Positions 1 through 64,000 of a stretch of 64,000 nt of DNA are shown piece after piece. Source of the DNA: Nitrososphaerota archaeon (GTDB lineage Archaea > Thermoproteota > Nitrososphaeria > Nitrososphaerales > Gagatemarchaeaceae); the NCBI GenBank assembly GCA_027887045.1, contig JAPCJH010000001.1, forward strand, positions 372,001 through 436,000. The letters run 5' to 3'. Each line of letters begins with the position of its first letter. The stretch's first letter is position 1. Made by a program: the position numbers and the translations under genes. The notes beneath the pieces were generated by a model that saw nothing but the letters and a program-made list of their open reading frames with translations, was not told the origin of the DNA and did not search any database.

Positions 1-1
1 C

Positions 2-172
2 GGGGCTGAGCTCGTGATAAGCGGTCCCTCCGACGCGCCAACGGCAGTCCCGGAATTTGGCACGTCAGGTGCCGCGGTCGTTGCGATACCCATCCTTGTG
101 CTCGCGATGGTCAAACTCCGCAGGCTTCGAAAGGGTAGCGAGATCTTCGGTCCCCAGCTACAGAAGGGGTAA
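2..172 (+). CDS. C-terminus of a surface protein with PEFG-CTERM-like sorting tail (5' partial)
   Basis: Only the last 56 codons lie in the window; the frame is open from base 2 to the TAA at 170-172. Visible are a motif VPEFG, a hydrophobic stretch of about 17 residues (AAVVAIPILVLAMV) and a basic cluster KLRRLRKG, followed by 10 polar residues. The motif, membrane segment and arginines in that order match the PEF/PEFG-CTERM signals that archaeosortases cleave, known from Nitrososphaerota and methanogens. The protein would be exported, processed and anchored at the cell surface. The function of the missing N-terminal part cannot be read. A plain C-terminal membrane anchor is the alternative. 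Confidence 0.6.
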   Translation, partial: GAELVISGPSDAPTAVPEFGTSGAAVVAIPILVLAMVKLRRLRKGSEIFGPQLQKG

Positions 173-275
173 TCGAAATTGTCATTCGTAGCCCGTTGGG
201 ACTCATTAGCGTCCATCCTTCGTTTCTTTCAAGAGGTTCTTTTCATTCTCGAACCCTGAACTGAAGCGCGGAACT

Positions 276-440
276 TCACTCCCTAGGGTTGCGATTCGCC
301 GTCTGAATTGCGATGTTGATTAGTTGTTTGGTTTTGCCGTTAAGTCCCGCGAGCGACAGTTGTGCCTCAACCAGGTCGTCGTACTTCGAGGCTAATCCGG
401 AGAATTCCTTTTCGAAGAGTTCGATGGGATTTGGATTCAT
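276..440 (-). pseudogene. Truncated carboxymuconolactone decarboxylase (AhpD-like) family fragment
   Basis: From the ATG at 440 the 54 residues include FEKEFSGLASKYDDLVE and KTKQLINIAIQTANRNPR, which resemble the first half of CMD/AhpD-family proteins. The family normally continues with a cysteine/histidine segment, but here a stop follows NPRE. In the next frame the DNA reads GVKFRAS, which looks like the family continuation G-V-x-F-H. This suggests a one-base frameshift, after which similarity decays. A TATA-like box lies upstream at 505-512. It may be a dead gene or a short expressed peptide. The family assignment is by eye. Confidence 0.4.
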
Positions 441-504
441 AAATAATCTGCGTTTCGGACGCAAACATGGCCGACAGCAAACGAGCCGCAGACCTGTTGG
501 CTAG

Positions 505-512
505 TATTTATA
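505..512. promoter_or_regulatory. TATA-like box, possibly bidirectional
   Basis: TATTTATA lies about 40 nt before the ATG at 550 on the plus strand and about 65 nt before the ATG at 440 on the minus strand. Its near-symmetry would allow either direction. Inferred from composition and spacing only. Confidence 0.35.
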
Positions 513-549
513 GAGATGAGGGTCCACCACACTGTCCAGCTCCTCTAAG

Positions 550-969
550 ATGACGCCATCTCGTAATATCAAAATTCTCGCGGTCTTGCTCGTCACGTTT
601 GTGTTCTGCGACATTCTCTTGTCACCGCTGGGATTTGAGACTCGCGGATCAGCGATCCTGACCAATCCCGCCTCGCTCCCGTGGCTCGGACTGCTATTCG
701 GCGGCCTCACACTCAATATCGTCTCCCTTATTCTTGTCTTCTTCAGAGCTCGGATCGCGTCGATTTTCGCGATAATCGGGTCAATCGGCTACATAATACT
801 TGGGTTTGCAGATCAGCTAAATCTAGTTACGTCGCTACCGCCTCCCCAATTGATTACGGACGTTGAAGTAATCACGATTGTTGTCTTGGTAGCGACAATT
901 CTATTTGCGTCAAGAGTTTACAGGGAGAACTCGCCCCATTCCGATGTCGGAAAGAACCAAGAAACATAA
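550..969 (+). CDS. Small four-helix integral membrane protein, unknown function
   Basis: This 139-residue protein has an ATG start 40 nt behind a TATA-like box. Four hydrophobic segments are visible at about residues 8-30, 43-65, 69-90 and 103-121, followed by a charged tail. No catalytic or metal-binding motif is apparent and I do not recognise the family. The radical SAM gene starts 18 nt downstream on the same strand, so the two may be cotranscribed, but nothing in the sequence links their functions. Confidence 0.6.
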   Translation: MTPSRNIKILAVLLVTFVFCDILLSPLGFETRGSAILTNPASLPWLGLLFGGLTLNIVSLILVFFRARIASIFAIIGSIGYIILGFADQLNLVTSLPPPQLITDVEVITIVVLVATILFASRVYRENSPHSDVGKNQET

Positions 970-986
970 GCCCAGGAAGCTATAGA

Positions 987-2156
987 TTGAATGTGATGCT
1001 CCAACCTTCTGAACAGTTTCACAGAGAGTATTTCGATTGGTCTGAGGAAGAGTTTGCGAATAGGTTCGTTGAAAAAGTCTCTGCCGGGAGACTTAAACAA
1101 AACCGAACCTATGTTGACTTGAAATTAGAGAAGAAGTCGCTAAAGCAAAAATTGCAAGCGGCTTACCTGGACGCCATCAATCTACCAAATCTTGTGAAAA
1201 TGCTTCCTGGACTTGCTGCCAATCCCAAGCCTGCGGATTACGTCGGATCTATCTATCGCTTTTTGAAGGACGATAGAGCTAGCGATCTTTTCCACTGGTG
1301 GAAGAAATTGAGACAAGGAACCAAGACCCCCCTTTTCGGGTCAGCCGACATAATCAACGTCTGCAATCTCAAGTGCGTGCATTGTTATTGGTGGACTACA
1401 CGAGAACCGACGGCTGGGGAGTTGACAGCAGAACAGTGGAGAATCGTAATTCGGAACTCCTTCAAGAAGATGAGGATCGCGAACGTTACAGTCGTTGGTG
1501 GTGAGCCAATGTTGAGAAAGGATGTCGTTCAAGTCTTCTCAGAGGAAATGAAGAACAGAATGAGTGTAGTTACAAACGGCATGTTCCCATTGATTGCCAT
1601 CAAAGGGCTTTACTTTGTCTCAATCGATGGGACGGAAGAGGTTCACAATAGCATTCGCGGTCCAAACACTTACGCGAGGATAAAGAAAAACGTGAAAACT
1701 TTTGCCGACGCTGGCGGAAGAGTTGACATTAACATGACGCTGAACACTTTGAATTATCAGACGGTAATGGACGTCATTCACGAATGGGATGATATCGCGG
1801 AGCGGATCAGCATTCAGTTCCATACCCCGTTCGTCGATAATGATCCCCTGTGGCTGCCGTTCGGAGACGAAAGAAACAAGACCATTGACAGCATTCTTGA
1901 ATACAGCAGCAGACAAAACAAGCACTTTGTGATAGATTCCAGCGAACAGCTTGAATTGCTGCGTGGCAATTGGGGGTACAAATGTCCTAACTGGATGATC
2001 CTCCCGCTAGACTACAAAGGCAATATCAAAATGCCGTGTTGCATGGGAAGCGCGAACGAGGGCGCGTTGCAACCACAGTGCGACAAGTGCGGAATTGCGC
2101 CCTACTCTGGACTTCTTGCAGAGTTATTTCCACTAGAAAAAGCCCTCGGGAATTGA
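987..2156 (+). CDS. Radical SAM protein with C-terminal cysteine cluster
   Basis: The protein has 389 residues. The 4Fe-4S/SAM motif CNLKCVHCYW (C-x3-C-x2-C) is near residue 126, followed by the SAM-contacting GGEP motif and a half TIM barrel (TNGMFP, VSIDGTEEVHNSIRG). Cysteines near residues 332, 351-352, 366 and 369 (PCCMG, CDKCG) form a SPASM-like or auxiliary cluster. This resembles the HpnH/DUF3463-like and SPASM groups, but the substrate cannot be predicted. The first ~110 residues are an unassigned helical region. Starts TTG 987, GTG 993 and ATG 996 are all possible; AGGAAG at 974-979 favours the first. Confidence 0.85.
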   Translation: MNVMLQPSEQFHREYFDWSEEEFANRFVEKVSAGRLKQNRTYVDLKLEKKSLKQKLQAAYLDAINLPNLVKMLPGLAANPKPADYVGSIYRFLKDDRASDLFHWWKKLRQGTKTPLFGSADIINVCNLKCVHCYWWTTREPTAGELTAEQWRIVIRNSFKKMRIANVTVVGGEPMLRKDVVQVFSEEMKNRMSVVTNGMFPLIAIKGLYFVSIDGTEEVHNSIRGPNTYARIKKNVKTFADAGGRVDINMTLNTLNYQTVMDVIHEWDDIAERISIQFHTPFVDNDPLWLPFGDERNKTIDSILEYSSRQNKHFVIDSSEQLELLRGNWGYKCPNWMILPLDYKGNIKMPCCMGSANEGALQPQCDKCGIAPYSGLLAELFPLEKALGN

Positions 2157-2278
2157 GTCGGAGAGGTAGGGCCCCTCTAGTTGTCGCCGGGAGTACTGAC
2201 CAAAAACTGGTGGGAAATTCGACCTCCGTTCTGTCAGCAAAATCTTAGATATGGCGTTCGAATACTTTGTCTGGCATA

Positions 2279-2881
2279 ATGGGGCCAGAAGTTCCAGGAT
2301 ATTCTACAAAGGAGTTGACAAAAGACACTTTGCAAGACTTCGATAGGCTATTCGAGACCCATCCAGCGCCAGGCGCTTATTCATGCTGGTGCATGCATAA
2401 TCACCGACCTTGTCCCTTGCCTGAGAGCAAGAAACTCCATTCTAGCGTCAAAAGAGCCGCGAGAAACCGCCAACAAAAGAGAGAACTCGTCGAGAACGGA
2501 AGATCGCACGGGATACTCGTCTACGCAGAAGGAGATCCAGTTGGATGGTGCCAGTACGGTCCCAAGGAGGAGCTTCCTCGCATTGATAACAATCGGAGGT
2601 ATCGCGGGCTTACCGCTGAAGGCGGCATGAACAGACTGTGGAGAATAACTTGCTTTGTCGTTGACAAGAAGTATCGCAAACGCGGGGTAGCGAGAGCTGC
2701 GCTGAAAGCGGCCCTAGAAGCCATAAGAAAAAAGGGAGGGGGTCGCGTTGAGGCCTATCCAATTACTCGCTGGGGAGCTTATGCAGAATACCGGGGAACT
2801 GTCTCGATGTTCCAGAAGGAGGGATTCAAGATTGTGGCCACCTTCGGGAAGCACAATGTTGTGATGCGAAGGACCATTTGA
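2279..2881 (+). CDS. GNAT-family N-acetyltransferase
   Basis: About 200 residues. The acetyl-CoA binding core is seen as ITCFVVDKKYRKRGVARAAL (strand beta4 and the R/Q-x-x-G-x-A loop near residue 128), then a helix and the C-terminal strand motif MFQKEGFKIVATFGKHNVVM. The N-terminal half has a C/H-rich patch, SCWCMHNHRPCPLP, near residue 36, which may bind metal. The substrate is unknown. A TATA-like CTTAGATATGG at about 2245 places transcription start near 2272, supporting ATG 2279; an in-frame TTG at 2267 would add four residues. Confidence 0.8.
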   Translation: MGPEVPGYSTKELTKDTLQDFDRLFETHPAPGAYSCWCMHNHRPCPLPESKKLHSSVKRAARNRQQKRELVENGRSHGILVYAEGDPVGWCQYGPKEELPRIDNNRRYRGLTAEGGMNRLWRITCFVVDKKYRKRGVARAALKAALEAIRKKGGGRVEAYPITRWGAYAEYRGTVSMFQKEGFKIVATFGKHNVVMRRTI

Positions 2882-2918
2882 TTGAGGGAGGCAAGGCTTA
2901 AGATAATTGTTGCATTTG

Positions 2919-3362
2919 GTGACACTGAGCAAAGGACTTGTTGCGAAAACTTCAGTCACAATCAACACCCCTGTTGCTAGAGTATGGAATGCGCTAGTGA
3001 ACCCAGAAGCCATCAGACAGTATATGTTTGGCACCAAGGTCGTGCCCGAATGGAAGAATGGCAGTCCGATTACTTGGAAAGGAGTATGGGAAGGGAAGGA
3101 GTACGAGGACCATGGCGTAATCCTTGATTTGGAACCCGAGAACCTTATTCAGTACAGTCACTTTAGTCCTCTTGCCGGGCTTCCGGACATTTCAGAGAAT
3201 TATCACACAGTTACTATTCAGCTCTCTGAGAAGGGAGACCAAACTCTTCTCTCACTTTCTCAAGACAACAACCCAACCGATCAGGCGCGTGAGCATTCTG
3301 AAAAGAATTGGAGAATGATGTTGGACAGCCTGAAGAAACTCGTTGAGGGTACGAATCATTAA
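2919..3362 (+). CDS. SRPBCC / AHSA1-like protein
   Basis: About 147 residues of the START/Bet v1-like fold. The start VTINTPVARVWNALVNPEAI is the typical first strand and helix of activator-of-Hsp90-ATPase-like proteins. ITWKGVWEGKEYEDHGVIL, LIQYSHFSPLAG, TVTIQLSEKGDQTLLSLSQDN and the final helix NWRMMLDSLKKLVE complete it. Such proteins bind small hydrophobic ligands, and no specific ligand is evident. The GTG at 2919 is chosen because a TATA-like GCTTAAGATAATT lies directly upstream; in-frame TTG codons at 2907, 2910 and 2916 also exist. The gene is monocistronic. Confidence 0.8.
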   Translation: MTLSKGLVAKTSVTINTPVARVWNALVNPEAIRQYMFGTKVVPEWKNGSPITWKGVWEGKEYEDHGVILDLEPENLIQYSHFSPLAGLPDISENYHTVTIQLSEKGDQTLLSLSQDNNPTDQAREHSEKNWRMMLDSLKKLVEGTNH

Positions 3363-3410
3363 CGGCAGGAGAGTATCTAAAGCGGGATAGTGGGTCTAAA
3401 GTCAGTTAGG

Positions 3411-3518
3411 TGGGCCGGAAGGGATACGCTTAGAATATTAGGCGAATCCTGCATTCCATATTGCGAGGCAAAGGGTTCGAGCCGGAAGGGGCTCGAATGC
3501 AAAAGGATTCGAATCCCA
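3411..3518. repeat. tRNA-like degenerate repeat, copy C
   Basis: Begins TGGGCCGGAAGGGATACG, very like the reverse complement of a tRNA-Ile 3' end (compare 8895-8911). It then has ~40 unrelated bases, then GGCAAAGGGTTCGA, and ends with GGATTCGAATCCCA. The order of blocks matches copies at 4463-4565 and 5297-5399, with more divergence. No complete tRNA cloverleaf can be drawn. The rest of 3363-3720 holds no convincing gene. Confidence 0.4.
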
Positions 3519-3720
3519 GGGAGAATGCTGGCTCTGACGGTTGCGAGCAGTCCCTACAACAAGGGCCTAACGAAGCTGATTGAAACGCAAGGAATGAACT
3601 CGTGAAAGATATTTAAGCTCTGAAGACGAATAGAATTCCACGAAACCTGCACAGAAGGGCACGCAGAAGTCCGCCAAGAGCACCACCGCGATCATCAAGA
3701 AGTTCAAGGGATTCACGGAC

Positions 3721-4128
3721 GTGGAACGAGTCGCGATGAAGGAGCGCATCCAAGAGCTGAAGGCGGCCGCGCGCCCCGGACCGGGGGCGGACAAGGCGGG
3801 CGGAGAAAGCGCCGTGCTCGCGAAGATCGCCGAGATGCCGGAACCGGATCGCACCATGTGCAAGCGGCTCCATGCTATCATCAAAGCCAGCGCGCCAGCC
3901 CTCTCGCCGAGACTCTGGTACGGGATGCCTGCGTATGCCAAGGACGGCAAGGTCGTCTGCTTCTTCCAAACAGCGCAGAAGTTCAACACGAGGTACGCGA
4001 CGTTCGGCTTCAGCGACAAGGCGAACCTCGACGAAGGCGCCATGTGGCCGACCGCCTTCGCGCTGAAGGGGTTGACTGCCGCCGAAGAGGCAAGGATCGC
4101 CGCGCTCGTGAAGAAAGCGGTGAGCTAA
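3721..4128 (+). CDS. DUF1801 (YdhG-like) protein, apparently without its original start codon
   Basis: From GTG 3721 the 135 residues match the DUF1801 fold: [44 protein letters not shown] and [14 protein letters not shown]. Upstream, codons from 3634 stay open and read like the family's usual N-terminus ([22 protein letters not shown]), but the first codon after the TAG is AAT and no start codon follows until 3721. The gene is GC-richer than its neighbours, suggesting transfer from a high-GC bacterium and partial decay. DUF1801 proteins are small, poorly characterised, often called iron-chaperone-like. It lies between tRNA-like repeats. Confidence 0.7.
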
Positions 4129-4155
4129 GGACCGAGCTCCCCACTAGGCCCCGCC

Positions 4156-4449
4156 CTAAGCAGGATCGTCGGTCGGGACGAGGCGTTCCCGCGTGACGAG
4201 AACGCGCACCATCGTGCGCCGAACGAATCCCAGCCGCTCGACCCTCCGGAGATGATCACGGACGAAATGTCGCGAGGAACCGAGCGAGCGAGCCCCGAAG
4301 TATCCCTCACCTATCAGCCACTCCTGATACCTGAAGAGCCTTCTGATCCACGGCCCCCTGGTCCTCTCGCTGCTCAGCTTGTATAGCATCTGCACGACGC
4401 AGGGCATCCCTTCATAGTCTCCTGTGCCAAGGGAATGAGCTGGAATCAT
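4156..4449 (-). CDS. Hypothetical 97-residue basic protein, winged-helix-like C-terminus
   Basis: From the ATG at 4449 the product is arginine-rich. The segment SSRHFVRDHLRRVERLGFV near residues 60-78 reads like the recognition helix and wing of a winged-helix DNA-binding domain. I do not recognise a family. The frame stays open upstream through the repeat to 4710, but that part overlaps the RelE gene and looks non-coding. It could be a remnant of a mobile element regulator or a chance frame in GC-rich DNA. Confidence 0.3.
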   Translation of the reverse strand: MIPAHSLGTGDYEGMPCVVQMLYKLSSERTRGPWIRRLFRYQEWLIGEGYFGARSLGSSRHFVRDHLRRVERLGFVRRTMVRVLVTRERLVPTDDPA

Positions 4450-4462
4450 AACGGAATGAAGT

Positions 4463-4565
4463 GGATGGGCCGGAAGGGGCTCGTCAAGTTTCCATGACCA
4501 AATTTCAGGCCCAAAGGCTTGGCCCGCCAAGGGTTCGGGTCGGCCTGGATTCGAACGCTTGGCCT
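4463..4565. repeat. tRNA-like repeat, copy A (left of toxin-antitoxin pair)
   Basis: A 103-bp unit in the same orientation as 5297-5399, with about 86 of 103 positions identical by eye and no gaps. It starts GGATGGGCCGGAAGGG and ends GATTCGAACGCTTGGCCT. Both ends match the reverse complement of the tRNA-Ile 3' half at 8894-8923; about 65 bp of unrelated sequence separates them. Together with copy B it frames the RelE/AbrB genes. Confidence 0.65.
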
Positions 4566-4610
4566 CCAAGAGGCTTGGTACCTGATTGTCGCGACTGCTG
4601 AGAAAGAGAC

Positions 4611-4868
4611 CTACTCGTAAGCCTCTTTCCGATGCTCGAAACGAAGTAGAATTAACCTGTCTCCCTGGACGGCGTAGATCAATCTGTAAGGTTTGATTCG
4701 GATTGACCACTCTCCTTTCAGGCCATACCTGAGTGGTTTCCCGAATTCTGGGTTCTCCGCTATCTTCTCTATTTGCTTCCTTAGTCTACCCTTAACAGAA
4801 TTGTCTCGAATCTTCCTTACGTCGCGTTCGAACTTTTGCGTGTAGACTATTGCTCTAATATCTACCAT
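4611..4868 (-). CDS. relE: RelE/ParE-family toxin
   Basis: This 85-residue protein matches the RelE/ParE length. It starts VYTQKFERDVRKI, continues with a helix (KGRLRKQIEKIAENP) and carries the core GKPLRYGLKGEWSIRIKPYRLIYAV and LLRFEHRKEAY. These give the arginine, histidine and terminal tyrosine typical of ribosome-dependent mRNA interferases. It should cleave mRNA on the ribosome unless bound by its antitoxin. The start overlaps the stop of the AbrB-type gene by 7 nt, so the pair is one operon. Catalytic activity is inferred from motifs only. Confidence 0.85.
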   Translation of the reverse strand: MVDIRAIVYTQKFERDVRKIRDNSVKGRLRKQIEKIAENPEFGKPLRYGLKGEWSIRIKPYRLIYAVQGDRLILLRFEHRKEAYE

Positions 4869-5143
4869 TCTTTCAGCTCTTTGAAGAAAGCCTCCTTGGA
4901 GCGGACGCTATACCTCCCCTCTTCGATGTCCTTCCAAGCCTCTTCAACGAGCCTGAGACTCTTCAAGTCTTCAGCAGACAAGCCGGACTCCATCTTCTTC
5001 AGTACTATCATGCCATTCTGAGCTGCCACGGCAAGAACGCTCCCTTCCTTGATATCGAACTTCTTCCTTATCTTGGTTGGTATTACTATCTGCCCTTTTG
5101 AGCTGGCCCTCGTGAACTCTATTTCCTGAGCTCGACCTCCCAT
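4862..5143 (-). CDS. AbrB/SpoVT-domain antitoxin
   Basis: This 93-residue protein has a swapped-hairpin SpoVT-AbrB domain at residues 8-52 (ASSKGQIVIPTKIRKKFDIK, then VLAVAAQNGMIVLKKM). A helical acidic tail (SAEDLKSLRLVEEAW, FFKELKEW) is the probable toxin-binding part. It neutralises the RelE-like toxin and should repress the operon. A 15-bp palindrome at 5148-5162 lies between the TATA-like element (5166-5173) and the start codon, a suitable autoregulatory operator. AbrB-RelE pairings are known in archaea. Confidence 0.85.
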   Translation of the reverse strand: MGGRAQEIEFTRASSKGQIVIPTKIRKKFDIKEGSVLAVAAQNGMIVLKKMESGLSAEDLKSLRLVEEAWKDIEEGRYSVRSKEAFFKELKEW

Positions 5144-5147
5144 ATGG

Positions 5148-5162
5148 GTAAGAAATTCTTAC
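5148..5162. promoter_or_regulatory. Operator-like palindrome of the toxin-antitoxin operon
   Basis: GTAAGAA-A-TTCTTAC is a perfect inverted repeat of 7-bp arms around one base. It ends 4 bp from the antitoxin ATG and sits just downstream of a minus-strand TATA-like CTTATATC (5166-5173), so a bound protein would cover the transcription start. Confidence 0.6.
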
Positions 5163-5296
5163 ACAGATATAAGCGTTTCAGTGTGGCAATATTCCCTACG
5201 GTCGCCGAAGCTTCCATGCGGGCAAGGGTCCACTCCTCCCGCGAACGGCTTCACCCCGACAGCGGCACAACGGAGTTCAATTCGAGTTATTTCAAA

Positions 5297-5399
5297 GGAT
5301 GGGCCGGAAGGGATTCGTCAAGTGTCCTTGACCAAAAACCAGGCTCAAACCTGTGGCCTGCCAAGGGTTCGGGCGGGCTTAGATTCGAACGCTTGGCCT
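5297..5399. repeat. tRNA-like repeat, copy B (right of toxin-antitoxin pair)
   Basis: Same length, orientation and block order as copy A: GGATGGGCCGGAAGGGATTCG, then CCTTGACCAAAAACCAGGC, GCCAAGGGTTCGGG and GATTCGAACGCTTGGCCT. The first 17 bases after GGAT match the tRNA-Ile 3' end at 8895-8911 more closely than copy A does. Bases 5400-5632 hold no gene; GGCTAG-TT-CTAGCC near 5538-5551 is a small hairpin that could end the minus-strand cupredoxin transcript. Confidence 0.65.
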
Positions 5400-5632
5400 G
5401 GATTTCGTCCCCTCGCTACCTCGTTTTAGTGAAATTCGTCTGGATCGCAATAGCGGAAGCGGGATTCTCAGGCACAGGGAGTCTAGCCTAGCCTGTCCCA
5501 GTACTCGATTGGCACAACGAGACTGAAAATATTGCTTTGAGGGGCTAGTTCTAGCCAAAGTAAGATGGCGGGTGGAACCACATGTAGGTCGGAAACGCCC
5601 CTATCTTCTCATGAAATCTGAGGAGCCGAATG

Positions 5633-6430
5633 CTAACCAGAGGTTACAACTACCGTACCTATCATCCATGGATGGATGGTGCAGTAGTATTGGTAGGTCC
5701 CTGCCTGCGTGAAGGTGTAACTGAAGGTTCCTCCACTGGCGATGTTCCCAGAATCAAAGAGGCTACTTCCTTTGCTGGTCACGGTGTGCGTGCTCCCATC
5801 TCCGTTGGACCAGGTAACAGTCTGTCCAACCTTGGCGGTGAAGTTGGACGGAGAAAAGTAACCCGCCGCGTTACCTTGGGTCCCTGCACCCTGTACTATC
5901 ACGATGTTCGCAGTCTTTCCCACGTTTCCAAGAAGACGAACTTCAGTCGCCCCCGCAAAGACGCCCACTACCAGAGCTCCTGTGATGAAACCTACCATGA
6001 CTAATGCGAAGAAGCTTGACCTCGGAATCGTCTTGCCGACAGCGATAACAGTGCCCTTGCGCCAGAACGTTCTCACCCCTAGGACGGAATAGACGATCGT
6101 GGTAATCAGGGAAAAGACGACGGTGACAACGGCGAAGAACATCGAAAAGCTGGATGGATTTCCTATGGTCTCCTCGAGGAAGGAACCGAAGAAGAGCAAG
6201 AAGATTCCGCTAAGAATAATCGAACCGACAAATGCAAACCTGTTCATCCTCCACACGCCGTACGCGAGAACCAGAAACAAAACCATGAACGGAATCAGCA
6301 TGAATATGAAAGTAGCCCCTGTCGGGAGAACGGTGATTGTAATGTAGAGGAGGTAAAGGCCTGAATAGAGTAACCCTACGAGAGGGACAAGGACTTCAGG
6401 GGATTTTCGAGAAATCATGTTTTCGGTCAT
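5633..6430 (-). CDS. Membrane protein with C-terminal cupredoxin domain
   Basis: This 265-residue protein has hydrophobic segments at about residues 14-34, 39-57, 64-84, 96-118 and 138-158. They precede an external plastocyanin-like domain (VIVQGAGTQGNAAGYF onward). Type 1 copper ligands are visible as His in STHTVTS and Cys-x3-His-x3-Met in YYCTIHPWM near the end. It should carry electrons on the outer face of the membrane. The start overlaps the stop of the upstream methyltransferase gene by 4 nt, so the two are cotranscribed, though no functional link is obvious. Membrane-fused cupredoxins are frequent in Nitrososphaerota. Confidence 0.85.
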   Translation of the reverse strand: MTENMISRKSPEVLVPLVGLLYSGLYLLYITITVLPTGATFIFMLIPFMVLFLVLAYGVWRMNRFAFVGSIILSGIFLLFFGSFLEETIGNPSSFSMFFAVVTVVFSLITTIVYSVLGVRTFWRKGTVIAVGKTIPRSSFFALVMVGFITGALVVGVFAGATEVRLLGNVGKTANIVIVQGAGTQGNAAGYFSPSNFTAKVGQTVTWSNGDGSTHTVTSKGSSLFDSGNIASGGTFSYTFTQAGTYQYYCTIHPWMIGTVVVTSG

Positions 6431-7524
6431 GCCTTCTTTTGAGCGAAAACGACACGGAAAGGAGTCGGAGGTAGCGGGAATATCTCGACCTTCGAGTAGC
6501 CGACTCGTTCAAGAATTCTCTGGTAATCAGAGAAAGTGTACGCATTTCCTGCCTCGGTCGAGGCTAACATCACTAGGCTGAACTCCACCGAGTTCGGTGG
6601 AGAGACGCGATCCTCGTTCGAGATGACCTCAAGGAATACAGCTCTACCGCCCGGCTTCAGGGCTCTGAAAATTCTTGACAGGAAGACCTCGATGCTGTCG
6701 GGGCCGAAGTGATGCAGGAAATTGGTTATTAGCACAACGTCGTAATCATTTCCCAACTCCACTCCAAACGCATCCCCAGGAACGACGGAGTATCTATCGG
6801 CGACGCCGTCGAACCGCGCATTTTCTCGTGCGATTGGCAGGACGTTCTGCCAATCCACCGCAACGACCCTCGAATTTGGATACCGCTTGGCCACGGCGAT
6901 GCCGTATAACCCGCTCCCTGCCGCAACGTCAAGAACCTTCCAGCTAGCTCTTGTGTCTCCGCCCAGCATTGAGGCGAGCGATTCAGCGGGCATTCTCACA
7001 ATCGGGGTCATCGCCCGAGCAAAAGTCGCCCACACGGGATGCTCGGGGGCTAGCACCCCTCCCTTCTCCAGCATCGTTGTTCCTTTGCGCACGACAGATG
7101 CCAGATCCTTGAATCCATCAACGTTCGCCGGGGAGAGAAAGACTTCAACAGTGCCACCCATGTAAAGGGGCGAACTTTTGTCCAAGAAAGTCTTCGAGTC
7201 GGGAGTCAGCTTGTAGCCGTCAGTCTTAAGCTTCTCAAGGAAGCCCATCGTCACCAAGAAATTGCATAGGATACGGATTCCACGGGGCGACGCGTTGCAC
7301 CGACGGGCGATTACTTCTGCCTCCGCTCCTCCACCGATGGCGGTGAACAGGTCCAGCTGGATAGCAGCCTTCAGCGATTCCGTCCTATGAAATGCATTAA
7401 CAGCCTGAAAGAACATGTCCAAGAACGGTGGCTGAGCCACTGGTCCTGGACCCTCCTCTTTGGCGGTCATCGCCAAAGAGCGCGCCTCCAGATTTTTGCC
7501 CCGACCACGACTAATACCTGACAT
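6427..7524 (-). CDS. SAM-dependent O-methyltransferase (plant-OMT/caffeate-OMT-like)
   Basis: 365 residues to the first ATG. An N-terminal winged-helix dimerisation domain (AFHRTESLKAAIQLDLFTAI, GIRILCNFLVTMGFLEK) is followed by a Rossmann methyltransferase domain with motif I VLDVAAGSGLYGIAVAK, acidic motif II VVAVDW, NFLHHFG and LKPGGRAVFLEV. It methylates a small molecule that cannot be named. The ATG at 7470 (MTAKEEG) is an alternative start, because the TATA-like GATATAAA at 7532-7539 would place transcription start near 7510. It is divergent from a PadR-type gene, which probably regulates it. Confidence 0.85.
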   Translation of the reverse strand: MSGISRGRGKNLEARSLAMTAKEEGPGPVAQPPFLDMFFQAVNAFHRTESLKAAIQLDLFTAIGGGAEAEVIARRCNASPRGIRILCNFLVTMGFLEKLKTDGYKLTPDSKTFLDKSSPLYMGGTVEVFLSPANVDGFKDLASVVRKGTTMLEKGGVLAPEHPVWATFARAMTPIVRMPAESLASMLGGDTRASWKVLDVAAGSGLYGIAVAKRYPNSRVVAVDWQNVLPIARENARFDGVADRYSVVPGDAFGVELGNDYDVVLITNFLHHFGPDSIEVFLSRIFRALKPGGRAVFLEVISNEDRVSPPNSVEFSLVMLASTEAGNAYTFSDYQRILERVGYSKVEIFPLPPTPFRVVFAQKKA

Positions 7525-7532
7525 TGAGAGGA

Positions 7533-7577
7533 TTTATATCAGTCAGGCAGGAGCAGATAGTCACAGATTGTGACTAT
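7533..7577 (+). promoter_or_regulatory. PadR-type promoter and 9-bp-arm palindromic operator
   Basis: TTTATAT at 7533-7539 is followed by a perfect inverted repeat ATAGTCACA-GAT-TGTGACTAT at 7557-7577. The repeat covers the predicted transcription start and reaches into the ATG at 7576. The same TATA-like element could serve the divergent methyltransferase gene. PadR dimers typically bind such long palindromes, so autorepression and control of the neighbour are likely. Confidence 0.6.
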
Positions 7578-8514
7578 GAACAGGGAGGCCCTCGAGAGGA
7601 CAATTGTCAGGATTCTCATCGGCCGGGAAATATCAGGTTATGATGCATACAAGGAACTGTCGACCAAGGGGGTCCGACTCAGATCAAATTACCTGTATAT
7701 GATTCTCAGCGACATGCGAAAAAGGGGTCTCTTGAAGGCCCGCTGGGTTGAGAACGAAAAAGGTCCCCGGAAACACTTGTATTCGCTTAGCGAGGGTGGC
7801 CAAGAGGAGTTCAAAGAACAAGTGTGGGACTCCCTGAATGTGCTGATGAGTGCATTCCTCCACGCCAATTTGAACACGCAGGCCACTCCGGACCATCTGA
7901 ACGCATACCAGAGCTCGCTCGCAAAGTTCCGGATACCTCCACCGAAAGATGGGGACAAGCTCGTCTACACAACTCCTTCTTTCTCCCCGCTCGCATGCTA
8001 TCCTCTCAACATCCGAATGTTGAGCGATATGCTCCCGAAAGTCTCCATATTCGTGGTGAAGCCGCCAGGCATGAGGTTCTACGACGATCGACCAAACGTG
8101 ACTTTCCTAGATGGTCGCAGACATGATATTCCGCTCAAAGACGGCTTCGCAGACCACATGGTGCTTGAAGGTTTTCCGAGGGCGGCCTCAGAGACTAAGA
8201 CAATACTCGAGTGCGCGAGGGTGATGAACGAACACGGGCACCTCTTGATTCGGGTTCCGAGCGTGATGCTGGAGGAGAAGAAGCCGAGGTTCAACGACTT
8301 CGCCGAGTTTGCCCTGAAGCAGTACTATGATATCTCCGAACAGGATAGAATGGTTAGCATCGCCCGCATTAAGAACCTTGTCGAGGCGTGCTTCGGCAAG
8401 GTAATGACAGACGAATCTCGTGGAAACCTTGTTGTGTACGCTACCGAGAGGAAACGTGTCCGTGAGCCGAGCGCTTTACAGGAGCTGCCTGAAACAATGC
8501 TCCCGGCTCGTTAA
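7576..8514 (+). CDS. PadR-type winged-helix regulator fused to a methyltransferase-like domain
   Basis: 312 residues from ATG 7576 (GTG 7570 also possible). Residues 1-80 form a PadR winged helix: TIVRILIGREISGYDAYKEL, SNYLYMILSDMRKRGLLKA and RKHLYSLSEGG. Residues ~120-290 resemble a degenerate class I methyltransferase: FADHMVLEGFPRAASETKTI, then ARVMNEHGHLLIRVP, without a clear glycine-rich SAM motif. This suggests a ligand-sensing rather than catalytic domain. The palindrome at 7557-7577 is its probable operator. It lies divergent to a true methyltransferase gene and may sense that enzyme's substrate or product. Confidence 0.75.
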   Translation: MNREALERTIVRILIGREISGYDAYKELSTKGVRLRSNYLYMILSDMRKRGLLKARWVENEKGPRKHLYSLSEGGQEEFKEQVWDSLNVLMSAFLHANLNTQATPDHLNAYQSSLAKFRIPPPKDGDKLVYTTPSFSPLACYPLNIRMLSDMLPKVSIFVVKPPGMRFYDDRPNVTFLDGRRHDIPLKDGFADHMVLEGFPRAASETKTILECARVMNEHGHLLIRVPSVMLEEKKPRFNDFAEFALKQYYDISEQDRMVSIARIKNLVEACFGKVMTDESRGNLVVYATERKRVREPSALQELPETMLPAR

Positions 8515-8683
8515 GTATCGGACAGAGGCTTCGTAATTCAAAGGTAACTATGTCACCTTAGGTCCCCTAGGCGGCGTTGCCCGTCCACAACGGAATAACC
8601 AATTCAATCAAAGGAGCTATCTTTGACTATAAACTAAGCCTGTAAAGTCGTAGAGTCGTCAAACTGATTTCCGGCTGTAAGAT

Positions 8684-8816
8684 CATGGATGCGGGCCCGG
8701 TGGGAGTCGCCCCCAAATGGGTTCGAAAAGTGGATTTCGTGAGGGGGAAATGGTATAAGATGTGAGCACCCTGACCAAGACTTGACATTTGATGGCCAAG
8801 GGTTCGAATCTCTGGC
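8684..8816. repeat. tRNA-like degenerate repeat, copy D, within gene-free 8515-8893
   Basis: Contains GGATGCGGGCCCGGTGGGAGTCG, then CACCCTGACCAAGACTTGAC and TGGCCAAGGGTTCGAATC, in the same block order as the copies at 4463 and 5297 but strongly diverged. It lies just left of the real tRNA-Ile, and its TGGCCAAGGGTTCGAATC block equals the tRNA-Ile variable/T-arm sequence in plus orientation. I see no protein gene in 8515-8893. Confidence 0.35.
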
Positions 8817-8893
8817 ATTTTGGACGTCCTCCAAGAGAGCTCGAAACAGGCATCAAGTAGCCAAACAGAGCTCATTCTCAGCTAATTGAAGGC

Positions 8894-8990
8894 TGGGCCG
8901 GAAGGGATTCGAACCCTTGGCCTCTCGATTATCAGTCGAGTGCTCTAGCCAAGCTACTCGTCTCATGCGGAGACACTGAGCTACCGGCCC
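8894..8990 (-). tRNA. tRNA-Ile (GAU) with a 22-nt intron in the D-loop
   Basis: Reading the minus strand, acceptor GGGCCGG pairs with CCGGCCC, followed by discriminator A at 8894. The anticodon arm is CTCGA-CTGATAA-TCGAG with anticodon GAU. The T arm is AGGG-TTCGAAT-CCCT. The D-arm GCTC/GAGC is interrupted after GCTCAG by 22 nt (8954-8975), which contain GTCTC-CGCAT-GAGAC, a 5-bp hairpin. Removing it leaves a normal 75-nt tRNA with D-loop AGCTTGGCTA. CCA is not encoded. The insertion is at a non-canonical intron site. Confidence 0.9.
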
Positions 8991-9072
8991 ACGTTGGCCA
9001 AGCAAGAAAATCTGATGTTATAATCACTTTCTGGAATTAGATATGTTGTGATTGCACTTGCCGGCCGGCCGC

Positions 9073-9549
9073 CTAAGTTGTCAAGACGAAAATGGAGCCA
9101 TTCTGAACTAGCACCGAAAACTCCGGGAGAGGTCTCGGAGGAGGCCCTCGTGTGACCGCTCCGTTGTTAGGGTCGAACTGTCCGTCGTGACATGGGCAGT
9201 AGATCGAGGAACCTGTGAACTGGACGGTGCACGGCGCGTGTGTGCAGGTGGCGACGAAGGCCTTCCACTGACCGTTGAACTTGATCAGGATTGAGTTCCC
9301 GTACTTTGGATGAGTGAAGTAGGCGGAAGACGAGGCGCCAATGTCGGTAACCTGGCCGACGTATGCGTAGCCAGCAGGAGAAGAAACTTGGCCTGATGAC
9401 TGGGAAGACTGGGACAGCACCGTGGCCTCTGAATTTTGAGTCGGTGAGACCTGGGCAAATTTTTCCACGAACTCGTACGCACCGGTCATTGCGATGCCCA
9501 CGAATACCGTCGACACTGCTATCCTTCGGATGAATTCCCTTCGATTCAC
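9073..9549 (-). CDS. Rieske iron-sulfur protein, membrane-anchored
   Basis: 158 residues. The N-terminus NRREFIRRIAVSTVFVGIAM is Tat-like with one hydrophobic anchor. A linker rich in S/Q follows, then the Rieske fold with cluster ligands in CTHAPC and YCPCHDGQFD and the Pro loop GPPPRPLPEF. It binds a 2Fe-2S cluster on the outer membrane face. It is the last gene of a three-gene operon, 24 nt after a cytochrome b561-like membrane protein, and should exchange electrons with it. No canonical cytochrome b accompanies it here; one is present at 29.5 kb. Confidence 0.9.
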   Translation of the reverse strand: MNRREFIRRIAVSTVFVGIAMTGAYEFVEKFAQVSPTQNSEATVLSQSSQSSGQVSSPAGYAYVGQVTDIGASSSAYFTHPKYGNSILIKFNGQWKAFVATCTHAPCTVQFTGSSIYCPCHDGQFDPNNGAVTRGPPPRPLPEFSVLVQNGSIFVLTT

Positions 9550-9573
9550 TCTGATGCCACCTTCAAAGGGCGA

Positions 9574-10035
9574 TTATCCTATTCTTTCCACATGTCTGGT
9601 CGTGCTGACTATCATGGTGATGACGACTGCAGTGATGATTCCGCCCGACAGCAAGAACGGGAGGTTCACGCCACTGACCGCCGAGTGCAGGAGAACGAGC
9701 GAGACGACTCCCAGAGTCATCGTACTGTGAAAGAAGAGAGAATCTCTGAAGCGTTCGAGGAACGCAGTACCAGTCAGCCAGACGAGCAGAGCAAGAGCGG
9801 TAGAGATGTATCCTAGGACGATGCCGTTATCGAACGGGTAACCTATGAAATACGCTATGTGGAGAATCAGGAACAAACCCGCGAGGGTTGAGGCGAGGAT
9901 GTGAACTCTTCTCAATAGGTTAAGGTTTCTCACTCGTTTCAGCACCATCCTTCTGGCTGCCATGATCAGCGCCGTAATTGCCACGAAGACCAGAGCTAGA
10001 ACCCCGAACGTATCGCCGGGAGAAAGGAAGATCAA
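9574..10035 (-). CDS. Cytochrome b561 / ferric reductase-like four-helix haem protein
   Basis: 153 residues with five hydrophobic segments. Histidines sit in LLRRVHILAS, LFLILHIAYF, DSLFFHSTM and LVLLHSAVS, so facing helices could ligate one or two b haems. This pattern resembles small b561-type or ferric-reductase-like domains, not bc1 cytochrome b. It lies between a small secreted His-rich peptide gene (23 nt upstream) and the Rieske gene (24 nt downstream), so it is probably the membrane electron carrier partner of that Rieske protein. Haem binding is inferred from histidines only. Confidence 0.75.
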   Translation of the reverse strand: MIFLSPGDTFGVLALVFVAITALIMAARRMVLKRVRNLNLLRRVHILASTLAGLFLILHIAYFIGYPFDNGIVLGYISTALALLVWLTGTAFLERFRDSLFFHSTMTLGVVSLVLLHSAVSGVNLPFLLSGGIITAVVITMIVSTTRHVERIG

Positions 10036-10058
10036 GCCACCCCTCCAGTGATGCTAGC

Positions 10059-10319
10059 CTAGTCGTCGTGTCCCGCGGTTTCTGGTCGCGAGTCGTCTCC
10101 ATGATGCGCGGTGGAATTCGCGGGGGAGGAATGGGTCCAGAGGGAATTGGCGGAGGTTTGTGGGCTTTGCATGCTCGGTGGATTGGACGAGCTCAAAATC
10201 GGTTGGGACGTCGCGGCGTTCACGTTGGTGTTGAAAGGGTTGTCCATAACGACGAGCAACGTAAGTCCGAGTAGTGAAGACAACAGGATCAGAGAGTAAA
10301 CGGACAGTCGGTTCTTCAT
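10059..10319 (-). CDS. Small secreted peptide with His/Asp-rich tail
   Basis: 86 residues. A signal peptide or N-terminal anchor (LSVYSLILLSSLLGLTLLVV) is followed by a low-complexity S/P/Q/N stretch. The C-terminus contains HHGDD and AGHDD, a possible metal-binding patch. It is the first gene of the operon with the b561-like and Rieske proteins. I recognise no family. It may be a copper or iron chaperone or a structural subunit of the redox module. The intergenic region 10320-10570 upstream holds no clear gene. Confidence 0.6.
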   Translation of the reverse strand: MKNRLSVYSLILLSSLLGLTLLVVMDNPFNTNVNAATSQPILSSSNPPSMQSPQTSANSLWTHSSPANSTAHHGDDSRPETAGHDD

Positions 10320-10570
10320 TCGGTACTCAACGCCCTCCGGAAACGGTTGGCGGGAGGCAGCCTAGAGTGAACCACGGCTCCCTCTAAGAGATGTTCCTCT
10401 TATAATCCAACAGTTTTGTACGAATCTGAATTTCCAAAAAAGATATCGCCAGCCTGCGAATCCAAATACAGAATATGGGTTCCGCGTTGGACTGAAGGCT
10501 CCTTTAGGAATCGTAAATCCAATTTCCAATGCTACGTTAAATATGATTGAGAGTGGCAAATGCGGTCAGT

Positions 10571-10663
10571 GGGCCGGTAGTTCAGCGGTACGAACGCCCG
10601 CCTTGCACGCGGGAGTGAGCCAATGGCTTCCCAAGGTCGGGGGTTCAAATCCCCCCCGGTCCA
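10571..10663 (+). tRNA. tRNA-Ala (UGC) with a 20-nt intron after the anticodon stem
   Basis: Acceptor GGGCCGG/CCGGTCC has the G3:U70 pair that defines alanine tRNA. D arm is GTTC/GAAC and the anticodon arm CCCGC-CTTGCAC-GCGGG gives UGC. The variable region should be AGGTC, but 20 nt (10614-10633) with a GCC-AAT-GGC hairpin core separate it from the anticodon stem, an intron near position 43/44. T arm is GGGGG-TTCAAAT-CCCCC. Removal leaves 73 nt. CCA is not encoded. Confidence 0.9.
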
Positions 10664-10725
10664 CTAATCCTTCTTCGCGCTGAGGGAGATTTAAGAGTCG
10701 GCCAGATTGGGGATTTTTCGGAATT

Positions 10726-11529
10726 TTGTCGTCGATAACAGGAGATGCTGTCCAACAGAGCGGATTCAATGCGCTCGACGTGTCTGGTCTGGTTAAGGCG
10801 TTCGGCACTACGAAGGCCGTCAGAGGAATAACTTTCAACGTCAGGAAGGGCGAAATCCTGGGGCTCCTGGGCCCGAATGGTTCGGGCAAGTCAACCACGA
10901 TGAAGCTCGTCCTCGGAATTCTCAAACCAGATGCTGGTACGGTAATCGTCTACGGCCGCAGCGTTGCGGAAGACCCGATTGAAGTGAAGAACGAAATGGG
11001 GTACGTCCCCGAAACACCTCAGATCTACGAGTTCCTTTCCGGAGTTGAATACCTTGACTTCGTCGGAGACATGTACTCGATGGCTCCAGCGGTGAAGAAG
11101 GAGAGAATCAATCAATTCCTTCAAGCCCTCGACCTCAACGGGCACGAGAACGAAATGATCGGGAGCTACTCCCAGGGCATGAAGCAGAAGATCGCGATAA
11201 CAGCTGCCCTGATGAACCGACCCAAGCTTCTGATAGCCGACGAGGTCCTGAACGGCCTCGACCCCAGGTCCGCCCGGATAGTCAAGGATCTATTGCGGAA
11301 CCTGGCGAAGGAAGGCGTGTCAATATTGTTCAGCACGCATGTCTTGGAGATAGCCGAGGCCATCTGCGACAAGGTGGTCATCATGAGTCAGGGGACGATT
11401 CTCGCGGAAGGTGCGATCCCCGAACTGAAGAAGCGTGCGGGTTTGCCGGGTTCGACGCTTGAAGACATCTTCCTGAAGATCACGGGAACCGAGGACTTGA
11501 GGGAGGTAGCGGAGGCCCTCAGTCGTTGA
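10726..11529 (+). CDS. ABC transporter ATP-binding protein (ABC-2 type)
   Basis: 267 residues with Walker A GPNGSGKST near residue 50, a Q-loop region ending in YVPETPQIYEF, a divergent signature SYSQGMKQK instead of LSGGQ, Walker B LLIADEVLNGLDP and switch His in FSTHVLE. It energises the permease encoded next, whose start overlaps this stop by 4 nt. The TTG start at 10726 lies about 35 nt behind a TATA-like GATTTAAGAG. Signature variants of this kind occur in gliding/antibiotic-type ABC-2 exporters. The substrate is unknown. Confidence 0.9.
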   Translation: MSSITGDAVQQSGFNALDVSGLVKAFGTTKAVRGITFNVRKGEILGLLGPNGSGKSTTMKLVLGILKPDAGTVIVYGRSVAEDPIEVKNEMGYVPETPQIYEFLSGVEYLDFVGDMYSMAPAVKKERINQFLQALDLNGHENEMIGSYSQGMKQKIAITAALMNRPKLLIADEVLNGLDPRSARIVKDLLRNLAKEGVSILFSTHVLEIAEAICDKVVIMSQGTILAEGAIPELKKRAGLPGSTLEDIFLKITGTEDLREVAEALSR

Positions 11530-13166
11530 ACCCGAAAAAGATAGCGAAGATTACGACCGTCCTGGTAAAGTCTCAACTCAGATCGGGGAGGAGCGGACGC
11601 GCAAGCGCGAAATTCTTCAACCGCCCGTCTTCCATATTGATTCTGGATGTTGTGGTGTTCGTCCTTTCTGCGGCGATCGTTTCCAGAATTGTGCAATCTA
11701 TCCCGAATACTCCTCAGTTCGACCTCAGGTCAGTTGCGATTCAAGCTCTGGTCTTTACCCCGGCCCTGATTCCCGCGCTGATCTTCATAGCCAGTCTTCT
11801 GTTTGAACTCAGCGTATCATCCAAGTTCGCCGCGAGTGATACTTTGAACTGGATGCCCGTCTCCCAGGCCGAATACGTAACGGCTTCATCGCTCTCAATC
11901 TGCGCCATGTACTCATTCATAGTGGCTGCCGCCTATGGTGTTATACTCCCGTTCGCGTTGGCCCAGGGCTTGATCTATGTATGGGCGCTCGCCGTCCCTC
12001 TCGGCTTTCTAGCTCTGTTTGTCGGAGGTCTCCTCGTGGAGATGTTACGCGCGACACTCAACCGCGTCTCCTCGTCGATGCTTGGACGCGCCAGAAGGGG
12101 AACGCTCTTTCTTCGTCTGGTCGTTTCAATATTCGTCATAGTTGTCTTCCAACTGTTCTTCAATCCATTAGTGCTGTTCTCAGTGCTTAGCTCTCTCAGC
12201 GGGAGCGTCTCCGCCGCTTTTGCAATCCCGTTTGTGTGGCCGACTGAAGTTCTAAGCTACGCTGTCGCGGGAGATTATGTTCAGTCCGCGTTATTCGGGA
12301 TACTCTCCGTTCTCTTTGCGGGTTTCATGGTCCTGCTAGCCGTTAGGGTGAGGTCCAAGTTTTGGTCCCCCGCACCAGTTACGGTGGTGGTAAGCCGTGG
12401 GGAGTATGCCCCCTCGGTCGGGAGATTGACTCGGTTTGGCTTCACCTCGGTCGAATCAGCGATAATCCGTAAGGACTTCAAGAGTCTCTCTAGGAGGCGC
12501 GAAATGATTCCGTTCCTCGCCATCCCCGTGGTTTTTGTGGCCGTAATAGTCCTCCCGCAGACACTTGGCAGGAGCGGCGTCAGTCCGGCGCCTGCGGGAG
12601 TTCTTAGCTTTCCCCTTCTGTTTCTGGCTGGGATCTATGCGCTGATTTTTTCGACCATCAGCATCGGCGAAGAAGGGAAAGCCATACTGACCCTCTATTC
12701 ACTCCCCGTGCAGCCGGGACAGGTCCTGAGGGCGAAAGCTGCCTTTGCCCTGCTCTTCACACTGACCGTATCATTCGTCCTCGTCGGCGTCGCTTCGCTG
12801 CTCGGAAAGTTTGAGCTGGAGACCGCGGTCGAATCGCTCGTCCTCGCTCCGGCGCTTGCGATAGAGCTCACTTTCTACGGGCTCGGGTTCGCGACGAGGT
12901 TCCCAGACTTCGCAGAGAGGCCTCGACCTCGATTCATTCGACCCGCGGGGATGTTGATCGCGATGCCAACGGGGCTTGTTCTCAGTTTGATCACATCCTC
13001 CCCCTTTCTCATCACCGTCCTGGCGACGAGTTTCGGTCTGGAACTGGGGTCGCTCCCAATCGTCTTGGTCGGTGCTGCCTTGGTGTTCGCGGCTGTCGTC
13101 GCGCTACTCTCGTACCGGTGGGCTTTGGCTGGGATGAAGGCGCTGTTCAGCGAAGTTCAGGTCTGA
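11526..13166 (+). CDS. ABC-2 type permease, 546 residues
   Basis: Starts at TTG 11526 inside the ATPase stop region (4-nt overlap). It has about 12 hydrophobic segments in two blocks, one at residues ~38-260 and one at ~330-540. A cytoplasmic loop between them (SRGEYAPSVGRLTRFGFTS, IIRKDFKSLSRRREM) is the probable ATPase contact. It is larger than usual six-helix ABC-2 subunits and looks like a two-domain permease. It probably exports lipids, peptides or drugs. The gene ends 5 nt before a convergent second ABC system. Confidence 0.8.
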   Translation: MNPKKIAKITTVLVKSQLRSGRSGRASAKFFNRPSSILILDVVVFVLSAAIVSRIVQSIPNTPQFDLRSVAIQALVFTPALIPALIFIASLLFELSVSSKFAASDTLNWMPVSQAEYVTASSLSICAMYSFIVAAAYGVILPFALAQGLIYVWALAVPLGFLALFVGGLLVEMLRATLNRVSSSMLGRARRGTLFLRLVVSIFVIVVFQLFFNPLVLFSVLSSLSGSVSAAFAIPFVWPTEVLSYAVAGDYVQSALFGILSVLFAGFMVLLAVRVRSKFWSPAPVTVVVSRGEYAPSVGRLTRFGFTSVESAIIRKDFKSLSRRREMIPFLAIPVVFVAVIVLPQTLGRSGVSPAPAGVLSFPLLFLAGIYALIFSTISIGEEGKAILTLYSLPVQPGQVLRAKAAFALLFTLTVSFVLVGVASLLGKFELETAVESLVLAPALAIELTFYGLGFATRFPDFAERPRPRFIRPAGMLIAMPTGLVLSLITSSPFLITVLATSFGLELGSLPIVLVGAALVFAAVVALLSYRWALAGMKALFSEVQV

Positions 13167-13170
13167 GCCT

Positions 13171-14286
13171 TTACTTTTCCTTCCACCTGGTGACCAGGGC
13201 CCCCAGGCCGACGAAGACAATCGCGAGTGCGCCAACGATCATGATGTTCGTCGTCGCGGCCGAAGTATTGTTCAGAATCATGGAGTCTCTCAGCCCGTCG
13301 GCGAAATAGGTCAGAGGGAGTACCTGCGCGACCTGCTGCAGGAACTTCGGCATTATCTCGATCGGCCAGAAAGTCCCCGACAGGAACATCATTGGGAATG
13401 CGATAGCGTTCCCGAGTCCAGAGGCGGCCTCGGGGTCTTTCACGAGACCAGCCAAAAGCATCCCCATTCCAGAGAAGAGCAAAGCACCGAGGATGACAAT
13501 CACAACGGTGTAGGCGTCAATCGTGACCGCTGACTGGAAGAGCCCAACCCCGAGGGCGATCATCACCGCGGTCAGTGCGATGGCGAGAACCGCCTGGCTT
13601 AGCACATTCCCCAGAATCCAATCCAACTTGGTGAGCGGTGTTGCAGAGAGACGCTTAGTTATCCCCCGCCTCTTGAACTCTGTCGCGATGTTGGTGAGGC
13701 CGATGACACCGTTCGTCATCATGAATGCCCCGGTTATGCCCGGGATGTAGTAGTCCACCTGACGGAGTACCTTGACAGACGTGGACTGATACGAGAACGA
13801 GATCAGAGGATGCGCCCCGGCGATGATAAAGTTGAACGCGTTTGCGGCGCTCGAGATTACTCCTGCCACGACGGGCGCCGCCTGATCGGCGGGGGACGAA
13901 AAGTATGCCAGCGCGACTGGCAGTCCCTTGGAGATATTGGCCTGGAAGCCTTCAGGTATGACGAGGACCCTGGGATTCCCGTTTACGAAGCTGCTCGCGT
14001 TTCTTGTGTACGACGCGATGTCAGCCGTGCTAGAGACGTTCTTGAGGTTCAGCACCTTCGTCGAGTTAAGCGCCTGGATGAATTGCTTCGATAGCGCGGA
14101 ATGTCCCCCCGGGCCCAGGTCATTGTTCTGAACCGAAAGGTTGTAGGTGCTCGAGCCGTTTCCGCTGAATATGCTCCCGAACAGAAGCAGGAAGATGACG
14201 GGAAAAAGGAAGCTGAAGAAGAGGCCGCTCCGGCTCCGGAGCCAGTTGCGTGTTACAGCCGTGAATATTGCGAGCGTCCTACTCAT
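13171..14286 (-). CDS. ABC-2 type drug/polysaccharide export permease
   Basis: 371 residues. The layout is typical of DrrB/YhgE-like ABC-2 permeases: one N-terminal helix (LFFSFLFPVIFLLLFGSIF), a large extracellular domain (residues ~40-165), then five helices with the signature-like ITGAFMMTNGVIGLTNIATE and LSGTFWPIEIMPKFLQQVAQ. It works with the ATPase gene immediately upstream, which ends 4 nt into this start. The substrate is not predictable, although resistance-type export is the common role. It is convergent with the 11526-13166 permease gene. Confidence 0.85.
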   Translation of the reverse strand: MSRTLAIFTAVTRNWLRSRSGLFFSFLFPVIFLLLFGSIFSGNGSSTYNLSVQNNDLGPGGHSALSKQFIQALNSTKVLNLKNVSSTADIASYTRNASSFVNGNPRVLVIPEGFQANISKGLPVALAYFSSPADQAAPVVAGVISSAANAFNFIIAGAHPLISFSYQSTSVKVLRQVDYYIPGITGAFMMTNGVIGLTNIATEFKRRGITKRLSATPLTKLDWILGNVLSQAVLAIALTAVMIALGVGLFQSAVTIDAYTVVIVILGALLFSGMGMLLAGLVKDPEAASGLGNAIAFPMMFLSGTFWPIEIMPKFLQQVAQVLPLTYFADGLRDSMILNNTSAATTNIMIVGALAIVFVGLGALVTRWKEK

Positions 14287-15212
14287 CTGGCTTCGCCCCC
14301 CTCCGTTATCCTGAAACCGGCCAACTTGAGAAAGACATCATCGAGCCTCGGGGTCTTTATCTCCATCTCGGCTCGTATTCCTCGCTCCGTCATCGCGGAG
14401 AGTGCGACCTGCAAGTCGCGAACGTCTGTGTACGGGATGGTCACATCCCCGTTAACATTAGAAACATTGTCGAAGAACCTGTGAAGCGTCCCGAAGAGCG
14501 AATCCCCGCCGTTCTTGAATACTATCAGCTTTTCCCCTCCAAACTTCGCAATGAGTTCCTCGGGCGTCCCGATCGTTGCAATCTTTCCTTTGACAATTAT
14601 CGCAATCCTGTTCGCGAGCTCCTGCGCTTCGTCCATGTAATGGGTCGTAAGGAAGATGGTCTTTCCCCTTTTTCTCAGGTCGTTGATTATCTGCCACGTC
14701 GCCCTTCGGATTTCTGGGTCGAGCCCCGTCGTCGGCTCGTCGAGGAAGACGAGGTCGGGGTTGTTCACGAGCGAGGCCGCTATTCCAACCCGCTGCTTCA
14801 GCCCCCCCGACAGATTCGTGAACCTGACCTTGGTCTTGTCCCGGAGCCCGAACATGTCTATCAGCTGGGATACGCTGGCCGACTTGTCGTACATGGCGGC
14901 GAAGAGTTTGAGATTCTCCTCCACGGTGAGCCTGTCGAGCGCCGCAAATTCCTGCGGCAGGATGCCTACCCTTTTCTTGATCTGCTCCACCCCCTTCCTG
15001 TCGGTCACGCTCTGCCCGAGGACTCGCACTTCGCCCGACGTGGGGGGCCTCAGACACTCCAAGATCTCGACGGTCGTCGTCTTTCCCGCCCCGTTCGGCC
15101 CCAGGAAAGCGAATATCTCCCCACTCTGAACTTCAAAGGAAATGTCGTCGACGGCGGTCAGATCACCGTACTTCTTCACTAGGTGCTCCACGGTAATCGT
15201 CGCTTCGGGCAA
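14283..15212 (-). CDS. ABC exporter ATP-binding protein (DrrA-like)
   Basis: 309 residues. Walker A is GPNGAGKTTTVE near residue 39, the signature FTNLSGGLKQRVGIAAS, Walker B LVFLDEPTTGLDPE and H-loop FLTTHYMDEAQELANR. The C-terminal ~85 residues (TIGTPEELIAKFGGEKLIVF onward) match the accessory domain of DrrA-type ATPases. First gene of a two-gene operon with the permease at 13171-14286. The region 15213-15267 holds the promoters of this gene and the divergent CBS gene. Confidence 0.9.
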   Translation of the reverse strand: MPEATITVEHLVKKYGDLTAVDDISFEVQSGEIFAFLGPNGAGKTTTVEILECLRPPTSGEVRVLGQSVTDRKGVEQIKKRVGILPQEFAALDRLTVEENLKLFAAMYDKSASVSQLIDMFGLRDKTKVRFTNLSGGLKQRVGIAASLVNNPDLVFLDEPTTGLDPEIRRATWQIINDLRKRGKTIFLTTHYMDEAQELANRIAIIVKGKIATIGTPEELIAKFGGEKLIVFKNGGDSLFGTLHRFFDNVSNVNGDVTIPYTDVRDLQVALSAMTERGIRAEMEIKTPRLDDVFLKLAGFRITEGGEAR

Positions 15213-15267
15213 TGTTCCCTCCCGAATCCAATTCGTATATTAATCGCTTGTAGAGGCGGAGAAATTA

Positions 15268-15729
15268 ATGACGGACGAGCCGAAGGTCGCTGACATCATG
15301 GAAAAGAAAGTGGTCACTATTGACTTGGACAAGAATGCGCAGGACGCAGCGAATGAGATGACCAAGAAGGACGTGGACAGCCTTGTGGTGATGAAAGAGG
15401 AGGCGGCCGTGGGGATTATCACTGAAAAAGACCTGATCAGCAAGGTCATCGCGGACGGCCTGGACCCGAAGAAAGTGGTTGTCCGGGACGTTATGTCCAC
15501 CCCGCTAATTACGATCCGACCCCAGGCGACCGTCAGACAGGCGGCGGAGCTCATGGTGGAGTATGAAATCAGGAGAGTGTTGGTCAGCGATGGCACGGGA
15601 GGGATTTCGGGAATCGTTACCGCGGGAGACCTCGCGAAGACGGTCGCGAAGCAGAGAAGCTTTTCCGAGGAAACCGTGAGTGCGGTCTCGCAGCTTGAAG
15701 TTTCGCCATCCCGGGGCCCATATCAGTAA
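15268..15729 (+). CDS. Two-CBS-domain protein
   Basis: 153 residues consisting of a CBS pair: VADIMEKKVVTIDLDKNAQ with VVMKEEAAVGIITEKDLIS, and VRDVMSTPLITIRPQATV with VLVSDGTGGISGIVTAGDLA. Such stand-alone pairs bind adenine nucleotides and act as energy sensors. The ATG lies about 30 nt behind a TATA-like GTATATTAATC. Two further CBS-pair proteins are encoded at 27317 and 31461, so the family is expanded here. The partner is unknown. Confidence 0.9.
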   Translation: MTDEPKVADIMEKKVVTIDLDKNAQDAANEMTKKDVDSLVVMKEEAAVGIITEKDLISKVIADGLDPKKVVVRDVMSTPLITIRPQATVRQAAELMVEYEIRRVLVSDGTGGISGIVTAGDLAKTVAKQRSFSEETVSAVSQLEVSPSRGPYQ

Positions 15730-15734
15730 GAGGC

Positions 15735-16322
15735 TCAGTCGACCTTCAGACGAACGCCTTTGGGCCCATTGGATTTGAGCGGTAGTGTAATCTCCAGGAT
15801 TCCGTTGTTATAGGATGATTTTGCTCCTTCAGGGTCCACGTTGCTCGGGATCTCGACTTCTTTGTAATATTTCCTCTCTGGAGTGTCGACAGAGATAACT
15901 GCACGGTTCCCATTTACGGTGACGTTGATGTCCCCCTTGCTGACGCCGGGTACCTCGGCGAGGACCCTGACATCCTTATCGGTGGTGAGAATGTCGACGA
16001 GCGGCTCTCTTTTGTCCTGAATCTCCTTCCAGGGCTGCGCTCCTCCCCTCTTTACATTCCCGAACTCACGAATCTCCGGCTTCCCGTCAGGGCCGATCGT
16101 GACGGAATAACCATAGACGATGGGGCCAATCTCCTTCGTAGTGCTCCCGTCCGGGAGTCGTTTTTCCCTGACGAGACTCTTCGGGACGTCCTTCTCGAGG
16201 TCCTTGAACTGCTCGGAGAACGAACGCTCCATCTCCCTCATCATCTCGTCCAGGTCGGCGAAGGGCCACGTGCCGAACGGAAGACCCTTTCTCCACCTCT
16301 TGTGCCACTCATCGGGTTCCAT
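15735..16322 (-). CDS. Small heat shock protein Hsp20 (alpha-crystallin domain)
   Basis: 195 residues. An N-terminal helical region (PFADLDEMMREMERSFSEQF) and a central KEIGPIVYGYSVTIGPDGKP precede the alpha-crystallin domain DVRVLAEVPGVSKGDINVTV to NNGILEITLPL at residues ~110-185. The C-terminus GVRLKVD lacks a clear I-x-I motif. It holds unfolded proteins during stress. Divergent from htpX, with GCGAAA-C-TTTCGC at 16371-16383 between them, so the two stress genes may share an operator. Confidence 0.9.
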   Translation of the reverse strand: MEPDEWHKRWRKGLPFGTWPFADLDEMMREMERSFSEQFKDLEKDVPKSLVREKRLPDGSTTKEIGPIVYGYSVTIGPDGKPEIREFGNVKRGGAQPWKEIQDKREPLVDILTTDKDVRVLAEVPGVSKGDINVTVNGNRAVISVDTPERKYYKEVEIPSNVDPEGAKSSYNNGILEITLPLKSNGPKGVRLKVD

Positions 16323-16370
16323 TTGTTATCACTGAATGTTTTGATGTCGAGGATAGATTAATTCTTTTTG

Positions 16371-16383
16371 GCGAAACTTTCGC
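16371..16383. promoter_or_regulatory. Palindrome between hsp20 and htpX
   Basis: GCGAAA-C-TTTCGC is a perfect 6-bp inverted repeat around one base. It lies upstream of the minus-strand TATA-like GAATTAATC of hsp20 and of the plus-strand AGTATTTACG of htpX. It is well placed for a shared stress regulator; no protein is assigned. Confidence 0.45.
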
Positions 16384-16455
16384 GTACCCCTCTGCCGTGA
16401 TCGCGAGAAAAGTATTTACGGTTCCTTCGCACCGCGCGTTTTCTAGCGTTTTGTC

Positions 16456-17373
16456 ATGTCTGCGTCATTGTATCTCAGAATCACGGTTCTCTTGGGGGCC
16501 CTCACGGGTCTCCTGCTCGTGATAGGGTACATCGTAGGTTACGTCTTCTTCGGCGACCCGCTGAGCTTCACCCTGTTCGCCCTCGTCCTCGCGGGCGTGC
16601 TGAACTTCGTCTCTTACTTCTACAGCGACTCAATAGTCCTCAGGATGAGCAGGGCTAAGATAATCCAGGAGAGCGAGAACCCCACGCTTTTCAAGGTCGT
16701 CAGGAATGTGTCGCAGAAAGCGGGGATACCGATGCCGAAAGTCGGGATTGTCGACTCGCCGCAGCCGAACGCCTTCGCTACGGGGAGGGGACCCGAGAAG
16801 GCGGTGGTCGTCGCAACCTCGAGCATCTTGCGCCAGCTGACCCCCGACGAACTGGAAGCCGTGATAGGACACGAAATTGGCCACGTCGTGCACCGTGACG
16901 TTTTGGTTTCGGCAGTCGCAGCCACGATAGCGGGAGCAATTTCTTACATTGGGACGCTAGCCATGTATTCGGTCTGGTTCGGAGGGATGGGCGGCAACCG
17001 GAATCGGCAGGGGAATAATGCAGGGATCCTCTTGCTGGTAGCTGCTATCCTCGTGCCCCTCGGGGCTTCGTTCATCCAGCTGGGAATAAGCAGGGGAGAC
17101 GAGTACAACGCCGACGAATACGGCGCAAAGCTTACCCATAATCCAGGAGGGCTCATCTCTGCTCTCCAGAAAATTACGGCCAGGGTCCAGACAAAGAGTT
17201 TCTCTGGGAACCAGCAGGGTAGCGCGCCTTCACCGGCGACAGCACCGCTCTGGATAGTCAATCCTTTCCGGGGAAGCTCCCTACTGGAGCTTTTCTCAAC
17301 CCACCCGTCCACGGAGCATCGGGTCGAGCGGCTGAAGAAGATTGCGCGCGAAATAAATATGTATATCCCTTAG
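16456..17373 (+). CDS. htpX: HtpX-like M48 membrane metalloprotease
   Basis: 305 residues. Two N-terminal transmembrane helices (8-30, 36-55) precede the M48 peptidase domain with zinc motif HEIGHVVHRD near residue 139 and the third ligand Glu in RGDEYNADEYGA. Another hydrophobic segment pair lies around residues 150-215. SSLLELFSTHPSTEHRVERL is the conserved C-terminal HtpX motif. It degrades misfolded membrane proteins. Divergent from hsp20, which fits a protein quality control role. It overlaps the end of the next, convergent gene by 4 nt. Confidence 0.92.
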   Translation: MSASLYLRITVLLGALTGLLLVIGYIVGYVFFGDPLSFTLFALVLAGVLNFVSYFYSDSIVLRMSRAKIIQESENPTLFKVVRNVSQKAGIPMPKVGIVDSPQPNAFATGRGPEKAVVVATSSILRQLTPDELEAVIGHEIGHVVHRDVLVSAVAATIAGAISYIGTLAMYSVWFGGMGGNRNRQGNNAGILLLVAAILVPLGASFIQLGISRGDEYNADEYGAKLTHNPGGLISALQKITARVQTKSFSGNQQGSAPSPATAPLWIVNPFRGSSLLELFSTHPSTEHRVERLKKIAREINMYIP

Positions 17374-17828
17374 CGTTTCTCTGAGAGGATCTTCATAAGA
17401 CCGACAAACGCGATAAGCTCCAAGAATTCATCGCGCGGTTCTTCCTTGGGGGGTGCTTGAGCGGGCTGGACCTTCGGCGTCCCGCTTAGGTTGAGCGTAG
17501 GGAGGATCGCGGTCGGGAAGAGAGCTAAGTTGGAGCCGGCCATGGATGAAGAAGAGGGAGTTTCGACGTAGCGAGCGGCCGTCGGGTAGTCTGCCTCGGT
17601 CATTTTGAACTCCGTCGTCTTGAACTCGTCCCCCACCCTCGGTGGGAGCGGGGCAGGAGCGGCTCGTGCCGGTGCCCGCTGCGGCCGCGGTGGCGGTGGG
17701 ACTCTCTTCCTTCCAGACGCGAGTGCGGGGATAAGGATTAGAAGCCCGAACCCCGCGACGAAGATAGAACCGGAGAACGCTCCGACAATGATTAGCAACA
17801 CGCCGAAAGCGGCTAGGCCATAATTCAC
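17370..17828 (-). CDS. Hypothetical protein with N-terminal hairpin of membrane helices
   Basis: About 152 residues from GTG 17828. Two hydrophobic segments (YGLAAFGVLLIIVGAFSGS, FVAGFGLLILIPALA) are followed by a proline/alanine-rich cytoplasmic linker (VPPPPRPQRAPARAAPAPLP). The C-terminal helix is DEFLELIAFVGLMKILSEK. The open frame extends to an ATG at 17915, but AAATATTTAAG near 17893-17903 looks like the promoter, so the shorter start is preferred. No family recognised. It is probably a membrane-tethered adaptor. Confidence 0.55.
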   Translation of the reverse strand: MNYGLAAFGVLLIIVGAFSGSIFVAGFGLLILIPALASGRKRVPPPPRPQRAPARAAPAPLPPRVGDEFKTTEFKMTEADYPTAARYVETPSSSSMAGSNLALFPTAILPTLNLSGTPKVQPAQAPPKEEPRDEFLELIAFVGLMKILSEKR

Positions 17829-17960
17829 CAAGATCGCGTCACAAGATATGCCTTTGGAGGGATGTAATAAGAGGTTTGTCGTCGTCGTGGAGGTGCTTAA
17901 ATATTTCACGCTCATATTTCCTAGGGTACCGATGCCCTTAGGGGTGATACCCGCAGTGAA

Positions 17961-17980
17961 GAAACGAGTTACCTCGTTTC
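17961..17980. other. Perfect 8-bp hairpin in the gene-poor stretch 17830-18184
   Basis: GAAACGAG-TTAC-CTCGTTTC can fold as a stem with a 4-nt loop. It could be a terminator, part of a small RNA or a recombination relic. No protein gene is seen between the hypothetical gene and the tRNA. Confidence 0.35.
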
Positions 17981-18184
17981 CGATATTGGACTATCGGGTT
18001 GCTGGCACAGCGTAAAAGTCAGCCAAAGTGTGCCAAGGTAACAAAACAATGTCTGCATGTGGTTCGTGCAGGAGCGGAAGGCAATTGAAGCGATGGACTC
18101 GGAGCGAGACCGAGAAGTTGATGCCTCCAAGTCGGGTCTGTGGGATTTCATGTCCCGCAGACTGACAGAACCTAATAAGAATGG

Positions 18185-18300
<116 letters not shown>

Positions 18301-18490
18301 CGATTGCGCAAGACCACGTCTTCACCATCCATTTATCCTTAGTCGGTGTCTCACTTTCTGAGGAGCTTGCGCGCGTCCTCTCGACGCTCCGTTACGTCCC
18401 GCGTTTCTGGTTTCGACTATTGCCGAGAAGCTCTGAAAATCAGGTCGCTTCGATTAAATAGCGTTAGGCGCACGCAGCAGTTGGCGTAGC

Positions 18491-19762
18491 ATGGAAGGCT
18501 CATCCGAGATACCCGGGTTTTACAAACTACCAGTGAGCGAAAGGATGCAGCTCATCCGCAAGCTTACCGGAATTTCTGAAGAAGAAGCGAAGACAGTTTC
18601 CAACACGGGGGGGTTGCCCGCCGACGTGGCGGACCACATGATCGAAAACGTCATTGGGGGGATAACCATGCCGATGGGGGTGGCCACGAATTTCAAGGTG
18701 AACGGGAGGGATTACCTGGTCCCCATGGCCCTCGAGGAGCCTTCCGTCGTGGCGGCGGCTAGCAACGCCGCAAAGATGGCGCGGGTAAAGGGTGGTTTCA
18801 GTGTTACAAACACGGGTCCCGTGATGATCGGTCAGATCCAAGTCGTGAATGTCCCCGACCCTCCCGGGGCGAAGGCGAATTTGATCAGCCATAGAGATTC
18901 GATCATCGCAAAGGCCAACGATCAAGATCCGCTTCTTGTCTCTCTAGGAGGGGGCGCGAAGGACCTGAACGTGAAGGTTCTCTCCACCCTGAAGGGGCCG
19001 ATGGTCATCGCCGAATTGATTGTGAACACGGGAGACGCAATGGGAGCCAACGCGGTGAACACGATGGCCGAGGCCGTGGCCCCGATGATCGAGGAGCTCA
19101 CTGGAGGGCGAGTATTCTTGAGGATAATCTCGAACCTTGCGGACAGGAGACTCGTGAGAGCCAGCGCGATGTTTGAGAAAGAAGCGATTGGTGGGGAAGA
19201 AGTTGTTAACGGTATCGTGTTTGCCTACGCGTTCGCTGACGCGGACCCGTACCGCTGCTCGACCCACAACAAGGGGATCATGAACGGGGTCGTAGCAGTC
19301 GGGATTGCGTGCGGGCAGGACATCAGGGCGCTCGAAGCGGGCGCGCACACATTCGCGTCACGGAGCGGAAAATACAAGCCACTCACGACCTGGGAGAAGA
19401 ACCTCGAGGGAGATCTCGTCGGCACCCTGGAGATGCCGATGGCGGTAGGCCTAGTGGGGGGAGCTTCGAAGGTCCACCCCGCGGCTCGGGTCGCAATCAA
19501 GATTCTGGGAATCAAGTCCGCGGTCGAGCTGGCGGAAGTCATGGGAGCGGTCGGGCTCGCGCAGAACTTTGCGGCCTTACGAGCGCTTTCTTCCGAAGGT
19601 ATCCAGCGCGGGCACATGAAACTACACGCGCGTTCGATGGCAATTTCGGCGGGTGCTACAGGGGAGCAGGTTGACTTAGTCGCAAGAGCAATGGTCGAAG
19701 AACACAAGATTCGCTTCGACCGCGCGAAGGAGCTCGTGGAGAAACTCAACTCTCAGAACTAG
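18491..19762 (+). CDS. hmgA: HMG-CoA reductase, class II-like
   Basis: 423 residues. Makes mevalonate from HMG-CoA for isoprenoid lipids. Catalytic residues are visible in order: Glu in ENVIGG (residue ~53), Lys in HNKGIMNG (~259), Asp in CGQDIRALEAG (~275) and His in HMKLHARSMA (~380). DAMGANAVNTM is the substrate/cofactor segment. The start PGFYKLPVSERMQLI and HNKGIMNG resemble class II (MvaA/Archaeoglobus-type) enzymes more than the class I form. Its TAG stop overlaps, tail to tail, the stop of an endonuclease gene, and a second diverged copy of its last ~39 codons lies at 20926-21042. Confidence 0.93.
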   Translation: MEGSSEIPGFYKLPVSERMQLIRKLTGISEEEAKTVSNTGGLPADVADHMIENVIGGITMPMGVATNFKVNGRDYLVPMALEEPSVVAAASNAAKMARVKGGFSVTNTGPVMIGQIQVVNVPDPPGAKANLISHRDSIIAKANDQDPLLVSLGGGAKDLNVKVLSTLKGPMVIAELIVNTGDAMGANAVNTMAEAVAPMIEELTGGRVFLRIISNLADRRLVRASAMFEKEAIGGEEVVNGIVFAYAFADADPYRCSTHNKGIMNGVVAVGIACGQDIRALEAGAHTFASRSGKYKPLTTWEKNLEGDLVGTLEMPMAVGLVGGASKVHPAARVAIKILGIKSAVELAEVMGAVGLAQNFAALRALSSEGIQRGHMKLHARSMAISAGATGEQVDLVARAMVEEHKIRFDRAKELVEKLNSQN

Positions 19763-20868
19763 GACCGATCGAGCCTCCGGGCTTTTCCGTGATACACTTT
19801 CTTCGCTTCTCGCCTGAACGAGATTACTTCTTTTCTTATCCGCGATTTGAGCAAATGGAACTGCGGTCCCACCCTTTGCCAAGGCGCGTCTGCAAAGTTC
19901 AACATCAGAGACTTCATTCTGGTCTTCTCGTCGTGATGCAGGGGAAGTTTAGTGATCAGCTCGAGAATCTCCGCCTTTCTAAACATTCCAAATGACCAAA
20001 CATTCTTGTTTAGCCTCTTCTTCGCCTTGAGGTTCTTCCTGGCCCCTAGACTAAAGTCGGCATGATACCTCATCGAACGCAGTTTTGACACGATTTGCCT
20101 CATAATGACCTCGTCTTCTGAGTTGATTCTGAGCGAGTACGCGGCATCACTGTCAACGGGATAGATACGTAAAGATCCTTCTGCATCGAAGTAACCCGCC
20201 AGAAATGAGAGGAAAAGCTGGTCATCAGCCAGAAGGGACTCGTCTATCCGTCCAGGTTTGTCGAGCAGAAAGTCGAAACTCGAATCGAGGTAACAATATA
20301 GACACCATTCGTAACCGCCGTTGTTAAATGCCGCACTCCTGCCGACTCTCCCAGATTTACCGAACAGCATATTCAGAAGCCGCCACATCGCAGGGTGAGT
20401 TGTGGAAGTCGCGACCCTTACCTGATATCCGTATAGCCCCCCATTCAAATCCCCAACTCTGAATCCGAGAAGATACGCCTTCGTGGACAGATTACCATTG
20501 AACGAATGTTTCGGATACTTCATTCCTGCTTCCGAAATCGTTCTCATCTGAATACCGTCTTTCTGCATCAATGTTGTGACATAGCCAGGGCTGAATCCTA
20601 GCAGTTCGCCTATCAGACTAGCGCTTAGCTTCTTGTTCCAATACAGATAATCTAGTAATTCCGGCGTAATCCAATGACTTCGAACCAGTAAAGCTACGGC
20701 CTCTTTGGAAGTTCTGATTTTCACCCCGAACTCTTTCATTCGTCTAGCTAGAGTTCTTCGATTGATTCCCAGTTCGTGTGCCATCTGATGTAATGAAAGA
20801 TTCCTCCGCCAGTGCAGATCGTAGAGTTTGTCGAAAGATATATGCTCATCAGCAGGGCGACTCCCCAT
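19759..20868 (-). CDS. LAGLIDADG homing endonuclease with N-terminal HTH repeats
   Basis: 369 residues. Two helix-turn-helix units (LSLHQMAHELGINRRTLARR, LSASLIGELLGFSPGYVTTL) precede two LAGLIDADG motifs: AYLLGFRVGDLNGG near residue 132 and FLAGYFDAEGSLRI near 230, both with the acidic residue kept. It cuts a long DNA site to spread its own gene. It is a free-standing gene without intein blocks. It ends exactly on the stop codon of the HMG-CoA reductase gene (shared CTAG) and begins next to a second reductase tail. It is AT-richer than the reductase gene. Confidence 0.88.
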   Translation of the reverse strand: MGSRPADEHISFDKLYDLHWRRNLSLHQMAHELGINRRTLARRMKEFGVKIRTSKEAVALLVRSHWITPELLDYLYWNKKLSASLIGELLGFSPGYVTTLMQKDGIQMRTISEAGMKYPKHSFNGNLSTKAYLLGFRVGDLNGGLYGYQVRVATSTTHPAMWRLLNMLFGKSGRVGRSAAFNNGGYEWCLYCYLDSSFDFLLDKPGRIDESLLADDQLFLSFLAGYFDAEGSLRIYPVDSDAAYSLRINSEDEVIMRQIVSKLRSMRYHADFSLGARKNLKAKKRLNKNVWSFGMFRKAEILELITKLPLHHDEKTRMKSLMLNFADAPWQRVGPQFHLLKSRIRKEVISFRREAKKVYHGKARRLDRS

Positions 20869-20913
20869 TACTCAGTAACGCTGACATAATTCTTAAGCAC
20901 AACTGTGCCCAAT

Positions 20914-21042
20914 ATCGTCATATCAGCAGGAGCAACCGGAACCATGGTAGACTTGGTCGCTTTAAGAATGATTGAAGAAAAGAAAATAAGGTACGACAGG
21001 GCTAAAGAAATCTTGGAAGAACTCAAGAAAGAAGCAGCTTAG
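20914..21042 (+). pseudogene. Detached second C-terminus of HMG-CoA reductase
   Basis: The frame reads IVISAGATGTMVDLVALRMI followed by EEKKIRYDRAKEILEELKKEAA and a stop. This aligns without gaps to the end of the intact reductase (MAISAGATGEQVDLVARAMV, EEHKIRFDRAKELVEKL). Upstream of about 20914 the similarity stops, and the catalytic His segment is absent. The codons are AT-richer than in the intact gene. An ATG at 20944 could start a 32-residue peptide. It is best read as the tail of a reductase gene cut off by, or brought in with, the endonuclease gene. Confidence 0.85.
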
Positions 21043-21048
21043 GTCTCG

Positions 21049-21660
21049 CTACCAAGCGGTGCCCACCGCAGTTCTCTTGCTATGCTTACCCGAGCCACCC
21101 TTGAATCTCTCTTCGGCCCAGATGTTCGCCCTTTCGTGGTAGCCATACATCTCCCAATAACCGTCCTGGTAGTCGTTCATGAATTCGATTCTGTTCAACC
21201 ACTTTGCGCTCTTCCAACCGTAGAGATTCGGCATGTAGGGCCTTGCGGGGAACCCCTGCTCCGTGCTGAGAGGCGTCCCGTTTATCTTGAAGGCGACGAT
21301 CGCGTCTTCGGAAAGGGCGTCTACTGTCGGTACCGGAGCAGAGTACCCGTCTTCGCAGTGGAACATCACCCATTTGGCTTCGGGGTTTGGTTCTGCTCGT
21401 GCTGCTATTGACCGGATCGATACACCCTCCCACTGAACGTGCTCGATCCCCCATTTCGTAACGCATTGGAAGGGTTTCTCGTACTTGGTCTGCTCGGATC
21501 CGATTAGCTCAGAATAGGTGAATTCCACGGGATTCTTCACCTGGCCGTCTATCCGTAGACGCCACGTTTCGGCATTCACCTTGGGAACGCCGAGAGCGGC
21601 GTAGATGATCCATTTCTTCCCCCAGTATTGCCCGGGGGGGAGCCCCTGAGTGGTTGACAC
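21049..21660 (-). CDS. Sulfite oxidase/YedY-like molybdopterin-binding oxidoreductase
   Basis: 203 residues, essentially the SUOX molybdopterin domain alone: TWRLRIDGQVKNPVEFTYSE, then the Mo-ligating cysteine in FQCVTKWGIEHVQWEGV, VMFHCEDGYSAPVP, GFPARPYMPNLYGWKSAKW and IEFMNDYQDGYWE. No signal peptide is seen, so it may act in the cytoplasm, which is unusual for YedY but common for the short archaeal forms. The substrate is unknown. The TetR gene upstream on the same strand (66 nt) may control it. Confidence 0.88.
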   Translation of the reverse strand: MSTTQGLPPGQYWGKKWIIYAALGVPKVNAETWRLRIDGQVKNPVEFTYSELIGSEQTKYEKPFQCVTKWGIEHVQWEGVSIRSIAARAEPNPEAKWVMFHCEDGYSAPVPTVDALSEDAIVAFKINGTPLSTEQGFPARPYMPNLYGWKSAKWLNRIEFMNDYQDGYWEMYGYHERANIWAEERFKGGSGKHSKRTAVGTAW

Positions 21661-21726
21661 GGTTGCAATTTCTTTTTCAGCCGTATAAAATCGAATCGGC
21701 GGAGAGGGGAACTAGAGCCTGATGAG

Positions 21727-22311
21727 TCACTTGAGCGCTTTGAAGAAGAATTCTTTGATGAACCTCGCCGCGGTCTCTTTGTCCCTTGATTTGGAAAAAT
21801 GAATCTTCTGGAATACGACGTGATTGAGCATCCCGATAAGGCAGTCCGCAGCCTTTGATGCGTCGGTCTTGCCGAAGTCACCACCCTCAATCCCGCGCTG
21901 GACAAGAGAGGCGGCGATTCTCTGAATTTCGTCGAGCTCAGCGCTGATTCTTTCAGCACTGTCCTTGTCAAGCTTCGCGTTGTCGCGCATGTATAGGCCG
22001 GGATCGAAAGCGCGCTCTGGGAAGGAGGACAGATAGGTCTCCACGAACGACCCTATCCCTCGTCTCGGAGTCTCCGACTTTGTGGCTTCCATCAGTCGAA
22101 TAATGAATTCGTGAATCGTGATCTTAGGGCTCACAGCTGCGATAAACAGACCCCTCTTGCTCCCGAAGTGGTAGTATATTGTCGGAGCGGTGGTTTCAGC
22201 CTGCTTGCACACATCTCTTATCGAGACGTTCGCGTACCCCTTCTCGGCGAAGAGTCGACTGGAGACCTCCAGTATCTTCGTCGGGCTTACCGTTTCTCTC
22301 TGGGATTGCAC
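21727..22311 (-). CDS. TetR-family transcriptional regulator
   Basis: 194 residues. The HTH is complete at residues 10-56: ILEVSSRLFAEKGYANVSIR, DVCKQAETTAPTIYYHFGSK, RGLFIAA. The ligand-binding half is all helical and of normal length. The GTG start lies 30 nt behind TTATAA, so the mRNA is probably leaderless. TAACG-TT-CGTTA at 22363-22374, between this promoter and that of the divergent membrane protein, is the likely operator, so it should regulate itself and the neighbours. The effector is unknown. Confidence 0.9.
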   Translation of the reverse strand: MQSQRETVSPTKILEVSSRLFAEKGYANVSIRDVCKQAETTAPTIYYHFGSKRGLFIAAVSPKITIHEFIIRLMEATKSETPRRGIGSFVETYLSSFPERAFDPGLYMRDNAKLDKDSAERISAELDEIQRIAASLVQRGIEGGDFGKTDASKAADCLIGMLNHVVFQKIHFSKSRDKETAARFIKEFFFKALK

Positions 22312-22362
22312 GAGGACGGTTCGTACGGAGGGCTTTCTCTTATAAGAATTGAATTGGCTATC

Positions 22363-22374
22363 TAACGTTCGTTA
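22363..22374. promoter_or_regulatory. TetR operator candidate
   Basis: TAACG-TT-CGTTA lies in the divergent promoter region, 20 bp upstream of the TTATAA of the TetR gene and immediately upstream of TTATTTAATGG, the TATA-like box of the gene at 22411. Confidence 0.5.
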
Positions 22375-22410
22375 AAGTTATTTAATGGCCTCTTTCGTGC
22401 TCGGGAGAGC

Positions 22411-22968
22411 TTGCCCGGCGAAGATGTTGGAAAGCCGCCCGCATCCAGGTCAAGAAGGATTGCTGTGGCGAGCTTATTCGGAGTGATAGTCTGGGTGGTT
22501 CAGGGATTTCTGCCAGCTCCATCATCTGATTACTTGATAGCCGTTGAAGCCTGTCTCCTTGCTCTGAGCAATCTTGTTGTGGGGAAGGGCGGGGCAACAT
22601 ACGTAGGGGCCGTAAGTGGGCTTCTGATCTCTGTCGTCAAGACGGCTTTCTTTCCGCTCGACCTCGTGTTCGCTCTTCTCTTTGGCCTTGTGGTGGACGG
22701 CTTGGGCTTAGCATTGCACGTGAAGAGTGGTGGAGAAGCTAAAGCGGGGAGGCTCGTCGCCGCGATGGTCGTCAGCACGGCCGCGGTTGGGTTCAGCGCT
22801 TACTACGTGACGGCGGTGGCCACCAACCTGGTTCCTAACGATTTCTTCTTGGACCTCTCCATCCTGATCTTCGGCGTGATCAGCGGAGCTATCGGGGGTT
22901 ACGTCGCGGCAAGAATCTGGAATAAGAATCTCAGGGCACGGTTCGAGAGTCAAGCGCTTGCACGGTAG
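22411..22968 (+). CDS. ECF transporter S-component-like membrane protein
   Basis: 185 residues, TTG start 30 nt behind a TATA-like TTATTTAATGG. Five to six hydrophobic segments; the middle part (GGATYVGAVSGLLISVVKTA, PLDLVFALLFGLVVDGLG) and the C-terminal GVISGAIGGYVAARIW resemble S-components of vitamin transporters or related thaumarchaeal membrane proteins. If so, it binds a vitamin or precursor and needs an ECF ATPase module encoded elsewhere. The ligand cannot be predicted. Divergent from TetR and possibly under its control. Confidence 0.65.
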   Translation: MPGEDVGKPPASRSRRIAVASLFGVIVWVVQGFLPAPSSDYLIAVEACLLALSNLVVGKGGATYVGAVSGLLISVVKTAFFPLDLVFALLFGLVVDGLGLALHVKSGGEAKAGRLVAAMVVSTAAVGFSAYYVTAVATNLVPNDFFLDLSILIFGVISGAIGGYVAARIWNKNLRARFESQALAR

Positions 22969-23101
22969 CACCATGGTAGCACCATCCTTCGAGAAACGTC
23001 GTTTGCGCGAGAAGTTTCAGGTACTCTTTGATGACAATCGCTGGTGAGGCATACAAGTCTTGAAAAGGTTCATATGGTCTCGACAAAGCGGACGACTCCA
23101 G

Positions 23102-23201
23102 GCGGTGGTCGTCTAGCCTGGTCCAGGACAGTAGCCTGCCACGCTATAAACCCGGGAAGTCGTCATCCAGCGACTCGGGAATTCAAATCCCGGCCACCGC
23201 A
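23102..23201 (+). tRNA. tRNA-Gly (GCC) with a 25-nt intron at the T-stem/T-loop border
   Basis: Acceptor GCGGTGG/CCACCGC with discriminator A, D arm GTCT/GGAC, anticodon arm GTAGC-CTGCCAC-GCTAT (GCC). After variable AAAC, the T-stem CCGGG is separated from TTCAAAT-CCCGG by 25 nt (23157-23181) containing a GTCG/CGAC hairpin. Both borders carry GGGAA. Removal gives a 75-nt tRNA. The position corresponds to 53/54, a known site for rare archaeal introns. Confidence 0.85.
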
Positions 23202-23263
23202 TTTCTCATAAACTAATTCCGCCGGTTGATTCGCCTGGACTATCGCCGTTGAGGCAGGAATCG

Positions 23264-23596
23264 CTATGCGACTTTTGTCCCGAGGGGCATTTCTTTGTCT
23301 GGCCTTAACAGGGATATGATTTCGTCGTTGAAGGATGCAAGCACCATGCACTCCGAAATCACACCAGCTACCGATTTCGGCTGTAGGTTCAGGACTGCTA
23401 CGACTTGCTTCCCGACAAGATCCTCCTTGGAGTAGAACGCCTTGATTCCCCCGACGCATTGCTTGACCCCGATCTCGCGGCCGAAGTCTATTTTCATTCT
23501 GTACATCGGTTTGCGCGCCTGGGCAATATCCTCGACTTCCAATATCCTTCCGACTTTCATCTCAATCTTGCTGAAATATTCGGCTGAGAGTGACAC
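23264..23596 (-). CDS. tRNA-binding domain protein (CsaA / MetRS C-terminal-like)
   Basis: 110 residues from GTG 23596, 25 nt behind a TATA-like GCTTATTTG, so probably leaderless. The OB-fold tRNA-binding domain fills the protein: YFSKIEMKVGRILEVEDI, RMKIDFGREIGVKQCVGGIK, VVAVLNLQPKSVAGVISECM and PDKEMPLGTKV. Stand-alone forms bind tRNA or act as chaperones, and the same domain ends some MetRS and PheRS proteins. The frame is open upstream to 23764, but that would run through the divergent tRNA-Ala gene. It sits between two tRNA genes. Confidence 0.85.
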   Translation of the reverse strand: MSLSAEYFSKIEMKVGRILEVEDIAQARKPMYRMKIDFGREIGVKQCVGGIKAFYSKEDLVGKQVVAVLNLQPKSVAGVISECMVLASFNDEIISLLRPDKEMPLGTKVA

Positions 23597-23659
23597 GCGC
23601 GGCTCCGCCCGTTTCGCGCAAATAAGCCTTAAAACATTAAGGAGAGCAGGAAGAAAGAA

Positions 23660-23763
23660 GGGCCGGTCGTCTAGTTTGGTAGGACACAATTGCCTAAAAC
23701 TATCTTGGCATGGTGAACGCCACAAACTGGTAGAGGTCGGGGGTTCGAGTCCCCCCCGGTCCA
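23660..23763 (+). tRNA. tRNA-Ala (GGC) with a canonical and a second small insertion
   Basis: Acceptor GGGCCGG/CCGGTCC again carries G3:U70. The anticodon arm CTATC-TTGGCA...T-GGTAG gives GGC, with a 17-nt intron (23711-23727) at the canonical 37/38 site and TGGT/GCCA pairing inside. A further 13 nt (23687-23699) separate position 26 from the anticodon stem and must be removed to restore spacing. T arm GGGGG-TTCGAGT-CCCCC. The mature RNA would be 74 nt. The 13-nt segment is short for an intron and is the least certain. Confidence 0.82.
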
Positions 23764-23893
23764 CATAATTTCTCTTACGACCCCGATAAACAAAGGGCGG
23801 TTTGAGAATTATTCCGTGTTTCCAAATCTGGTTGCAATATATCTGCAGATGAATTCCTTGTTTTGCTCTTTGTCCTAATCCTTTGAACCCACT

Positions 23894-24415
23894 CTAAACT
23901 CTTGATCTCAATATTCCCAACGCGTAACCTATCGCAGACCTCACGATTTCTGGCTTCAATTGGTCGGTCGTTATCTCATGACTGGCGATCGCCCTCTTCA
24001 GAGTCTCCTGAGCTGTTCTATCACCAGTTAGTGCGCTGGCGATGATTTCCTTAAGCGCCATGATTTCCTTTCGTGAATTGAAATCGGAATCCTTTCCGCG
24101 CTGATCTCCTTTCATGTTCCTCCCATCGATTTCTAGGGATAAGATAGCACCACGCGCCGTTGAAGTAGCTTGGAAGTCGAGTAGGAAATTTTCACCCTTC
24201 TCATCATTGCCTACTTTGAGAAATCCGTAGATCCTGTCCTCTTCGATTCGTCTAATCTTGACTTGGACGACATTCTGATCCCCGGTTAGACTCCCACTCA
24301 CAAGTCTTCGAATATTCTTTGCCAATGTCGCTGACAATTCGTCAGCCGAGGTTTGACTTTGATGTGTGGCAACTCGTTCGGTGTTCTGCGACCTGTTCGA
24401 GCTCGAAATCCTCAA
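23894..24415 (-). CDS. Hypothetical soluble protein, cotranscribed with cupredoxin gene
   Basis: 173 residues from TTG 24415, overlapping the cupredoxin stop by 4 nt. The middle is beta-rich (NVVQVKIRRIEEDRIYGFLK, NFLLDFQATSTARGAILSLE). The C-terminal half is helical (RKEIMALKEIIASALTGDRT, LKPEIVRSAIGYALGIL). No signal peptide, metal motif or recognised domain. Translational coupling suggests it serves the same process as the copper protein, but nothing in the sequence shows how. Confidence 0.6.
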   Translation of the reverse strand: MRISSSNRSQNTERVATHQSQTSADELSATLAKNIRRLVSGSLTGDQNVVQVKIRRIEEDRIYGFLKVGNDEKGENFLLDFQATSTARGAILSLEIDGRNMKGDQRGKDSDFNSRKEIMALKEIIASALTGDRTAQETLKRAIASHEITTDQLKPEIVRSAIGYALGILRSRV

Positions 24416-25407
24416 CCACCCTTAACAATCACGGTGCCCCTCATCCATGGATGGTACTCGCAAAAGTAGTAACTGTATGTACCTAGCTTTGAGAAGGTGT
24501 GACTGTAGTTCTGATTCGCGAAGATCGTGCCTGAGTTGAAGCCCCCGTCCGTTGCGGTCACTGTATGGAATATCGCGTCCTTGTTCGTCCAGACCACCGT
24601 GTTGTTTACTCCGATGACTACGGTTATCGACGCGGGCGAATAACCCAACGACGTCGGGTCCGTCCCCGCACCCTTGAGGATAGTTATTCGCGAAAGCATC
24701 GGAGACTGGGGAACATTTGTCGTGGTCACGGTATGAGTTGTCGTTCCTGAATATGCGACGTTGGGGAGAACTATCAAGAAGCCGAACATGCCAACATTTA
24801 CGTGATAGATGCACACGTAGTCGTAGATTCCAACGTATTTTGCTATGAAGGAGCCCATCGCGCTCACGTGGCCAGAAGACCCACTTACGATCACACCCTG
24901 AGAGTTATTTGTTGCAGGACCAGTGAAGTTCTTCAGAGTCAGGTCATTCACAAGACCCGGTAGTGAGGCATTGATCTGAAAATCGTATGGCGGGCCTAGC
25001 GTGAATGTGTGTGCAACTGTGTCATTCGAGATGAATGTGACATGAATTGTATCGCCCTGGTTCACCACGATCGGCCCTCCGAAGAACCTATCTTGCAGCG
25101 ACAAGTCCTTGGTCCAAGTCAGCGTCACATCTCTCACGATCGGGGGCTGGTCCACTGCATACTTCCCGAGTGTGGAATTCAATGAGACTATCTCCGTTTG
25201 GAGACTGTTCAGCTTGGCCACGGTCGTATTCTGTCCCTTCACCTGGTTTTGCAACGTGTCAAGCCGCGCTTGGAGGGTCTGAATCGTCGAACCTTGTTGA
25301 CCCAGAAAGAAGGACAGATACGCAATGGCGGTGAAGGACAACATGACAACGAGGAGAACCGAAGCCGTGGCGCTCGAGAGAGCCTTCCCTTTTCGCGAGA
25401 AATTCAT
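24412..25407 (-). CDS. Membrane-anchored protein with two cupredoxin domains
   Basis: 331 residues. N-terminal anchor (TASVLLVVMLSFTAIAYLSF) and a short coiled coil (TLQARLDTLQNQV to LQTEIVSLNSTLG) precede two cupredoxin domains. The first (residues ~90-215) has HTFTL and DYVCIYHVNVGM. The second (~245-331) has HTVTAT and YYFCEYHPWM. Both keep the His...Cys-x3-His-x3-Met type 1 copper set. The protein is exposed outside the membrane and probably passes electrons between respiratory complexes, with the coiled coil allowing oligomers. Divergent from the RHH-like gene at 25500. Confidence 0.88.
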   Translation of the reverse strand: MNFSRKGKALSSATASVLLVVMLSFTAIAYLSFFLGQQGSTIQTLQARLDTLQNQVKGQNTTVAKLNSLQTEIVSLNSTLGKYAVDQPPIVRDVTLTWTKDLSLQDRFFGGPIVVNQGDTIHVTFISNDTVAHTFTLGPPYDFQINASLPGLVNDLTLKNFTGPATNNSQGVIVSGSSGHVSAMGSFIAKYVGIYDYVCIYHVNVGMFGFLIVLPNVAYSGTTTHTVTTTNVPQSPMLSRITILKGAGTDPTSLGYSPASITVVIGVNNTVVWTNKDAIFHTVTATDGGFNSGTIFANQNYSHTFSKLGTYSYYFCEYHPWMRGTVIVKGG

Positions 25408-25499
25408 GACTTCCGGTTACTGGGCGGCTGAAGTATTACTAGCCGCCTGTACACATGTAGTAGATTTATGTATAGATGTGAACAGATGGGTGTTTACAG

Positions 25500-26093
25500 A
25501 TGGCACGGACAAACATAGCTGTCGACGAGGCAACCGCAGATTCGCTAGCTGATGAGGCAACCAAGGAGAACAAGAGCCTCTACGCCTTGACTAACGAAGC
25601 GTTAGCAGCCGTGCTGAGAGTATGCGAGTATGGAGGCACACCACGTGAGGTTTATCCCTCTTGGAGGTTCAGTAGGATTCTAAAAGATACGGACGCGATT
25701 CCGCTACCAGGGGACCTGATGGAGGAGCTAACCAAGAAGATCTACTCTACTGACAAGGACTGGCTGCTTAGTCAGTGGTTCGGGGAGGGCAAACGGATTG
25801 GCTCTTACTTGCGCATGTACGCTGAAGATTTCAAAGAGTTAGTCTCAAGGGTTGACGAAGTACAGGCCTTTCTTCCGGTGAAGAGAGTCGAATTTGAAAG
25901 GAAGGAAGAACAGGAAAAAATCAACATCACCGTGCGAGTTATTGGTGCTGGACTTTCGCATGAATCCACAAGCTGTTCTGAACAGTTCTTGCGCGGTATT
26001 CTTTCAGCCTATCCGTACAAGATTGTCAGCAGCAGAATATCTGAAGGGATGATAGAAGTCAGAGCCGAGGAAGAGAAGCCCCACAAGCCGTAG
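25500..26093 (+). CDS. RHH-like N-terminus plus conserved archaeal C-terminal domain, paralogue 1
   Basis: 197 residues. Residues 1-45 (ARTNIAVDEATADSLADEAT, KSLYALTNEALAAVL) look like a ribbon-helix-helix dimerisation/DNA-binding unit. The remaining ~150 residues form an unassigned domain with PLPGDLMEELTKKIY, VEFERK and INITVRVIGAGLSHEST, ending SEGMIEVRAEE. The protein at 32722-33321 has the same architecture. The ATG follows a TATA-like GATTTATGTATAG by ~30 nt. Probably a transcription factor with a sensing domain; ligand and targets unknown. Confidence 0.7.
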   Translation: MARTNIAVDEATADSLADEATKENKSLYALTNEALAAVLRVCEYGGTPREVYPSWRFSRILKDTDAIPLPGDLMEELTKKIYSTDKDWLLSQWFGEGKRIGSYLRMYAEDFKELVSRVDEVQAFLPVKRVEFERKEEQEKINITVRVIGAGLSHESTSCSEQFLRGILSAYPYKIVSSRISEGMIEVRAEEEKPHKP

Positions 26094-26401
26094 CGCAATA
26101 CGGTCAGCGGCGGAAACATATGTTGGGTTAGTTGGGGCCCTCTGATCAGTCGTCGGACTCTCATCTCCCCATCGACCTTGTCTACAAATGCAGACACGTG
26201 GGGGTAGACACCCAACAAACGTACAATCTGGGTCTAATACTTCTCATTCTCCTTATGACCCCAGGGGAAAAATGGATTGATCTGCGCGATATGGAACACC
26301 AAACTCGACTTGGAATGGGCTCTGCAGGGTCGGCGGAACAACCACCGCGACCAAAGTAACGTCGTTTTCAGTCCTCATAGCCGCATGGAGGATGCGGGGA
26401 C
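26094..26401. other. Gene-free stretch of 308 bp
   Basis: No convincing reading frame on either strand and no tRNA. CCTCATAGCCGCATGGAGG near 26375 may fold as a weak hairpin just before the start of the ferredoxin fusion gene. No clear TATA box for that gene was found. Confidence 0.4.
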
Positions 26402-26827
26402 ATGACCAACCCTGATGAAGAAACAATGATTCCGGTCAGCCGAAGGGCTGGCGACAAGCTCACTCGGGCAAAGAGGGAAGGCGAGAGTTATTCCGATGTA
26501 ATCATCCGCCTGACCTCGACGACGCTAGAGGGGCTCCGGCGGAGGGGGGAACTGGAGGTTGTCACTTCTGACAGAAGAAAATTGAGCGTGAGCGTCGAGC
26601 AAGACAAGTGCTTGGGAGCGATGAGCTGCGTCTCCTTAGCCCCTGGGATATTCGCGCTCGATAGGACCCAATTAGGGTTCACGCTAAAAAGGCAGGAACC
26701 TCTTGGCATGAGGGACGTTGGGGAGGGGGAAATAGACAGCGACACGATAATTCGGGCTGCTGAATCATGTCCTTACCGAGCAATCCTCGTGAAGGATGTG
26801 GAGACTGGCGAGGAGATCGTCCATTGA
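26402..26827 (+). CDS. VapB-like N-terminal segment fused to a ferredoxin
   Basis: 141 residues. Residues 8-40 (MIPVSRRAGDKLTRAKREGE, SYSDVIIRLT) match the short antitoxin-like module that precedes many archaeal VapC toxins. Residues 57-141 form a single-cluster ferredoxin: SVEQDKCLGAMSCVSLAPGIF with C-x5-C, and a distal AESCPYRAILV. The third inner cysteine of a 4Fe-4S motif is missing, so a 3Fe-4S or incomplete cluster is possible. It heads a tightly packed gene set (UspA, CBS, CbsA-like, Rieske, cytochrome b) and could be a redox-responsive regulator or an electron carrier. Confidence 0.75.
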   Translation: MTNPDEETMIPVSRRAGDKLTRAKREGESYSDVIIRLTSTTLEGLRRRGELEVVTSDRRKLSVSVEQDKCLGAMSCVSLAPGIFALDRTQLGFTLKRQEPLGMRDVGEGEIDSDTIIRAAESCPYRAILVKDVETGEEIVH

Positions 26828-27312
26828 ATATCACTGCTAGCACGAGGGAAGAATCTGCTGAGAGCAAATCGTTCAGAAAAATACTCGTAGGGTATGATGG
26901 GTCTGAAAACGCAAAGCGAGCACTGGCGACGGCCCGGATGCTGATGGAAAAGTTCGGGTCAGAGCTGGTTATCATCCACGCCGTCTCCGTCTCTTCGTAC
27001 GGGTTCGTTGGTTCCGCGGGGAGCGGAGCTCTTGATTTTGGAAAGCTGAAGGTCCTCGCAATTCGCGAGGCGGAAACCCTGGTCCACGCTCTGGGAGCCC
27101 AGCTCAAGCAGGAGGGAGTCGAAGCCAGGACCGAGGTTGTTGTAGACGGAGCATCCGCAGTCGGGGCCATCGCGGAATTCGCTCAAGGCGAACACGTGGA
27201 CCTGATTGTGTTAGGCACGAGGGGGCTCGGTGGTTTCAAGAGATTGCTTCTCGGAAGTGTTTCAAACGGAGTTGTCGCGCACGCGCCATGTGCGGTTCTG
27301 GTGGTCAGGTAG
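26824..27312 (+). CDS. Universal stress protein (UspA family)
   Basis: 162 residues from TTG 26824, overlapping the ferredoxin stop by 4 nt; a longer frame exists but overlaps the ferredoxin gene. The Usp fold is complete: KILVGYDGSENAKRALATAR, HVDLIVLGTRGLGGFKRLLL and GSVSNGVVAHAPCAVLVVR. This gives the ATP-binding motif G-x2-G-x9-G-S. It binds ATP and acts in stress signalling. Position between a ferredoxin fusion and a CBS protein suggests energy or redox sensing for the respiratory genes downstream. Confidence 0.92.
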   Translation: MNITASTREESAESKSFRKILVGYDGSENAKRALATARMLMEKFGSELVIIHAVSVSSYGFVGSAGSGALDFGKLKVLAIREAETLVHALGAQLKQEGVEARTEVVVDGASAVGAIAEFAQGEHVDLIVLGTRGLGGFKRLLLGSVSNGVVAHAPCAVLVVR

Positions 27313-27316
27313 AACC

Positions 27317-27748
27317 ATGCTTTTAGTGAGGGACGTCATGACGCCTAAGGTCAAAACAACCAATCCAGAAACCACTATCAGGGTAGCGGCCGGGCTAATG
27401 TTGAAGGCAAAGATAGGTTCGCTTTTGATACTGGAAGGCGGGACTCTCCTAGGCGCAGTAACCGAGGGGGACGTTTCCAGAGCCATAGCAAAAGGGGCAG
27501 ATCCCGATAAGGCCGTTGTCAGAGAAGTGATGTCAAAGATGCTCGTCACAATTGACCCAAGTGCGAGGATGGAAGAAGCCGCAAAGAAAATGGCAGGTGC
27601 GAAAGTCAAGAGACTTCCCGTTCTCGAGGACGGCAAGGTGGTTGGGATAATCACTCAGACCGACATCGTGGCCTGGAGCTTTGACTTAGTCACTTCGCTG
27701 AAGGAAATGGTCAGAGCGAGGTACAGGCCGCCTGACTTTCAACCGTGA
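27317..27748 (+). CDS. Two-CBS-domain protein
   Basis: 143 residues from ATG 27317. CBS1 is VRDVMTPKVKTTNPETTIRV with LLGAVTEGDVSRAIA, CBS2 is VREVMSKMLVTIDPSARM with VVGIITQTDIVAWS. Binds adenine nucleotides. The longer frame starting at 27230 overlaps the Usp gene and is rejected. It overlaps the next gene (CbsA-like) by 4 nt, so it is translationally coupled to a respiratory protein gene. Confidence 0.9.
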   Translation: MLLVRDVMTPKVKTTNPETTIRVAAGLMLKAKIGSLLILEGGTLLGAVTEGDVSRAIAKGADPDKAVVREVMSKMLVTIDPSARMEEAAKKMAGAKVKRLPVLEDGKVVGIITQTDIVAWSFDLVTSLKEMVRARYRPPDFQP

Positions 27749-28878
27749 CAGAGAGGGGGAAATTGGCTGAGTCAGGCAGATTGATTCGCCTGAGAACACT
27801 CGTGTTAGTCGTGTTTCTTTCCACCTTAACAGTCTCGGCGAGGTTCCCCTACACAGTTGTCGCTCAGACCAACTTTCAAAACATCACATCTTACACGGTA
27901 ACCGGTGCTGCGAACTTTACCGCCCCTGGCTCAGAATCCTTCTGGAGATCGATTCCGTGGACTGCCATCCCCCTAGCGGCCAGCGTTTCACCAGGCGGTG
28001 GACACACGTCAGAGCTGCTCGTGAAATCGGCGAATGATGGATTCGAGATTTATGTCCTCTTCCGATGGAACGACACGCAGGGCCCATCTTACGCCTCGGA
28101 TACCGAAGTGTACAGGGCCTCGAATGGGTCATTGGTACCTCTGAATCCGGGAGCGACTGCTAACGTTAAGCAGCTCTTTTACAACTCCACCTACTTCTAT
28201 CCCGATAGAGCCGCGATGCTTTGGTTCATCGGAAACTCCTCATCACGACAGCAATCACCTGTCATGCAGCTCGGTTCCAACGGCGCGATCACTGGGGGTG
28301 CTGCGGATATATGGCACTGGCAATCCAATCCGACAGACAACAGCAAGACCGACGCGGGGTTCCCAGGGGGGTATACCGACCCGGCGGGAAAGCCATCATA
28401 TCCTTCAGACAATCTGTCTTTCGCCGAGGACGACTACACCAATACCACAGGTTTCTTCGTGACCGCGGGAAGCTTCGGGAATTCGTCGAATCTCGCCCCA
28501 AATGCAAATCCGTTTGTAGTATTGGCGGGCACCCAATACTCCTCCACAAACAAGACCTGGACAGTCGAGATGACGCGCAGCTTCACGACTGACGCACCGA
28601 CGTTCAGGGTCCAGCTTAGTTCAAACTCGAACTACTTTGTCGCTTTCGCCGTCTGGCAGGGAAAGCTCGGTGAGTCGTCGCACTTCAAATCCGTTTCTCA
28701 ATGGTATGAGCTGACAATCAGCAATCAGTCACCGAAATCTTCGAGCGTCCCGCAGCCAGCAACGGGCGTGACCCCTCTTCTCGCCGTTGTCGTGGCCGTG
28801 GGGGCCTTTCTGGTAGGGGTTGTCGTGGGCTCCGTGCTCTTGTCATATCGAAAAGACCCACGGAGGCCGGTTCCGTGA
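27745..28878 (+). CDS. Extracytoplasmic haem protein, CbsA / ethylbenzene dehydrogenase gamma-like
   Basis: 377 residues. Signal peptide (RLRTLVLVVFLSTLTVSARF), a large external domain (residues ~45-325) and a C-terminal membrane anchor (VTPLLAVVVAVGAFLVGVVV, then basic YRKDPRR). GFEIYVLFRWNDTQGPSYAS and GAADIWHWQSNPTD are motifs of the EB_dh haem-binding fold found in CbsA, the mono-haem subunit of Sulfolobus cytochrome b558/566. It is followed, with 4-nt overlap, by Rieske and cytochrome b genes, the same order as cbsA...soxL-soxN. It probably carries electrons on the outer face. Several N-glycosylation sequons are present. Confidence 0.8.
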   Translation: MTERGKLAESGRLIRLRTLVLVVFLSTLTVSARFPYTVVAQTNFQNITSYTVTGAANFTAPGSESFWRSIPWTAIPLAASVSPGGGHTSELLVKSANDGFEIYVLFRWNDTQGPSYASDTEVYRASNGSLVPLNPGATANVKQLFYNSTYFYPDRAAMLWFIGNSSSRQQSPVMQLGSNGAITGGAADIWHWQSNPTDNSKTDAGFPGGYTDPAGKPSYPSDNLSFAEDDYTNTTGFFVTAGSFGNSSNLAPNANPFVVLAGTQYSSTNKTWTVEMTRSFTTDAPTFRVQLSSNSNYFVAFAVWQGKLGESSHFKSVSQWYELTISNQSPKSSSVPQPATGVTPLLAVVVAVGAFLVGVVVGSVLLSYRKDPRRPVP

Positions 28879-29504
28879 GCCAGGAGGCGGAAAAGGACTC
28901 AGGACCAGATGACGAAGGAAAGAGAACATTTCTGAAGATAGCGGTCACCGCTTCGGTGGTTCTAGCTGCCGGCGGTGTCGCCGCCATAGCCAAGTCTCTA
29001 GTCAATCCCGCTCTCGGAGTAAGTTCACCTCCAACGCAGTTCCCGAGGGTGAAGGTGGCGAGCATGGGAAATCTGGTCGTCAACCAGCCAGTTTCATTCA
29101 ACTATCCGCTCGACAACGAACCCAATATTCTTGTGAAACTGGGGCAGAAGGCTGACGGGGGAATAGGACCCGATGGAGACATCATCGCCTTCAGTCAGGT
29201 CTGCCAACACTTGGGGTGTCTCTACGCGTTCCAAGCGCAGGGCTCCTCTCCTCCCTGCAGCGCTTCATACAAGGCCGACCGACCGGTGGGTTATTGCTGC
29301 TGTCATGGGACAGTGTACGACTTCGGTCATCAAGCGCAGGTCATCTCGGGACCCTCGCCGCGACCTCTGCCGCGGGTGATTCTTGAACTGAATTCCTCCG
29401 GAGACATTTTCGCGACGGGGATGACTCCCCCAACAATCTTCGGACACAACACCGGCTCGAACGACGCCGCTTCGGACCTCCAAGGTGGAAACTTGGTGGC
29501 CTAG
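28875..29504 (+). CDS. soxL: Rieske iron-sulfur protein, SoxL-like
   Basis: 209 residues from GTG 28875. An N-terminal membrane anchor with Tat-like KRTFLKIAVTASVVLAAGG precedes a Rieske domain with ligands CQHLGC and YCCCHGTVYD. A long insert lies between them (QAQGSSPPCSASYKADRPVG), as in SoxL/SoxF-type archaeal Rieske proteins, and GPSPRPLPRV forms the Pro loop. It should be the high-potential subunit of a quinol-oxidising complex with the cytochrome b encoded next (20-nt overlap if GTG 29485 is used). Confidence 0.92.
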   Translation: MSQEAEKDSGPDDEGKRTFLKIAVTASVVLAAGGVAAIAKSLVNPALGVSSPPTQFPRVKVASMGNLVVNQPVSFNYPLDNEPNILVKLGQKADGGIGPDGDIIAFSQVCQHLGCLYAFQAQGSSPPCSASYKADRPVGYCCCHGTVYDFGHQAQVISGPSPRPLPRVILELNSSGDIFATGMTPPTIFGHNTGSNDAASDLQGGNLVA

Positions 29505-30990
29505 TTTGGGGGAACCTGAGAACGAAGGAAGGCTCGTGCGGCTGGTGCATTGGTTCGACTCGAGGTTAGGGCTCTCCTATCAATTACTGCGCCCTGTTCC
29601 CCAATACGCCATAAACCCGTTCTACTGGCTGGGAGCCCTCGCTGTCGTTGCCTTCGTCATTCAGGGAATCACGGGCATGGTGATGATGCTGTATTATGTG
29701 CCCAGCCCGACTCAAGCTTACACGTCCACACTCTACATTTTCCAGAACGTCTACTTTGGCGCGTTTCTACAGACGGTTCACCTATACACCGCCTACGCGA
29801 TGATCATGCTCGCCTTCATGCACTTGATGCGCGGCTACTTCGTATCGGTACACAAGAAGCCAAGGGAGCTGATGTGGGTAACGGGCATGCTCATGGGGTT
29901 TGTTACGCTGGGCTTTGGATTCACGGGATACCTGCTTCCGTGGTCGGTGATTTCAAAATCGGCGACTGATGTTGGAGTCGGAATGATCCAGGCGCTTCCT
30001 CCGCCTGTTTCGTCCTTTGTTAGTTTCCTCATCGTGGGAGTCGGCGGTGACGCAGCCACCCTCCTTAGATTCTATGACCTCCACGTGGTTATTTTGCCGG
30101 CAGTTCTTCTCGCTCTGCTAGTCGTCAAGATGTACATGCTTGAAACCCACGGGATATCTGAGCCGGCGCTTGGAGATGGTCCGTCATTTCGTTCAAAGAA
30201 GCTCCTGCCCGTCTTCCCGGACGTGTCTCTCTATCTTCTCGAACTCGCGGCCTTGTTCGGGGTCGGGATGCTATTGATTTCATTCCTCTTCCCGGTCACA
30301 CTTCCACCCGCGTACACACCCCAGCTGGCAGCAACCATCGCGGCCCAGCCCGATTGGTACTTTCTCTGGATATATCAGATACTGAAGATTTCAGCTTTCG
30401 AAGGCGGGGGGCTCCCGGTTGCCCTCACGCTTGTGACTGGAGTTCTCTTGCTTCTCGTGGTGCTACCATTTATTGATCGCAGCGAAAGACGAAGGATTTC
30501 GGAACGGCCTAGATTCATCGCCATCGGAGCAATTTTTGCCGCTGAGTTGGTGGTGTTGGCGGGGTGGGGTCTGCTGACCCCGGGCCAGGGAATCCCTACG
30601 TTGCAAGCGACGCTGGTCCTAGGCGGGACGGCGTTGGCCGTGGGACTGATAGTTCTAGGCGTGGCCAGGGCGTTGCGCTCGAGAGTCCGCACCCCAGATG
30701 CTTTGGCGGGGGCCGCTATTCGTACCGCGCAGCTGAGAGTTGGCTTGGCCATGACAGGCATAATCGCTCTCGGAGCCCTCTCGATCGGCGTCTCGATGGA
30801 TTCGGTAGTCCAGCTCGCCCTCAACGGACTCAAGTTGTTCCCCCTCGCCAGGTTGGTTGCCTCTTTGATTGGCCTTGCCGCCTCAGCGTTCCTGTCGATC
30901 TTTCTGATTTTCCGATTGCATTCGGGGGCGGACTTGATGCGGAGAAGATTGATCTTTCTTAGAATAGGGTGGAACGATGCTGAAGATTAA
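29485..30990 (+). CDS. soxN: Cytochrome b, SoxN-like, with extended C-terminus
   Basis: 501 residues (GTG 29485; TTG 29506 also possible). The N-terminal b6-like half has helix B histidines in HLYTAYAMIMLAFMH (H-x13-H) and helix D LHVVILPAVLLALLVVKMYM. In helix D the expected second ligand position holds Lys (H+15) or Val (H+14) instead of His. The quinol-site loop is PDWYFLWIY. The C-terminal half adds about six helices. It oxidises quinol with the Rieske and CbsA-like proteins. A 14-nt overlap with the next gene shows tight coupling. Confidence 0.9.
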   Translation: METWWPSLGEPENEGRLVRLVHWFDSRLGLSYQLLRPVPQYAINPFYWLGALAVVAFVIQGITGMVMMLYYVPSPTQAYTSTLYIFQNVYFGAFLQTVHLYTAYAMIMLAFMHLMRGYFVSVHKKPRELMWVTGMLMGFVTLGFGFTGYLLPWSVISKSATDVGVGMIQALPPPVSSFVSFLIVGVGGDAATLLRFYDLHVVILPAVLLALLVVKMYMLETHGISEPALGDGPSFRSKKLLPVFPDVSLYLLELAALFGVGMLLISFLFPVTLPPAYTPQLAATIAAQPDWYFLWIYQILKISAFEGGGLPVALTLVTGVLLLLVVLPFIDRSERRRISERPRFIAIGAIFAAELVVLAGWGLLTPGQGIPTLQATLVLGGTALAVGLIVLGVARALRSRVRTPDALAGAAIRTAQLRVGLAMTGIIALGALSIGVSMDSVVQLALNGLKLFPLARLVASLIGLAASAFLSIFLIFRLHSGADLMRRRLIFLRIGWNDAED

Positions 30991-31237
30991 GCGAATCGTC
31001 GTTCCGCTGATACTTATTCAAGCCGTTTCGGTTCTCGTGCTCTGGACTCTGGATTCCGTGAACCGCGCAAGTCAGGAGATTATTACCCTCTTCTTGGCAA
31101 TCGACCTTCTTTCATTCGCTGTTATCGCTCACATCTATCGATCGGGTCGGGAGGGCTTGACTTTGAGAAGGCATTGGATTATTGTGGCTGGCGTCGCAAT
31201 CCTGTTACTATTGCTCACGACAGTGTTTGTTACTTGA
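30977..31237 (+). CDS. Small membrane subunit-like protein of the cytochrome b operon
   Basis: 86 residues with three hydrophobic segments (IVVPLILIQAVSVLVLWTL, IITLFLAIDLLSFAVIAHIY, WIIVAGVAILLLLLTTVFV). No haem-ligand pairs beyond one His in AHIY and one in RRHW. It starts inside the cytochrome b stop and ends the operon. Sulfolobus cbs-sox clusters also contain small membrane proteins (CbsB, OdsN), but homology cannot be judged by eye. The region 31238-31460 behind it holds no gene. Confidence 0.65.
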   Translation: MLKIKRIVVPLILIQAVSVLVLWTLDSVNRASQEIITLFLAIDLLSFAVIAHIYRSGREGLTLRRHWIIVAGVAILLLLLTTVFVT

Positions 31238-31460
31238 ACTGCCGTCAAGACCCGTCGGGGCGATTTGTCGTAGACAGCTCGTTTATTGAAACGTTGAAGG
31301 GTCGGGGCGCCGAATCTGACCCAGCCTCGGCGCGCGAAGTGTATGAATATTGATAGAGGAAACGTTTCAACGATGTAGGTAATTGTGGATTGAGCTAGGT
31401 CGTTTCCGGCTAATACCCAAAAAACCAGCTTGGGCATAGCTTGACTACGTCAATCGAATT

Positions 31461-31934
31461 TCAGGGCACGTTGTACGCTAGATAATTGATTAGGGAATCC
31501 GAGAGCTCTTCCTGTCTTGCCAACCACCTGACAATGTCCGTCATTGTAACTAGGCCGAAAAAGGTGCCCTCTTCTCCCAGCACCACCAACCGCCTAATGT
31601 TGTTCTCAATCATTTTCTTTGCCGCATCACCGATGGAAGTATCCATCGTTGTAGCTATGAGCGGTACCGACATGATCTCTTTGACCCTGATTTTGCTCGG
31701 GTCAGTACCCACAGCTGTTAGCATCCGAAGCATGTCCCTTTCCGTAACCATTCCTATTGCCCCTCCTTGTCTCATGACGACTAGGCAACCAACGTTCTTC
31801 TCAAGCATGAGCGAAGCGGCTTCCAGCACGGAGGCCTCTGATCTAATCGTGTGGACGTCCTCTATTACTATGTTCTTGACCTTCGCCTCGCTGGACACGA
31901 TTCTTGGTTCTCCAACCGGGCTAAAAGAATTCAA
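31461..31934 (-). CDS. Two-CBS-domain protein
   Basis: 157 residues. CBS1: VKNIVIEDVHTIRSEASVLE with AIGMVTERDMLRMLT. CBS2: VKEIMSVPLIATTMDTSIGD with FFGLVTMTDIVRWLA. Third CBS-pair protein in the window and the second in the respiratory region. It is convergent to the cytochrome b operon and probably monocistronic. Ligand presumably an adenine nucleotide; partner unknown. Confidence 0.9.
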   Translation of the reverse strand: MNSFSPVGEPRIVSSEAKVKNIVIEDVHTIRSEASVLEAASLMLEKNVGCLVVMRQGGAIGMVTERDMLRMLTAVGTDPSKIRVKEIMSVPLIATTMDTSIGDAAKKMIENNIRRLVVLGEEGTFFGLVTMTDIVRWLARQEELSDSLINYLAYNVP

Positions 31935-32026
31935 CGGCGTGGTTCACCTTAACATTCTTTCTTCTCGCCAAATCTTATCCTTCAAAAAATGGGGAGTAGG
32001 AGGGCTGAGGAAGGCCCCAGCTCTCG

Positions 32027-32602
32027 CTACCTTCTGAAGTAAGTGACCACGAAGCCGAGTCCCCCTGCAAGCACTCCCGTCATCGCAGTTATGATTGCGT
32101 ATCCAGCGGGGGTCACCAAGGGTCCGAGAATGTTCACGTGAACCCACCCGGCGTTCTGTCCTAGGCCGCCGACGGACGTGGACAACATGGCTGCTCCACC
32201 CATGTATCCTCCGTACATCAGTATGGCAGCGGCAGCCGCAACGCCCACGTTCATCAGAACGATGTGAATCCACGCCAAGTAGTTTGCTATTCCTTTGTAG
32301 GGTCTGTTGAGAATGACTTCAAAGTGGTGGTAGAAGAGTGCGGTCACTGCGACCGCGAGGACTCCGACGACGATGTAGAGGATGTAGCCGACAGTGAACC
32401 ATGTTCCTGCGCTGCCGCCCGCAACTACCATTGATACTGGAGGCGTAATCCAGGGCAGCACCAGCGGTGCGGTCACAAGAGTAGCCCCGAGCCCCTGTAT
32501 GATTGCGGCGAAGATGAACCTGTTGGACCATTTGCTTCTCATGAAGTAGGCCAGCTTTGCCTTCTCGTCTTCGGCTTCGTGCATCTGTATTGTGGTGGTC
32601 AT
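32027..32602 (-). CDS. Multi-pass membrane protein with histidine-bearing helices
   Basis: 191 residues from ATG 32602; the frame continues upstream but with non-membrane, arginine-rich sequence that looks non-coding. Five hydrophobic segments; histidines in FYHHFEVIL, LAWIHIVLMN and GWVHVNILG lie at helix ends. GGYMGGAAML and AAAAAILMYGG are small-residue-rich helices suitable for tight packing. I do not recognise the family. Its place between a CBS protein and the second RHH-like gene suggests a respiratory membrane subunit, perhaps haem-binding. Confidence 0.65.
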   Translation of the reverse strand: MTTTIQMHEAEDEKAKLAYFMRSKWSNRFIFAAIIQGLGATLVTAPLVLPWITPPVSMVVAGGSAGTWFTVGYILYIVVGVLAVAVTALFYHHFEVILNRPYKGIANYLAWIHIVLMNVGVAAAAAILMYGGYMGGAAMLSTSVGGLGQNAGWVHVNILGPLVTPAGYAIITAMTGVLAGGLGFVVTYFRR

Positions 32603-32721
32603 TTTTTCGCTCACCTGTGAGTCAAGGGTGAGCCAGCGCATAAGAAGGCATCCGAGCAGATGCGTGCATTTGCGAGCAATCGAAGAATAAATAACGGCCT
32701 GGAGCGGTGAAGGTGCAGGAC

Positions 32722-33321
32722 ATGGCTCGTACGAACATCTCTGTCGACCAGGCCGTGTTCGACGAATTCTCATCCCAAGCGCAGAGGCAGAACAAGACGC
32801 TCTTCGCGTTCGCAAACGAATCGCTCAGCACTGTAGCCAAGGTCGCCGCGGAAGGAGGGAACCCCCTTGACCTGTACAAGATGTGGCGCGCCGTGACTCT
32901 GCTGAAGCAAATAGATGTAATCACCCTTCCCTCAGATTTCATCGACGAGTTGATCGTCAAGGACTACGCCCGGGACAAAGCAGGAATTCTCAAGATGTTC
33001 CGCGACTTGGGGAGCCAGCTCGTGGGAGTCCTGAAAATAGCAGCAGAGGATCTCGACCAGCTCTCTGCGCTCGTTACAAACTTCGCGGGTCTCCTGCCGG
33101 TGAAGCAATTCACTATAGGTGCCAAAGACAAGAACAAGGTCGAAATCGACGTAGTGGGGGCGGGAAGGAGAATCGAGTCCACAGAGTGCGCCGTGGAGTT
33201 TCTCACGTCGGTCCTAAATGGGTATGGGTACAGCGTCATCAAGAAGGAGGTGAACGTCGGCACCATCAGAGTGTGGGCGACGCGCAGGGATTACCGTAGT
33301 TTTTCGTTCGTATTCATTTGA
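32722..33321 (+). CDS. RHH-like N-terminus plus conserved archaeal C-terminal domain, paralogue 2
   Basis: 199 residues from ATG 32722 (an upstream in-frame GTG at 32707 is less likely). The N-terminus ARTNISVDQAVFDEFSSQAQ and KTLFAFANESLSTVAKVA parallels the protein at 25500. Shared later blocks are TLPSDFIDELIVKDY, LLPVKQFTI, VEIDVVGAGRRIESTECAVE and a C-terminal YGYSVIKKEVNVGTIRVW. Same length and architecture, so a recent family duplication. Together the two paralogues enclose the respiratory cluster and may regulate it in response to the same or related signals. Confidence 0.7.
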   Translation: MARTNISVDQAVFDEFSSQAQRQNKTLFAFANESLSTVAKVAAEGGNPLDLYKMWRAVTLLKQIDVITLPSDFIDELIVKDYARDKAGILKMFRDLGSQLVGVLKIAAEDLDQLSALVTNFAGLLPVKQFTIGAKDKNKVEIDVVGAGRRIESTECAVEFLTSVLNGYGYSVIKKEVNVGTIRVWATRRDYRSFSFVFI

Positions 33322-33355
33322 CCCTTGCTGTCTTCGAAAGCGAGTTCCACTTGAG

Positions 33356-33688
33356 ATGCAGGATGGACTCCTTGGAGTTCGCATGAATAAGATTTGGACC
33401 TATGGCATAGGGTGCGGCGGCGAGCAGGAAAAATCTCACATGTCGCTTCACATCATGTCGATCTACGGGTCACCCAAACTCCGTTCGAAGTACGAAGAAC
33501 TCCTTCCGGGGGCCAAGTTTCAGAAAGGTTGCATCAACTTCACTGAAAAGGACCAGATGCCCCTTCCAACGGTCAGGCGATTGCTTGAGGAGAGCGCGGC
33601 AAAGGGCCTCAGCCTCCTCGAGGCATATCAGAACAGAGTCCGACGAAATCCTCAGTCGCGCAAGATCCACGCTCACCTGTCGCAGTAG
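33356..33688 (+). CDS. Small DUF1801-like protein or fragment
   Basis: 110 residues from ATG 33356; ATG 33383 is an alternative. KSHMSLHIMSIYGSPKLRSK, KFQKGCINFTEKDQMPLPTV and RRLLEESAAKGLSLLEAYQ match the second half of DUF1801 (YdhG-like) domains. The first half of the family is missing, so this is either a short form or a decayed gene. Unlike the DUF1801 gene at 3721 it is not GC-rich. The stretch 33689-33826 behind it is non-coding. Confidence 0.5.
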   Translation: MQDGLLGVRMNKIWTYGIGCGGEQEKSHMSLHIMSIYGSPKLRSKYEELLPGAKFQKGCINFTEKDQMPLPTVRRLLEESAAKGLSLLEAYQNRVRRNPQSRKIHAHLSQ

Positions 33689-33826
33689 AATTCAAGATTT
33701 GGAAGGGAATATCGCTTGAGAAGCAGGTTAGGCTCTCCCCGGTCTACTCGAATTCCTACGAGGTCGCCGTTTGAGTTTTGATAGTTCAATGCGTTGAGGT
33801 GGACCCTTTCAAACTCGCAACAGATG

Positions 33827-34669
33827 TCAGTTGGAGATTGCGTAGAACGCGTCGTAGACCTTTTTGACAGAAGGGCCATTGGAGGGATAGAGCCGTGCGA
33901 GCTCGACAAAGTATTTCTCGAATTTTCGAGCATCTCCCGATTCGATGAGTTCGGACATGGCAAGGAGTTCACCTGCCATGCTCCTGATAAGTTTGGCCGA
34001 GAACTTATTGCCCGTCTGCACGTACGAATAGAGGGAAGGGTCTTGAGAGAGCACGCTCTCGGCGAGCGTAAGCTGGAGGAAGGAGGTGGGTGTCGCCATT
34101 TTTCTGAACTCATTGGGCCGAGTCACGCTCGCGACGACCTTCGCGTAAGCCATGTTTGTGATGTGAGTTAGCGATAGCATGGCGCCCATGAGCTTGTTGT
34201 GAGTCTCTGCGCTCATGGGGAAGAGCCTGGCACCAGGGAAGAGTTTCCTGGCCAGGGCCATGGAGCTGTCCCTTCCCCGCCTGACGACAGCTATCTTCAT
34301 GCCTTTGGAAGAGATGAGGGCCGGCCCGAAAAGAGGGTGAATCGAGAGAAATGAAAGCCCCTTGCGCTCCGCACCCTTATTGACCTGAACAAGGCCCTCG
34401 CTCTTGACAGAAGAGATCTCGACTAGGACAGCCCCTTTTCTTAGATTCGGCAAGACTTGCTTGCAGACGGTAACAGTTGTCTGAATGGGTGTCGCGACCA
34501 ACACGAAGTCGGCGTTCCTTATTGCTTGAGCGTTCTGGGCTGCGATTGTCTTTCCTGAGTTCCCCCCCTTCTGTGGGTCGCTACCGACGACATCATGACC
34601 TTGGGATGCGAAGTACCTGACGAAGAACGAACCCATCGCGCCTGCGGAGCCTAGTACTGCAATTCTCAA
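33827..34669 (-). CDS. tyrA: Prephenate dehydrogenase
   Basis: 280 residues. Rossmann NAD(P) motif VLGSAGAMGSFFVRYF at the N-terminus, the conserved IHPLFGP near residue 110, EISSVKSEG, and the helical dimerisation domain with HNKLMGAMLSLTHITNMAYA. It converts prephenate to 4-hydroxyphenylpyruvate for tyrosine. Its start overlaps the stop of the chorismate mutase-aminotransferase gene by 4 nt, and it is the last gene of the seven-gene aromatic operon. No prephenate dehydratase (phenylalanine branch) is in the window. Confidence 0.9.
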   Translation of the reverse strand: MRIAVLGSAGAMGSFFVRYFASQGHDVVGSDPQKGGNSGKTIAAQNAQAIRNADFVLVATPIQTTVTVCKQVLPNLRKGAVLVEISSVKSEGLVQVNKGAERKGLSFLSIHPLFGPALISSKGMKIAVVRRGRDSSMALARKLFPGARLFPMSAETHNKLMGAMLSLTHITNMAYAKVVASVTRPNEFRKMATPTSFLQLTLAESVLSQDPSLYSYVQTGNKFSAKLIRSMAGELLAMSELIESGDARKFEKYFVELARLYPSNGPSVKKVYDAFYAISN

Positions 34670-36069
34670 CCTAGGAGGGCCCCTATTCTCCTCACCCCCT
34701 CCAACAAAACTTCCTTTGGCTGGCCCAAGGAGACTCTGAAACTGTTTTGGTATTCGCCGAAGGCGGTCCCTGGTGTCACGTTCACGCTCTTCTCCTCGAG
34801 CAGCTTAGTCGCAAACGCGGACGCAGAGAAACCCTGTTGCTTCGCGCGTGGGAAGATGTACATAGCGCCGTCCGGCTTGATGTATTCCAGCGTGTCAAGA
34901 CCGTCCAGCTCCTTACTGACAGCCTCGATCCTTTCCTTCATCGTCCTCGAATTCGTTTCGACAACTGCCTCGCTCTCCAGCGCCTTGATCGCACCGTACT
35001 GAATGAACTCTGGAACAGAGGTGAGCATGAGAGAGGTCATGTCGAGCATCTTGTCTACAACATGTTTGGAGGAGACGGCGTATCCGACCCTGAATCCGGT
35101 CATTGACCAGCTCTTTGAGAAAGTGCCCGCGAGGATGAACTGTTTCGCCTTACTGTGCAGCACCGAGGGACAATCCTTGTACGCATAATCGACGTAGGCC
35201 TCGTCGCTGATTACGGTCAGGTTGTGGTCGTTCGCCACGTCCACGATGGCATTGAAGGTATCAGACCCGATTATCTTGCCGCTCGGGTTGTTGGGATAAC
35301 TCAGGACGATAGCAGTCGTGTTCGGCCGAACCGCTTCAGCTATCTTTTCTACGGAGGGCGCCCACGAATCCTCGAGCGTCGTCCGGATGATTGTCGGCTT
35401 CGCTCCGATTTGCCTGAGCGTATCCTTGTAAGCGGGCCAGTTGGGGTCAATCACGATGGCGCTTTCGCCCTCGCCGACCACCGCGGCGATGGCCGAGTAA
35501 ATTGCGAACCTTCCGCCCGTCGTCACGATAACCTCGTCCTCATTCGCGTCGTATCCAGATTTCCTCTTCAGGTAACCCTGAAGGGCAGACGTGAGTTCGG
35601 GGATTCCTCGCGGCATGGTGTAGCGAGTCTTCGAGGACAATAGTGCATCACAGCAAGCTTCGACGACGGCGCGGGGCGGTTTGAAATCGGGCTCCCCCAC
35701 GTCCAACCTGATGAGCTTCTTTCCAAGCCGTTCCATTTCTTTCGCCTTCGCGAATGCGCCCATCGGGGATTCGACGCCCTTGCCTGCTGCCCCTCCCTGC
35801 ACACGCTTAGACTCGCTAAGAAGCGTGTTGAGGATCTTTAGTCCGGCGCTTCTGGACACCCCAACCCTACTGCACTCTGCCATGACCGCCGATACGAGCG
35901 AGTCCTCGACCTGCTCGTTGTCGATGGGCAACGCTGCCCTGCTCTTCAACTTGCCCGCCTTGCTCGCAAGGCTGTTCCTCTCGCCCACGAGCCTCATGAG
36001 TTCTATAGTCGTCTTTGCTATCTGCTCCCTGAGCTCCTTCAGCTCGGCTTCTTCTTCCGTTTCAATCAC
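34666..36069 (-). CDS. Chorismate mutase fused to class I/II aminotransferase
   Basis: 467 residues. Residues ~8-92 form an AroQ-type chorismate mutase helix bundle (ELREQIAKTTIELMRLVGER, SLASKAGKLKS). Residues ~105-467 form a PLP aminotransferase: KLIRLDVGEPDFKPP, NPNWPAYKDTLRQIG, LSYPNNPSGK, the PLP lysine in GTFSKSWSMTGFRVGY and the carboxylate-binding Arg in SFRVSLGQP. The fusion links prephenate formation with the aromatic transamination step. It overlaps aroC by 8 nt and tyrA by 4 nt. Confidence 0.9.
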   Translation of the reverse strand: MIETEEEAELKELREQIAKTTIELMRLVGERNSLASKAGKLKSRAALPIDNEQVEDSLVSAVMAECSRVGVSRSAGLKILNTLLSESKRVQGGAAGKGVESPMGAFAKAKEMERLGKKLIRLDVGEPDFKPPRAVVEACCDALLSSKTRYTMPRGIPELTSALQGYLKRKSGYDANEDEVIVTTGGRFAIYSAIAAVVGEGESAIVIDPNWPAYKDTLRQIGAKPTIIRTTLEDSWAPSVEKIAEAVRPNTTAIVLSYPNNPSGKIIGSDTFNAIVDVANDHNLTVISDEAYVDYAYKDCPSVLHSKAKQFILAGTFSKSWSMTGFRVGYAVSSKHVVDKMLDMTSLMLTSVPEFIQYGAIKALESEAVVETNSRTMKERIEAVSKELDGLDTLEYIKPDGAMYIFPRAKQQGFSASAFATKLLEEKSVNVTPGTAFGEYQNSFRVSLGQPKEVLLEGVRRIGALLG

Positions 36070-37171
36070 CTTGTGTCTTCAGGACTGGCGGAATCAAACC
36101 CGCCCTTATCGCGTGGTCGGCGAGGACAATCGCCGTCGTGCTTTCCAAAACCGGGACGGCCCTCGGAACGACCGTGGGATCGTGCCTGCCGGGGACCACC
36201 AGTTCGACCTCCTTCGACTGTGAAAGGCTCACGGTCGTCTGTTTGGAAGCTATAGAGGAGGCCGGCTTGAAGACAGTCCTGTACTGAATTGGCATTCCAT
36301 TGGACAACCCACCAAGTATCCCCCCAGAGTTGTTCGTCTTGGTAACCACTCTTCCATCTTTGTACAGGTATTCGTCGTTATTTTGCTTTCCAGTCGCGGT
36401 TGCAGATGAGAAACCCGATCCGAACTCTATGCCCTTTACCGCGGGTATCGAAAGAGTGATTCTGGCGATGTCAGAATCTAGGGAGGCGAAGACGGGCTCC
36501 CCCAACCCGACAGGAACGTTAAGGGCAACGCATTCAACGATGCCGCCCAGGCTGTCGCCTTTTTCCCGTGTCTCGATCACTTTTGTCTTCATTCTCTCCG
36601 CGACCTCCGGTTGGGGAGCTCTGACCTCATTTTGGTACCTGTTCTTCCTGGCATCGTCTATCGTGAAGTTTTCTGCCCTGATGCCCCCTATCTCTAGGGC
36701 GTAGGCCACTATTTCTATACCGAGGGTCTCCTTCAGGAGCTTCTTTGCAATCGCGCCTGCCATGACGAAGGAAGCTGTTATCCTGCCGGAAAATCTGCCC
36801 CCGCCTCTGTAGTCGTTGAACCCACCGTACTTCTGTCTGGCAACTAAATCCGCGTGCCCCGGGCGGGGGGTGTCCATTATCAGGTCATAGGAGCGTGAGT
36901 CCTTATCCTCGTTTCGAACGAGCATCATTATTGGTGCACCCGTCGTGAATCCCTTGAAGACCCCCGACATTATTTCGACGCTGTCCGTCTCCTTCCTCAG
37001 GGTGGTCACTATCGACTGTCCCGGTTTTCTGAGGTCCAAGTCGTGCTGGATGTCCTCCTCGGAGATTTCAAGGCCTGCGGGGCATCCATCGACCACGACT
37101 CCCACGCACTTACCGTGGCTCTCCCCAAATGTCACAACAGTGAACCTTTCGCCAATGATGTTGCCGCTCAA
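36062..37171 (-). CDS. aroC: Chorismate synthase
   Basis: 369 residues, normal for the family. All three signatures are visible: FTVVTFGESHGKCVGVVVDG at the N-terminus, GGRFSGRITASFVMAGAIAK in the middle, and the later segment from ISMPIQY-like GGILGGLSNGMPIQYRTVFK to RHDPTVVPRAVPVLE. It forms chorismate from EPSP with reduced FMN. Start is TTG 37171. It overlaps the EPSP synthase stop by 4 nt and its stop lies in the start of the mutase-aminotransferase gene. Confidence 0.95.
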   Translation of the reverse strand: MSGNIIGERFTVVTFGESHGKCVGVVVDGCPAGLEISEEDIQHDLDLRKPGQSIVTTLRKETDSVEIMSGVFKGFTTGAPIMMLVRNEDKDSRSYDLIMDTPRPGHADLVARQKYGGFNDYRGGGRFSGRITASFVMAGAIAKKLLKETLGIEIVAYALEIGGIRAENFTIDDARKNRYQNEVRAPQPEVAERMKTKVIETREKGDSLGGIVECVALNVPVGLGEPVFASLDSDIARITLSIPAVKGIEFGSGFSSATATGKQNNDEYLYKDGRVVTKTNNSGGILGGLSNGMPIQYRTVFKPASSIASKQTTVSLSQSKEVELVVPGRHDPTVVPRAVPVLESTTAIVLADHAIRAGLIPPVLKTQGD

Positions 37172-38463
37172 TTTTCTTCGCTCCTGACGTCCACCCCTAG
37201 CCGCCTTAGGTCATCAAGAAACGACGGATAAGACACGTCCAGGCTCTCGACACCTACAACCGGTATTCCTGACGGGAAGAGCATCGATGCAAGAGAGAAG
37301 GCCATGAACATCCTGTGGTCGTCGTGAGCGTTGAGGGTCGAGGGTCGGAGCTTGGCTGGCTTGATTGCCAAACCGTCGTCCCTTTCCTCTACGTTCGCTC
37401 CGAGCTTCTTCAGCTCGCTAGTCAGCACTCCTATCCTGTCAGTCTCCTTGAATCTCGCGTGCGCGACTCCCCCAATCTCGACAGTGGAGCCACACTTTAG
37501 CGAGAGTGCGGTCACTACTGGAAGAAGATCGGGAGTGTCAACGAGGTCGAACGCGCCTCCCTTGAGTGTCCCTCCGTCTGAATCAATGAGAATCTGATTC
37601 CCGCTCTTCTTCACAGTCACGCCCATAGACGATAATATATCAACGATAATTGCGTCGCCCTGCGGGAGAGCGAAATCCAACCCTTCCAACCGCACGTTCC
37701 CCCCCGCCATAGCTACAGCTGCGGCGATAAATGACGCGGAACTGAGGTCTCCCGGAACTTTGAAAGTGCAGGGTCTGTAGGTTTGGCCAGACCTCGCAAA
37801 GAAACTCGAATAATTCTCCCTTCTAATCGTCACCCCGAATCTTGAAGCAACCGCAAGAGTGGCGTCGATGTAGGGCTTTGACACGGCGTCCGTTACTCGG
37901 ACGGTCACATCCTCTTCTGCCAGAGGGGCCGCAGCTAATAGTGAAGAAACAAACTGGGACGAGATCTCCCCGCGGACGTCTGTCGTCCCCCCGCGCATTC
38001 CCCCTCCCCTTACTACGAGGGGCGCGCAGCCGTTCCCTCTGCTTGACCACGCTTCAACTCCCAGTTGGCCGAGAGCGTCCAGCAGGGGCTGCATGGGTCT
38101 CCTCCTGATGCTTGCATCGCCGGTAAGGATCGAGTTTCCAACATCGGCAAGAGAGAAGACGGAAGTCATGAATCTCAAGGTTGTCCCAGAGTTCTCAACG
38201 TTGACCACGTCTTCTGGGGTTCGAGGTCTTGCGCCCCGGATTAAGAGGCACCCGTCGTTGTTCGAAATCGAGGCACCGAATGCTTTGCACGCCTTGAGCG
38301 TCGCGCTCGTATCTCTTGAAATCAGTGGATTGATCACAATTGAGTCGCCGTCGCTCAGACTGGCCATCAAGACCGCACGGTGAGTGTAGCTCTTGCTCGG
38401 AGGGACTAGAACCGAGCCTTCCAGCCTCCGGTCGACCCTGACCGTCGTCTTCGTGTTAGGCAA
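37168..38463 (-). CDS. aroA: EPSP synthase (3-phosphoshikimate 1-carboxyvinyltransferase)
   Basis: 431 residues from TTG 38463. The longer frame to 38685 overlaps the kinase gene and its extra residues look non-coding. Family motifs: VLVPPSKSYTHRAVLMASL (PEP/shikimate site), NVENSGTTLRFMTSVFSLAD, GDASIRRRPMQPLLDAL and the C-terminal FKETDRIGVLTSELKKLGAN with DDHRMFMAFSLA. It adds enolpyruvate to shikimate 3-phosphate. 8-nt overlap with the upstream shikimate kinase, 4-nt with aroC. Confidence 0.94.
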   Translation of the reverse strand: MPNTKTTVRVDRRLEGSVLVPPSKSYTHRAVLMASLSDGDSIVINPLISRDTSATLKACKAFGASISNNDGCLLIRGARPRTPEDVVNVENSGTTLRFMTSVFSLADVGNSILTGDASIRRRPMQPLLDALGQLGVEAWSSRGNGCAPLVVRGGGMRGGTTDVRGEISSQFVSSLLAAAPLAEEDVTVRVTDAVSKPYIDATLAVASRFGVTIRRENYSSFFARSGQTYRPCTFKVPGDLSSASFIAAAVAMAGGNVRLEGLDFALPQGDAIIVDILSSMGVTVKKSGNQILIDSDGGTLKGGAFDLVDTPDLLPVVTALSLKCGSTVEIGGVAHARFKETDRIGVLTSELKKLGANVEERDDGLAIKPAKLRPSTLNAHDDHRMFMAFSLASMLFPSGIPVVGVESLDVSYPSFLDDLRRLGVDVRSEEN

Positions 38464-39334
38464 GAAATCCGCCTCTCTGATTGTTGGTGGTCGTCTCCAG
38501 CACGATGCTGCCGTCGCTCGACCAATCTCTCCTGAGCCCCTCGACCACCTTATTATCGGCAGGGTCGAAGACAGCGGCGACCGCAGGGCCCGTCCCTGAA
38601 AGTCCTGCGCCGATTGCGCCCAGTTCGATCGCATGCATGGCCGGGCCAGGTGGGTACCCGAGGAGAGTTGAATAGAGAATCCCATTGAGGGTCATCGCTG
38701 CCCAGTATGAACCCCCCAGGCTCATCCTGAACAAGGCGTCGCAGATCCGACTAAGTTTCTTCGCGTCCCCAAGGTCAATCGACTCTCTTCTACTTTTTTC
38801 GGGAGGGACCCTGATCAATACCTTCAGCCTCCTTCTTAATGGTCTCGACCGGATGAGCTTGATTCGTAGATTATCTGTCATGTTCACGCCCCCGAGGAGG
38901 CAAGAAGCGGCGTCGTCCAGCGCTCCAGTTATGGTTACCTTGCTTTTGAGCGAAGCCCTGACGCTACAACCCAGGACCATTTCGACGTTGATGTCATCTT
39001 TCCCGAGTGCGTCGAACACGGCGAGCGAGACTGCGACGGAAGTCGAGGACGAGCTCTTCAGCCCTACGCCCATCGGGATTGACGACCTCGTCTCGATGGT
39101 TCCCCAGTACTTTCCTGGATCCAAGTGGGAAGCGATTAGTGTCTGTTTGACAGCCTGGGCGGGCAGGTCGTACGCCGTTTCGTCCCCGTTAACGGTAGCG
39201 TTCCACATGCCTCTACCCTCATTCAGCTCTACTTTGGCGTAGGTCTTCAGACGTATGCTAGCAGTCGCACCCTTGCCTCCAGCAATTGCGTTGACGATAC
39301 TTATCGCGCCGAAGCTCGAAGCCCGTCCGATCAA
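38456..39334 (-). CDS. aroK: Shikimate kinase, archaeal GHMP type
   Basis: 292 residues. GHMP-kinase features: an N-terminal A-S-S-F-G-A-I-S-I-V-N-A-I sugar-kinase start, the ATP loop IPMGVGLKSSSSTSVAVSLA near residue 95, and motif 3 IGAGLSGTGPAVAAVFD near 245. This is the archaeal shikimate kinase, unrelated to bacterial AroK. It phosphorylates shikimate. 4-nt overlap with aroE upstream and 8-nt with aroA downstream. Confidence 0.92.
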   Translation of the reverse strand: MIGRASSFGAISIVNAIAGGKGATASIRLKTYAKVELNEGRGMWNATVNGDETAYDLPAQAVKQTLIASHLDPGKYWGTIETRSSIPMGVGLKSSSSTSVAVSLAVFDALGKDDINVEMVLGCSVRASLKSKVTITGALDDAASCLLGGVNMTDNLRIKLIRSRPLRRRLKVLIRVPPEKSRRESIDLGDAKKLSRICDALFRMSLGGSYWAAMTLNGILYSTLLGYPPGPAMHAIELGAIGAGLSGTGPAVAAVFDPADNKVVEGLRRDWSSDGSIVLETTTNNQRGGFLA

Positions 39335-40167
39335 CGCTCGTTCCTCCTAATCGTATCAAGGAATACACGTTCCATTACTTGCTCGGAAGGCCTTTGTCCC
39401 GTCCATATCTCGAACGACGCAACGGCCTGGTGAAGCAACATTTGGTACCCCGCTATCGTCTGAGAGCCCTTGCTAGCTGCGGCTGCGAGAAGCTCAGTTT
39501 CAGCCGGATAATATACAGCGTCAAACACGAGCATATCCCCCATCAGAACTCGTCTCAATGAATCTGGGAGGGGAATGCCGGCGCTACCTATGGGAGAGGC
39601 GTTGAAGACCAGATCAAAGTCGCCCCCCCGAAGAGAGTCGATAGAGCAAAGCTCGAATTCGGTCTCAGGGAACGCCGCCGTCATCATGTCGATGAATTTT
39701 GCGGCCCTAGTCGCCTCTCGGACGGCCACGGTTATCGAGCGACAGCCGATCTCGTCAGCGACTTCGCAGAATGCACGGGCCGCCCCACCCGCTCCAATCA
39801 GAAGAGCCTTTTCTGCTTCGGTCTTCTCATGAAGTTCTAACGATCGGGTTATTCCGTAGACATCGGTGTTGTATCCGAAGTACGCTCGACCGGCCTCCTT
39901 GACAGTATTCACGGCGCCAATCTTGGCAGAAGTGCCGTCCAAGCCATCGAGCAGTGGGATGACTGTTGTCTTAAAGGGAATCGTGATGTTGAACCCTTTT
40001 GCACCCTTTGACTTTAACGAACTGAATTGGGCGCTGAGTTGCTCTGTCGCGACGCTCACGGCAGAGTACTCCGCGTCCACCCCAGCATTTTCGAATGCTG
40101 CGTTGAACATCCCTGGTGTCGGCGACGCAGAGACTCTCTCGCCTATCAGGTAGTATTGATCAGTCAC
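39331..40167 (-). CDS. aroE: Shikimate dehydrogenase
   Basis: 278 residues. Substrate domain with VSASPTPGMFNAAFENAG and catalytic Lys in GFNITIPFKTTVIPLLDGLD; NADP domain with GAGGAARAFCEVADE and NASPIGSAGIPLPD; C-terminal GYQMLLHQAVASFEIWTG. Reduces 3-dehydroshikimate. Its start overlaps the aroD stop by 8 nt and its stop the kinase start by 4 nt. Confidence 0.94.
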   Translation of the reverse strand: MTDQYYLIGERVSASPTPGMFNAAFENAGVDAEYSAVSVATEQLSAQFSSLKSKGAKGFNITIPFKTTVIPLLDGLDGTSAKIGAVNTVKEAGRAYFGYNTDVYGITRSLELHEKTEAEKALLIGAGGAARAFCEVADEIGCRSITVAVREATRAAKFIDMMTAAFPETEFELCSIDSLRGGDFDLVFNASPIGSAGIPLPDSLRRVLMGDMLVFDAVYYPAETELLAAAASKGSQTIAGYQMLLHQAVASFEIWTGQRPSEQVMERVFLDTIRRNER

Positions 40168-40843
40168 GCTCTACCAACTCTCGCAGCTGTTTCATCACCT
40201 CTATCGAGACCTGCCCTCGCGCAAGCGGTTCGCCTGGAAGGGAACAATACATCAGGGGGCAACCGAGCTGCAACGCGAATATGCGGGAAATAAGGCTGAA
40301 TTCCCCAAGGCAAAAGGCAACCAAACCTTGATAGTTCTCGGGTCCGTAAAGGGACGAGACCCTGCAGCAGTCTTGGAGTTTCCGAGCGGTCGTGACTATT
40401 TTCACTAGACCACCGTGCTTCCTTGCACCTGCGGCCCTTTCCCGGAGCTTGGAGAGCGACGGAGTTCCAGAAGTGCTGTGCCATGAGACTATCTTTCTTA
40501 GACCTTTCAATGAGTCAATCAATCCTTCATTGCTCTCGATTGTGCGAAGCTCTAAGTCGATGAAGGTAGGGGACCGCGAAACCAACTCTTTGATGAGCTC
40601 GATCCTGCGTCGTTCGCTTCCCATGAAGGCCCCGCCCTCCGAGACCGGACGAACCGTGACCACTGCCCTGTCGAAGAACGGTGAGAGGTGCTTGATGATC
40701 TGGCTCGCTGAAGATTCGTGAAGGCGGTCGATTCGGAACTCGACGAGGTCTGATCCCAGTGTTAGGGCAAGAGCTGCTTTTTTCGCCATCCCTACACAAC
40801 TGGAGGCCGTCAGAGAGGTACAGAGAATGAGTCTAGATTTCAC
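40160..40843 (-). CDS. aroD: 3-dehydroquinate dehydratase, type I
   Basis: 227 residues from GTG 40843. Type I features: SDLVEFRIDRLHES near residue 32, VVTVRPVSEGGAFMG, FIDLELRTIE, the Schiff-base lysine probably in GGLVKIVTTARKLQD, and the C-terminal AFCLGEFSLISRIFALQLG, then MYCSLPGEPLARGQVSIE. It forms dehydroshikimate. First gene of the minus-strand aromatic operon. The 489 bp between it and the DAHP synthase gene hold both promoters. Confidence 0.92.
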   Translation of the reverse strand: MKSRLILCTSLTASSCVGMAKKAALALTLGSDLVEFRIDRLHESSASQIIKHLSPFFDRAVVTVRPVSEGGAFMGSERRRIELIKELVSRSPTFIDLELRTIESNEGLIDSLKGLRKIVSWHSTSGTPSLSKLRERAAGARKHGGLVKIVTTARKLQDCCRVSSLYGPENYQGLVAFCLGEFSLISRIFALQLGCPLMYCSLPGEPLARGQVSIEVMKQLRELVERD

Positions 40844-41332
40844 TGGCTTACTCCTCTGCTCCAGGCACTCTTTGATTTGATGAGAGAACTTGGGGCGATT
40901 CTACGAGCTATGTCCGTAGCAGTAACTGTGATGAGGTCGTCGATAAACTGAACCGCCTTCCATCGGCCTCGTCAACTTAGCTCGCTAAGCGATGTGGCTC
41001 CTCGATATTTAGGCCTTCGTGTGGAGAATTCCATCAAAGGTTTTCCGAAGGCTCGAGATTTTGGGGGTGGTGTGCCGATCAAAAGCAGAGGGAATCCTGG
41101 GTTTATCGTTTGGTTTAAAAGAGGGATTCTGAAGAGGGCGTCCGATTAGTTGTGATGTCCGGCCGATATCCCGAGCCCTAGGCGGGCCAGACAATACTGC
41201 AACTATCAATCTTTTAGCGCGGAATTGTGCTCAGAGTAAACGAAAACCAATGTCGTTCATTCTGGCGAACGTTCATTCGTCGACGCTCCGAACGAATGAA
41301 GCTTGTGCTGTTGAACGGAGGTCGGATCCTAC
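40844..41332. other. Divergent intergenic region between aroD and DAHP synthase
   Basis: 489 bp without a convincing gene. TATA-like TGGTTTAAAAGAG lies near 41110-41122, and the last 80 bp contain GTTCATTC repeats and a hairpin. GGAGGT at 41317-41322 is a Shine-Dalgarno sequence for the DAHP synthase, unusual here because most genes seem leaderless. Confidence 0.5.
41255..41300 (+). promoter_or_regulatory. Repeated GTTCATTC elements and hairpin in the DAHP synthase leader
   Basis: GTTCATTC occurs at about 41255 and 41271. The second copy is part of TTCATTCGT (41272-41280), which pairs perfectly with ACGAATGAA (41292-41300) across an 11-nt loop. This could be an operator array for a regulator of aromatic synthesis or an RNA hairpin masking the downstream leader. 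Confidence 0.5.
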
Positions 41333-42403
41333 ATGAGCGTCGCGATGAAGCCGAGCGCGACCAGGGCGCAACTGGACGAAGTAGTGCACAAGATCAAATC
41401 TGCAGGCCTGAAGGTTGACATTTCATCGGGAGAGTTCCAAACGGTAATCGGGATAATTGGCGATGAAAAAAGGATAGATTTCGATCAAATCAGGTCGATG
41501 CCAGGGGTCTACGACGCAATCCGGATCCAAGTCCCATTCAGACTGATGAGTCGGAGCTACATTCCAAAGGACGTCGTCGTTAAGGTCCACGGGGTTTCAA
41601 TCGGCAGAGACAATCCGCCTGTCTACATGTGCGGACCGTGTTCTATTGAGAGTTACGAACAGATTCACCGCATTGGAAAGCAGGTGAAGGAAGCGGGCGC
41701 TCACATACTTCGCGGGGGAGCTTACAAACCGAGGACATCGATACATTCGTTCCAAGGTTTGGGCCTGGAAGGTCTGAAACATCTCCAATCGGCTGGCAAG
41801 GATCTCGACATTCCGACAATCACGGAGGTTAGAAGCGAGGTCGACGTGGAAAGCGTGGCAAAGTATGCCGACATCCTACAAATTGGCGCAAGGAACATGT
41901 TCAACCAAGACCTGATTGAAGCGACCGCGAGGACAGGGAAGCCGATTCTCTTCAAGAGGAGCTTCGCGGCTCAAATTGACGAATACCTGAGCTTCGCAGA
42001 AAGGATCGTCGCAAACCACAACAAGAACATTCTACTATGCGAGCGGGGAATAATGCCACTCGGAGGGACTTTCAAGTCACAGACCAGATTTACACTGGAC
42101 CTGAACGCGGTTCCAATCTTGAGAAAGGAAACGCCGTTCCCGGTCATCGCTGATCCCAGCCATGGGACGGGGAGAAGAGACTTGGTCCTTCCGATGAGCA
42201 GGGCTTCAATCGCTGCCGGCGCGCACGGATTGATGATTGAAGCCCACGACAGGCCGCACGAGGCGCTGAGTGATGGTGCTCAGGCTCTGGATCCCAAAGA
42301 GCTCGCGAAGATAATCCGGATGTGCAATCTTCTCCACAAAACGATCCGTGAGAGCGAAACCCCCTTTTCGAGTGACTTCGTGAATGGTAACGGTCACGAT
42401 TAG
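41333..42403 (+). CDS. aroF: 3-deoxy-7-phosphoheptulonate (DAHP) synthase, type Ibeta
   Basis: 356 residues. A ~75-residue N-terminal ferredoxin-like regulatory domain (TRAQLDEVVHKIKSAGLKVD, RSMPGVYDAIRI), as in Thermotoga-type enzymes, precedes the barrel with YMCGPCSIESYEQIHRIGKQ, LRGGAYKPRTSIHSFQGLG, QIGARNMFNQDLI, KPILFKRSF and IADPSHGTGRRDLVLPMSRA. It starts the shikimate pathway from PEP and erythrose 4-phosphate. ATG with SD GGAGGT upstream. It overlaps the dehydroquinate synthase gene by 20 nt. Confidence 0.94.
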   Translation: MSVAMKPSATRAQLDEVVHKIKSAGLKVDISSGEFQTVIGIIGDEKRIDFDQIRSMPGVYDAIRIQVPFRLMSRSYIPKDVVVKVHGVSIGRDNPPVYMCGPCSIESYEQIHRIGKQVKEAGAHILRGGAYKPRTSIHSFQGLGLEGLKHLQSAGKDLDIPTITEVRSEVDVESVAKYADILQIGARNMFNQDLIEATARTGKPILFKRSFAAQIDEYLSFAERIVANHNKNILLCERGIMPLGGTFKSQTRFTLDLNAVPILRKETPFPVIADPSHGTGRRDLVLPMSRASIAAGAHGLMIEAHDRPHEALSDGAQALDPKELAKIIRMCNLLHKTIRESETPFSSDFVNGNGHD

Positions 42404-43514
42404 GGTCAAGTTTGCTTCTGAACAACGGGATAGGAGCTATCAGATCCTCATTAGAGACGGCATCCTTGAAGACCTGCCGTTGGAGAGGTTCCCTCTCCAG
42501 AACGCAAGCTCATTCTTTGTCTTAACCGACTCAAACGTTGCCCGACTGTATGGAGCCCAGCTGCGAGCTGCGCTTTCCGAATCCAAGCGGAGGGTAGAAC
42601 TGGTATCTTTCCCGGCGGGGGAGCAGAACAAGAAAGCTGAAACAGCGTGGCATGTGGCTTCAAAACTGAGCAAACTCGGTGCGGATAGGAGCAGCATGAT
42701 CGTTGCTCTGGGCGGAGGCGTCGTAGGCGATCTGGCCGGATTCGTTTCTTCAATATACAAAAGGGGAATCGATTACCTCCAGCTTCCGACTACGCTCTTG
42801 GCTCAAGTGGACAGCAGCATAGGCGGAAAGACCGGTGTGAATACGTCTTGGGGGAAAAACCAACTCGGCACTTTTCATCAACCCAGGGGTGTTCTAATTG
42901 ATCCGAGGACCTTGCAGACACTTCCGCGTGAAGAGATCATAAACGGCCTAGCCGAGATTATCAAATGCTCAATCATTGCTGATCGAGAAATGTTTGATCG
43001 AATATCACGGCTGGACAAATTCGATTCCGCAATCCCGAATGAGCTTATCGTTGATGCCTGCAAGATTAAGGCAGAGGTTGTGTCGAAAGACGAAGTGGAA
43101 AACAATCTCAGAGCGATTTTGAATTTTGGGCATACGGTTGGTCACGCCATCGAAAGTGCTTCGAACTACAGGCTAAGCCACGGCAAGAGCGTGATTCTCG
43201 GCATGATCGCAGAGAGCTGGATCGGACTTCAGCTGGGGATTCTGCAAAGAGCTGATTTCGAAGAACAGTCTGACCTTCTGCAACGAGTCCTAAGACAATT
43301 TAGTGTCAAAACAGCCTTCTTGAACAAAAGGACTCTGTTCAGATTTGTCATGGCCGATAAGAAGGGCGCCCCATCGTCAATCAAGATGTGTCTGCCCTCA
43401 CGGTTGGGCGCTATGTACGTTAACAGCGAAGGAAGCTACAAAATACCAGTTTCAAAGGAAATTTTCGAAGCCTCCATTGATCATCTACGCGAGGTTCTTG
43501 CTTCGCCGCGTTAG
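42384..43514 (+). CDS. aroB: 3-dehydroquinate synthase
   Basis: 376 residues. NAD-binding SFPAGEQNKKAETAWHVASK and MIVALGGGVVGDLAGFVSSI; TTLLAQVDSSIGGKTGVNT; metal ligands in EIIKCSIIAD and the zinc motif ILNFGHTVGHAIE, with a later His in YRLSHGKSV. It converts DAHP to dehydroquinate. Presence with DAHP synthase means the classic route is used, not the aspartate-semialdehyde route of many euryarchaea. It ends the plus-strand pair. Confidence 0.94.
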   Translation: MVTVTIRVKFASEQRDRSYQILIRDGILEDLPLERFPLQNASSFFVLTDSNVARLYGAQLRAALSESKRRVELVSFPAGEQNKKAETAWHVASKLSKLGADRSSMIVALGGGVVGDLAGFVSSIYKRGIDYLQLPTTLLAQVDSSIGGKTGVNTSWGKNQLGTFHQPRGVLIDPRTLQTLPREEIINGLAEIIKCSIIADREMFDRISRLDKFDSAIPNELIVDACKIKAEVVSKDEVENNLRAILNFGHTVGHAIESASNYRLSHGKSVILGMIAESWIGLQLGILQRADFEEQSDLLQRVLRQFSVKTAFLNKRTLFRFVMADKKGAPSSIKMCLPSRLGAMYVNSEGSYKIPVSKEIFEASIDHLREVLASPR

Positions 43515-43658
43515 ACTGATGCCTCACGAAAGTCGAGACGGGTGTTGGAGGAAAGATTCTACCGAAGGATTCCACCCACTCACATGGGCTGTCATGTCCC
43601 ACGCTGTCCTCAGTCTTAGAAGTCGAATACGTTTGGCCTGTTAGGCAAGTGTAGAAGG

Positions 43659-44909
43659 ATGGCATTCGTAAGGCCACTGCCAATAAATAACCTGGTCTCG
43701 GTGCGGAGCTTGGAATTGCAGGTCAGCAATTACGTCACAAAGTCGAAAGCGAGGGTCAGAGCTGACAAGAATACGTCACGTGACGAGTTCCAGCGGGTTC
43801 TGAACCTGGCGAGGGCAAGTCTCGCAGTCACAGGCTTCAAGTCTTCGAAGGCCAACCTTAACGGGATAGTCGTGGAGCTAATCACCAACAGCGACCACCA
43901 GTACGAGTTCTGGAAAAACAACTGGTGGACCGTAGAGACGGATCTGCTCCCTCATGCAAGAATGTACTCCGTGAGGGACGTGAATGGGATTGAACCTTCC
44001 GCCTACTATTTCCCGCCCACGAATACTTCGGTTTTCGTCAACACGGAGTACTATGGTCAGTGCAAGTCTTGGGCACTGGGGATGGCCGCGGCGATCTTAG
44101 AGAAGAGGTTCAACACGTTGTCAATTCACGGCGCTTCCGCGATGTATAGGGGGAAGGGGGTCGTTATTGTCGCACCAACGGGAACCGGGAAGACCACTCA
44201 GTCTTTCAAGATTTTCTTGAGCGACGAAGGAAAGATATGCGGCGACGATTGGGTTTACGTCAAGTTCCCCGAGAATCCTAACGAGCGGCCATCGGAGCCA
44301 CTAATAGCGAGGCAGCCGGAGAAGTCTCTTTACATGAGGTCGGAAACTCAGAAGGATTTCGAGTGGCTTCGGCCAATATTTGACAGAAGCTTGAACGAGA
44401 ACGTTGTCACGAAGAAGGAGGACTGCGATCACACAGAGGGCGAGGAGATGTGCAAGCTCACCGGGAAGAAGTGCGTGTTCAACGACGGATTCGGATGGTG
44501 TTACTATGCCTTCGGCAATACTCGGAGCCTGGTAATGAGGGAGGATCTCCAAGGGCCGGAGAAGGTGGTGCAGGAGGTCCCGGTGAACCTTGTGGTCCTG
44601 CTGCGGAGGGACGACCGCAGCCCGGCAGAAGTAAGGCTCGACTCGAATCAGGCCATCGAGATATTGAAGAATGGCGAGTATCAAGTCCTTCCTGGTGCGG
44701 GTCCCAAAGAAATGTGGGGGAGGATGGCGTTCGAATCGTGGTACAATCCCTACCTCTTGGAACCCGATGATGCACGGCAAGAGTTCTTCTTCAGGTCGAT
44801 GTTCGAGAAGTGGGGGGTGCCTTGCGTAATACTGAATACCGGAGTCGAAGGAGTGGAAGAGACGCACAAGAGGATTGTGTCTGCCCTCGATTCAGTAGGG
44901 CGGAGTTAA
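43659..44909 (+). CDS. HprK/PEPCK-like P-loop kinase, unknown substrate
   Basis: 416 residues. FNTLSIHGASAMYRGKGVVI, then VAPTGTGKTTQSFKIFL (P-loop near residue 170) and ICGDDWVYVKF resemble HPr kinase and ATP-dependent PEP carboxykinase cores, in which the P-loop follows an S-x-H/H-x-S strand. A cysteine cluster (CDHTEGEEMCKLTGKKC, GWCYYAFGN) near residues 252-285 may bind zinc. RSLVMREDL and VNLVVLLRRDD continue the core. No HPr is expected in archaea, so the target may be a small molecule or another protein. Isolated between aroB and the ribosomal genes. Confidence 0.7.
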   Translation: MAFVRPLPINNLVSVRSLELQVSNYVTKSKARVRADKNTSRDEFQRVLNLARASLAVTGFKSSKANLNGIVVELITNSDHQYEFWKNNWWTVETDLLPHARMYSVRDVNGIEPSAYYFPPTNTSVFVNTEYYGQCKSWALGMAAAILEKRFNTLSIHGASAMYRGKGVVIVAPTGTGKTTQSFKIFLSDEGKICGDDWVYVKFPENPNERPSEPLIARQPEKSLYMRSETQKDFEWLRPIFDRSLNENVVTKKEDCDHTEGEEMCKLTGKKCVFNDGFGWCYYAFGNTRSLVMREDLQGPEKVVQEVPVNLVVLLRRDDRSPAEVRLDSNQAIEILKNGEYQVLPGAGPKEMWGRMAFESWYNPYLLEPDDARQEFFFRSMFEKWGVPCVILNTGVEGVEETHKRIVSALDSVGRS

Positions 44910-44962
44910 GCCTATACGGCGGTTTAGCTCGAAAAAACTGATTTAGTGCACCGAAGGGTCGG

Positions 44963-45784
44963 TTGATAGTGGCTCTTAACGGCCGAAAGATAGCGATTGC
45001 GATACCGGATACCGTGCTGGAGGAGCATGACGCTCTTAGGGAGAAGACTCAGAAGCTTGGCATCATCGCCAGAGCGGGCGCGATCTTCGGAGTAGACAGC
45101 ATTCAGATTTTTCGGGACCCCAGAGGGCGCGGGGAATCAAAGTTGATCAAGAAGATTCTTGATTACTTGGAAACGCCCCAATACCTGAGGAGGCGGATCT
45201 TCGGTTTCGAGGAGTCGTTACGCTATGCAGGTCTCCTCCCTCCCCTAAGGATCCCTTCACACAAATCGAAGGTCCCTCTGGATAAGCTGAGCGTCGGGGA
45301 TGTCCGAGAAGGGGTCGTATTATCAGACGGTCGTGTCGACATAGGGCTCGACAGCTACCTCCGTCTGAACCAGAAGACGGGGGCGGACAGGCGTGTTACC
45401 GTGAAAATCACGCGTGTGTCGCCTCTCATGGGGGGGATAGTTGAGAAAAGTAGTGTCTCCCAATATTGGGGGTACACGGTTGAGGTCAAGACTCTGGAGG
45501 AGACTCTCAAAGACAATAGGTTCGACCTGAAAATAGCGACTTCGCGTTACGGAAACAATCTGAACTCACTGACGTCTGAGCTCAGACAATCGATGGCGAA
45601 CGCACGAGGAGTCATGCTGATCTTCGGGTCGCCGTCGCGTGGATTGTTCGACATCGTCGGGAAGGACCTCACTAAGAGTGTTAATTACGTCGTAAACCTG
45701 TTCAGCGAGCAGCACGTTGAGACTGTAAGGACGGAAGAGGCGATTTCGGCCGCGCTTTACCTCACGAACCTCTTTCTGATGTAA
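44963..45784 (+). CDS. SPOUT-fold RNA methyltransferase (DUF171 family)
   Basis: 273 residues, TTG start at 44963. N-terminal IAIAIPDTVLEEHDALREKT, the PQYLRRRIF segment, an OB-like insertion (VGDVREGVVLSDGRVDIGLD) and the C-terminal trefoil-knot SAM region VMLIFGSPSRGLFDIVGKD. This family is encoded next to uL3 in many archaea and probably methylates rRNA during ribosome assembly. The exact target is not known from sequence. It heads the ribosomal protein cluster with a 56-nt gap to rpl3. Confidence 0.85.
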   Translation: MIVALNGRKIAIAIPDTVLEEHDALREKTQKLGIIARAGAIFGVDSIQIFRDPRGRGESKLIKKILDYLETPQYLRRRIFGFEESLRYAGLLPPLRIPSHKSKVPLDKLSVGDVREGVVLSDGRVDIGLDSYLRLNQKTGADRRVTVKITRVSPLMGGIVEKSSVSQYWGYTVEVKTLEETLKDNRFDLKIATSRYGNNLNSLTSELRQSMANARGVMLIFGSPSRGLFDIVGKDLTKSVNYVVNLFSEQHVETVRTEEAISAALYLTNLFLM

Positions 45785-45840
45785 ATCTCGAAAGAAAGCT
45801 TAAAGCGCCTCTTCAATTCGGGTTTCGAGAAGAATCCACC

Positions 45841-46830
45841 TTGGGTCATCGCAAGCATTCGGCACCCCGTAGAGGTAGTTTGGCGTACAGTCCGAGGGGA
45901 CGTGCCAAACGGTTCGTCCCAAAGATTAGGACCTGGCCGAAGATCGAGAGCCCGACCCCGATGTTGCTGGGATTTCCCACCTTCAAGGCTGGGACAATCC
46001 ACGCGATTACGATTGACGACAGGGAAAAGACCCCGAATTTCGGGAAGCCCCTTTTCAACCCGGCCACGGTACTCGCAGCCCCCGAAGCGGAAGTGGTCGG
46101 TGTGAGGCTGTACAGGCGAGAGTGGGGGGCTGATTGGGCCATGACCGAGACCCACGCGCCGGACGGGAAGAGCGGTTCCAAGAGGGGAAAGGGGGCGCCC
46201 AGAAGCCTCGAGGCCTGGAAGGAGAAGCTCGGTGGTGTCGCCAGAATAACTGGGATTGTCTCGGTGACCCCTAAGGACGTCGGACTTTCCCAGAAGAATC
46301 CGATAAAGTTTGAGATGGGGGTTGGGGGCGGGGACATAAAGTCGCAATTCGACTATCTAACGAGCCTTATCGGAAAAAGGGTGAAGTTCTCGGAGATCTT
46401 CAAACCGGGGATGTACGTCGACGTTCTTGGGATAACTAAGGGGAAGGGATTCGAGGGCCCGGTTACTCGATTCGGCGTCAAACGGAAGCAGCACAAGTCC
46501 AGGAAGAGCGTGAGGGCGGTGGGGGTCATCGGACCCTGGCACCCGGCGGCGGTGATGTACACTGTGCCCAGAGCGGGGCAGAAGGGATTCCAGCAGAGGA
46601 CCGAGTCGGGGAAGAGGATACTATTGATAGGCAACGGGAAGGAAAAACCGATAACCCCGGCGGGCGGATTCTTGCACTTCGGGAACGTTAACGGCGACTA
46701 CGCCGTGTTGAAGGGGTCGGTGCCAGGGAGTCCGAGGAGATTCGTTCTCGTAAGATACGCTGCGAGGCCGAAGGTCCGGAAGATAGCGCCTCCCCAGGTA
46801 GTGCAGATAAGTCCTGGATTGGGTGCGTAA
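45841..46830 (+). CDS. rpl3: Ribosomal protein uL3
   Basis: 329 residues from TTG 45841 (GHRKHSAPRRGSLAYSPRGR is the archaeal/eukaryal N-terminus). KFSEIFKPGMYVDVLGITKG and GFEGPVTRFGVKRKQHKSRK, then GPWHPAAVMYTVPRAGQKGF, are diagnostic. Early-assembly protein near the peptidyl transferase centre. It overlaps the uL4 start by 8 nt. Confidence 0.96.
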   Translation: MGHRKHSAPRRGSLAYSPRGRAKRFVPKIRTWPKIESPTPMLLGFPTFKAGTIHAITIDDREKTPNFGKPLFNPATVLAAPEAEVVGVRLYRREWGADWAMTETHAPDGKSGSKRGKGAPRSLEAWKEKLGGVARITGIVSVTPKDVGLSQKNPIKFEMGVGGGDIKSQFDYLTSLIGKRVKFSEIFKPGMYVDVLGITKGKGFEGPVTRFGVKRKQHKSRKSVRAVGVIGPWHPAAVMYTVPRAGQKGFQQRTESGKRILLIGNGKEKPITPAGGFLHFGNVNGDYAVLKGSVPGSPRRFVLVRYAARPKVRKIAPPQVVQISPGLGA

Positions 46831-47638
46831 AGTGAAAGCGAACGTGCTTGAGCTTAACGGCAAGTCGTCGCGGGAACTCGAGCTCCCGCCTGTATTTGCG
46901 ACCCCTCTGAGACCCGACCTTATCCGACGCGCCTACTGGCTAGTAAATTCACATGCGATTCAACCTAAGGGTCGAGACCCAATGGCGGGGATGAAGACCT
47001 CTGCAGAAACGCACAATCCGCCCACAGGACAAGGAATTTCAAGGATCCCCAGGGTGAAGGGAGAGAGATATTCGAAATCAGGACAAGCCGGCGGAGTCGC
47101 GAGCATCGTGGGGGGAAGGTTGGGTCATGGGCCTAGGTCGAACAAAGTCATCTACCTCAGGATCAACAGGAAAGAGCGGCGGCTGGCTCTCGCATCAGCA
47201 ATCGCTTCAACTGCGGACCAAGAATCCGTCGCGGCGCGCGGACACAGAATAGGCAAGCATGGAGTCCCGCTCGTGGTCGCGGACGATCTCGAGAGCGTCA
47301 GCAAGACTTCGGACCTCATCTCCTTCTTGGAGAAGGTGGGGCTCTCCGAAGAACTCGAGCGGCTCTACGGAAGTATCAAGCGTCGCACGGGGAAATCCCG
47401 GCTGCGTGGTCGGAGTTACAGAGAGGGGGTTGGACCATTGATCGTGGTTACGAATGACAGAGGAGTTGGAAAGACGGCGGGCTCGATACCCGGCGCACAG
47501 GTTGTCCCAGCTTCAAGCCTGAACGTGCTTCAGCTGGCTCCTGGTGGAGTTCCGGGGCGGCTGACCCTTTGGACCGAGTCCTCATTGTCCGAGCTTCCTG
47601 TTCCTGGTGTGGAGGTAGAAGCAAAGATTGCGGCTTGA
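46823..47638 (+). CDS. rpl4: Ribosomal protein uL4
   Basis: 271 residues from GTG 46823 (GTG 46832 also possible). VFATPLRPDLIRRAYWLVNS, the conserved exit-tunnel loop HNPPTGQGISRIPRVKGERY, GGRLGHGPRS, and INRKERRLALASAIASTAD are typical. Lines the nascent peptide exit tunnel. Overlaps uL23 by 11 nt. Confidence 0.95.
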   Translation: MRKVKANVLELNGKSSRELELPPVFATPLRPDLIRRAYWLVNSHAIQPKGRDPMAGMKTSAETHNPPTGQGISRIPRVKGERYSKSGQAGGVASIVGGRLGHGPRSNKVIYLRINRKERRLALASAIASTADQESVAARGHRIGKHGVPLVVADDLESVSKTSDLISFLEKVGLSEELERLYGSIKRRTGKSRLRGRSYREGVGPLIVVTNDRGVGKTAGSIPGAQVVPASSLNVLQLAPGGVPGRLTLWTESSLSELPVPGVEVEAKIAA

Positions 47639-47894
47639 GGATGCCCAGAAGGTTGTCATCAGACCATACGTCACGGAGCGGACCTTCGACCAGATTGAGA
47701 GGGAGAACAAACTGTGCTTCATAGTCTTGGACAAAGCATCGAAGAACCAGGTCGCAGCAGCGGTCGAGGCCCTCTATGAAGTGAAGGTCGACTCGGTTAA
47801 CACGGCGAGGACCATCAGGGGAAAGAAGGCTTTTGTAAGACTCTCCCCCGAGAACTCTGCAACCGAACTGGCGACTAAACTAGGGCTGGTATAG
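47628..47894 (+). CDS. rpl23: Ribosomal protein uL23
   Basis: 88 residues, TTG start at 47628 inside the uL4 end. VIRPYVTERTFDQIERENKL, CFIVLDKASKNQVAAAVEAL, VKVDSVNTARTIRGKKAFVR cover the whole short archaeal protein. Docking site for signal recognition particle at the tunnel exit. Confidence 0.95.
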   Translation: MRLEDAQKVVIRPYVTERTFDQIERENKLCFIVLDKASKNQVAAAVEALYEVKVDSVNTARTIRGKKAFVRLSPENSATELATKLGLV

Positions 47895-47895
47895 A

Positions 47896-48636
47896 TTGGG
47901 CAAAAGAATTCTGCAGCGAAGGCGTGGGAAGGGAGGGATACAATTCCGAGCGAGGACAAGAGGAAAGATCGCCCCCGTCCGTTATCCAAAACTGGCTGCC
48001 GATGCGAAGGGGATAGTGAGATCGATACTCGACGAGCGCGGACGCAGCGCCCCTCTGGCGCAACTCGAATTTGACAAGGGGCAGTTTGTGTACATTCCCG
48101 CCGTTTCTGGTTTGTCGGTGGGGAGGGAGGTTGAAGTGGGCGCGACCGCGCAACTGTCCACCGGAAACGTCCTTCCGCTCGCCAGCATCCCGGAGGGAAC
48201 GAGAGTCTGTAACATAGAGTTGAGGCCGGGGGACGGGGGCAAGTTGGTGAGGGCTTCCGGAGGTTCCGCGATACTCTTCTCGAAGGCTGGGGGAAACGCG
48301 TTTCTGAAACTGCCATCGGGGAAGAACATACTTGTTGATGGGAGATGTAGGGCGATCGTGGGGGAGATCGCCGGAGGAGGGAGGCTGGAGAAGTCTTTCC
48401 TAAGGGCGGGCCCCAGACATCATGCGATGCGGGCGAAGGGTATTCCATACCCGCGGATGAGAGGAATCGCGATGGCCGCAGTTTACCATCCCTTTGGGGG
48501 AGGAAGGCACCAACACCCCGGCAAATCTACCAGCACGTCAAGAAACGCCCCGCCCGGAAGGAAAGTCGGGCTCATAGCCCCTCGCAAGACCGGGAGGAAG
48601 AGGCTGGCGAGAACGAGCATGGAGGTCAAGGAGTAG
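47896..48636 (+). CDS. rpl2: Ribosomal protein uL2
   Basis: 246 residues, TTG start one base after the uL23 stop. GKRILQRRRGKGGIQFRART, the central PEGTRVCNIELRPGDGGKLV and the conserved C-terminal VYHPFGGGRHQHPGKSTS. Needed for subunit joining and peptidyl transfer. Its stop is followed directly by the uS19 ATG. Confidence 0.96.
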   Translation: MGKRILQRRRGKGGIQFRARTRGKIAPVRYPKLAADAKGIVRSILDERGRSAPLAQLEFDKGQFVYIPAVSGLSVGREVEVGATAQLSTGNVLPLASIPEGTRVCNIELRPGDGGKLVRASGGSAILFSKAGGNAFLKLPSGKNILVDGRCRAIVGEIAGGGRLEKSFLRAGPRHHAMRAKGIPYPRMRGIAMAAVYHPFGGGRHQHPGKSTSTSRNAPPGRKVGLIAPRKTGRKRLARTSMEVKE

Positions 48637-49032
48637 ATGCCGAAGGAGTTCAAGTACAGAGGTTACTCGCTTGAGCAGCTCAACTCGATGTCCACGGAAT
48701 CGCTTCTGCAGATACTCCCGTCCCGCGCGCGGCGCTCGCTCAATCGAGGAGTGTCGGACGAGAAAAGGAAACTCCTCGAGGACGTGAGGACCGCGAAGGA
48801 GGGGAAGCTGGAGGGCCAAATCAAGACTCATGCGAGAGACATGATTGTCCTTCCTGCGATGGTGGGCCTAACAATCGGGATTCACAATGGCAGGGAGTTC
48901 GTCGGGCTTGAAGTCAAGCCGGACATGATCGGCCACTACCTTGGTGAGTACGTAATTACGAACAAGAAGGTCGTACACGGCACTCCGGGAATAGGTGCGA
49001 GCCGCTCAAGTCTCTATGTCCCGTTGAAGTAG
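48637..49032 (+). CDS. rps19: Ribosomal protein uS19
   Basis: 131 residues. KEFKYRGYSLEQLNSMSTES is the archaeal N-terminal extension; KIKTHARDMIVLPAMVGLTI-like IKTHARDMIVLPAMVGLTIG and EYVITNKKVVHGTPGIGASR are the core. Lies in the small-subunit head. The S10-type operon would normally continue with uL22 and uS3, but here a membrane protein gene follows at once. Confidence 0.95.
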   Translation: MPKEFKYRGYSLEQLNSMSTESLLQILPSRARRSLNRGVSDEKRKLLEDVRTAKEGKLEGQIKTHARDMIVLPAMVGLTIGIHNGREFVGLEVKPDMIGHYLGEYVITNKKVVHGTPGIGASRSSLYVPLK

Positions 49033-49440
49033 TTGTTCGACCCGCCTTCGTTCCTGAGAGTCGTTGCGTTCGCGGTCATTTTCGGGGGGATAGAATATCG
49101 GTACGTCAACCGGAGGGAGGCGCAATGGACAAGAGAGGTCCCTGGGTTTGACGAGAAGCCGGTTTTTTGGCTGTACGCGCCCTACCATTTCTACTTCCTC
49201 CTACCTCTGTTGATTGTCGTGTCCTTCACACCGTCGGTTTCCGCGTGGGCGGGAAACGTATTCTACGCCGCTCTAGCGGAGGACGTGGCCTATTTCGTGT
49301 GGAGGGGAAAGACGGTTATGAGGGGCGAATGGACTACCCAACTGTTCGGGTCATTTCAGCTCGGGAAAGTCACGGTCCCCGCCTGGTGGCCCCTTGACGC
49401 GCTCATCGTCACTGCGTTTTACTTGCTACCGTTCGTCTAG
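49033..49440 (+). CDS. Hypothetical membrane protein at the end of the ribosomal operon
   Basis: 135 residues from TTG 49033, the base after the uS19 stop. Hydrophobic segments at residues ~8-21 and 54-72 (FYFLLPLLIVVSFTPSVSAW), a middle helix with AALAEDVAYFVWRGKTVM, and a C-terminal WWPLDALIVTAFYLLPFV. Conserved-looking aromatic and acidic residues, no known motif. It ends in a 4-nt overlap with the convergent dehydrogenase gene. The position within the ribosomal transcript is probably accidental. Confidence 0.6.
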   Translation: MFDPPSFLRVVAFAVIFGGIEYRYVNRREAQWTREVPGFDEKPVFWLYAPYHFYFLLPLLIVVSFTPSVSAWAGNVFYAALAEDVAYFVWRGKTVMRGEWTTQLFGSFQLGKVTVPAWWPLDALIVTAFYLLPFV

Positions 49441-51041
49441 TCTGAAACTAGGGTCTGCGATTGCTCTCGCAGGAAGGTAAGGAGGTAGTGGGGTCCACCG
49501 ATTCCTCGCCCAGTCGCCCCACTCGCCTTCCATCCTACGAACGACTGCGCACCCGGCCAGGCCCCCGTCGTCGCACCTCCCTTCCTATTCGCGTAGACGA
49601 CCCCGAATTCAATCCCGTCGAAGAACCGTCGCACCTCAGAGCTGTCTTCGCTGAAGATTCCTGCGGTAAGCCCATATTCTGTCGCGTTGGCCTTCTGCAG
49701 TGCTTCTTCGAGAGTCTCGAAATAGTCGACCACGATGAACGGGAGGAACAGCTCGTCCCTGAAGAGGCGATGAGACCCCGGAAGGTCAGTCACGACCGTC
49801 GGCTCGACGTAGAATCCACGAGCGAAGGAACCAACCTTCAATACTCTGCCGCCAACCAAGAAAATCCCCTTCGAATTCCTTGCGTCCTCCACGGCATCCT
49901 GGAACCTGTCGATCGCAGCCTTGTTAATTACGGGTCCGTTGAAAGTGTCCTTCTTGCGCGGGTCTCCTACTCTGATCTCCTGGACCCGGGCCTTCAATCC
50001 GTCCAAGAACTTCGACTTGACCGTGTTCTGGACATATACCCTCGAGGCGGCGCTGCATTTCTGACCGTCATACCCGAACGCGGCCCTCACAATCCCTTCA
50101 ACGGCTTTGCTCAGGTCGGCCTTTGATGTGACTATTGCCGGGTTCTTGCTTCCCATCTCCATGACCACTGGTTTCGGGTAAGGCTGTTGCGCCAAGAACT
50201 CCTTGTAGAGGCGCATTCCGACGTCGCGCGAGCCGGTAAAAGCGATGCCGGCCACTGCGGGATTCGAGACGAATTCCTTCTCGAAGTTCCCCCCTGGCCC
50301 CGTGACGTAGTTTACTACGCCGGTCGGAATTCCTGCGTCCTTGAAAATCCTGTAGAGCATTAGTCCCGTAAGTGGAGCTTCGCTCGTCGGTTTCAAGATG
50401 ATCGTATTGCCCGTTATGAGAGCCCCCAGGGCCATCCCGTTTGCGAGCATGAAGGGAAAATTGAACGGGGAAATTACGGGCCAGACTCCGAGCGGCTTCG
50501 CCACAACCGTTGTCTGCTCGCCGGGTCCTCCTGGCCCCATCCTCGTCTCATACCCCCCGTGTTGTTCCATCACATTCGCGTAGTATCTGATGGCGTCCAC
50601 GGCTTCCCAGGCTTCGGCCAGTGCTTCGAGCCTGTTCTTGCCGACCTCGTAGGTTATCGCGACCGCGATTTCGTACTTCCTTTCATCGATCAGATCCGCC
50701 GCTCGCTTCATGATCCTGACCCTTTCTTCCCAATCGGTGCTTCTCCATTTTTGGAACGCGACGTCCGCGGCTTCTATGGCGGATCGCGCGTGCACCTGGT
50801 TCCCGACCTGGAAGTGACCGACGATGATGTCGGTGTCTATCGGGCTCCTGTGTTCGAATTCCCCAAGGTCAGACTTGGTCTCCTTCCCATCGATATACAT
50901 CGGGTAGTGTCTTCCAAGTTCATTTTCGAACCTCTTGAGGGCCTCCTCGAACTTGGGGTGGATACTATCGTCGGCTGCGAGAGTGACATAGGTAATCTTC
51001 GGTGGCGAACTCTTTGACACGAATGGAAGTTGTGCTTTCAC
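49437..51041 (-). CDS. Aldehyde dehydrogenase, probable 1-pyrroline-5-carboxylate dehydrogenase
   Basis: 534 residues. Rossmann and substrate motifs: VWPVISPFNFPFMLANGMAL, IILKPTSEAPLTGL, GIAFTGSRDVGMRLYKEF, PVVMEMGSKNPAIV (general base Glu) and AAFGYDGQKCSAASRVYV with the catalytic Cys near residue 335. The long N-terminus and GYDGQKC resemble P5C dehydrogenases of proline/arginine breakdown more than succinate-semialdehyde enzymes. It overlaps the lipB stop by 4 nt, so it is the last gene of the lipoate/2-oxoacid operon, perhaps supplying 2-oxoglutarate via glutamate. Confidence 0.85.
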   Translation of the reverse strand: MKAQLPFVSKSSPPKITYVTLAADDSIHPKFEEALKRFENELGRHYPMYIDGKETKSDLGEFEHRSPIDTDIIVGHFQVGNQVHARSAIEAADVAFQKWRSTDWEERVRIMKRAADLIDERKYEIAVAITYEVGKNRLEALAEAWEAVDAIRYYANVMEQHGGYETRMGPGGPGEQTTVVAKPLGVWPVISPFNFPFMLANGMALGALITGNTIILKPTSEAPLTGLMLYRIFKDAGIPTGVVNYVTGPGGNFEKEFVSNPAVAGIAFTGSRDVGMRLYKEFLAQQPYPKPVVMEMGSKNPAIVTSKADLSKAVEGIVRAAFGYDGQKCSAASRVYVQNTVKSKFLDGLKARVQEIRVGDPRKKDTFNGPVINKAAIDRFQDAVEDARNSKGIFLVGGRVLKVGSFARGFYVEPTVVTDLPGSHRLFRDELFLPFIVVDYFETLEEALQKANATEYGLTAGIFSEDSSEVRRFFDGIEFGVVYANRKGGATTGAWPGAQSFVGWKASGATGRGIGGPHYLLTFLREQSQTLVSD

Positions 51042-51709
51042 TTACTTAATCTTTGCAGTTCTGCCTTGTTTGTGAGAGCAATTTGTGACTCGACAGCCTG
51101 AAGTCCCGCGTTGAAAACGATGGCAAAGTCGCCCTCGACCCGATGCTTCACTTCGGTGAGGTCGAACTTTCTACCTGCTATCGCCTGCATGGAGGTCAGC
51201 GTCTCAGGGTCCAGCCCGCATGGCTTAATGTAGCGGAAGTAGGAAAGGTCGGTGTTTACATTAAGCGCGAAGCCGTGGTACGTGACCCAATTCTCAACCG
51301 CCACCCCAATTGAGGCGATCTTCTTCCCCTGAATCCAGACCCCCCTGTGCCCGTCCTTTCTACCGGTGGAGAGCCCGAAGCGATGTGTAGTTCTGAGAAG
51401 GACTTCTTCAAGGTTTCTTACGAATCTCCTGACATCGTGGTCTTGAAGTCGGACGATGGGATAGCCGACAAGTTGGCCTGGGCCGTGATAGGTTGCGTCC
51501 CCTCCTCGCTCGACTTCAAAGACTGGGATCTTCTGTGGGCCGAGGTTTTCGGGGCTAGTTTTCCGTCCGAGAGTTATGACGTTGTTGTGCTCTACGAGAA
51601 CAAGTGTGTCGTTGATTTCATCCTTGATGCGACGCTCAACGAGGGTTTTTTGAAGCCTCCACACCTCTCCATAGTCTCTTCTTCCTAGATCTAGGAGCTC
51701 GATCATCAT
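51038..51709 (-). CDS. lipB: Lipoyl(octanoyl) transferase LipB
   Basis: 223 residues. LVLVEHNNVITLGRKT, VERGGDATYHGPGQLVGYPI, GVWIQGKKIASIGVAVENWV, HGFALNVNTDLSYFRYIKPC and GLDPETLTSM contain the R-G-G, Lys and Cys residues needed to move octanoate from acyl carrier to apoprotein. It prepares the E2 subunit for LipA. Overlaps the E3 gene by 4 nt. LipB-type enzymes are a minority route in archaea, which often use LplA. Confidence 0.92.
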   Translation of the reverse strand: MMIELLDLGRRDYGEVWRLQKTLVERRIKDEINDTLVLVEHNNVITLGRKTSPENLGPQKIPVFEVERGGDATYHGPGQLVGYPIVRLQDHDVRRFVRNLEEVLLRTTHRFGLSTGRKDGHRGVWIQGKKIASIGVAVENWVTYHGFALNVNTDLSYFRYIKPCGLDPETLTSMQAIAGRKFDLTEVKHRVEGDFAIVFNAGLQAVESQIALTNKAELQRLSK

Positions 51710-53103
51710 GATTTCAGCTGGTGCACGGGGTGCCCTGCGGCCGACTCGGCTGCCTCCATTATGGCTTCGGGGAACGTCGGGTGGGGATGGACGGTGAGTG
51801 CGATGTCTTCGACCGTAGCCCCCATCTCAATCGCGAGTGCAATCTCACTAATCAAATTGGAGGCTTCGGGCCCGACGATCTGCACTCCTAGGACGAGCCC
51901 GTCCTGAGCGTTCGAAATTATCTTAACGAAACCTTCCGTTTCCCCCACGGAAAGCGCTCTCCCGAGGGCTGCGAACGGAAATCTGCTTCTCTTCACCGAG
52001 TACCCCGCTTCGATCGCCTTCGACTCGGTAAGCCCAGCGCTCGCAATCTCCGGGTCGGTAAAGATAGCGTCGGGGATCACTTTCCAGTCGGCAGCCGTAG
52101 GTTTCCCCGCGATCGATTCCGCGGCAACGATCCCCTCTTTGGACGCCTTGTGGGCCAAGAGCGGTGGCCCTCGGACGTCACCAATTGCGTAGATTCCAGC
52201 AACGTTCGTCATCATATGTTCGTCGACCTTGATGTAGCCTCTCTGGTCGAGCTCCACCCCAATCGCGGACAGGTTCAGCTTCTCCGTGTTGGCTTTGCGG
52301 CCGACACTGACCAAGATTTTGTCCGCCTCAATTGAAGTCGTGCCCGATGGAGTTTCGATCGTGGCTTTCACTTGCGCTGTGGATTTTTCAGTGGAAGCGA
52401 CCTTCGACTTCAGAAGAATCTTGACTCCGTGGTTCTCGAGACTCCGCTGGACGACTCGAACGCTGTCTATGTCAGTCCCGGGAAGCAGTTGGTCGGTCAG
52501 TTCAACCACGGTTACCAGGCTCCCGAATTTTTGATACATCGAGGCGAACTCCAGACCAATCGCCCCGCCACCGACGATGAGGAACCTCTCTGGAGCTCGG
52601 TCGAGGTCGAGTGCTTCTTTCGAGGTGATTATCATCTCGCGGTCAATCGTCAATCCCGGGATTGAGACTGGTCTTGTCCCTGTCGCTATCACTATGCTCT
52701 TAGTATGGATCTGTTCGATGCCAGCTGTGGTGACGACCTTGACGTTGTTCTTGTCAACGAGCTCCGCGTCTCCTTTGAGGACTTCGACCCCGTTTCCGCT
52801 CAGGAGCGCGCCGACCCCTGACACAAGCTTGCTTACTACCTCAGATTTCCACTTCTGGAGTGCCACAAAGTCAATTGAGACTGCATCGACCTTCAGGCCG
52901 TATTTTGCGCCATTGCGAACCTTCTCGAATAGCTTGGAAACCGTGATGAGGGACTTTGAAGGGATACAGCCGTAGTTTAGACATTCCCCTCCAAGTCTGT
53001 CACGTTCAACGAGAACCGTCTTCAGGCCGAGTTGTGTTGCCCTGATCCCGCATACATATCCTCCTGGTCCGCCGCCGATTACGACGACGTCCGCAGACTT
53101 CAT
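51706..53103 (-). CDS. lpdA: Dihydrolipoyl dehydrogenase (E3)
   Basis: 465 residues. FAD motif VVIGGGPGGYVCGIRATQLG, redox-active disulfide GGECLNYGCIPSKS, NAD motif FLIVGGGAIGLEFASMYQKF, second FAD segment AGIYAIGDVRGPPLLAHKAS and the catalytic His-Glu in VHPHPTFPEAIMEA. Reoxidises lipoamide of the E2 subunit. Located 3 nt after the E2 gene in the operon. Confidence 0.95.
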   Translation of the reverse strand: MKSADVVVIGGGPGGYVCGIRATQLGLKTVLVERDRLGGECLNYGCIPSKSLITVSKLFEKVRNGAKYGLKVDAVSIDFVALQKWKSEVVSKLVSGVGALLSGNGVEVLKGDAELVDKNNVKVVTTAGIEQIHTKSIVIATGTRPVSIPGLTIDREMIITSKEALDLDRAPERFLIVGGGAIGLEFASMYQKFGSLVTVVELTDQLLPGTDIDSVRVVQRSLENHGVKILLKSKVASTEKSTAQVKATIETPSGTTSIEADKILVSVGRKANTEKLNLSAIGVELDQRGYIKVDEHMMTNVAGIYAIGDVRGPPLLAHKASKEGIVAAESIAGKPTAADWKVIPDAIFTDPEIASAGLTESKAIEAGYSVKRSRFPFAALGRALSVGETEGFVKIISNAQDGLVLGVQIVGPEASNLISEIALAIEMGATVEDIALTVHPHPTFPEAIMEAAESAAGHPVHQLKS

Positions 53104-53106
53104 GCC

Positions 53107-54336
53107 CTAGAGGACTTCCGTGAGCAGCTTCTTCGGATCCTGAATCGTTTCGATTATCTTGTTGGTGAATCTTGCGGCGTACGCACCATCGAAGATTCGG
53201 TGGTCGAAACTAAGGGAGATGTACATCATGTCGCGCACCTCCACCTTTCCGTCGCGAAAGACCGGGCGCTTCTTGATCGCGTGCACGCCGAGAATCGCCG
53301 CCTCGGGGGGGTTGATGATGGGAGTCGCGAAGAGACCTCCAATACCGCCGACGTTCGTTATTGTGAAAGTTGCACCGTGGACCTCGTCGAGGCTGAGCCG
53401 ACCCGTCCTCGCTTTTTCGGCCAAAGACTCTATCTCGCCCGCAAGTTCGAAGATGTCCTTCCGGTCCACGTCTCGCACTACGACGACCACCAGCCCCTGC
53501 TCGGTGTCGACAGCGATGCCTAGATTGTAGTATTTCTTGAGAATGATATTCCCAGCCGCGTCGTCCAAAGTGGAATTCACGAATTTGTACTCCTTCAGAG
53601 CGGGAACGAGCGCTTTCACTATGAATGGAAGAAAGGTCAGCTTGACGCCCCGCTTCTCGGCGCTACCCTTGAACGCCTCCCGCAGGACGACCAGCTCCGT
53701 CATGTCGACCTCGTCTACATGAGTCACGTGCGCGGCTGTGTTCTTCGACCTTACCATCCTCTCCGCGATGGTCTTTCTAATTCCTCTGAGCGGGACGACT
53801 TCCTCCCTTGCAGAACTTGTCGGGGGCGCTGGAGCCGCCTTGCCCAAAACGACGGCCTGCTGGCCTCCCCTCCCTGCCGCAGCCCTTACATCGTCGTCGG
53901 TGACCCTACTTTGAGGCCCACTGCCCCTGATTCTCGCGATATCCACGTTCAACTCTCTGGCGAGACGCCTTGTCGCTGGGGTTGCGAGCGCGCGTGAAGC
54001 AGGACCAGGCTCGGGTACGCTGGGTCCCTGCAATGTCACCTCGGGAGTCCTAGCCTGAGGCGGAGCCTGCGGTGAGGGAGCGGTGGATGGTTGTTCACCA
54101 GGAAGGGAAATCAGAACGAGGGTTGTGCCGACCTTGACGACGTCCCCTTCTTTTGCCATCAGTTTGCCTACCGTGCCAGTCCTCGGGGAGGGGATTTGCA
54201 CGTTCACTTTATCAGTCATCACTTCGACCAAGGGCTGGTCTTCCTTCACCGGATCTCCCTCTTTTACAAACCACTTCAGAACCTCGCCCTCCGCTACACC
54301 CTCTCCGATGTCGGGGAGCTTGAATTCGTATGGCAA
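53107..54336 (-). CDS. 2-oxoacid dehydrogenase E2, dihydrolipoyl acyltransferase
   Basis: 409 residues. One lipoyl domain (residues 1-80) with the modified Lys in VEVMTDKVNVQIPSP. A P/A/T-rich linker, a peripheral subunit-binding domain (ATPATRRLARELNVDIARIR, GPQSRVTDDDVRAA), a second linker and the catalytic domain with FTITNVGGIGGLFATPIINP and SFDHRIFDGAYAARF, containing the H-R-x2-D-G motif. It forms the core of the complex. The acyl specificity (pyruvate, branched-chain or 2-oxoglutarate) is not certain. Confidence 0.94.
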   Translation of the reverse strand: MPYEFKLPDIGEGVAEGEVLKWFVKEGDPVKEDQPLVEVMTDKVNVQIPSPRTGTVGKLMAKEGDVVKVGTTLVLISLPGEQPSTAPSPQAPPQARTPEVTLQGPSVPEPGPASRALATPATRRLARELNVDIARIRGSGPQSRVTDDDVRAAAGRGGQQAVVLGKAAPAPPTSSAREEVVPLRGIRKTIAERMVRSKNTAAHVTHVDEVDMTELVVLREAFKGSAEKRGVKLTFLPFIVKALVPALKEYKFVNSTLDDAAGNIILKKYYNLGIAVDTEQGLVVVVVRDVDRKDIFELAGEIESLAEKARTGRLSLDEVHGATFTITNVGGIGGLFATPIINPPEAAILGVHAIKKRPVFRDGKVEVRDMMYISLSFDHRIFDGAYAARFTNKIIETIQDPKKLLTEVL

Positions 54337-54413
54337 AAGTCGAACCCTACTTGGGTGCGGCCTTTCCCGAGAGACTACTAATCTTTATGGTGAGCTGAAA
54401 GAAAGAGACCGCT

Positions 54414-56531
54414 CTAGTAATTCATAAGTTCAACGGAAGCCTTGATGATCCGTTCCTTGCTCGGTATGTAAGAGTCCTCCGTCTTGGCCAGAGGAACCAC
54501 CGTGTCGAAACCAGTGACCCGCTTCACCGGGGCCTTGAGGTAGTCCAAGGCCTTGTCCGCGATTCTTGCGGCGACCTCCGCGCCTATCCCCAGAGTCTGT
54601 GGTGCTTCATGAACGATGACGACCCGGCCGGTTTTCATGACGGAGGTAAGAATCGCGTTAAAGTCCAATGGTGAAATCGTTCGCAGATCGAGGACCTCCG
54701 CTGAACAACTGTGCTGGGTCTGAAGGACTCCAGCGGCCTCCAGGGTCGGAACCATCATCGCACCGTAAGAGATTAGAGTCAGGTCGTTCCCTCCTTTGAC
54801 GACCTTCGCCTTACCAAGTGGGATGGTGTACTCCTGCTCTGGGACGTTCATCTTCGGCGAATCGTAGAGTCTTTTCGGCTCCATGAAGATTACCGGATTG
54901 GGCTCCCTCAGGGAGGATGCCAGCAGCCCTTTGGCATCATATGGGTTGGAGGGGATCACGACTTTCAGACCGGGTGTGTGGGTGAAATATGACTCGGGAG
55001 AATCGGAGTGTTGTTCCGGCGCCCTGATTCCGGCGCCGTATGGGAATCTTATGACCCCGCACGTCGTGTATCTTCCCCTGGTCCTGTTTCTCATTCTTGC
55101 AATGTGCCCGAAGATCTGGTCGTAGGCGGCGGGGACGAAGCCGTCGAATTGGAATTCTGCGACCGGGACCATCCCCCCGACGGCGAGACCCACGAAGATT
55201 CCAGCTATGCTGAGTTCTGCGAGAGGGGTATCGAAGACCCGACCTTCTCCAAACTGATCCTGAAGGCCCCTAGTAACCTGGAAGACCCCGCCGTTCTTCC
55301 CGACATCCTCACCGAAAACGATGATCCTCTCATTCCTCTCCATTTCTTGTTTGAGCGTCATGTTCAGAGCGTTTCTGATGTTGACGCCCGGCTTCCCTCC
55401 CGTCAGCTCTGGTTCTTCCGTCGCTCGCTCCGCGACTTCTATCTTCGTTCCAAAGGCAACCGCGGCCTGCTCTTGCAGGTTGGGGGTCATGGTGTCGTAG
55501 ACGTACCTGAACATGTCGGTCGGGTCCGGGGGCGCCAATTGTCTGTATTCCTGAACCGTGTCCGCAACCATCCTTTCGGCGTTCGCCCGGACGCTCTGTC
55601 GGTATTCTTCGGTGAGCAGTCCCCTCTTCTGGAGATATTTCTCCATCCTTGTTATGGGGCTCTTTTGTTCCCATTCTGCTATTTCCTCTGTTGACTTCAA
55701 CTTGTTCGAGACAAGCTCGGCGGTTGTATGGGGTCCCATCCTGTACGTGTAGAACTCTAGAAGCGTCGGCCCCTCCCCCCCACGAGCCCGGTCTACGGCG
55801 TACTTGGCCGCCTCATACGAGCCGACCACGTCGTTGCCATCCACCAGGATTCCCTCGAATCCGTAGGCGATCGCCTTCTGCGCGATCGTCTTGGACGCTG
55901 TTTGCCTTTCCCTCCTGAGCGAGATAGCCCACTGGTTGTTCTCAACCACGAAGACGACGGGGAGTCCGTACACTCCCGCGAAGTTCAGGGCCTCATGGAA
56001 GTCGGCCTTCGAACTACCTCCGTCCCCAGTTGACACGAGGACGACCGACTTTTCCTTCTGCAGCCTTCGGGCCAGCGCGAGACCTACTGCGTGGGGAATC
56101 TGGGTCGATACGGGAACCGCAATGGGGAGGAGGTTGAGTCCCGGAGGAATCTGCATCCCTCTTTCGTCACCTCCCCAAAACATCAGGAGTCTGAGAGGGG
56201 GCAGTCCGAAGTTGATGATCCCAGCGCTATCTCGATACATCGGTACGTACCAGTCACCCTTCTCCAACGCGGTGGTGTAGCCCACCTGAGCCCCTTCCTG
56301 TCCCTTGCACGGAGCGTACGTCCCTATCTCCCTCAAGGTTGAGAGGTTTGTCGCCTTCTCGTCGTGGAGCCTCCCCACGACCATGGCCTCGTACATCTTC
56401 TTCAGCGTCTCCACAGAAATCTTCGGCTCGTCTCCGTTGATCTTGCCGTCAGGCGTCAGCCGCTGATAGAGTACATCCCCGATCTTTTCGAAGTTGAGGT
56501 CTGATTCCCTAAAAATCCTCGGCCCGGTCAA
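54414..56531 (-). CDS. 2-oxoacid dehydrogenase E1, alpha and beta subunits fused
   Basis: 705 residues. The alpha half (1-~345) has VGYTTALEKGDWYVPMYRDS and the TPP motif VSTGDGGSSKADFHEALNFA...VVENNQW. The beta half (~370-705) has RNALNMTLKQEMERNERIIV, FGEDVGKNGGVFQVTRGLQD, ELSIAGIFVGLAVGG and APEQHSDSPESYFTHTPGLK. Fused E1 is known from a few bacteria but is uncommon in archaea, where separate genes are usual. Sequence resembles branched-chain/acetoin-type E1. Follows lipA in the operon by 61 nt. Confidence 0.93.
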   Translation of the reverse strand: MTGPRIFRESDLNFEKIGDVLYQRLTPDGKINGDEPKISVETLKKMYEAMVVGRLHDEKATNLSTLREIGTYAPCKGQEGAQVGYTTALEKGDWYVPMYRDSAGIINFGLPPLRLLMFWGGDERGMQIPPGLNLLPIAVPVSTQIPHAVGLALARRLQKEKSVVLVSTGDGGSSKADFHEALNFAGVYGLPVVFVVENNQWAISLRRERQTASKTIAQKAIAYGFEGILVDGNDVVGSYEAAKYAVDRARGGEGPTLLEFYTYRMGPHTTAELVSNKLKSTEEIAEWEQKSPITRMEKYLQKRGLLTEEYRQSVRANAERMVADTVQEYRQLAPPDPTDMFRYVYDTMTPNLQEQAAVAFGTKIEVAERATEEPELTGGKPGVNIRNALNMTLKQEMERNERIIVFGEDVGKNGGVFQVTRGLQDQFGEGRVFDTPLAELSIAGIFVGLAVGGMVPVAEFQFDGFVPAAYDQIFGHIARMRNRTRGRYTTCGVIRFPYGAGIRAPEQHSDSPESYFTHTPGLKVVIPSNPYDAKGLLASSLREPNPVIFMEPKRLYDSPKMNVPEQEYTIPLGKAKVVKGGNDLTLISYGAMMVPTLEAAGVLQTQHSCSAEVLDLRTISPLDFNAILTSVMKTGRVVIVHEAPQTLGIGAEVAARIADKALDYLKAPVKRVTGFDTVVPLAKTEDSYIPSKERIIKASVELMNY

Positions 56532-56591
56532 TAGTGCGGAGCGAATTTGGAAATTATTTAAAGGGTTGCGTCGATTTTAGGGATTGCCGAG

Positions 56592-57488
56592 TCAGACTTC
56601 GGGAATTGAGCGTTCCTTATGCAAAATCGAAGATATGAAGAACTCCCCCGCCCTGTAACTACTTCGCACTAGGGGGCCTGACGCCACGTATTTGAAGCCC
56701 AACCCTTCCCCCATTTCTTTGTACTTTACGAAAGTCGAGGGTGGAACGTATTCCAAGACGGGGAGGTGTCTAGCAGAGGGACGCAGGTATTGTCCCACGG
56801 TGAGAAAATCTACCCCGACTCCCCGCAAGTCCTGCATTGTCGATCCCATCTCATCTTCGGTTTCGCCAAGACCGACCATTATGGATGACTTCGTGTATAG
56901 CATCGTGTTGAATCGCTTCACATTCTTCAGCACTGAGAGTGACTGCTGGTACCCCGCCCGTGGGTCCCGCACTCTCGGGGTCAGGGCTTGTGTCGTCTCT
57001 ATGTTGTGGGCGATGACGTCCGGTCCGGCGTCGACGACCTCTTTCAACGCGTTTGCGTCGTTCTGAAAATCAGGGATGAGAACCTCGAGAAGCATCTCGG
57101 GCTTCTTCTCCCTGATCGCCCTGATCGTCTTCGCGAAATGAGAAGCCCCTCCATCCGGTAGGTCGTCGCGATCGACCGATGTCAGTACGATGTAGTTCAG
57201 GTCCATCTGGGATAGCGCAAGCGCGACGTTTTCGGGTTCAAGCGTGTCAAGAATCCCGTTCGGCTTTCCAGGTGTCACCATGCAGAACCTGCAAGCCCTG
57301 CTGCAGGTGTCCCCCATGAGCATGAGAGTGGCGGTGCCCCCGCCCCAGCATTCATGCGTGTTGGGACAATGCGCCTCTTCACAAACGGTATGGAGGTTCA
57401 GACCTCTGAACAGGTGTTTGAGACCTTCGTAATTATCGCCTCCGGGTGGCCTCACTGTAAGCCATTCCGGGCGCGCTCCACTTTGCAA
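56592..57488 (-). CDS. lipA: Lipoyl synthase LipA
   Basis: 298 residues. Both iron-sulfur motifs are present: auxiliary cluster CEEAHCPNTHECW (C-x4-C-x5-C) and radical SAM CSRACRFCMV (C-x3-C-x2-C). IVLTSVDRDDLPDGGASHFA, VIAHNIETTQALTPRVRD and VGLGETEDEM are conserved. The C-terminal RSSYRAGEF carries the conserved R-S-S-Y. Inserts two sulfurs into octanoyl-E2. Transcribed with the HTH regulator upstream (7-nt gap) and E1 downstream. Confidence 0.95.
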   Translation of the reverse strand: MQSGARPEWLTVRPPGGDNYEGLKHLFRGLNLHTVCEEAHCPNTHECWGGGTATLMLMGDTCSRACRFCMVTPGKPNGILDTLEPENVALALSQMDLNYIVLTSVDRDDLPDGGASHFAKTIRAIREKKPEMLLEVLIPDFQNDANALKEVVDAGPDVIAHNIETTQALTPRVRDPRAGYQQSLSVLKNVKRFNTMLYTKSSIMVGLGETEDEMGSTMQDLRGVGVDFLTVGQYLRPSARHLPVLEYVPPSTFVKYKEMGEGLGFKYVASGPLVRSSYRAGEFFISSILHKERSIPEV

Positions 57489-57495
57489 GTCTTCG

Positions 57496-57918
57496 CTAAC
57501 CGGTTATTAATTTCAGTCGGGTCAATTCCCTGCCGCCGAGGAAACCTGCGCAAGCATCGCATCCTTCAGTGTCGAAGCCGGGTTCCAGATCCTTGTGGAG
57601 GGCACACATTAGATGGTTGAATCTGATGTAATCACACATTTCGGTCATCGTCCTCAGAGCGTCCCTCTGGTCACTGTCTGTCGATGCGAGCATGGCCGCG
57701 ACGCGGTCAGCGCTTTTTGCAATGGTCGGGTCGGTCTCCAAGTTAATCATGACCCCTCTCGCCTTCCTTTCGTAATTGCTGACCGATGCTTGCGTGACTC
57801 CGAGGCGCGTCGCGATGTCCTGTTGAGTGAGCTTGTATTGTTCTCGAAGCCGCCTTGAAATCATCGCCCGAAGGGCTGGGAGAGCTGACTTCGAGACGAT
57901 CTCATAGGGATTGAGCAT
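57496..57918 (-). CDS. XRE-type HTH regulator with C-terminal cysteine pair
   Basis: 140 residues. HTH at residues ~30-52: LTQQDIATRLGVTQASVSNY, ERKARG. A helical middle follows, then a C-terminal part with CDYIRFNHLMCALHKDL and EGCDACAGFLGG: four cysteines and a histidine that could bind metal. Archaeal proteins of this two-part type include thiamine and other cofactor regulators. It is the first gene of the operon for lipoate and 2-oxoacid dehydrogenase, so it likely regulates it. TTAAATAA at 57946-57953 serves as TATA. Confidence 0.8.
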   Translation of the reverse strand: MLNPYEIVSKSALPALRAMISRRLREQYKLTQQDIATRLGVTQASVSNYERKARGVMINLETDPTIAKSADRVAAMLASTDSDQRDALRTMTEMCDYIRFNHLMCALHKDLEPGFDTEGCDACAGFLGGRELTRLKLITG

Positions 57919-58036
57919 GAAAATATCAAGTATCTTATGGTCTTCCGTTATTTAAGGATGGTTCGCAGTCTTCAGGCCTGCAAACGTCCAGGGCCAGCGG
58001 AAAGCTTTAGGTCAAGATGTCGTCCCAGCCGGAACG

Positions 58037-60850
58037 TTGCCGTTAGATGTGCTCGAACTCATAGACGAGAAGGTGAGGTCAGTTGGCCAGAGCATTGGGA
58101 TAGTCGAGGCCTCCCCACCCCAGAAGGAGGCGATTCCCTTGATTCTCAAAGGGGAAAATGTCTTGGTCGTGGCGCCCACGGGGAGCGGGAAGACCGAGGC
58201 GGCGCTCCTGCCGATTCTCAGCAAACTGGTCACTGCCGGAATCAGAGGAAGGCTGAGGTTGATCTACGTCACGCCTCTCAGGGCGTTGAACCGGGACATC
58301 CTGAGGCGGGTTACCCTATGGTGCGATAAACTCGGATTGAAAGTCGCCGTCCGGCACGGCGACACTACCCTGTCCGAGAGACGGAGGCTGGTACTTTCGC
58401 CCCCCGATATCATGATCACGACGCCGGAGACGCTACAGGCGATGCTCGCTTCCCCGAGGATGCGAAAGAATCTTTCAGACGTCGAATTCGTCGTAGTGGA
58501 CGAAGTTCATGAACTCATTGAAAGCCGTCGGGGAATCCAGCTTTCGGTCGGGCTGGAACGGTTGTTGCTCGCCACCAGCCGTCCCTTTCAAGTGGTGGGG
58601 CTCTCGGCGACAGTTCAGGACCCGAAGCTGGCCGCAAGCGTCATTTTCGGGAAGAGGGAAGTTCGGGTAACCGACATAACGTCCGAACGTAGAGTAGATT
58701 TCCAGATCGAGCTTCCACTCGTGAATGCGGGGCACAGGATAAAAGCGAGGGATATGTTCATCAGTCCAGAGGCGGTCGCGCGGCTCGACTTGCTCGCATC
58801 GCTGGTCCGTTCGCACAGGGCGGTCCTAATCTTCGTGAACAGCAGAACACTTGCCGAGATGCTCTCCTCCAGGCTCAGGCTGCTGAACGTCGAGGTCGGT
58901 GTGCATCACGGTTCGCTTCCGCGGGAAGAGAGGGAGAGGGTCGAAGAGGACTTCAAGAAGGGGAGAATCAATGCCATCGTCTGCACCTCGACCCTCGAGC
59001 TGGGGATAGATATTGGGAGCGTCGACCTCGTCATCCAATACATGTCGCCGAGGCAGGTGACGTCTTTGGTCCAGCGGGTCGGGAGGAGCGGTCACACGCT
59101 CGGAGGAAAGGCTCAGGGGCACGTGATCACCGTCACCCCGGAGGACGTCGTTGAATCGGAGGCGATAATCGCGTTGGCCCGCGAAGGAAGGCTGGAAAGG
59201 ATCATCACTCACAAGGGGAGCCTGGACGTACTTGCGCACCAGGCGGTCGGCTTCGCCCTCGAACGGGGCGAGTACAGAGTGGACGAGTTCCTGGAACTTC
59301 TGAACCGCACGTACGCTTACGCGGACTTCTCAAGGGGCCAACTCGAAGATATCCTCGCCTTCCTCTCTGGGAAGGGAAAGCTTCGCTTCGATGATGAGAT
59401 TGTGAGCCCCGGGAGGGGTAGCAGGAAATACTATTTCGAGAATCTTTCGATGATACCAGACGAAAAGAGGTATCTCGTGATAGATATGACCTCCGACCAA
59501 GCGGTGGGAATCCTCGGGGAGGAGTTCGTCACGATGGACGCGCAGATCGGGATGAACATTATCCTCAAGGGGAGGGTTTGGAAGCTGCAGTCTATCTCGA
59601 GGGACGGAAAGGTATTCGTCACCCCCGTTGAAGACCCGGTTGCGGCGATACCGGGGTGGGACGGCGAGCTGATCCCTGTCTCCCGGGAGGTCGCGGAGAG
59701 GGTCGGAGTGCTCAGGAGAAAGCTGCTCGAAGGGTCGTATTCCCCCGTGTCTTCGATTGACGGCGACACACTTTCGATGGCAAAGAACGAGCTGCAGGCT
59801 CAGGAGCGTTCGACCCAGTTAATGCCGTCAGACCGACAAATTGTGTTCGAGATCTTTGCGCATTATCTCGTAGTCCACGTGTGCGGGGGCGACACCGTGA
59901 ACAGGGCTCTTGGATACGTGTTGGAAGAGGCGCTTCACGACGCCGGGCTGACCAAGTTCTGGTGGTCAGATCCTTATCGTATTCTGTTCGACCTGTCGAG
60001 GAGACCGGAGACGGACGAAATTCGCGCTGCAGCTGGGAGGGTCTTTGATGGAAGTCTCGACACCATTCAGGCTCTCTTCAACTCGAATATCGCCGGGTTT
60101 TTCCCGTTCGGCTACTATGTCAAGTTCATCGCCCAACGATTCGGACTCCTCCCGCGAGGTTCTCTCGTGTCGGAGCCCCTCTATGGGAATCTATCCAACC
60201 TCTACCAGAAAACCCCCGTAATGCAAGAAGCAATACGAGAGGTTCTCAGCCAGAAGGTCGACCTCCAAGGACTCTGGGAGGTTGTCGAGCGCGTCCACCA
60301 GAAGAGCATCGAGTATTCAATCTGGGAGAGCAAGGGTACCCCCAGCCCCCTGGCTCTTCACATTCTGAACAGATACGGAGAGCTCGCCGAGCTGACCCTC
60401 CCTGAACACGCGAGCGACTTCGAAAGGATGAGGGAGGCGCTCGAAGTCCAAGTGGTCGAGCTGATCTGCTTTGCGTGCGGGAGCGTGCTGGGTCCGCTAG
60501 AAGTGAGGGAGATACCGGACAACCCAAGGTGTCGGAACTGCGGGTCAGGGCTTCTCTCTCCCTCCTTTTGGAGTGCTACCGAACTCAAGAGACTCGTCGA
60601 GAAGAGGCTTCGGGCGGAGACCTCCACCGACGAAGAGCGTCAGAAGCTAGCCAAGGGAAGGCAAGCGGCGGACCTCGTCTTGTCGTACGGGAAGCGGGCG
60701 ATCTTTGCTCTTGGGGTCTATGGAATTGGCCCTCAGACTGCTTCCCGGGTCCTCGCCAAGATGCACGGGACAGACGAGGATTTCTACAAGGACCTCATCG
60801 CGGCGAAGGTCAAGTTCGTGACGACGAGACCTTTCTGGGATGACAGGTGA
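58037..60850 (+). CDS. Lhr-type superfamily 2 helicase, first of a tandem pair
   Basis: 937 residues from TTG 58037. Walker A VVAPTGSGKTEAALLP, motif Ia YVTPLRALNRD, II VVDEVHEL, III GLSATVQD, and IV-VI with ICTSTLELGIDIGSVDLVIQ and QRVGRSGHTLGG. Then a winged helix and a large Lhr-core beta-rich part (YYFENLSMIPDEKRYLVID). A C-terminal zinc-ribbon-like CFACG...CRNCG follows near residue 815, then a helix-hairpin-helix-like GIYGIGPQTASRVLAKMHG. It should unwind RNA:DNA or branched DNA in repair. It overlaps the second helicase gene by 4 nt. Confidence 0.92.
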   Translation: MPLDVLELIDEKVRSVGQSIGIVEASPPQKEAIPLILKGENVLVVAPTGSGKTEAALLPILSKLVTAGIRGRLRLIYVTPLRALNRDILRRVTLWCDKLGLKVAVRHGDTTLSERRRLVLSPPDIMITTPETLQAMLASPRMRKNLSDVEFVVVDEVHELIESRRGIQLSVGLERLLLATSRPFQVVGLSATVQDPKLAASVIFGKREVRVTDITSERRVDFQIELPLVNAGHRIKARDMFISPEAVARLDLLASLVRSHRAVLIFVNSRTLAEMLSSRLRLLNVEVGVHHGSLPREERERVEEDFKKGRINAIVCTSTLELGIDIGSVDLVIQYMSPRQVTSLVQRVGRSGHTLGGKAQGHVITVTPEDVVESEAIIALAREGRLERIITHKGSLDVLAHQAVGFALERGEYRVDEFLELLNRTYAYADFSRGQLEDILAFLSGKGKLRFDDEIVSPGRGSRKYYFENLSMIPDEKRYLVIDMTSDQAVGILGEEFVTMDAQIGMNIILKGRVWKLQSISRDGKVFVTPVEDPVAAIPGWDGELIPVSREVAERVGVLRRKLLEGSYSPVSSIDGDTLSMAKNELQAQERSTQLMPSDRQIVFEIFAHYLVVHVCGGDTVNRALGYVLEEALHDAGLTKFWWSDPYRILFDLSRRPETDEIRAAAGRVFDGSLDTIQALFNSNIAGFFPFGYYVKFIAQRFGLLPRGSLVSEPLYGNLSNLYQKTPVMQEAIREVLSQKVDLQGLWEVVERVHQKSIEYSIWESKGTPSPLALHILNRYGELAELTLPEHASDFERMREALEVQVVELICFACGSVLGPLEVREIPDNPRCRNCGSGLLSPSFWSATELKRLVEKRLRAETSTDEERQKLAKGRQAADLVLSYGKRAIFALGVYGIGPQTASRVLAKMHGTDEDFYKDLIAAKVKFVTTRPFWDDR

Positions 60851-63723
60851 GAAAACTGAAGGAAACGAGCGTATTCGAGCTGTTTTCCAAGCCGCTGGTA
60901 GACGCCTTGAAGGACCGAGGTTTCGAGGCGCCGACCGACCCTCAGATGAAACTGGTCCCGGTCATAACCGAGGGTAAGAACGCTCTGCTGATGGCCCCGA
61001 CGGGGACGGGGAAGACGGAAGCCGCGTTCCTTCCTATCCTGGACAGGATGATCAGAGAGGGTACCTCACGGACCAAGGGGACGAAACTCCTCTACATCAC
61101 TCCGTTGCGCGCCTTGAACAGGGACATGCTCGAGAGGATGCAATGGTGGTGCAAGCGATTCGACATAAGGCTCGGGGTGAGACACGGCGACAGCACTCAG
61201 GCGGAACGCTCGAACATGAGCATGGCACCACCAGACATTCTGATCACAACTCCTGAGACGCTCCAGATTCTCCTGGTCGGAAGGAGGATACGGGAGGCAC
61301 TCGCGTCCTTGAGGTGGCTCATCGTGGACGAGGTCCACGAGCTTGCGGAGGACAAGAGAGGGAGCCAACTGGCACTGGCCCTGGAGCGATTGCGCGAAGC
61401 GGTCCAGGGAGAGTTTCAGATAATCGGACTATCCGCGACGATCGGCTCGCCCGACATGGTGGCCGAGTTCCTCGTGGGGAAGGGGAGGGGGTGCGAAATC
61501 GTCAGAGTCCCGGTCGAGAAGTCGCTCTCATTGGAGGTGACGGCCCCGAAACCGAACTCGCAGGACAAGCAGTTCGCCGAAACGATATTCTCATACCCTG
61601 AGGTGGCGGCGAGACTCAGGACGATTAGACAGACGGTGGAAAAATACAGGTCGGTGCTGATCTTCACAAACACAAGGACGGAAGCCGAGGCACTGGCCAA
61701 CAGGTTCCGCGTGTGGGACCCCGAGTTTCCGGTTGGAATTCATCACAGCTCGCTCTCCAAGGCGACAAGGGAAGCGGTCGAGCGCGCCTTGAAGGAAGGA
61801 AGGCTCCTTGGTGTAATCTGCACGAGCAGCCTCGAGTTGGGAATCGACATAGGGTTCTTGGAGTACGTGATTCAGTACAATTCTCCGAGGCAGGTTACCC
61901 GGCTCATACAGCGCGTCGGGAGGAGCGGGCACAAGATCGGCCAGGTCTCAAGGGGGATGGTGATGACCCAGGACTCGGACGACACGCTTGAGGCGTTGGT
62001 CCTCTGCAGGAGGGCCTTGTTGGGGGAGCTAGAACCGCTGGAGCTTTACGAGATGCCATTCGACGCCGCGGTTCATCAGATGGCCGGGCTGCTGATCGAG
62101 CGTAGCTCGTGGAACCTTAACGATATGCATCAACTGTTCAGGAGGGCTTACCCTTACTCCGAATTGAGCTTTGAGACCCTCAAAAGGCTAGCGACGTATA
62201 TGCGTGACAGGTACCCCAGGCTCGCTTACTACAACGACGCGGAGAACAGGCTGTCAAGGTCGAGGGACATAAAACCGCTCTTCACCTACTATTTCGAGAA
62301 TCTTTCGATGATACCTGACGAGAGGCAGTACATCGTCATAACAGGAGGAGATACTATGGTGGGGGCGCTAGACGAAGCTTTCGTCTCTGAATACGGGGAG
62401 GTGGGTGTGAAGTTTGTCGAAGCTGGCAGGTGTTGGAAAATCGAGCAAATTTACGGGAACAAGGTGTACGTGAAGCCCGAAGAGGACCCAACGGGCGCCG
62501 TTCCTAACTGGGTCGGGGACGAGATACCCGTGCCGAGAGCGGTGGCGCTCGAAGTGGGAGCGTTGAGGCGCGGGTACGCGGAGAGCATCTTAGAACGACG
62601 AGCTGAGGAGTTCGTTTCTGCCACTCTCGAGCGGTACCCGGTGCAGCGAGACACTCTGATGGATGCGCTCAGGGAAGTGGAGGAACAGGTCGCAGCCGGG
62701 ATTCCCTTACCCTCGGACAAACTGGTCACCATCGAGAAGTGGGACAGATACGTGGTAATCCAAGCCTGCTTCGGACACAAGGTCAACAGGCTCCTCGCGA
62801 GGGTCATAGGGTACCTTCTTTCGGAGAGAATCGGCCAGGCGGTCGCGGTTCATCAGGACCCGTACAGGATTGTGATAGAGGCTGATGTGTCAGCGAAGAC
62901 CGTCCGCACCGTAACCGAAGAGCTCTTCAAAATGGACCTTCAAGTTGCGGCAGAAAGGGCGGTAGAGAGGTCAGGGATATTCAAGAGGAGAATCCTCCAT
63001 GCAGGAAAGAAACTCGGCACTATCTCGAAGGACGCGGATTATGCAAGCGTCTCAATCGCCGGGTTGATCGAGGCCATGAAGGATACCCCAGTCTATGATG
63101 AAGCCATGAAGGTGATTTTTCACGATGACTTCGACGTCAAAGGGGCGCGGGAGATGGTCGCCAAGATCATGGGAGGGGAGATAACCGTGCAGGAGCTGGA
63201 TATCGATGTGCTGTCTCCCATCGCGAGGATAGGTATCGAAGAGATCAGCAGGCGGGGGGAGATAGTTTCCCCCGAAAGACTTCGTGCGCTTCTGAGGCAA
63301 TCTACACGAGCCCGCATCCTGGACACGTTTCTCGTCGCCGTTTGCACGCACTGTTGGGAGTTCCTCGAGCTGAGACGGGTCCGCGACCTGGAGGGATTGG
63401 ACAAATGTCCGCGGTGCGGTCGAGATGCGATCGGGCTCTCCAGCGAGTCCTACGAGACGGTTTTCTCGCTTGCGCTGAAGGCTAGGAGTAGGACGACATT
63501 CCACGGTAAGAAGCTGAAGCTTCTCAATTCACTTCAAAAGTCGGCTGAGATGAGAAAAGAATACGGCCACGCCCTGGACCTTGTCCTCGCTGGACGTGGG
63601 ATCCGATTGATTGACGCTGCAAACCTGCTCACAAAGATGAAGAAAGAGGGGACGGATGTCGTCGACCTGGTGATCGATGGCGAGCGAGAAGCCCTACGAA
63701 GAAGGTATTTCGCCACTCCGTGA
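60847..63723 (+). CDS. Lhr-type superfamily 2 helicase, second of a tandem pair
   Basis: 958 residues from GTG 60847. Same domain order as its neighbour: LLMAPTGTGKTEAAFLP, YITPLRALNRDML, LIVDEVHELAEDKRG, IIGLSATIGS, VICTSSLELGIDIGFLEYVI, QRVGRSGHKIGQ, then YYFENLSMIPDERQYIVI. Near residue 840 a zinc-ribbon CTHCWE...CPRCGRDAIGL, and a C-terminal helical tail with YGHALDLVLAGRGIRLIDAANLL. The two proteins are clear paralogues. Four-base overlap suggests coordinated synthesis and possibly a heteromeric enzyme. Confidence 0.92.
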   Translation: MRKLKETSVFELFSKPLVDALKDRGFEAPTDPQMKLVPVITEGKNALLMAPTGTGKTEAAFLPILDRMIREGTSRTKGTKLLYITPLRALNRDMLERMQWWCKRFDIRLGVRHGDSTQAERSNMSMAPPDILITTPETLQILLVGRRIREALASLRWLIVDEVHELAEDKRGSQLALALERLREAVQGEFQIIGLSATIGSPDMVAEFLVGKGRGCEIVRVPVEKSLSLEVTAPKPNSQDKQFAETIFSYPEVAARLRTIRQTVEKYRSVLIFTNTRTEAEALANRFRVWDPEFPVGIHHSSLSKATREAVERALKEGRLLGVICTSSLELGIDIGFLEYVIQYNSPRQVTRLIQRVGRSGHKIGQVSRGMVMTQDSDDTLEALVLCRRALLGELEPLELYEMPFDAAVHQMAGLLIERSSWNLNDMHQLFRRAYPYSELSFETLKRLATYMRDRYPRLAYYNDAENRLSRSRDIKPLFTYYFENLSMIPDERQYIVITGGDTMVGALDEAFVSEYGEVGVKFVEAGRCWKIEQIYGNKVYVKPEEDPTGAVPNWVGDEIPVPRAVALEVGALRRGYAESILERRAEEFVSATLERYPVQRDTLMDALREVEEQVAAGIPLPSDKLVTIEKWDRYVVIQACFGHKVNRLLARVIGYLLSERIGQAVAVHQDPYRIVIEADVSAKTVRTVTEELFKMDLQVAAERAVERSGIFKRRILHAGKKLGTISKDADYASVSIAGLIEAMKDTPVYDEAMKVIFHDDFDVKGAREMVAKIMGGEITVQELDIDVLSPIARIGIEEISRRGEIVSPERLRALLRQSTRARILDTFLVAVCTHCWEFLELRRVRDLEGLDKCPRCGRDAIGLSSESYETVFSLALKARSRTTFHGKKLKLLNSLQKSAEMRKEYGHALDLVLAGRGIRLIDAANLLTKMKKEGTDVVDLVIDGEREALRRRYFATP

Positions 63724-64000
63724 GAGAATCAGCGTCATCAATGTCCTCTCATCGATCTCGGCCCTCGTCCGCCACCCGATTCTCAAGAGCGATTTGTCGT
63801 CTTGATCGATGTAGCCGCGTTTCACGTACCTGTCGACCGAATATTCCACTCGCCATTTGGGGAACTTCTCCCTTAGGAATTGTTCAAGCTCACGTCGCCC
63901 GACCCTTCCCTGTTTGGAGTTGATGAATGCGATTGATGACGCGAGGACGGCGAGGTCGTCAATTCTGATGCCCGCGGTCTCGGCCTCGCTCAGGGATGGC
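63694..64000 (-). CDS. Partial protein, winged-helix-like C-terminus (5' end beyond window)
   Basis: The minus strand is open from 64000 to the TAG at 63694, 102 codons. It reads RIDDLAVLASSIAFINSKQG, RVGRRELEQFLREKFPKWRV, EYSVDRYVKRGYIDQDDKSL, and ends LMTLILSRSGEIPSS. The helix-turn-helix-wing order resembles a winged-helix domain. Its stop lies 30 nt inside the 3' end of the second helicase gene, tail to tail. No family is recognised and the missing N-terminus prevents a functional call. Confidence 0.55.
   Translation of the reverse strand, partial: PSLSEAETAGIRIDDLAVLASSIAFINSKQGRVGRRELEQFLREKFPKWRVEYSVDRYVKRGYIDQDDKSLLRIGWRTRAEIDERTLMTLILSRSGEIPSS

Follow-up and report, generated by a model that had tools for sequence, protein, structure and literature searches.

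An AbrB/RelE gene pair captured in a probable ladder of segments inserted behind tRNA-Ile in a Nitrososphaerota archaeon

The AbrB/RelE Pair and Its Flanking Repeats

The window analyzed in this study, a 64,000-nucleotide stretch of Nitrososphaerota DNA (assembly GCA_027887045.1, contig JAPCJH010000001.1, 372,001–436,000), contained two overlapping genes on the minus strand. The gene at 4862–5143 of the window encoded an AbrB/MazE-type antitoxin (PF04014, E 1.8e-8; TIGR01439 above cut-off), and the gene at 4611–4868 encoded a RelE/ParE-type toxin (PF05016, E 1e-15; TIGR02385 above cut-off), for which the nearest solved chain was Rv2866. The antitoxin gene came first, and the overlap was 7 bp. 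Judged from both domains and the overlapping arrangement, the pair fitted a predicted type II toxin–antitoxin (TA) module. These matches supported the initial annotation, which had placed a TA pair between two direct repeats.

The repeats, A (4463–4565) and B (5297–5399), both lay on the minus strand. It was observed that each measured 103 bp, that they were spaced 834 apart in the same orientation, and that they aligned without gaps at 83% identity (BLAST, E 1.5e-24), in agreement with the equal length, equal orientation, and roughly 83% identity noted earlier. Each repeat consisted of a right-end arm of ~100 bp and a 13-bp tRNA-Ile core, CCCTTCCGGCCCA. The earlier description of the repeat ends as matching the 3' half of tRNA-Ile was correct as to the gene but too broad in extent, because the tRNA part covered only the gene's last 13–19 nt, which correspond to half of the T arm and the acceptor strand; what remained of each repeat was an element arm that contained additional T-arm pieces in inverted orientation. 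Repeat B was identical to the 3' end of tRNA-Ile at 18 of 18 positions. The tRNA-Ile-derived end GGGCCGGAAGGG was found unchanged (12/12) at 5301, 4467, 3412, and 8895, and with at most one mismatch allowed, the window held five matches against 0.62 expected. A reading of A and B as generic tRNA-like ends was rejected on this composition.

Repeat B comprised a family I right-end arm and core (5300–5312) followed by a flank, B', that also stands behind the tRNA-Ile gene, giving an attR-like junction (B' score 42; 99.9% null 22). Repeat A comprised the same type of arm with a core at 4466–4478, followed by a left arm of the Int-2 type, giving an attP-like tandem junction (left-arm score 48; 99.9% null 22). 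Directly outside arm B, short repeats at 5402–5473 and 5497–5553 possibly represent another small repeat family; they were 84–88% identical to sequences in genomes G002 (C7/C12) and G029 (C75), and 96% identical to G029 C61.

The segment between the A and B cores comprised 834 bp and carried no integrase. The AbrB/RelE module was detected in 12 other genomes at 71–83% DNA identity, with the match limited to the genes and promoter (about 4608–5182). No arms were found near the homologues in these 12 genomes, and no other genome was found to contain the AbrB/RelE segment between cores. The candidate view of the pair as an intrinsic cassette part was therefore rejected, and the presence of the module without arms in these genomes indicated that the AbrB/RelE pair is captured cargo.

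A Ladder of Cores Behind tRNA-Ile

The attachment target was a tRNA-Ile(GAT) gene on the minus strand at 8894–8990 (arranged B, core, B'), with the core CCCTTCCGGCCCA at 8894–8906 and the acceptor strands at 8984–8990 and 8895–8901. The gene carried an insertion of ~22 nt in the D arm, a probable intron, and its 5' end was misplaced by ARAGORN and Rfam. Behind it on the same strand, the B' flank (8860–8893; score 34, 99.9% null 22) was conserved and recurred behind repeat B and many cores in relatives. A relic of the T arm of tRNA-Ile in inverted orientation (19/20 bp) was also seen at 8794–8813, ~80 bp behind the tRNA gene.

Cores on this strand lay at 8894, 5300, 4466, 3478, and 3411. Reading outward from the tRNA gene, the first core and B' flank were followed by a 3.6-kb segment, by arm B with its core and B' flank, and by abrB–relE; then came arm A, its core and the P2 left arm, the Int-2 relic, the DUF1801 gene, the core at 3478, and finally a family II arm with the core at 3411. 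The 3.6-kb segment, with presumed limits at the cores (5313–8893), carried genes for a PadR-domain protein, an O-methyltransferase, and a cupredoxin protein. Its interior (5400–8880) was rejected as a conserved element, since relatives showed scattered partial matches only. The right core of the DUF1801 segment stood at 3478–3490 on the minus strand (CCCTTCCGGCTCG), and the family II right arm (3411–3450, minus strand, core 3411–3423) was of the Int-1 type, AGGATTCGCCTAATATTCTAAGCGTAT joined to CCCTTCCGGCCCA. Taken together, the arms and cores, the integrase relic, and the core-to-core recurrence of 3478–4478 described below indicated that at least three inserted segments form a ladder behind tRNA-Ile in the window.

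Segment Gamma Recurs Core to Core

Segment gamma (3478–4478, minus strand, ~1 kb) was bounded by cores and comprised a left arm, an integrase relic, and a DUF1801 gene. The left arm, which belongs to the next element (4412–4465, minus strand), had homologues in the left arms that follow tRNA-Ile in G067 and G025. The gene adjoining the attachment site encodes an integrase and is intact in relatives; in the window it was reduced to a 46-codon relic of the tyrosine integrase Int-2 (4291–4428, minus strand), 67% identical to residues 95–140 of the G067 Int-2. A search of the window's own genome, whose completeness is only ~56%, gave no complete Int-1 or Int-2. The cargo, on the plus strand at 3721–4128, encoded a DUF1801 protein (PF08818, E 1.2e-5, slightly under the gathering score), and a homologue in G033 adjoined a right end.

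Gamma recurred from core to core in G007, which represents another species, at 87% identity. Further copies were incomplete: the one in G001 (95%) was cut by a contig end, and the one in G033 (75%) was missing its left part. Homology ended at the cores, and the DNA outside was unrelated. On this basis, gamma is an integrase-less parcel of ~1 kb that underwent site-specific insertion more than once. The earlier suggestion of a mobile cassette with tRNA-like ends thus held for this neighboring segment and not for the AbrB/RelE segment itself, which was not seen elsewhere as a cassette.

Distribution and Types of Arms

Arm counts for the window's own genome were taken from sequence searches, which returned a third copy on contig 2 (288828–288924), making about three copies in 1.2 Mb. 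For the wider distribution, we used a sequence model of the repeat and counted matches at E<=0.1. The search for more copies, proposed with the initial annotation, revealed arms in 32 of the 46 genomes of this Nitrososphaerota family, with about 40 places at E<1e-3. Matches outside the family were few (of 201 genomes sampled across the order, 18 were positive, and 2 of these lay outside the family). The named matches were archaeal metagenome-assembled genomes, and those with a taxon name were assigned to Nitrososphaerota/Thaumarchaeota. Family I and family II arms had no match in viral contigs.

Several arm types shared one common core, including family I (A and B), family IV, and family II (AGGATTCGCTTAATTAATTAACTGCAT). 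The core was mostly followed by one of three sequences: the B' flank (TTTGAAATAGCTCAGAATGAACTCCGTT), the P1 left arm (CTTAGAATATTAAGAGAATCC), or the P2 left arm (TCCACTTCA..CCAGCCCA). The family II and P1 arms were inverted copies of each other on either side of the core, the arrangement that an attP site should have, and part of the family IV arm was found inverted in the P2 arm. Core orientation was uniform within each array, with one palindromic exception. A stretch of G016 contig 1 (L055, 44.7–54.6 kb) held at least six same-strand tRNA-Ile cores and an Int-1 gene, with no tRNA gene in the stretch read; this array is either a secondary site or a displaced array.

Integrases and Occupied Sites in Relatives

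Two integrase families, Int-1 (429 aa) and Int-2 (524 aa), adjoined the core sites. Int-1 started directly behind an intact tRNA-Ile gene in G033 and G003, and behind tRNA-Ile cores in G016, G020/G012, and G067. The Int-1 segment ended 3.7–3.9 kb further on, in a family II arm and core, in G033, G003, and G020. Int-2 started directly behind tRNA-Ile in G067 and in G025, where the copy carried one stop codon, and in G025 a family I arm lay 40.8 kb downstream on the same strand. Another integrase gene stood directly behind a tRNA-Ile gene in G002. Among the aligned integrases, 12 of 17 members matched a PHROG integrase. The best match of the integrase profile was the XerC-like archaeal-type recombinase 4a8e (E 1.8e-11), and IntI4 was matched by the whole profile at E 0.023 only.

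Empty and occupied sites were also recovered among the relatives, as proposed with the initial annotation. The tRNA-Ile gene and its flank were contiguous in G016. The same tRNA (100%) and flank (97%) lay at opposite ends of a 69-kb contig in G067, ~68 kb apart, with the flank behind a family IV arm. We regard this pair as an empty and an occupied site differing by ~68 kb, with the caveat that the draft contig G067 C68 terminates in the repeat itself, so that the ~68-kb element may be an assembly effect at that join. The island-size comparison of G016 with G066 was likewise taken as evidence of empty and occupied sites. At the orthologous loci of G016 and G020 (94.5% identity), the match broke off within 3 bp of a core, one side holding a Doc segment and the other an integrase element. 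Synteny suggested that G016, G020, and G068 carry different parcels at one locus. A HicBA block including its arms was 93% identical between G016 and G068 and occupied different loci. The attachment core in the repeats, the integrase relic adjoining A, and the integrase elements of relatives lying between tRNA-Ile and the arms agreed with the earlier proposal of integration at tRNA-derived sites.

Toxin–Antitoxin Content of Core-Bounded Segments

Short core-bounded segments in relatives held Doc, HEPN-MNT, HicBA, VapBC, RelE, and DUF2283/DUF4258 pairs, and others carried DUF1801, GNAT, hydrolase, or regulator genes. The arrays were dominated by integrase-less parcels of 0.6–1.6 kb. Many of these started with the B' flank instead of an integrase left arm, and their genes faced both directions. 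Pfam TA families were present in 8 of 22 core-bounded segments (20.7 kb), a count that rests on our own assignment of Pfam tallies to segments, and in 0 of 44 length-matched neighboring stretches. The Fisher p-value of 6e-5 is indicative only, because the segments were picked with the sites already known and the control stretches came from the same contigs.

Small proteins of 79–103 aa, apparently coiled-coil, recurred in or beside core-bounded segments (L083:11662–11904, L120:8677–8916, L061:29–331, L125:6287–6598, and L057:841–1143). Separately, a 6-kb contig from another family (L059, G051 C107, 1329–5683) carried a family I arm amid TA-like pairs: three AbrB/PIN-like, one HicB-like, and one DUF5615/DUF433-like.

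Proposed Mechanism and Alternative Explanations

It is very probable, in our view, that tyrosine integrases stacked virus- or plasmid-like mobile DNA behind tRNA-Ile and so produced this ladder, in which the AbrB/RelE pair is trapped cargo. According to this model, at least two integrase families (Int-1 and Int-2) would recombine at the 13-bp core CCCTTCCGGCCCA, which makes up the 3' end of tRNA-Ile, the crossover presumably falling within the core. Each insertion would restore the tRNA and displace a copy of its 3' end, which then follows the ~100-bp right arm of the element, and repeated integrase-mediated insertion into the core would push older material outward. Repeat B would then be attR-like, its arm and core standing before the original flank of the tRNA gene. 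Repeat A would be a tandem junction of the attP kind, in which a right arm and core run into the left arm that belongs to the next element, followed by the integrase relic. Most integrases would decay while the segments between cores persist, and some of these would move as core-bounded parcels, as shown for the DUF1801 segment. Small segments might be excised by an integrase supplied in trans. The over-representation of TA pairs in parcels would probably reflect resistance to loss.

The strongest alternative, to which we give somewhat less than an even chance, is that pure decay accounts for the segments. They would then be remains of complete integrase elements in which addictive TA pairs stay, with neither movement in trans nor cassettes. 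The integrase relics in the window, G002, G007, and G001, the single stop that breaks Int-2 in G025, and the truncated arms fit parcels as such remnants, and TA pairs in integrated elements are already known (VapBC in NitKor-E1, PMC6563490). However, gamma has no usable integrase and stands core to core in differing surroundings of G000 and G007, with one end likewise in G001; many segments begin with the B' tRNA flank, which simple decay does not predict; and the HicBA block with its arms occupies different loci in G016 and G068. The B' flank at many left ends, together with gamma, favors parcel movement in trans.

A cassette system resembling integrons is possible but doubtful. The arms would correspond to attC and tRNA-Ile to attI, and an integrase acting in trans would move circles of gene plus site. 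This reading draws on the uniform site orientation, the small TA-rich segments, the variation in parcels among G016, G020, and G068 at the same locus, the core-to-core mobility of gamma, and the layout of B', cargo, and arm. Several results speak against a true integron: the attC ends RYYYAAC...GTTRRRY were present at both ends in 0 of 28 arms; the predicted hairpins showed no covariation, the stems of the palindromes in 15 family IV arms lacking consistent compensatory changes and only 2 of 22 base pairs in the family I fold showing a double change; genes face both ways; and the integrases gave better matches to XerC-like and PHROG integrases than to IntI. We therefore put forward only tentatively, and as rather unlikely, an independently evolved integron-like system of Nitrososphaerota, in which tRNA-Ile would be the entry site, the arms of inverted tRNA pieces would serve as cassette sites, and resident tRNA-site integrases would move integrase-less, often TA-bearing, cassettes between arrays.

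The occurrence at several loci of discrete units, ~100 bp long and containing inverted T-arm pieces, could also suggest a dispersed tRNA-derived repeat of the MITE or SINE kind, unrelated to integration. This explanation is very improbable and was rejected: the own genome holds about three copies, not repeats throughout it irrespective of inserted genes, and the arms abut cores, mark the ends of integrase elements, and vary in type with the integrase. Least probable of all is a structured RNA or tRNA-like gene. This candidate, like an attC-like fold, was rejected because the arms, whose folds were slightly more stable than those of shuffled sequences (z −1.6 and −2.2), gave no Rfam match and carry changes that break pairs with no compensation.

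Significance and Comparison with Known Systems

The ladder reading gives exact borders, as core and arms, for a mobile-DNA hotspot common to a whole family of uncultured archaea, in whose genomes TA pairs build up within parcels that a single tRNA-derived site delimits. Should these parcels move in trans, archaea would possess a system other than the integron for capturing cassettes.

The gene pair resembles RelE/ParE–AbrB type II modules in its Pfam and NCBIfam matches for both genes, its overlap, and its antitoxin-first order, all known here from sequence; it is framed by att arms in the window and stands without arms elsewhere in the family. Previous studies have reported that thaumarchaeal integrated elements use tyrosine integrases, insert at tRNA 3' ends (including those of intron-containing genes), and leave att repeats with a median of 17 bp (Krupovic et al. 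2019, PMC6563490; review PMC8371274), and that tandem insertion at one tRNA site occurs among them (PMC6563490, PMC8371274). The present system shares the tyrosine integrases, the tRNA 3'-end insertion, the short att repeats, and the tandem insertion. It differs in the recurrent ~100-bp arms with inverted T-arm pieces, in arrays dominated by TA-rich integrase-less parcels of 0.6–1.6 kb, and in the location of some arrays away from the tRNA gene (G016 contig 1). Tandem tRNA-site integration is thus already known, and the new feature is the TA-rich, integrase-less, core-bounded segments.

In bacteria, additive flexible islands with recurring tRNA 3' ends (the last 20 bp of tRNA-Lys) and tycheposons are known from Methylophilaceae/Prochlorococcus (PMC10872708). 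They likewise have cargo separated by a ladder of tRNA 3' ends, and tycheposons carry a tyrosine recombinase at a tRNA; here, in contrast, the host is archaeal, the target is tRNA-Ile, the cargo is TA-rich, and two integrase families with distinct arms share one core. Integrons also exist in archaea (Ghaly et al. 2022, PMC9668308). Like them, the present arrays are made up of small parcels, with recombination sites of uniform orientation between them, but the core is tRNA-derived, gene orientation is mixed, and neither attC consensus, supported fold, nor a clear IntI match was found. Because the arms show no attC consensus and no structural covariation, we classify the system among tRNA-site integrative elements, not integrons.
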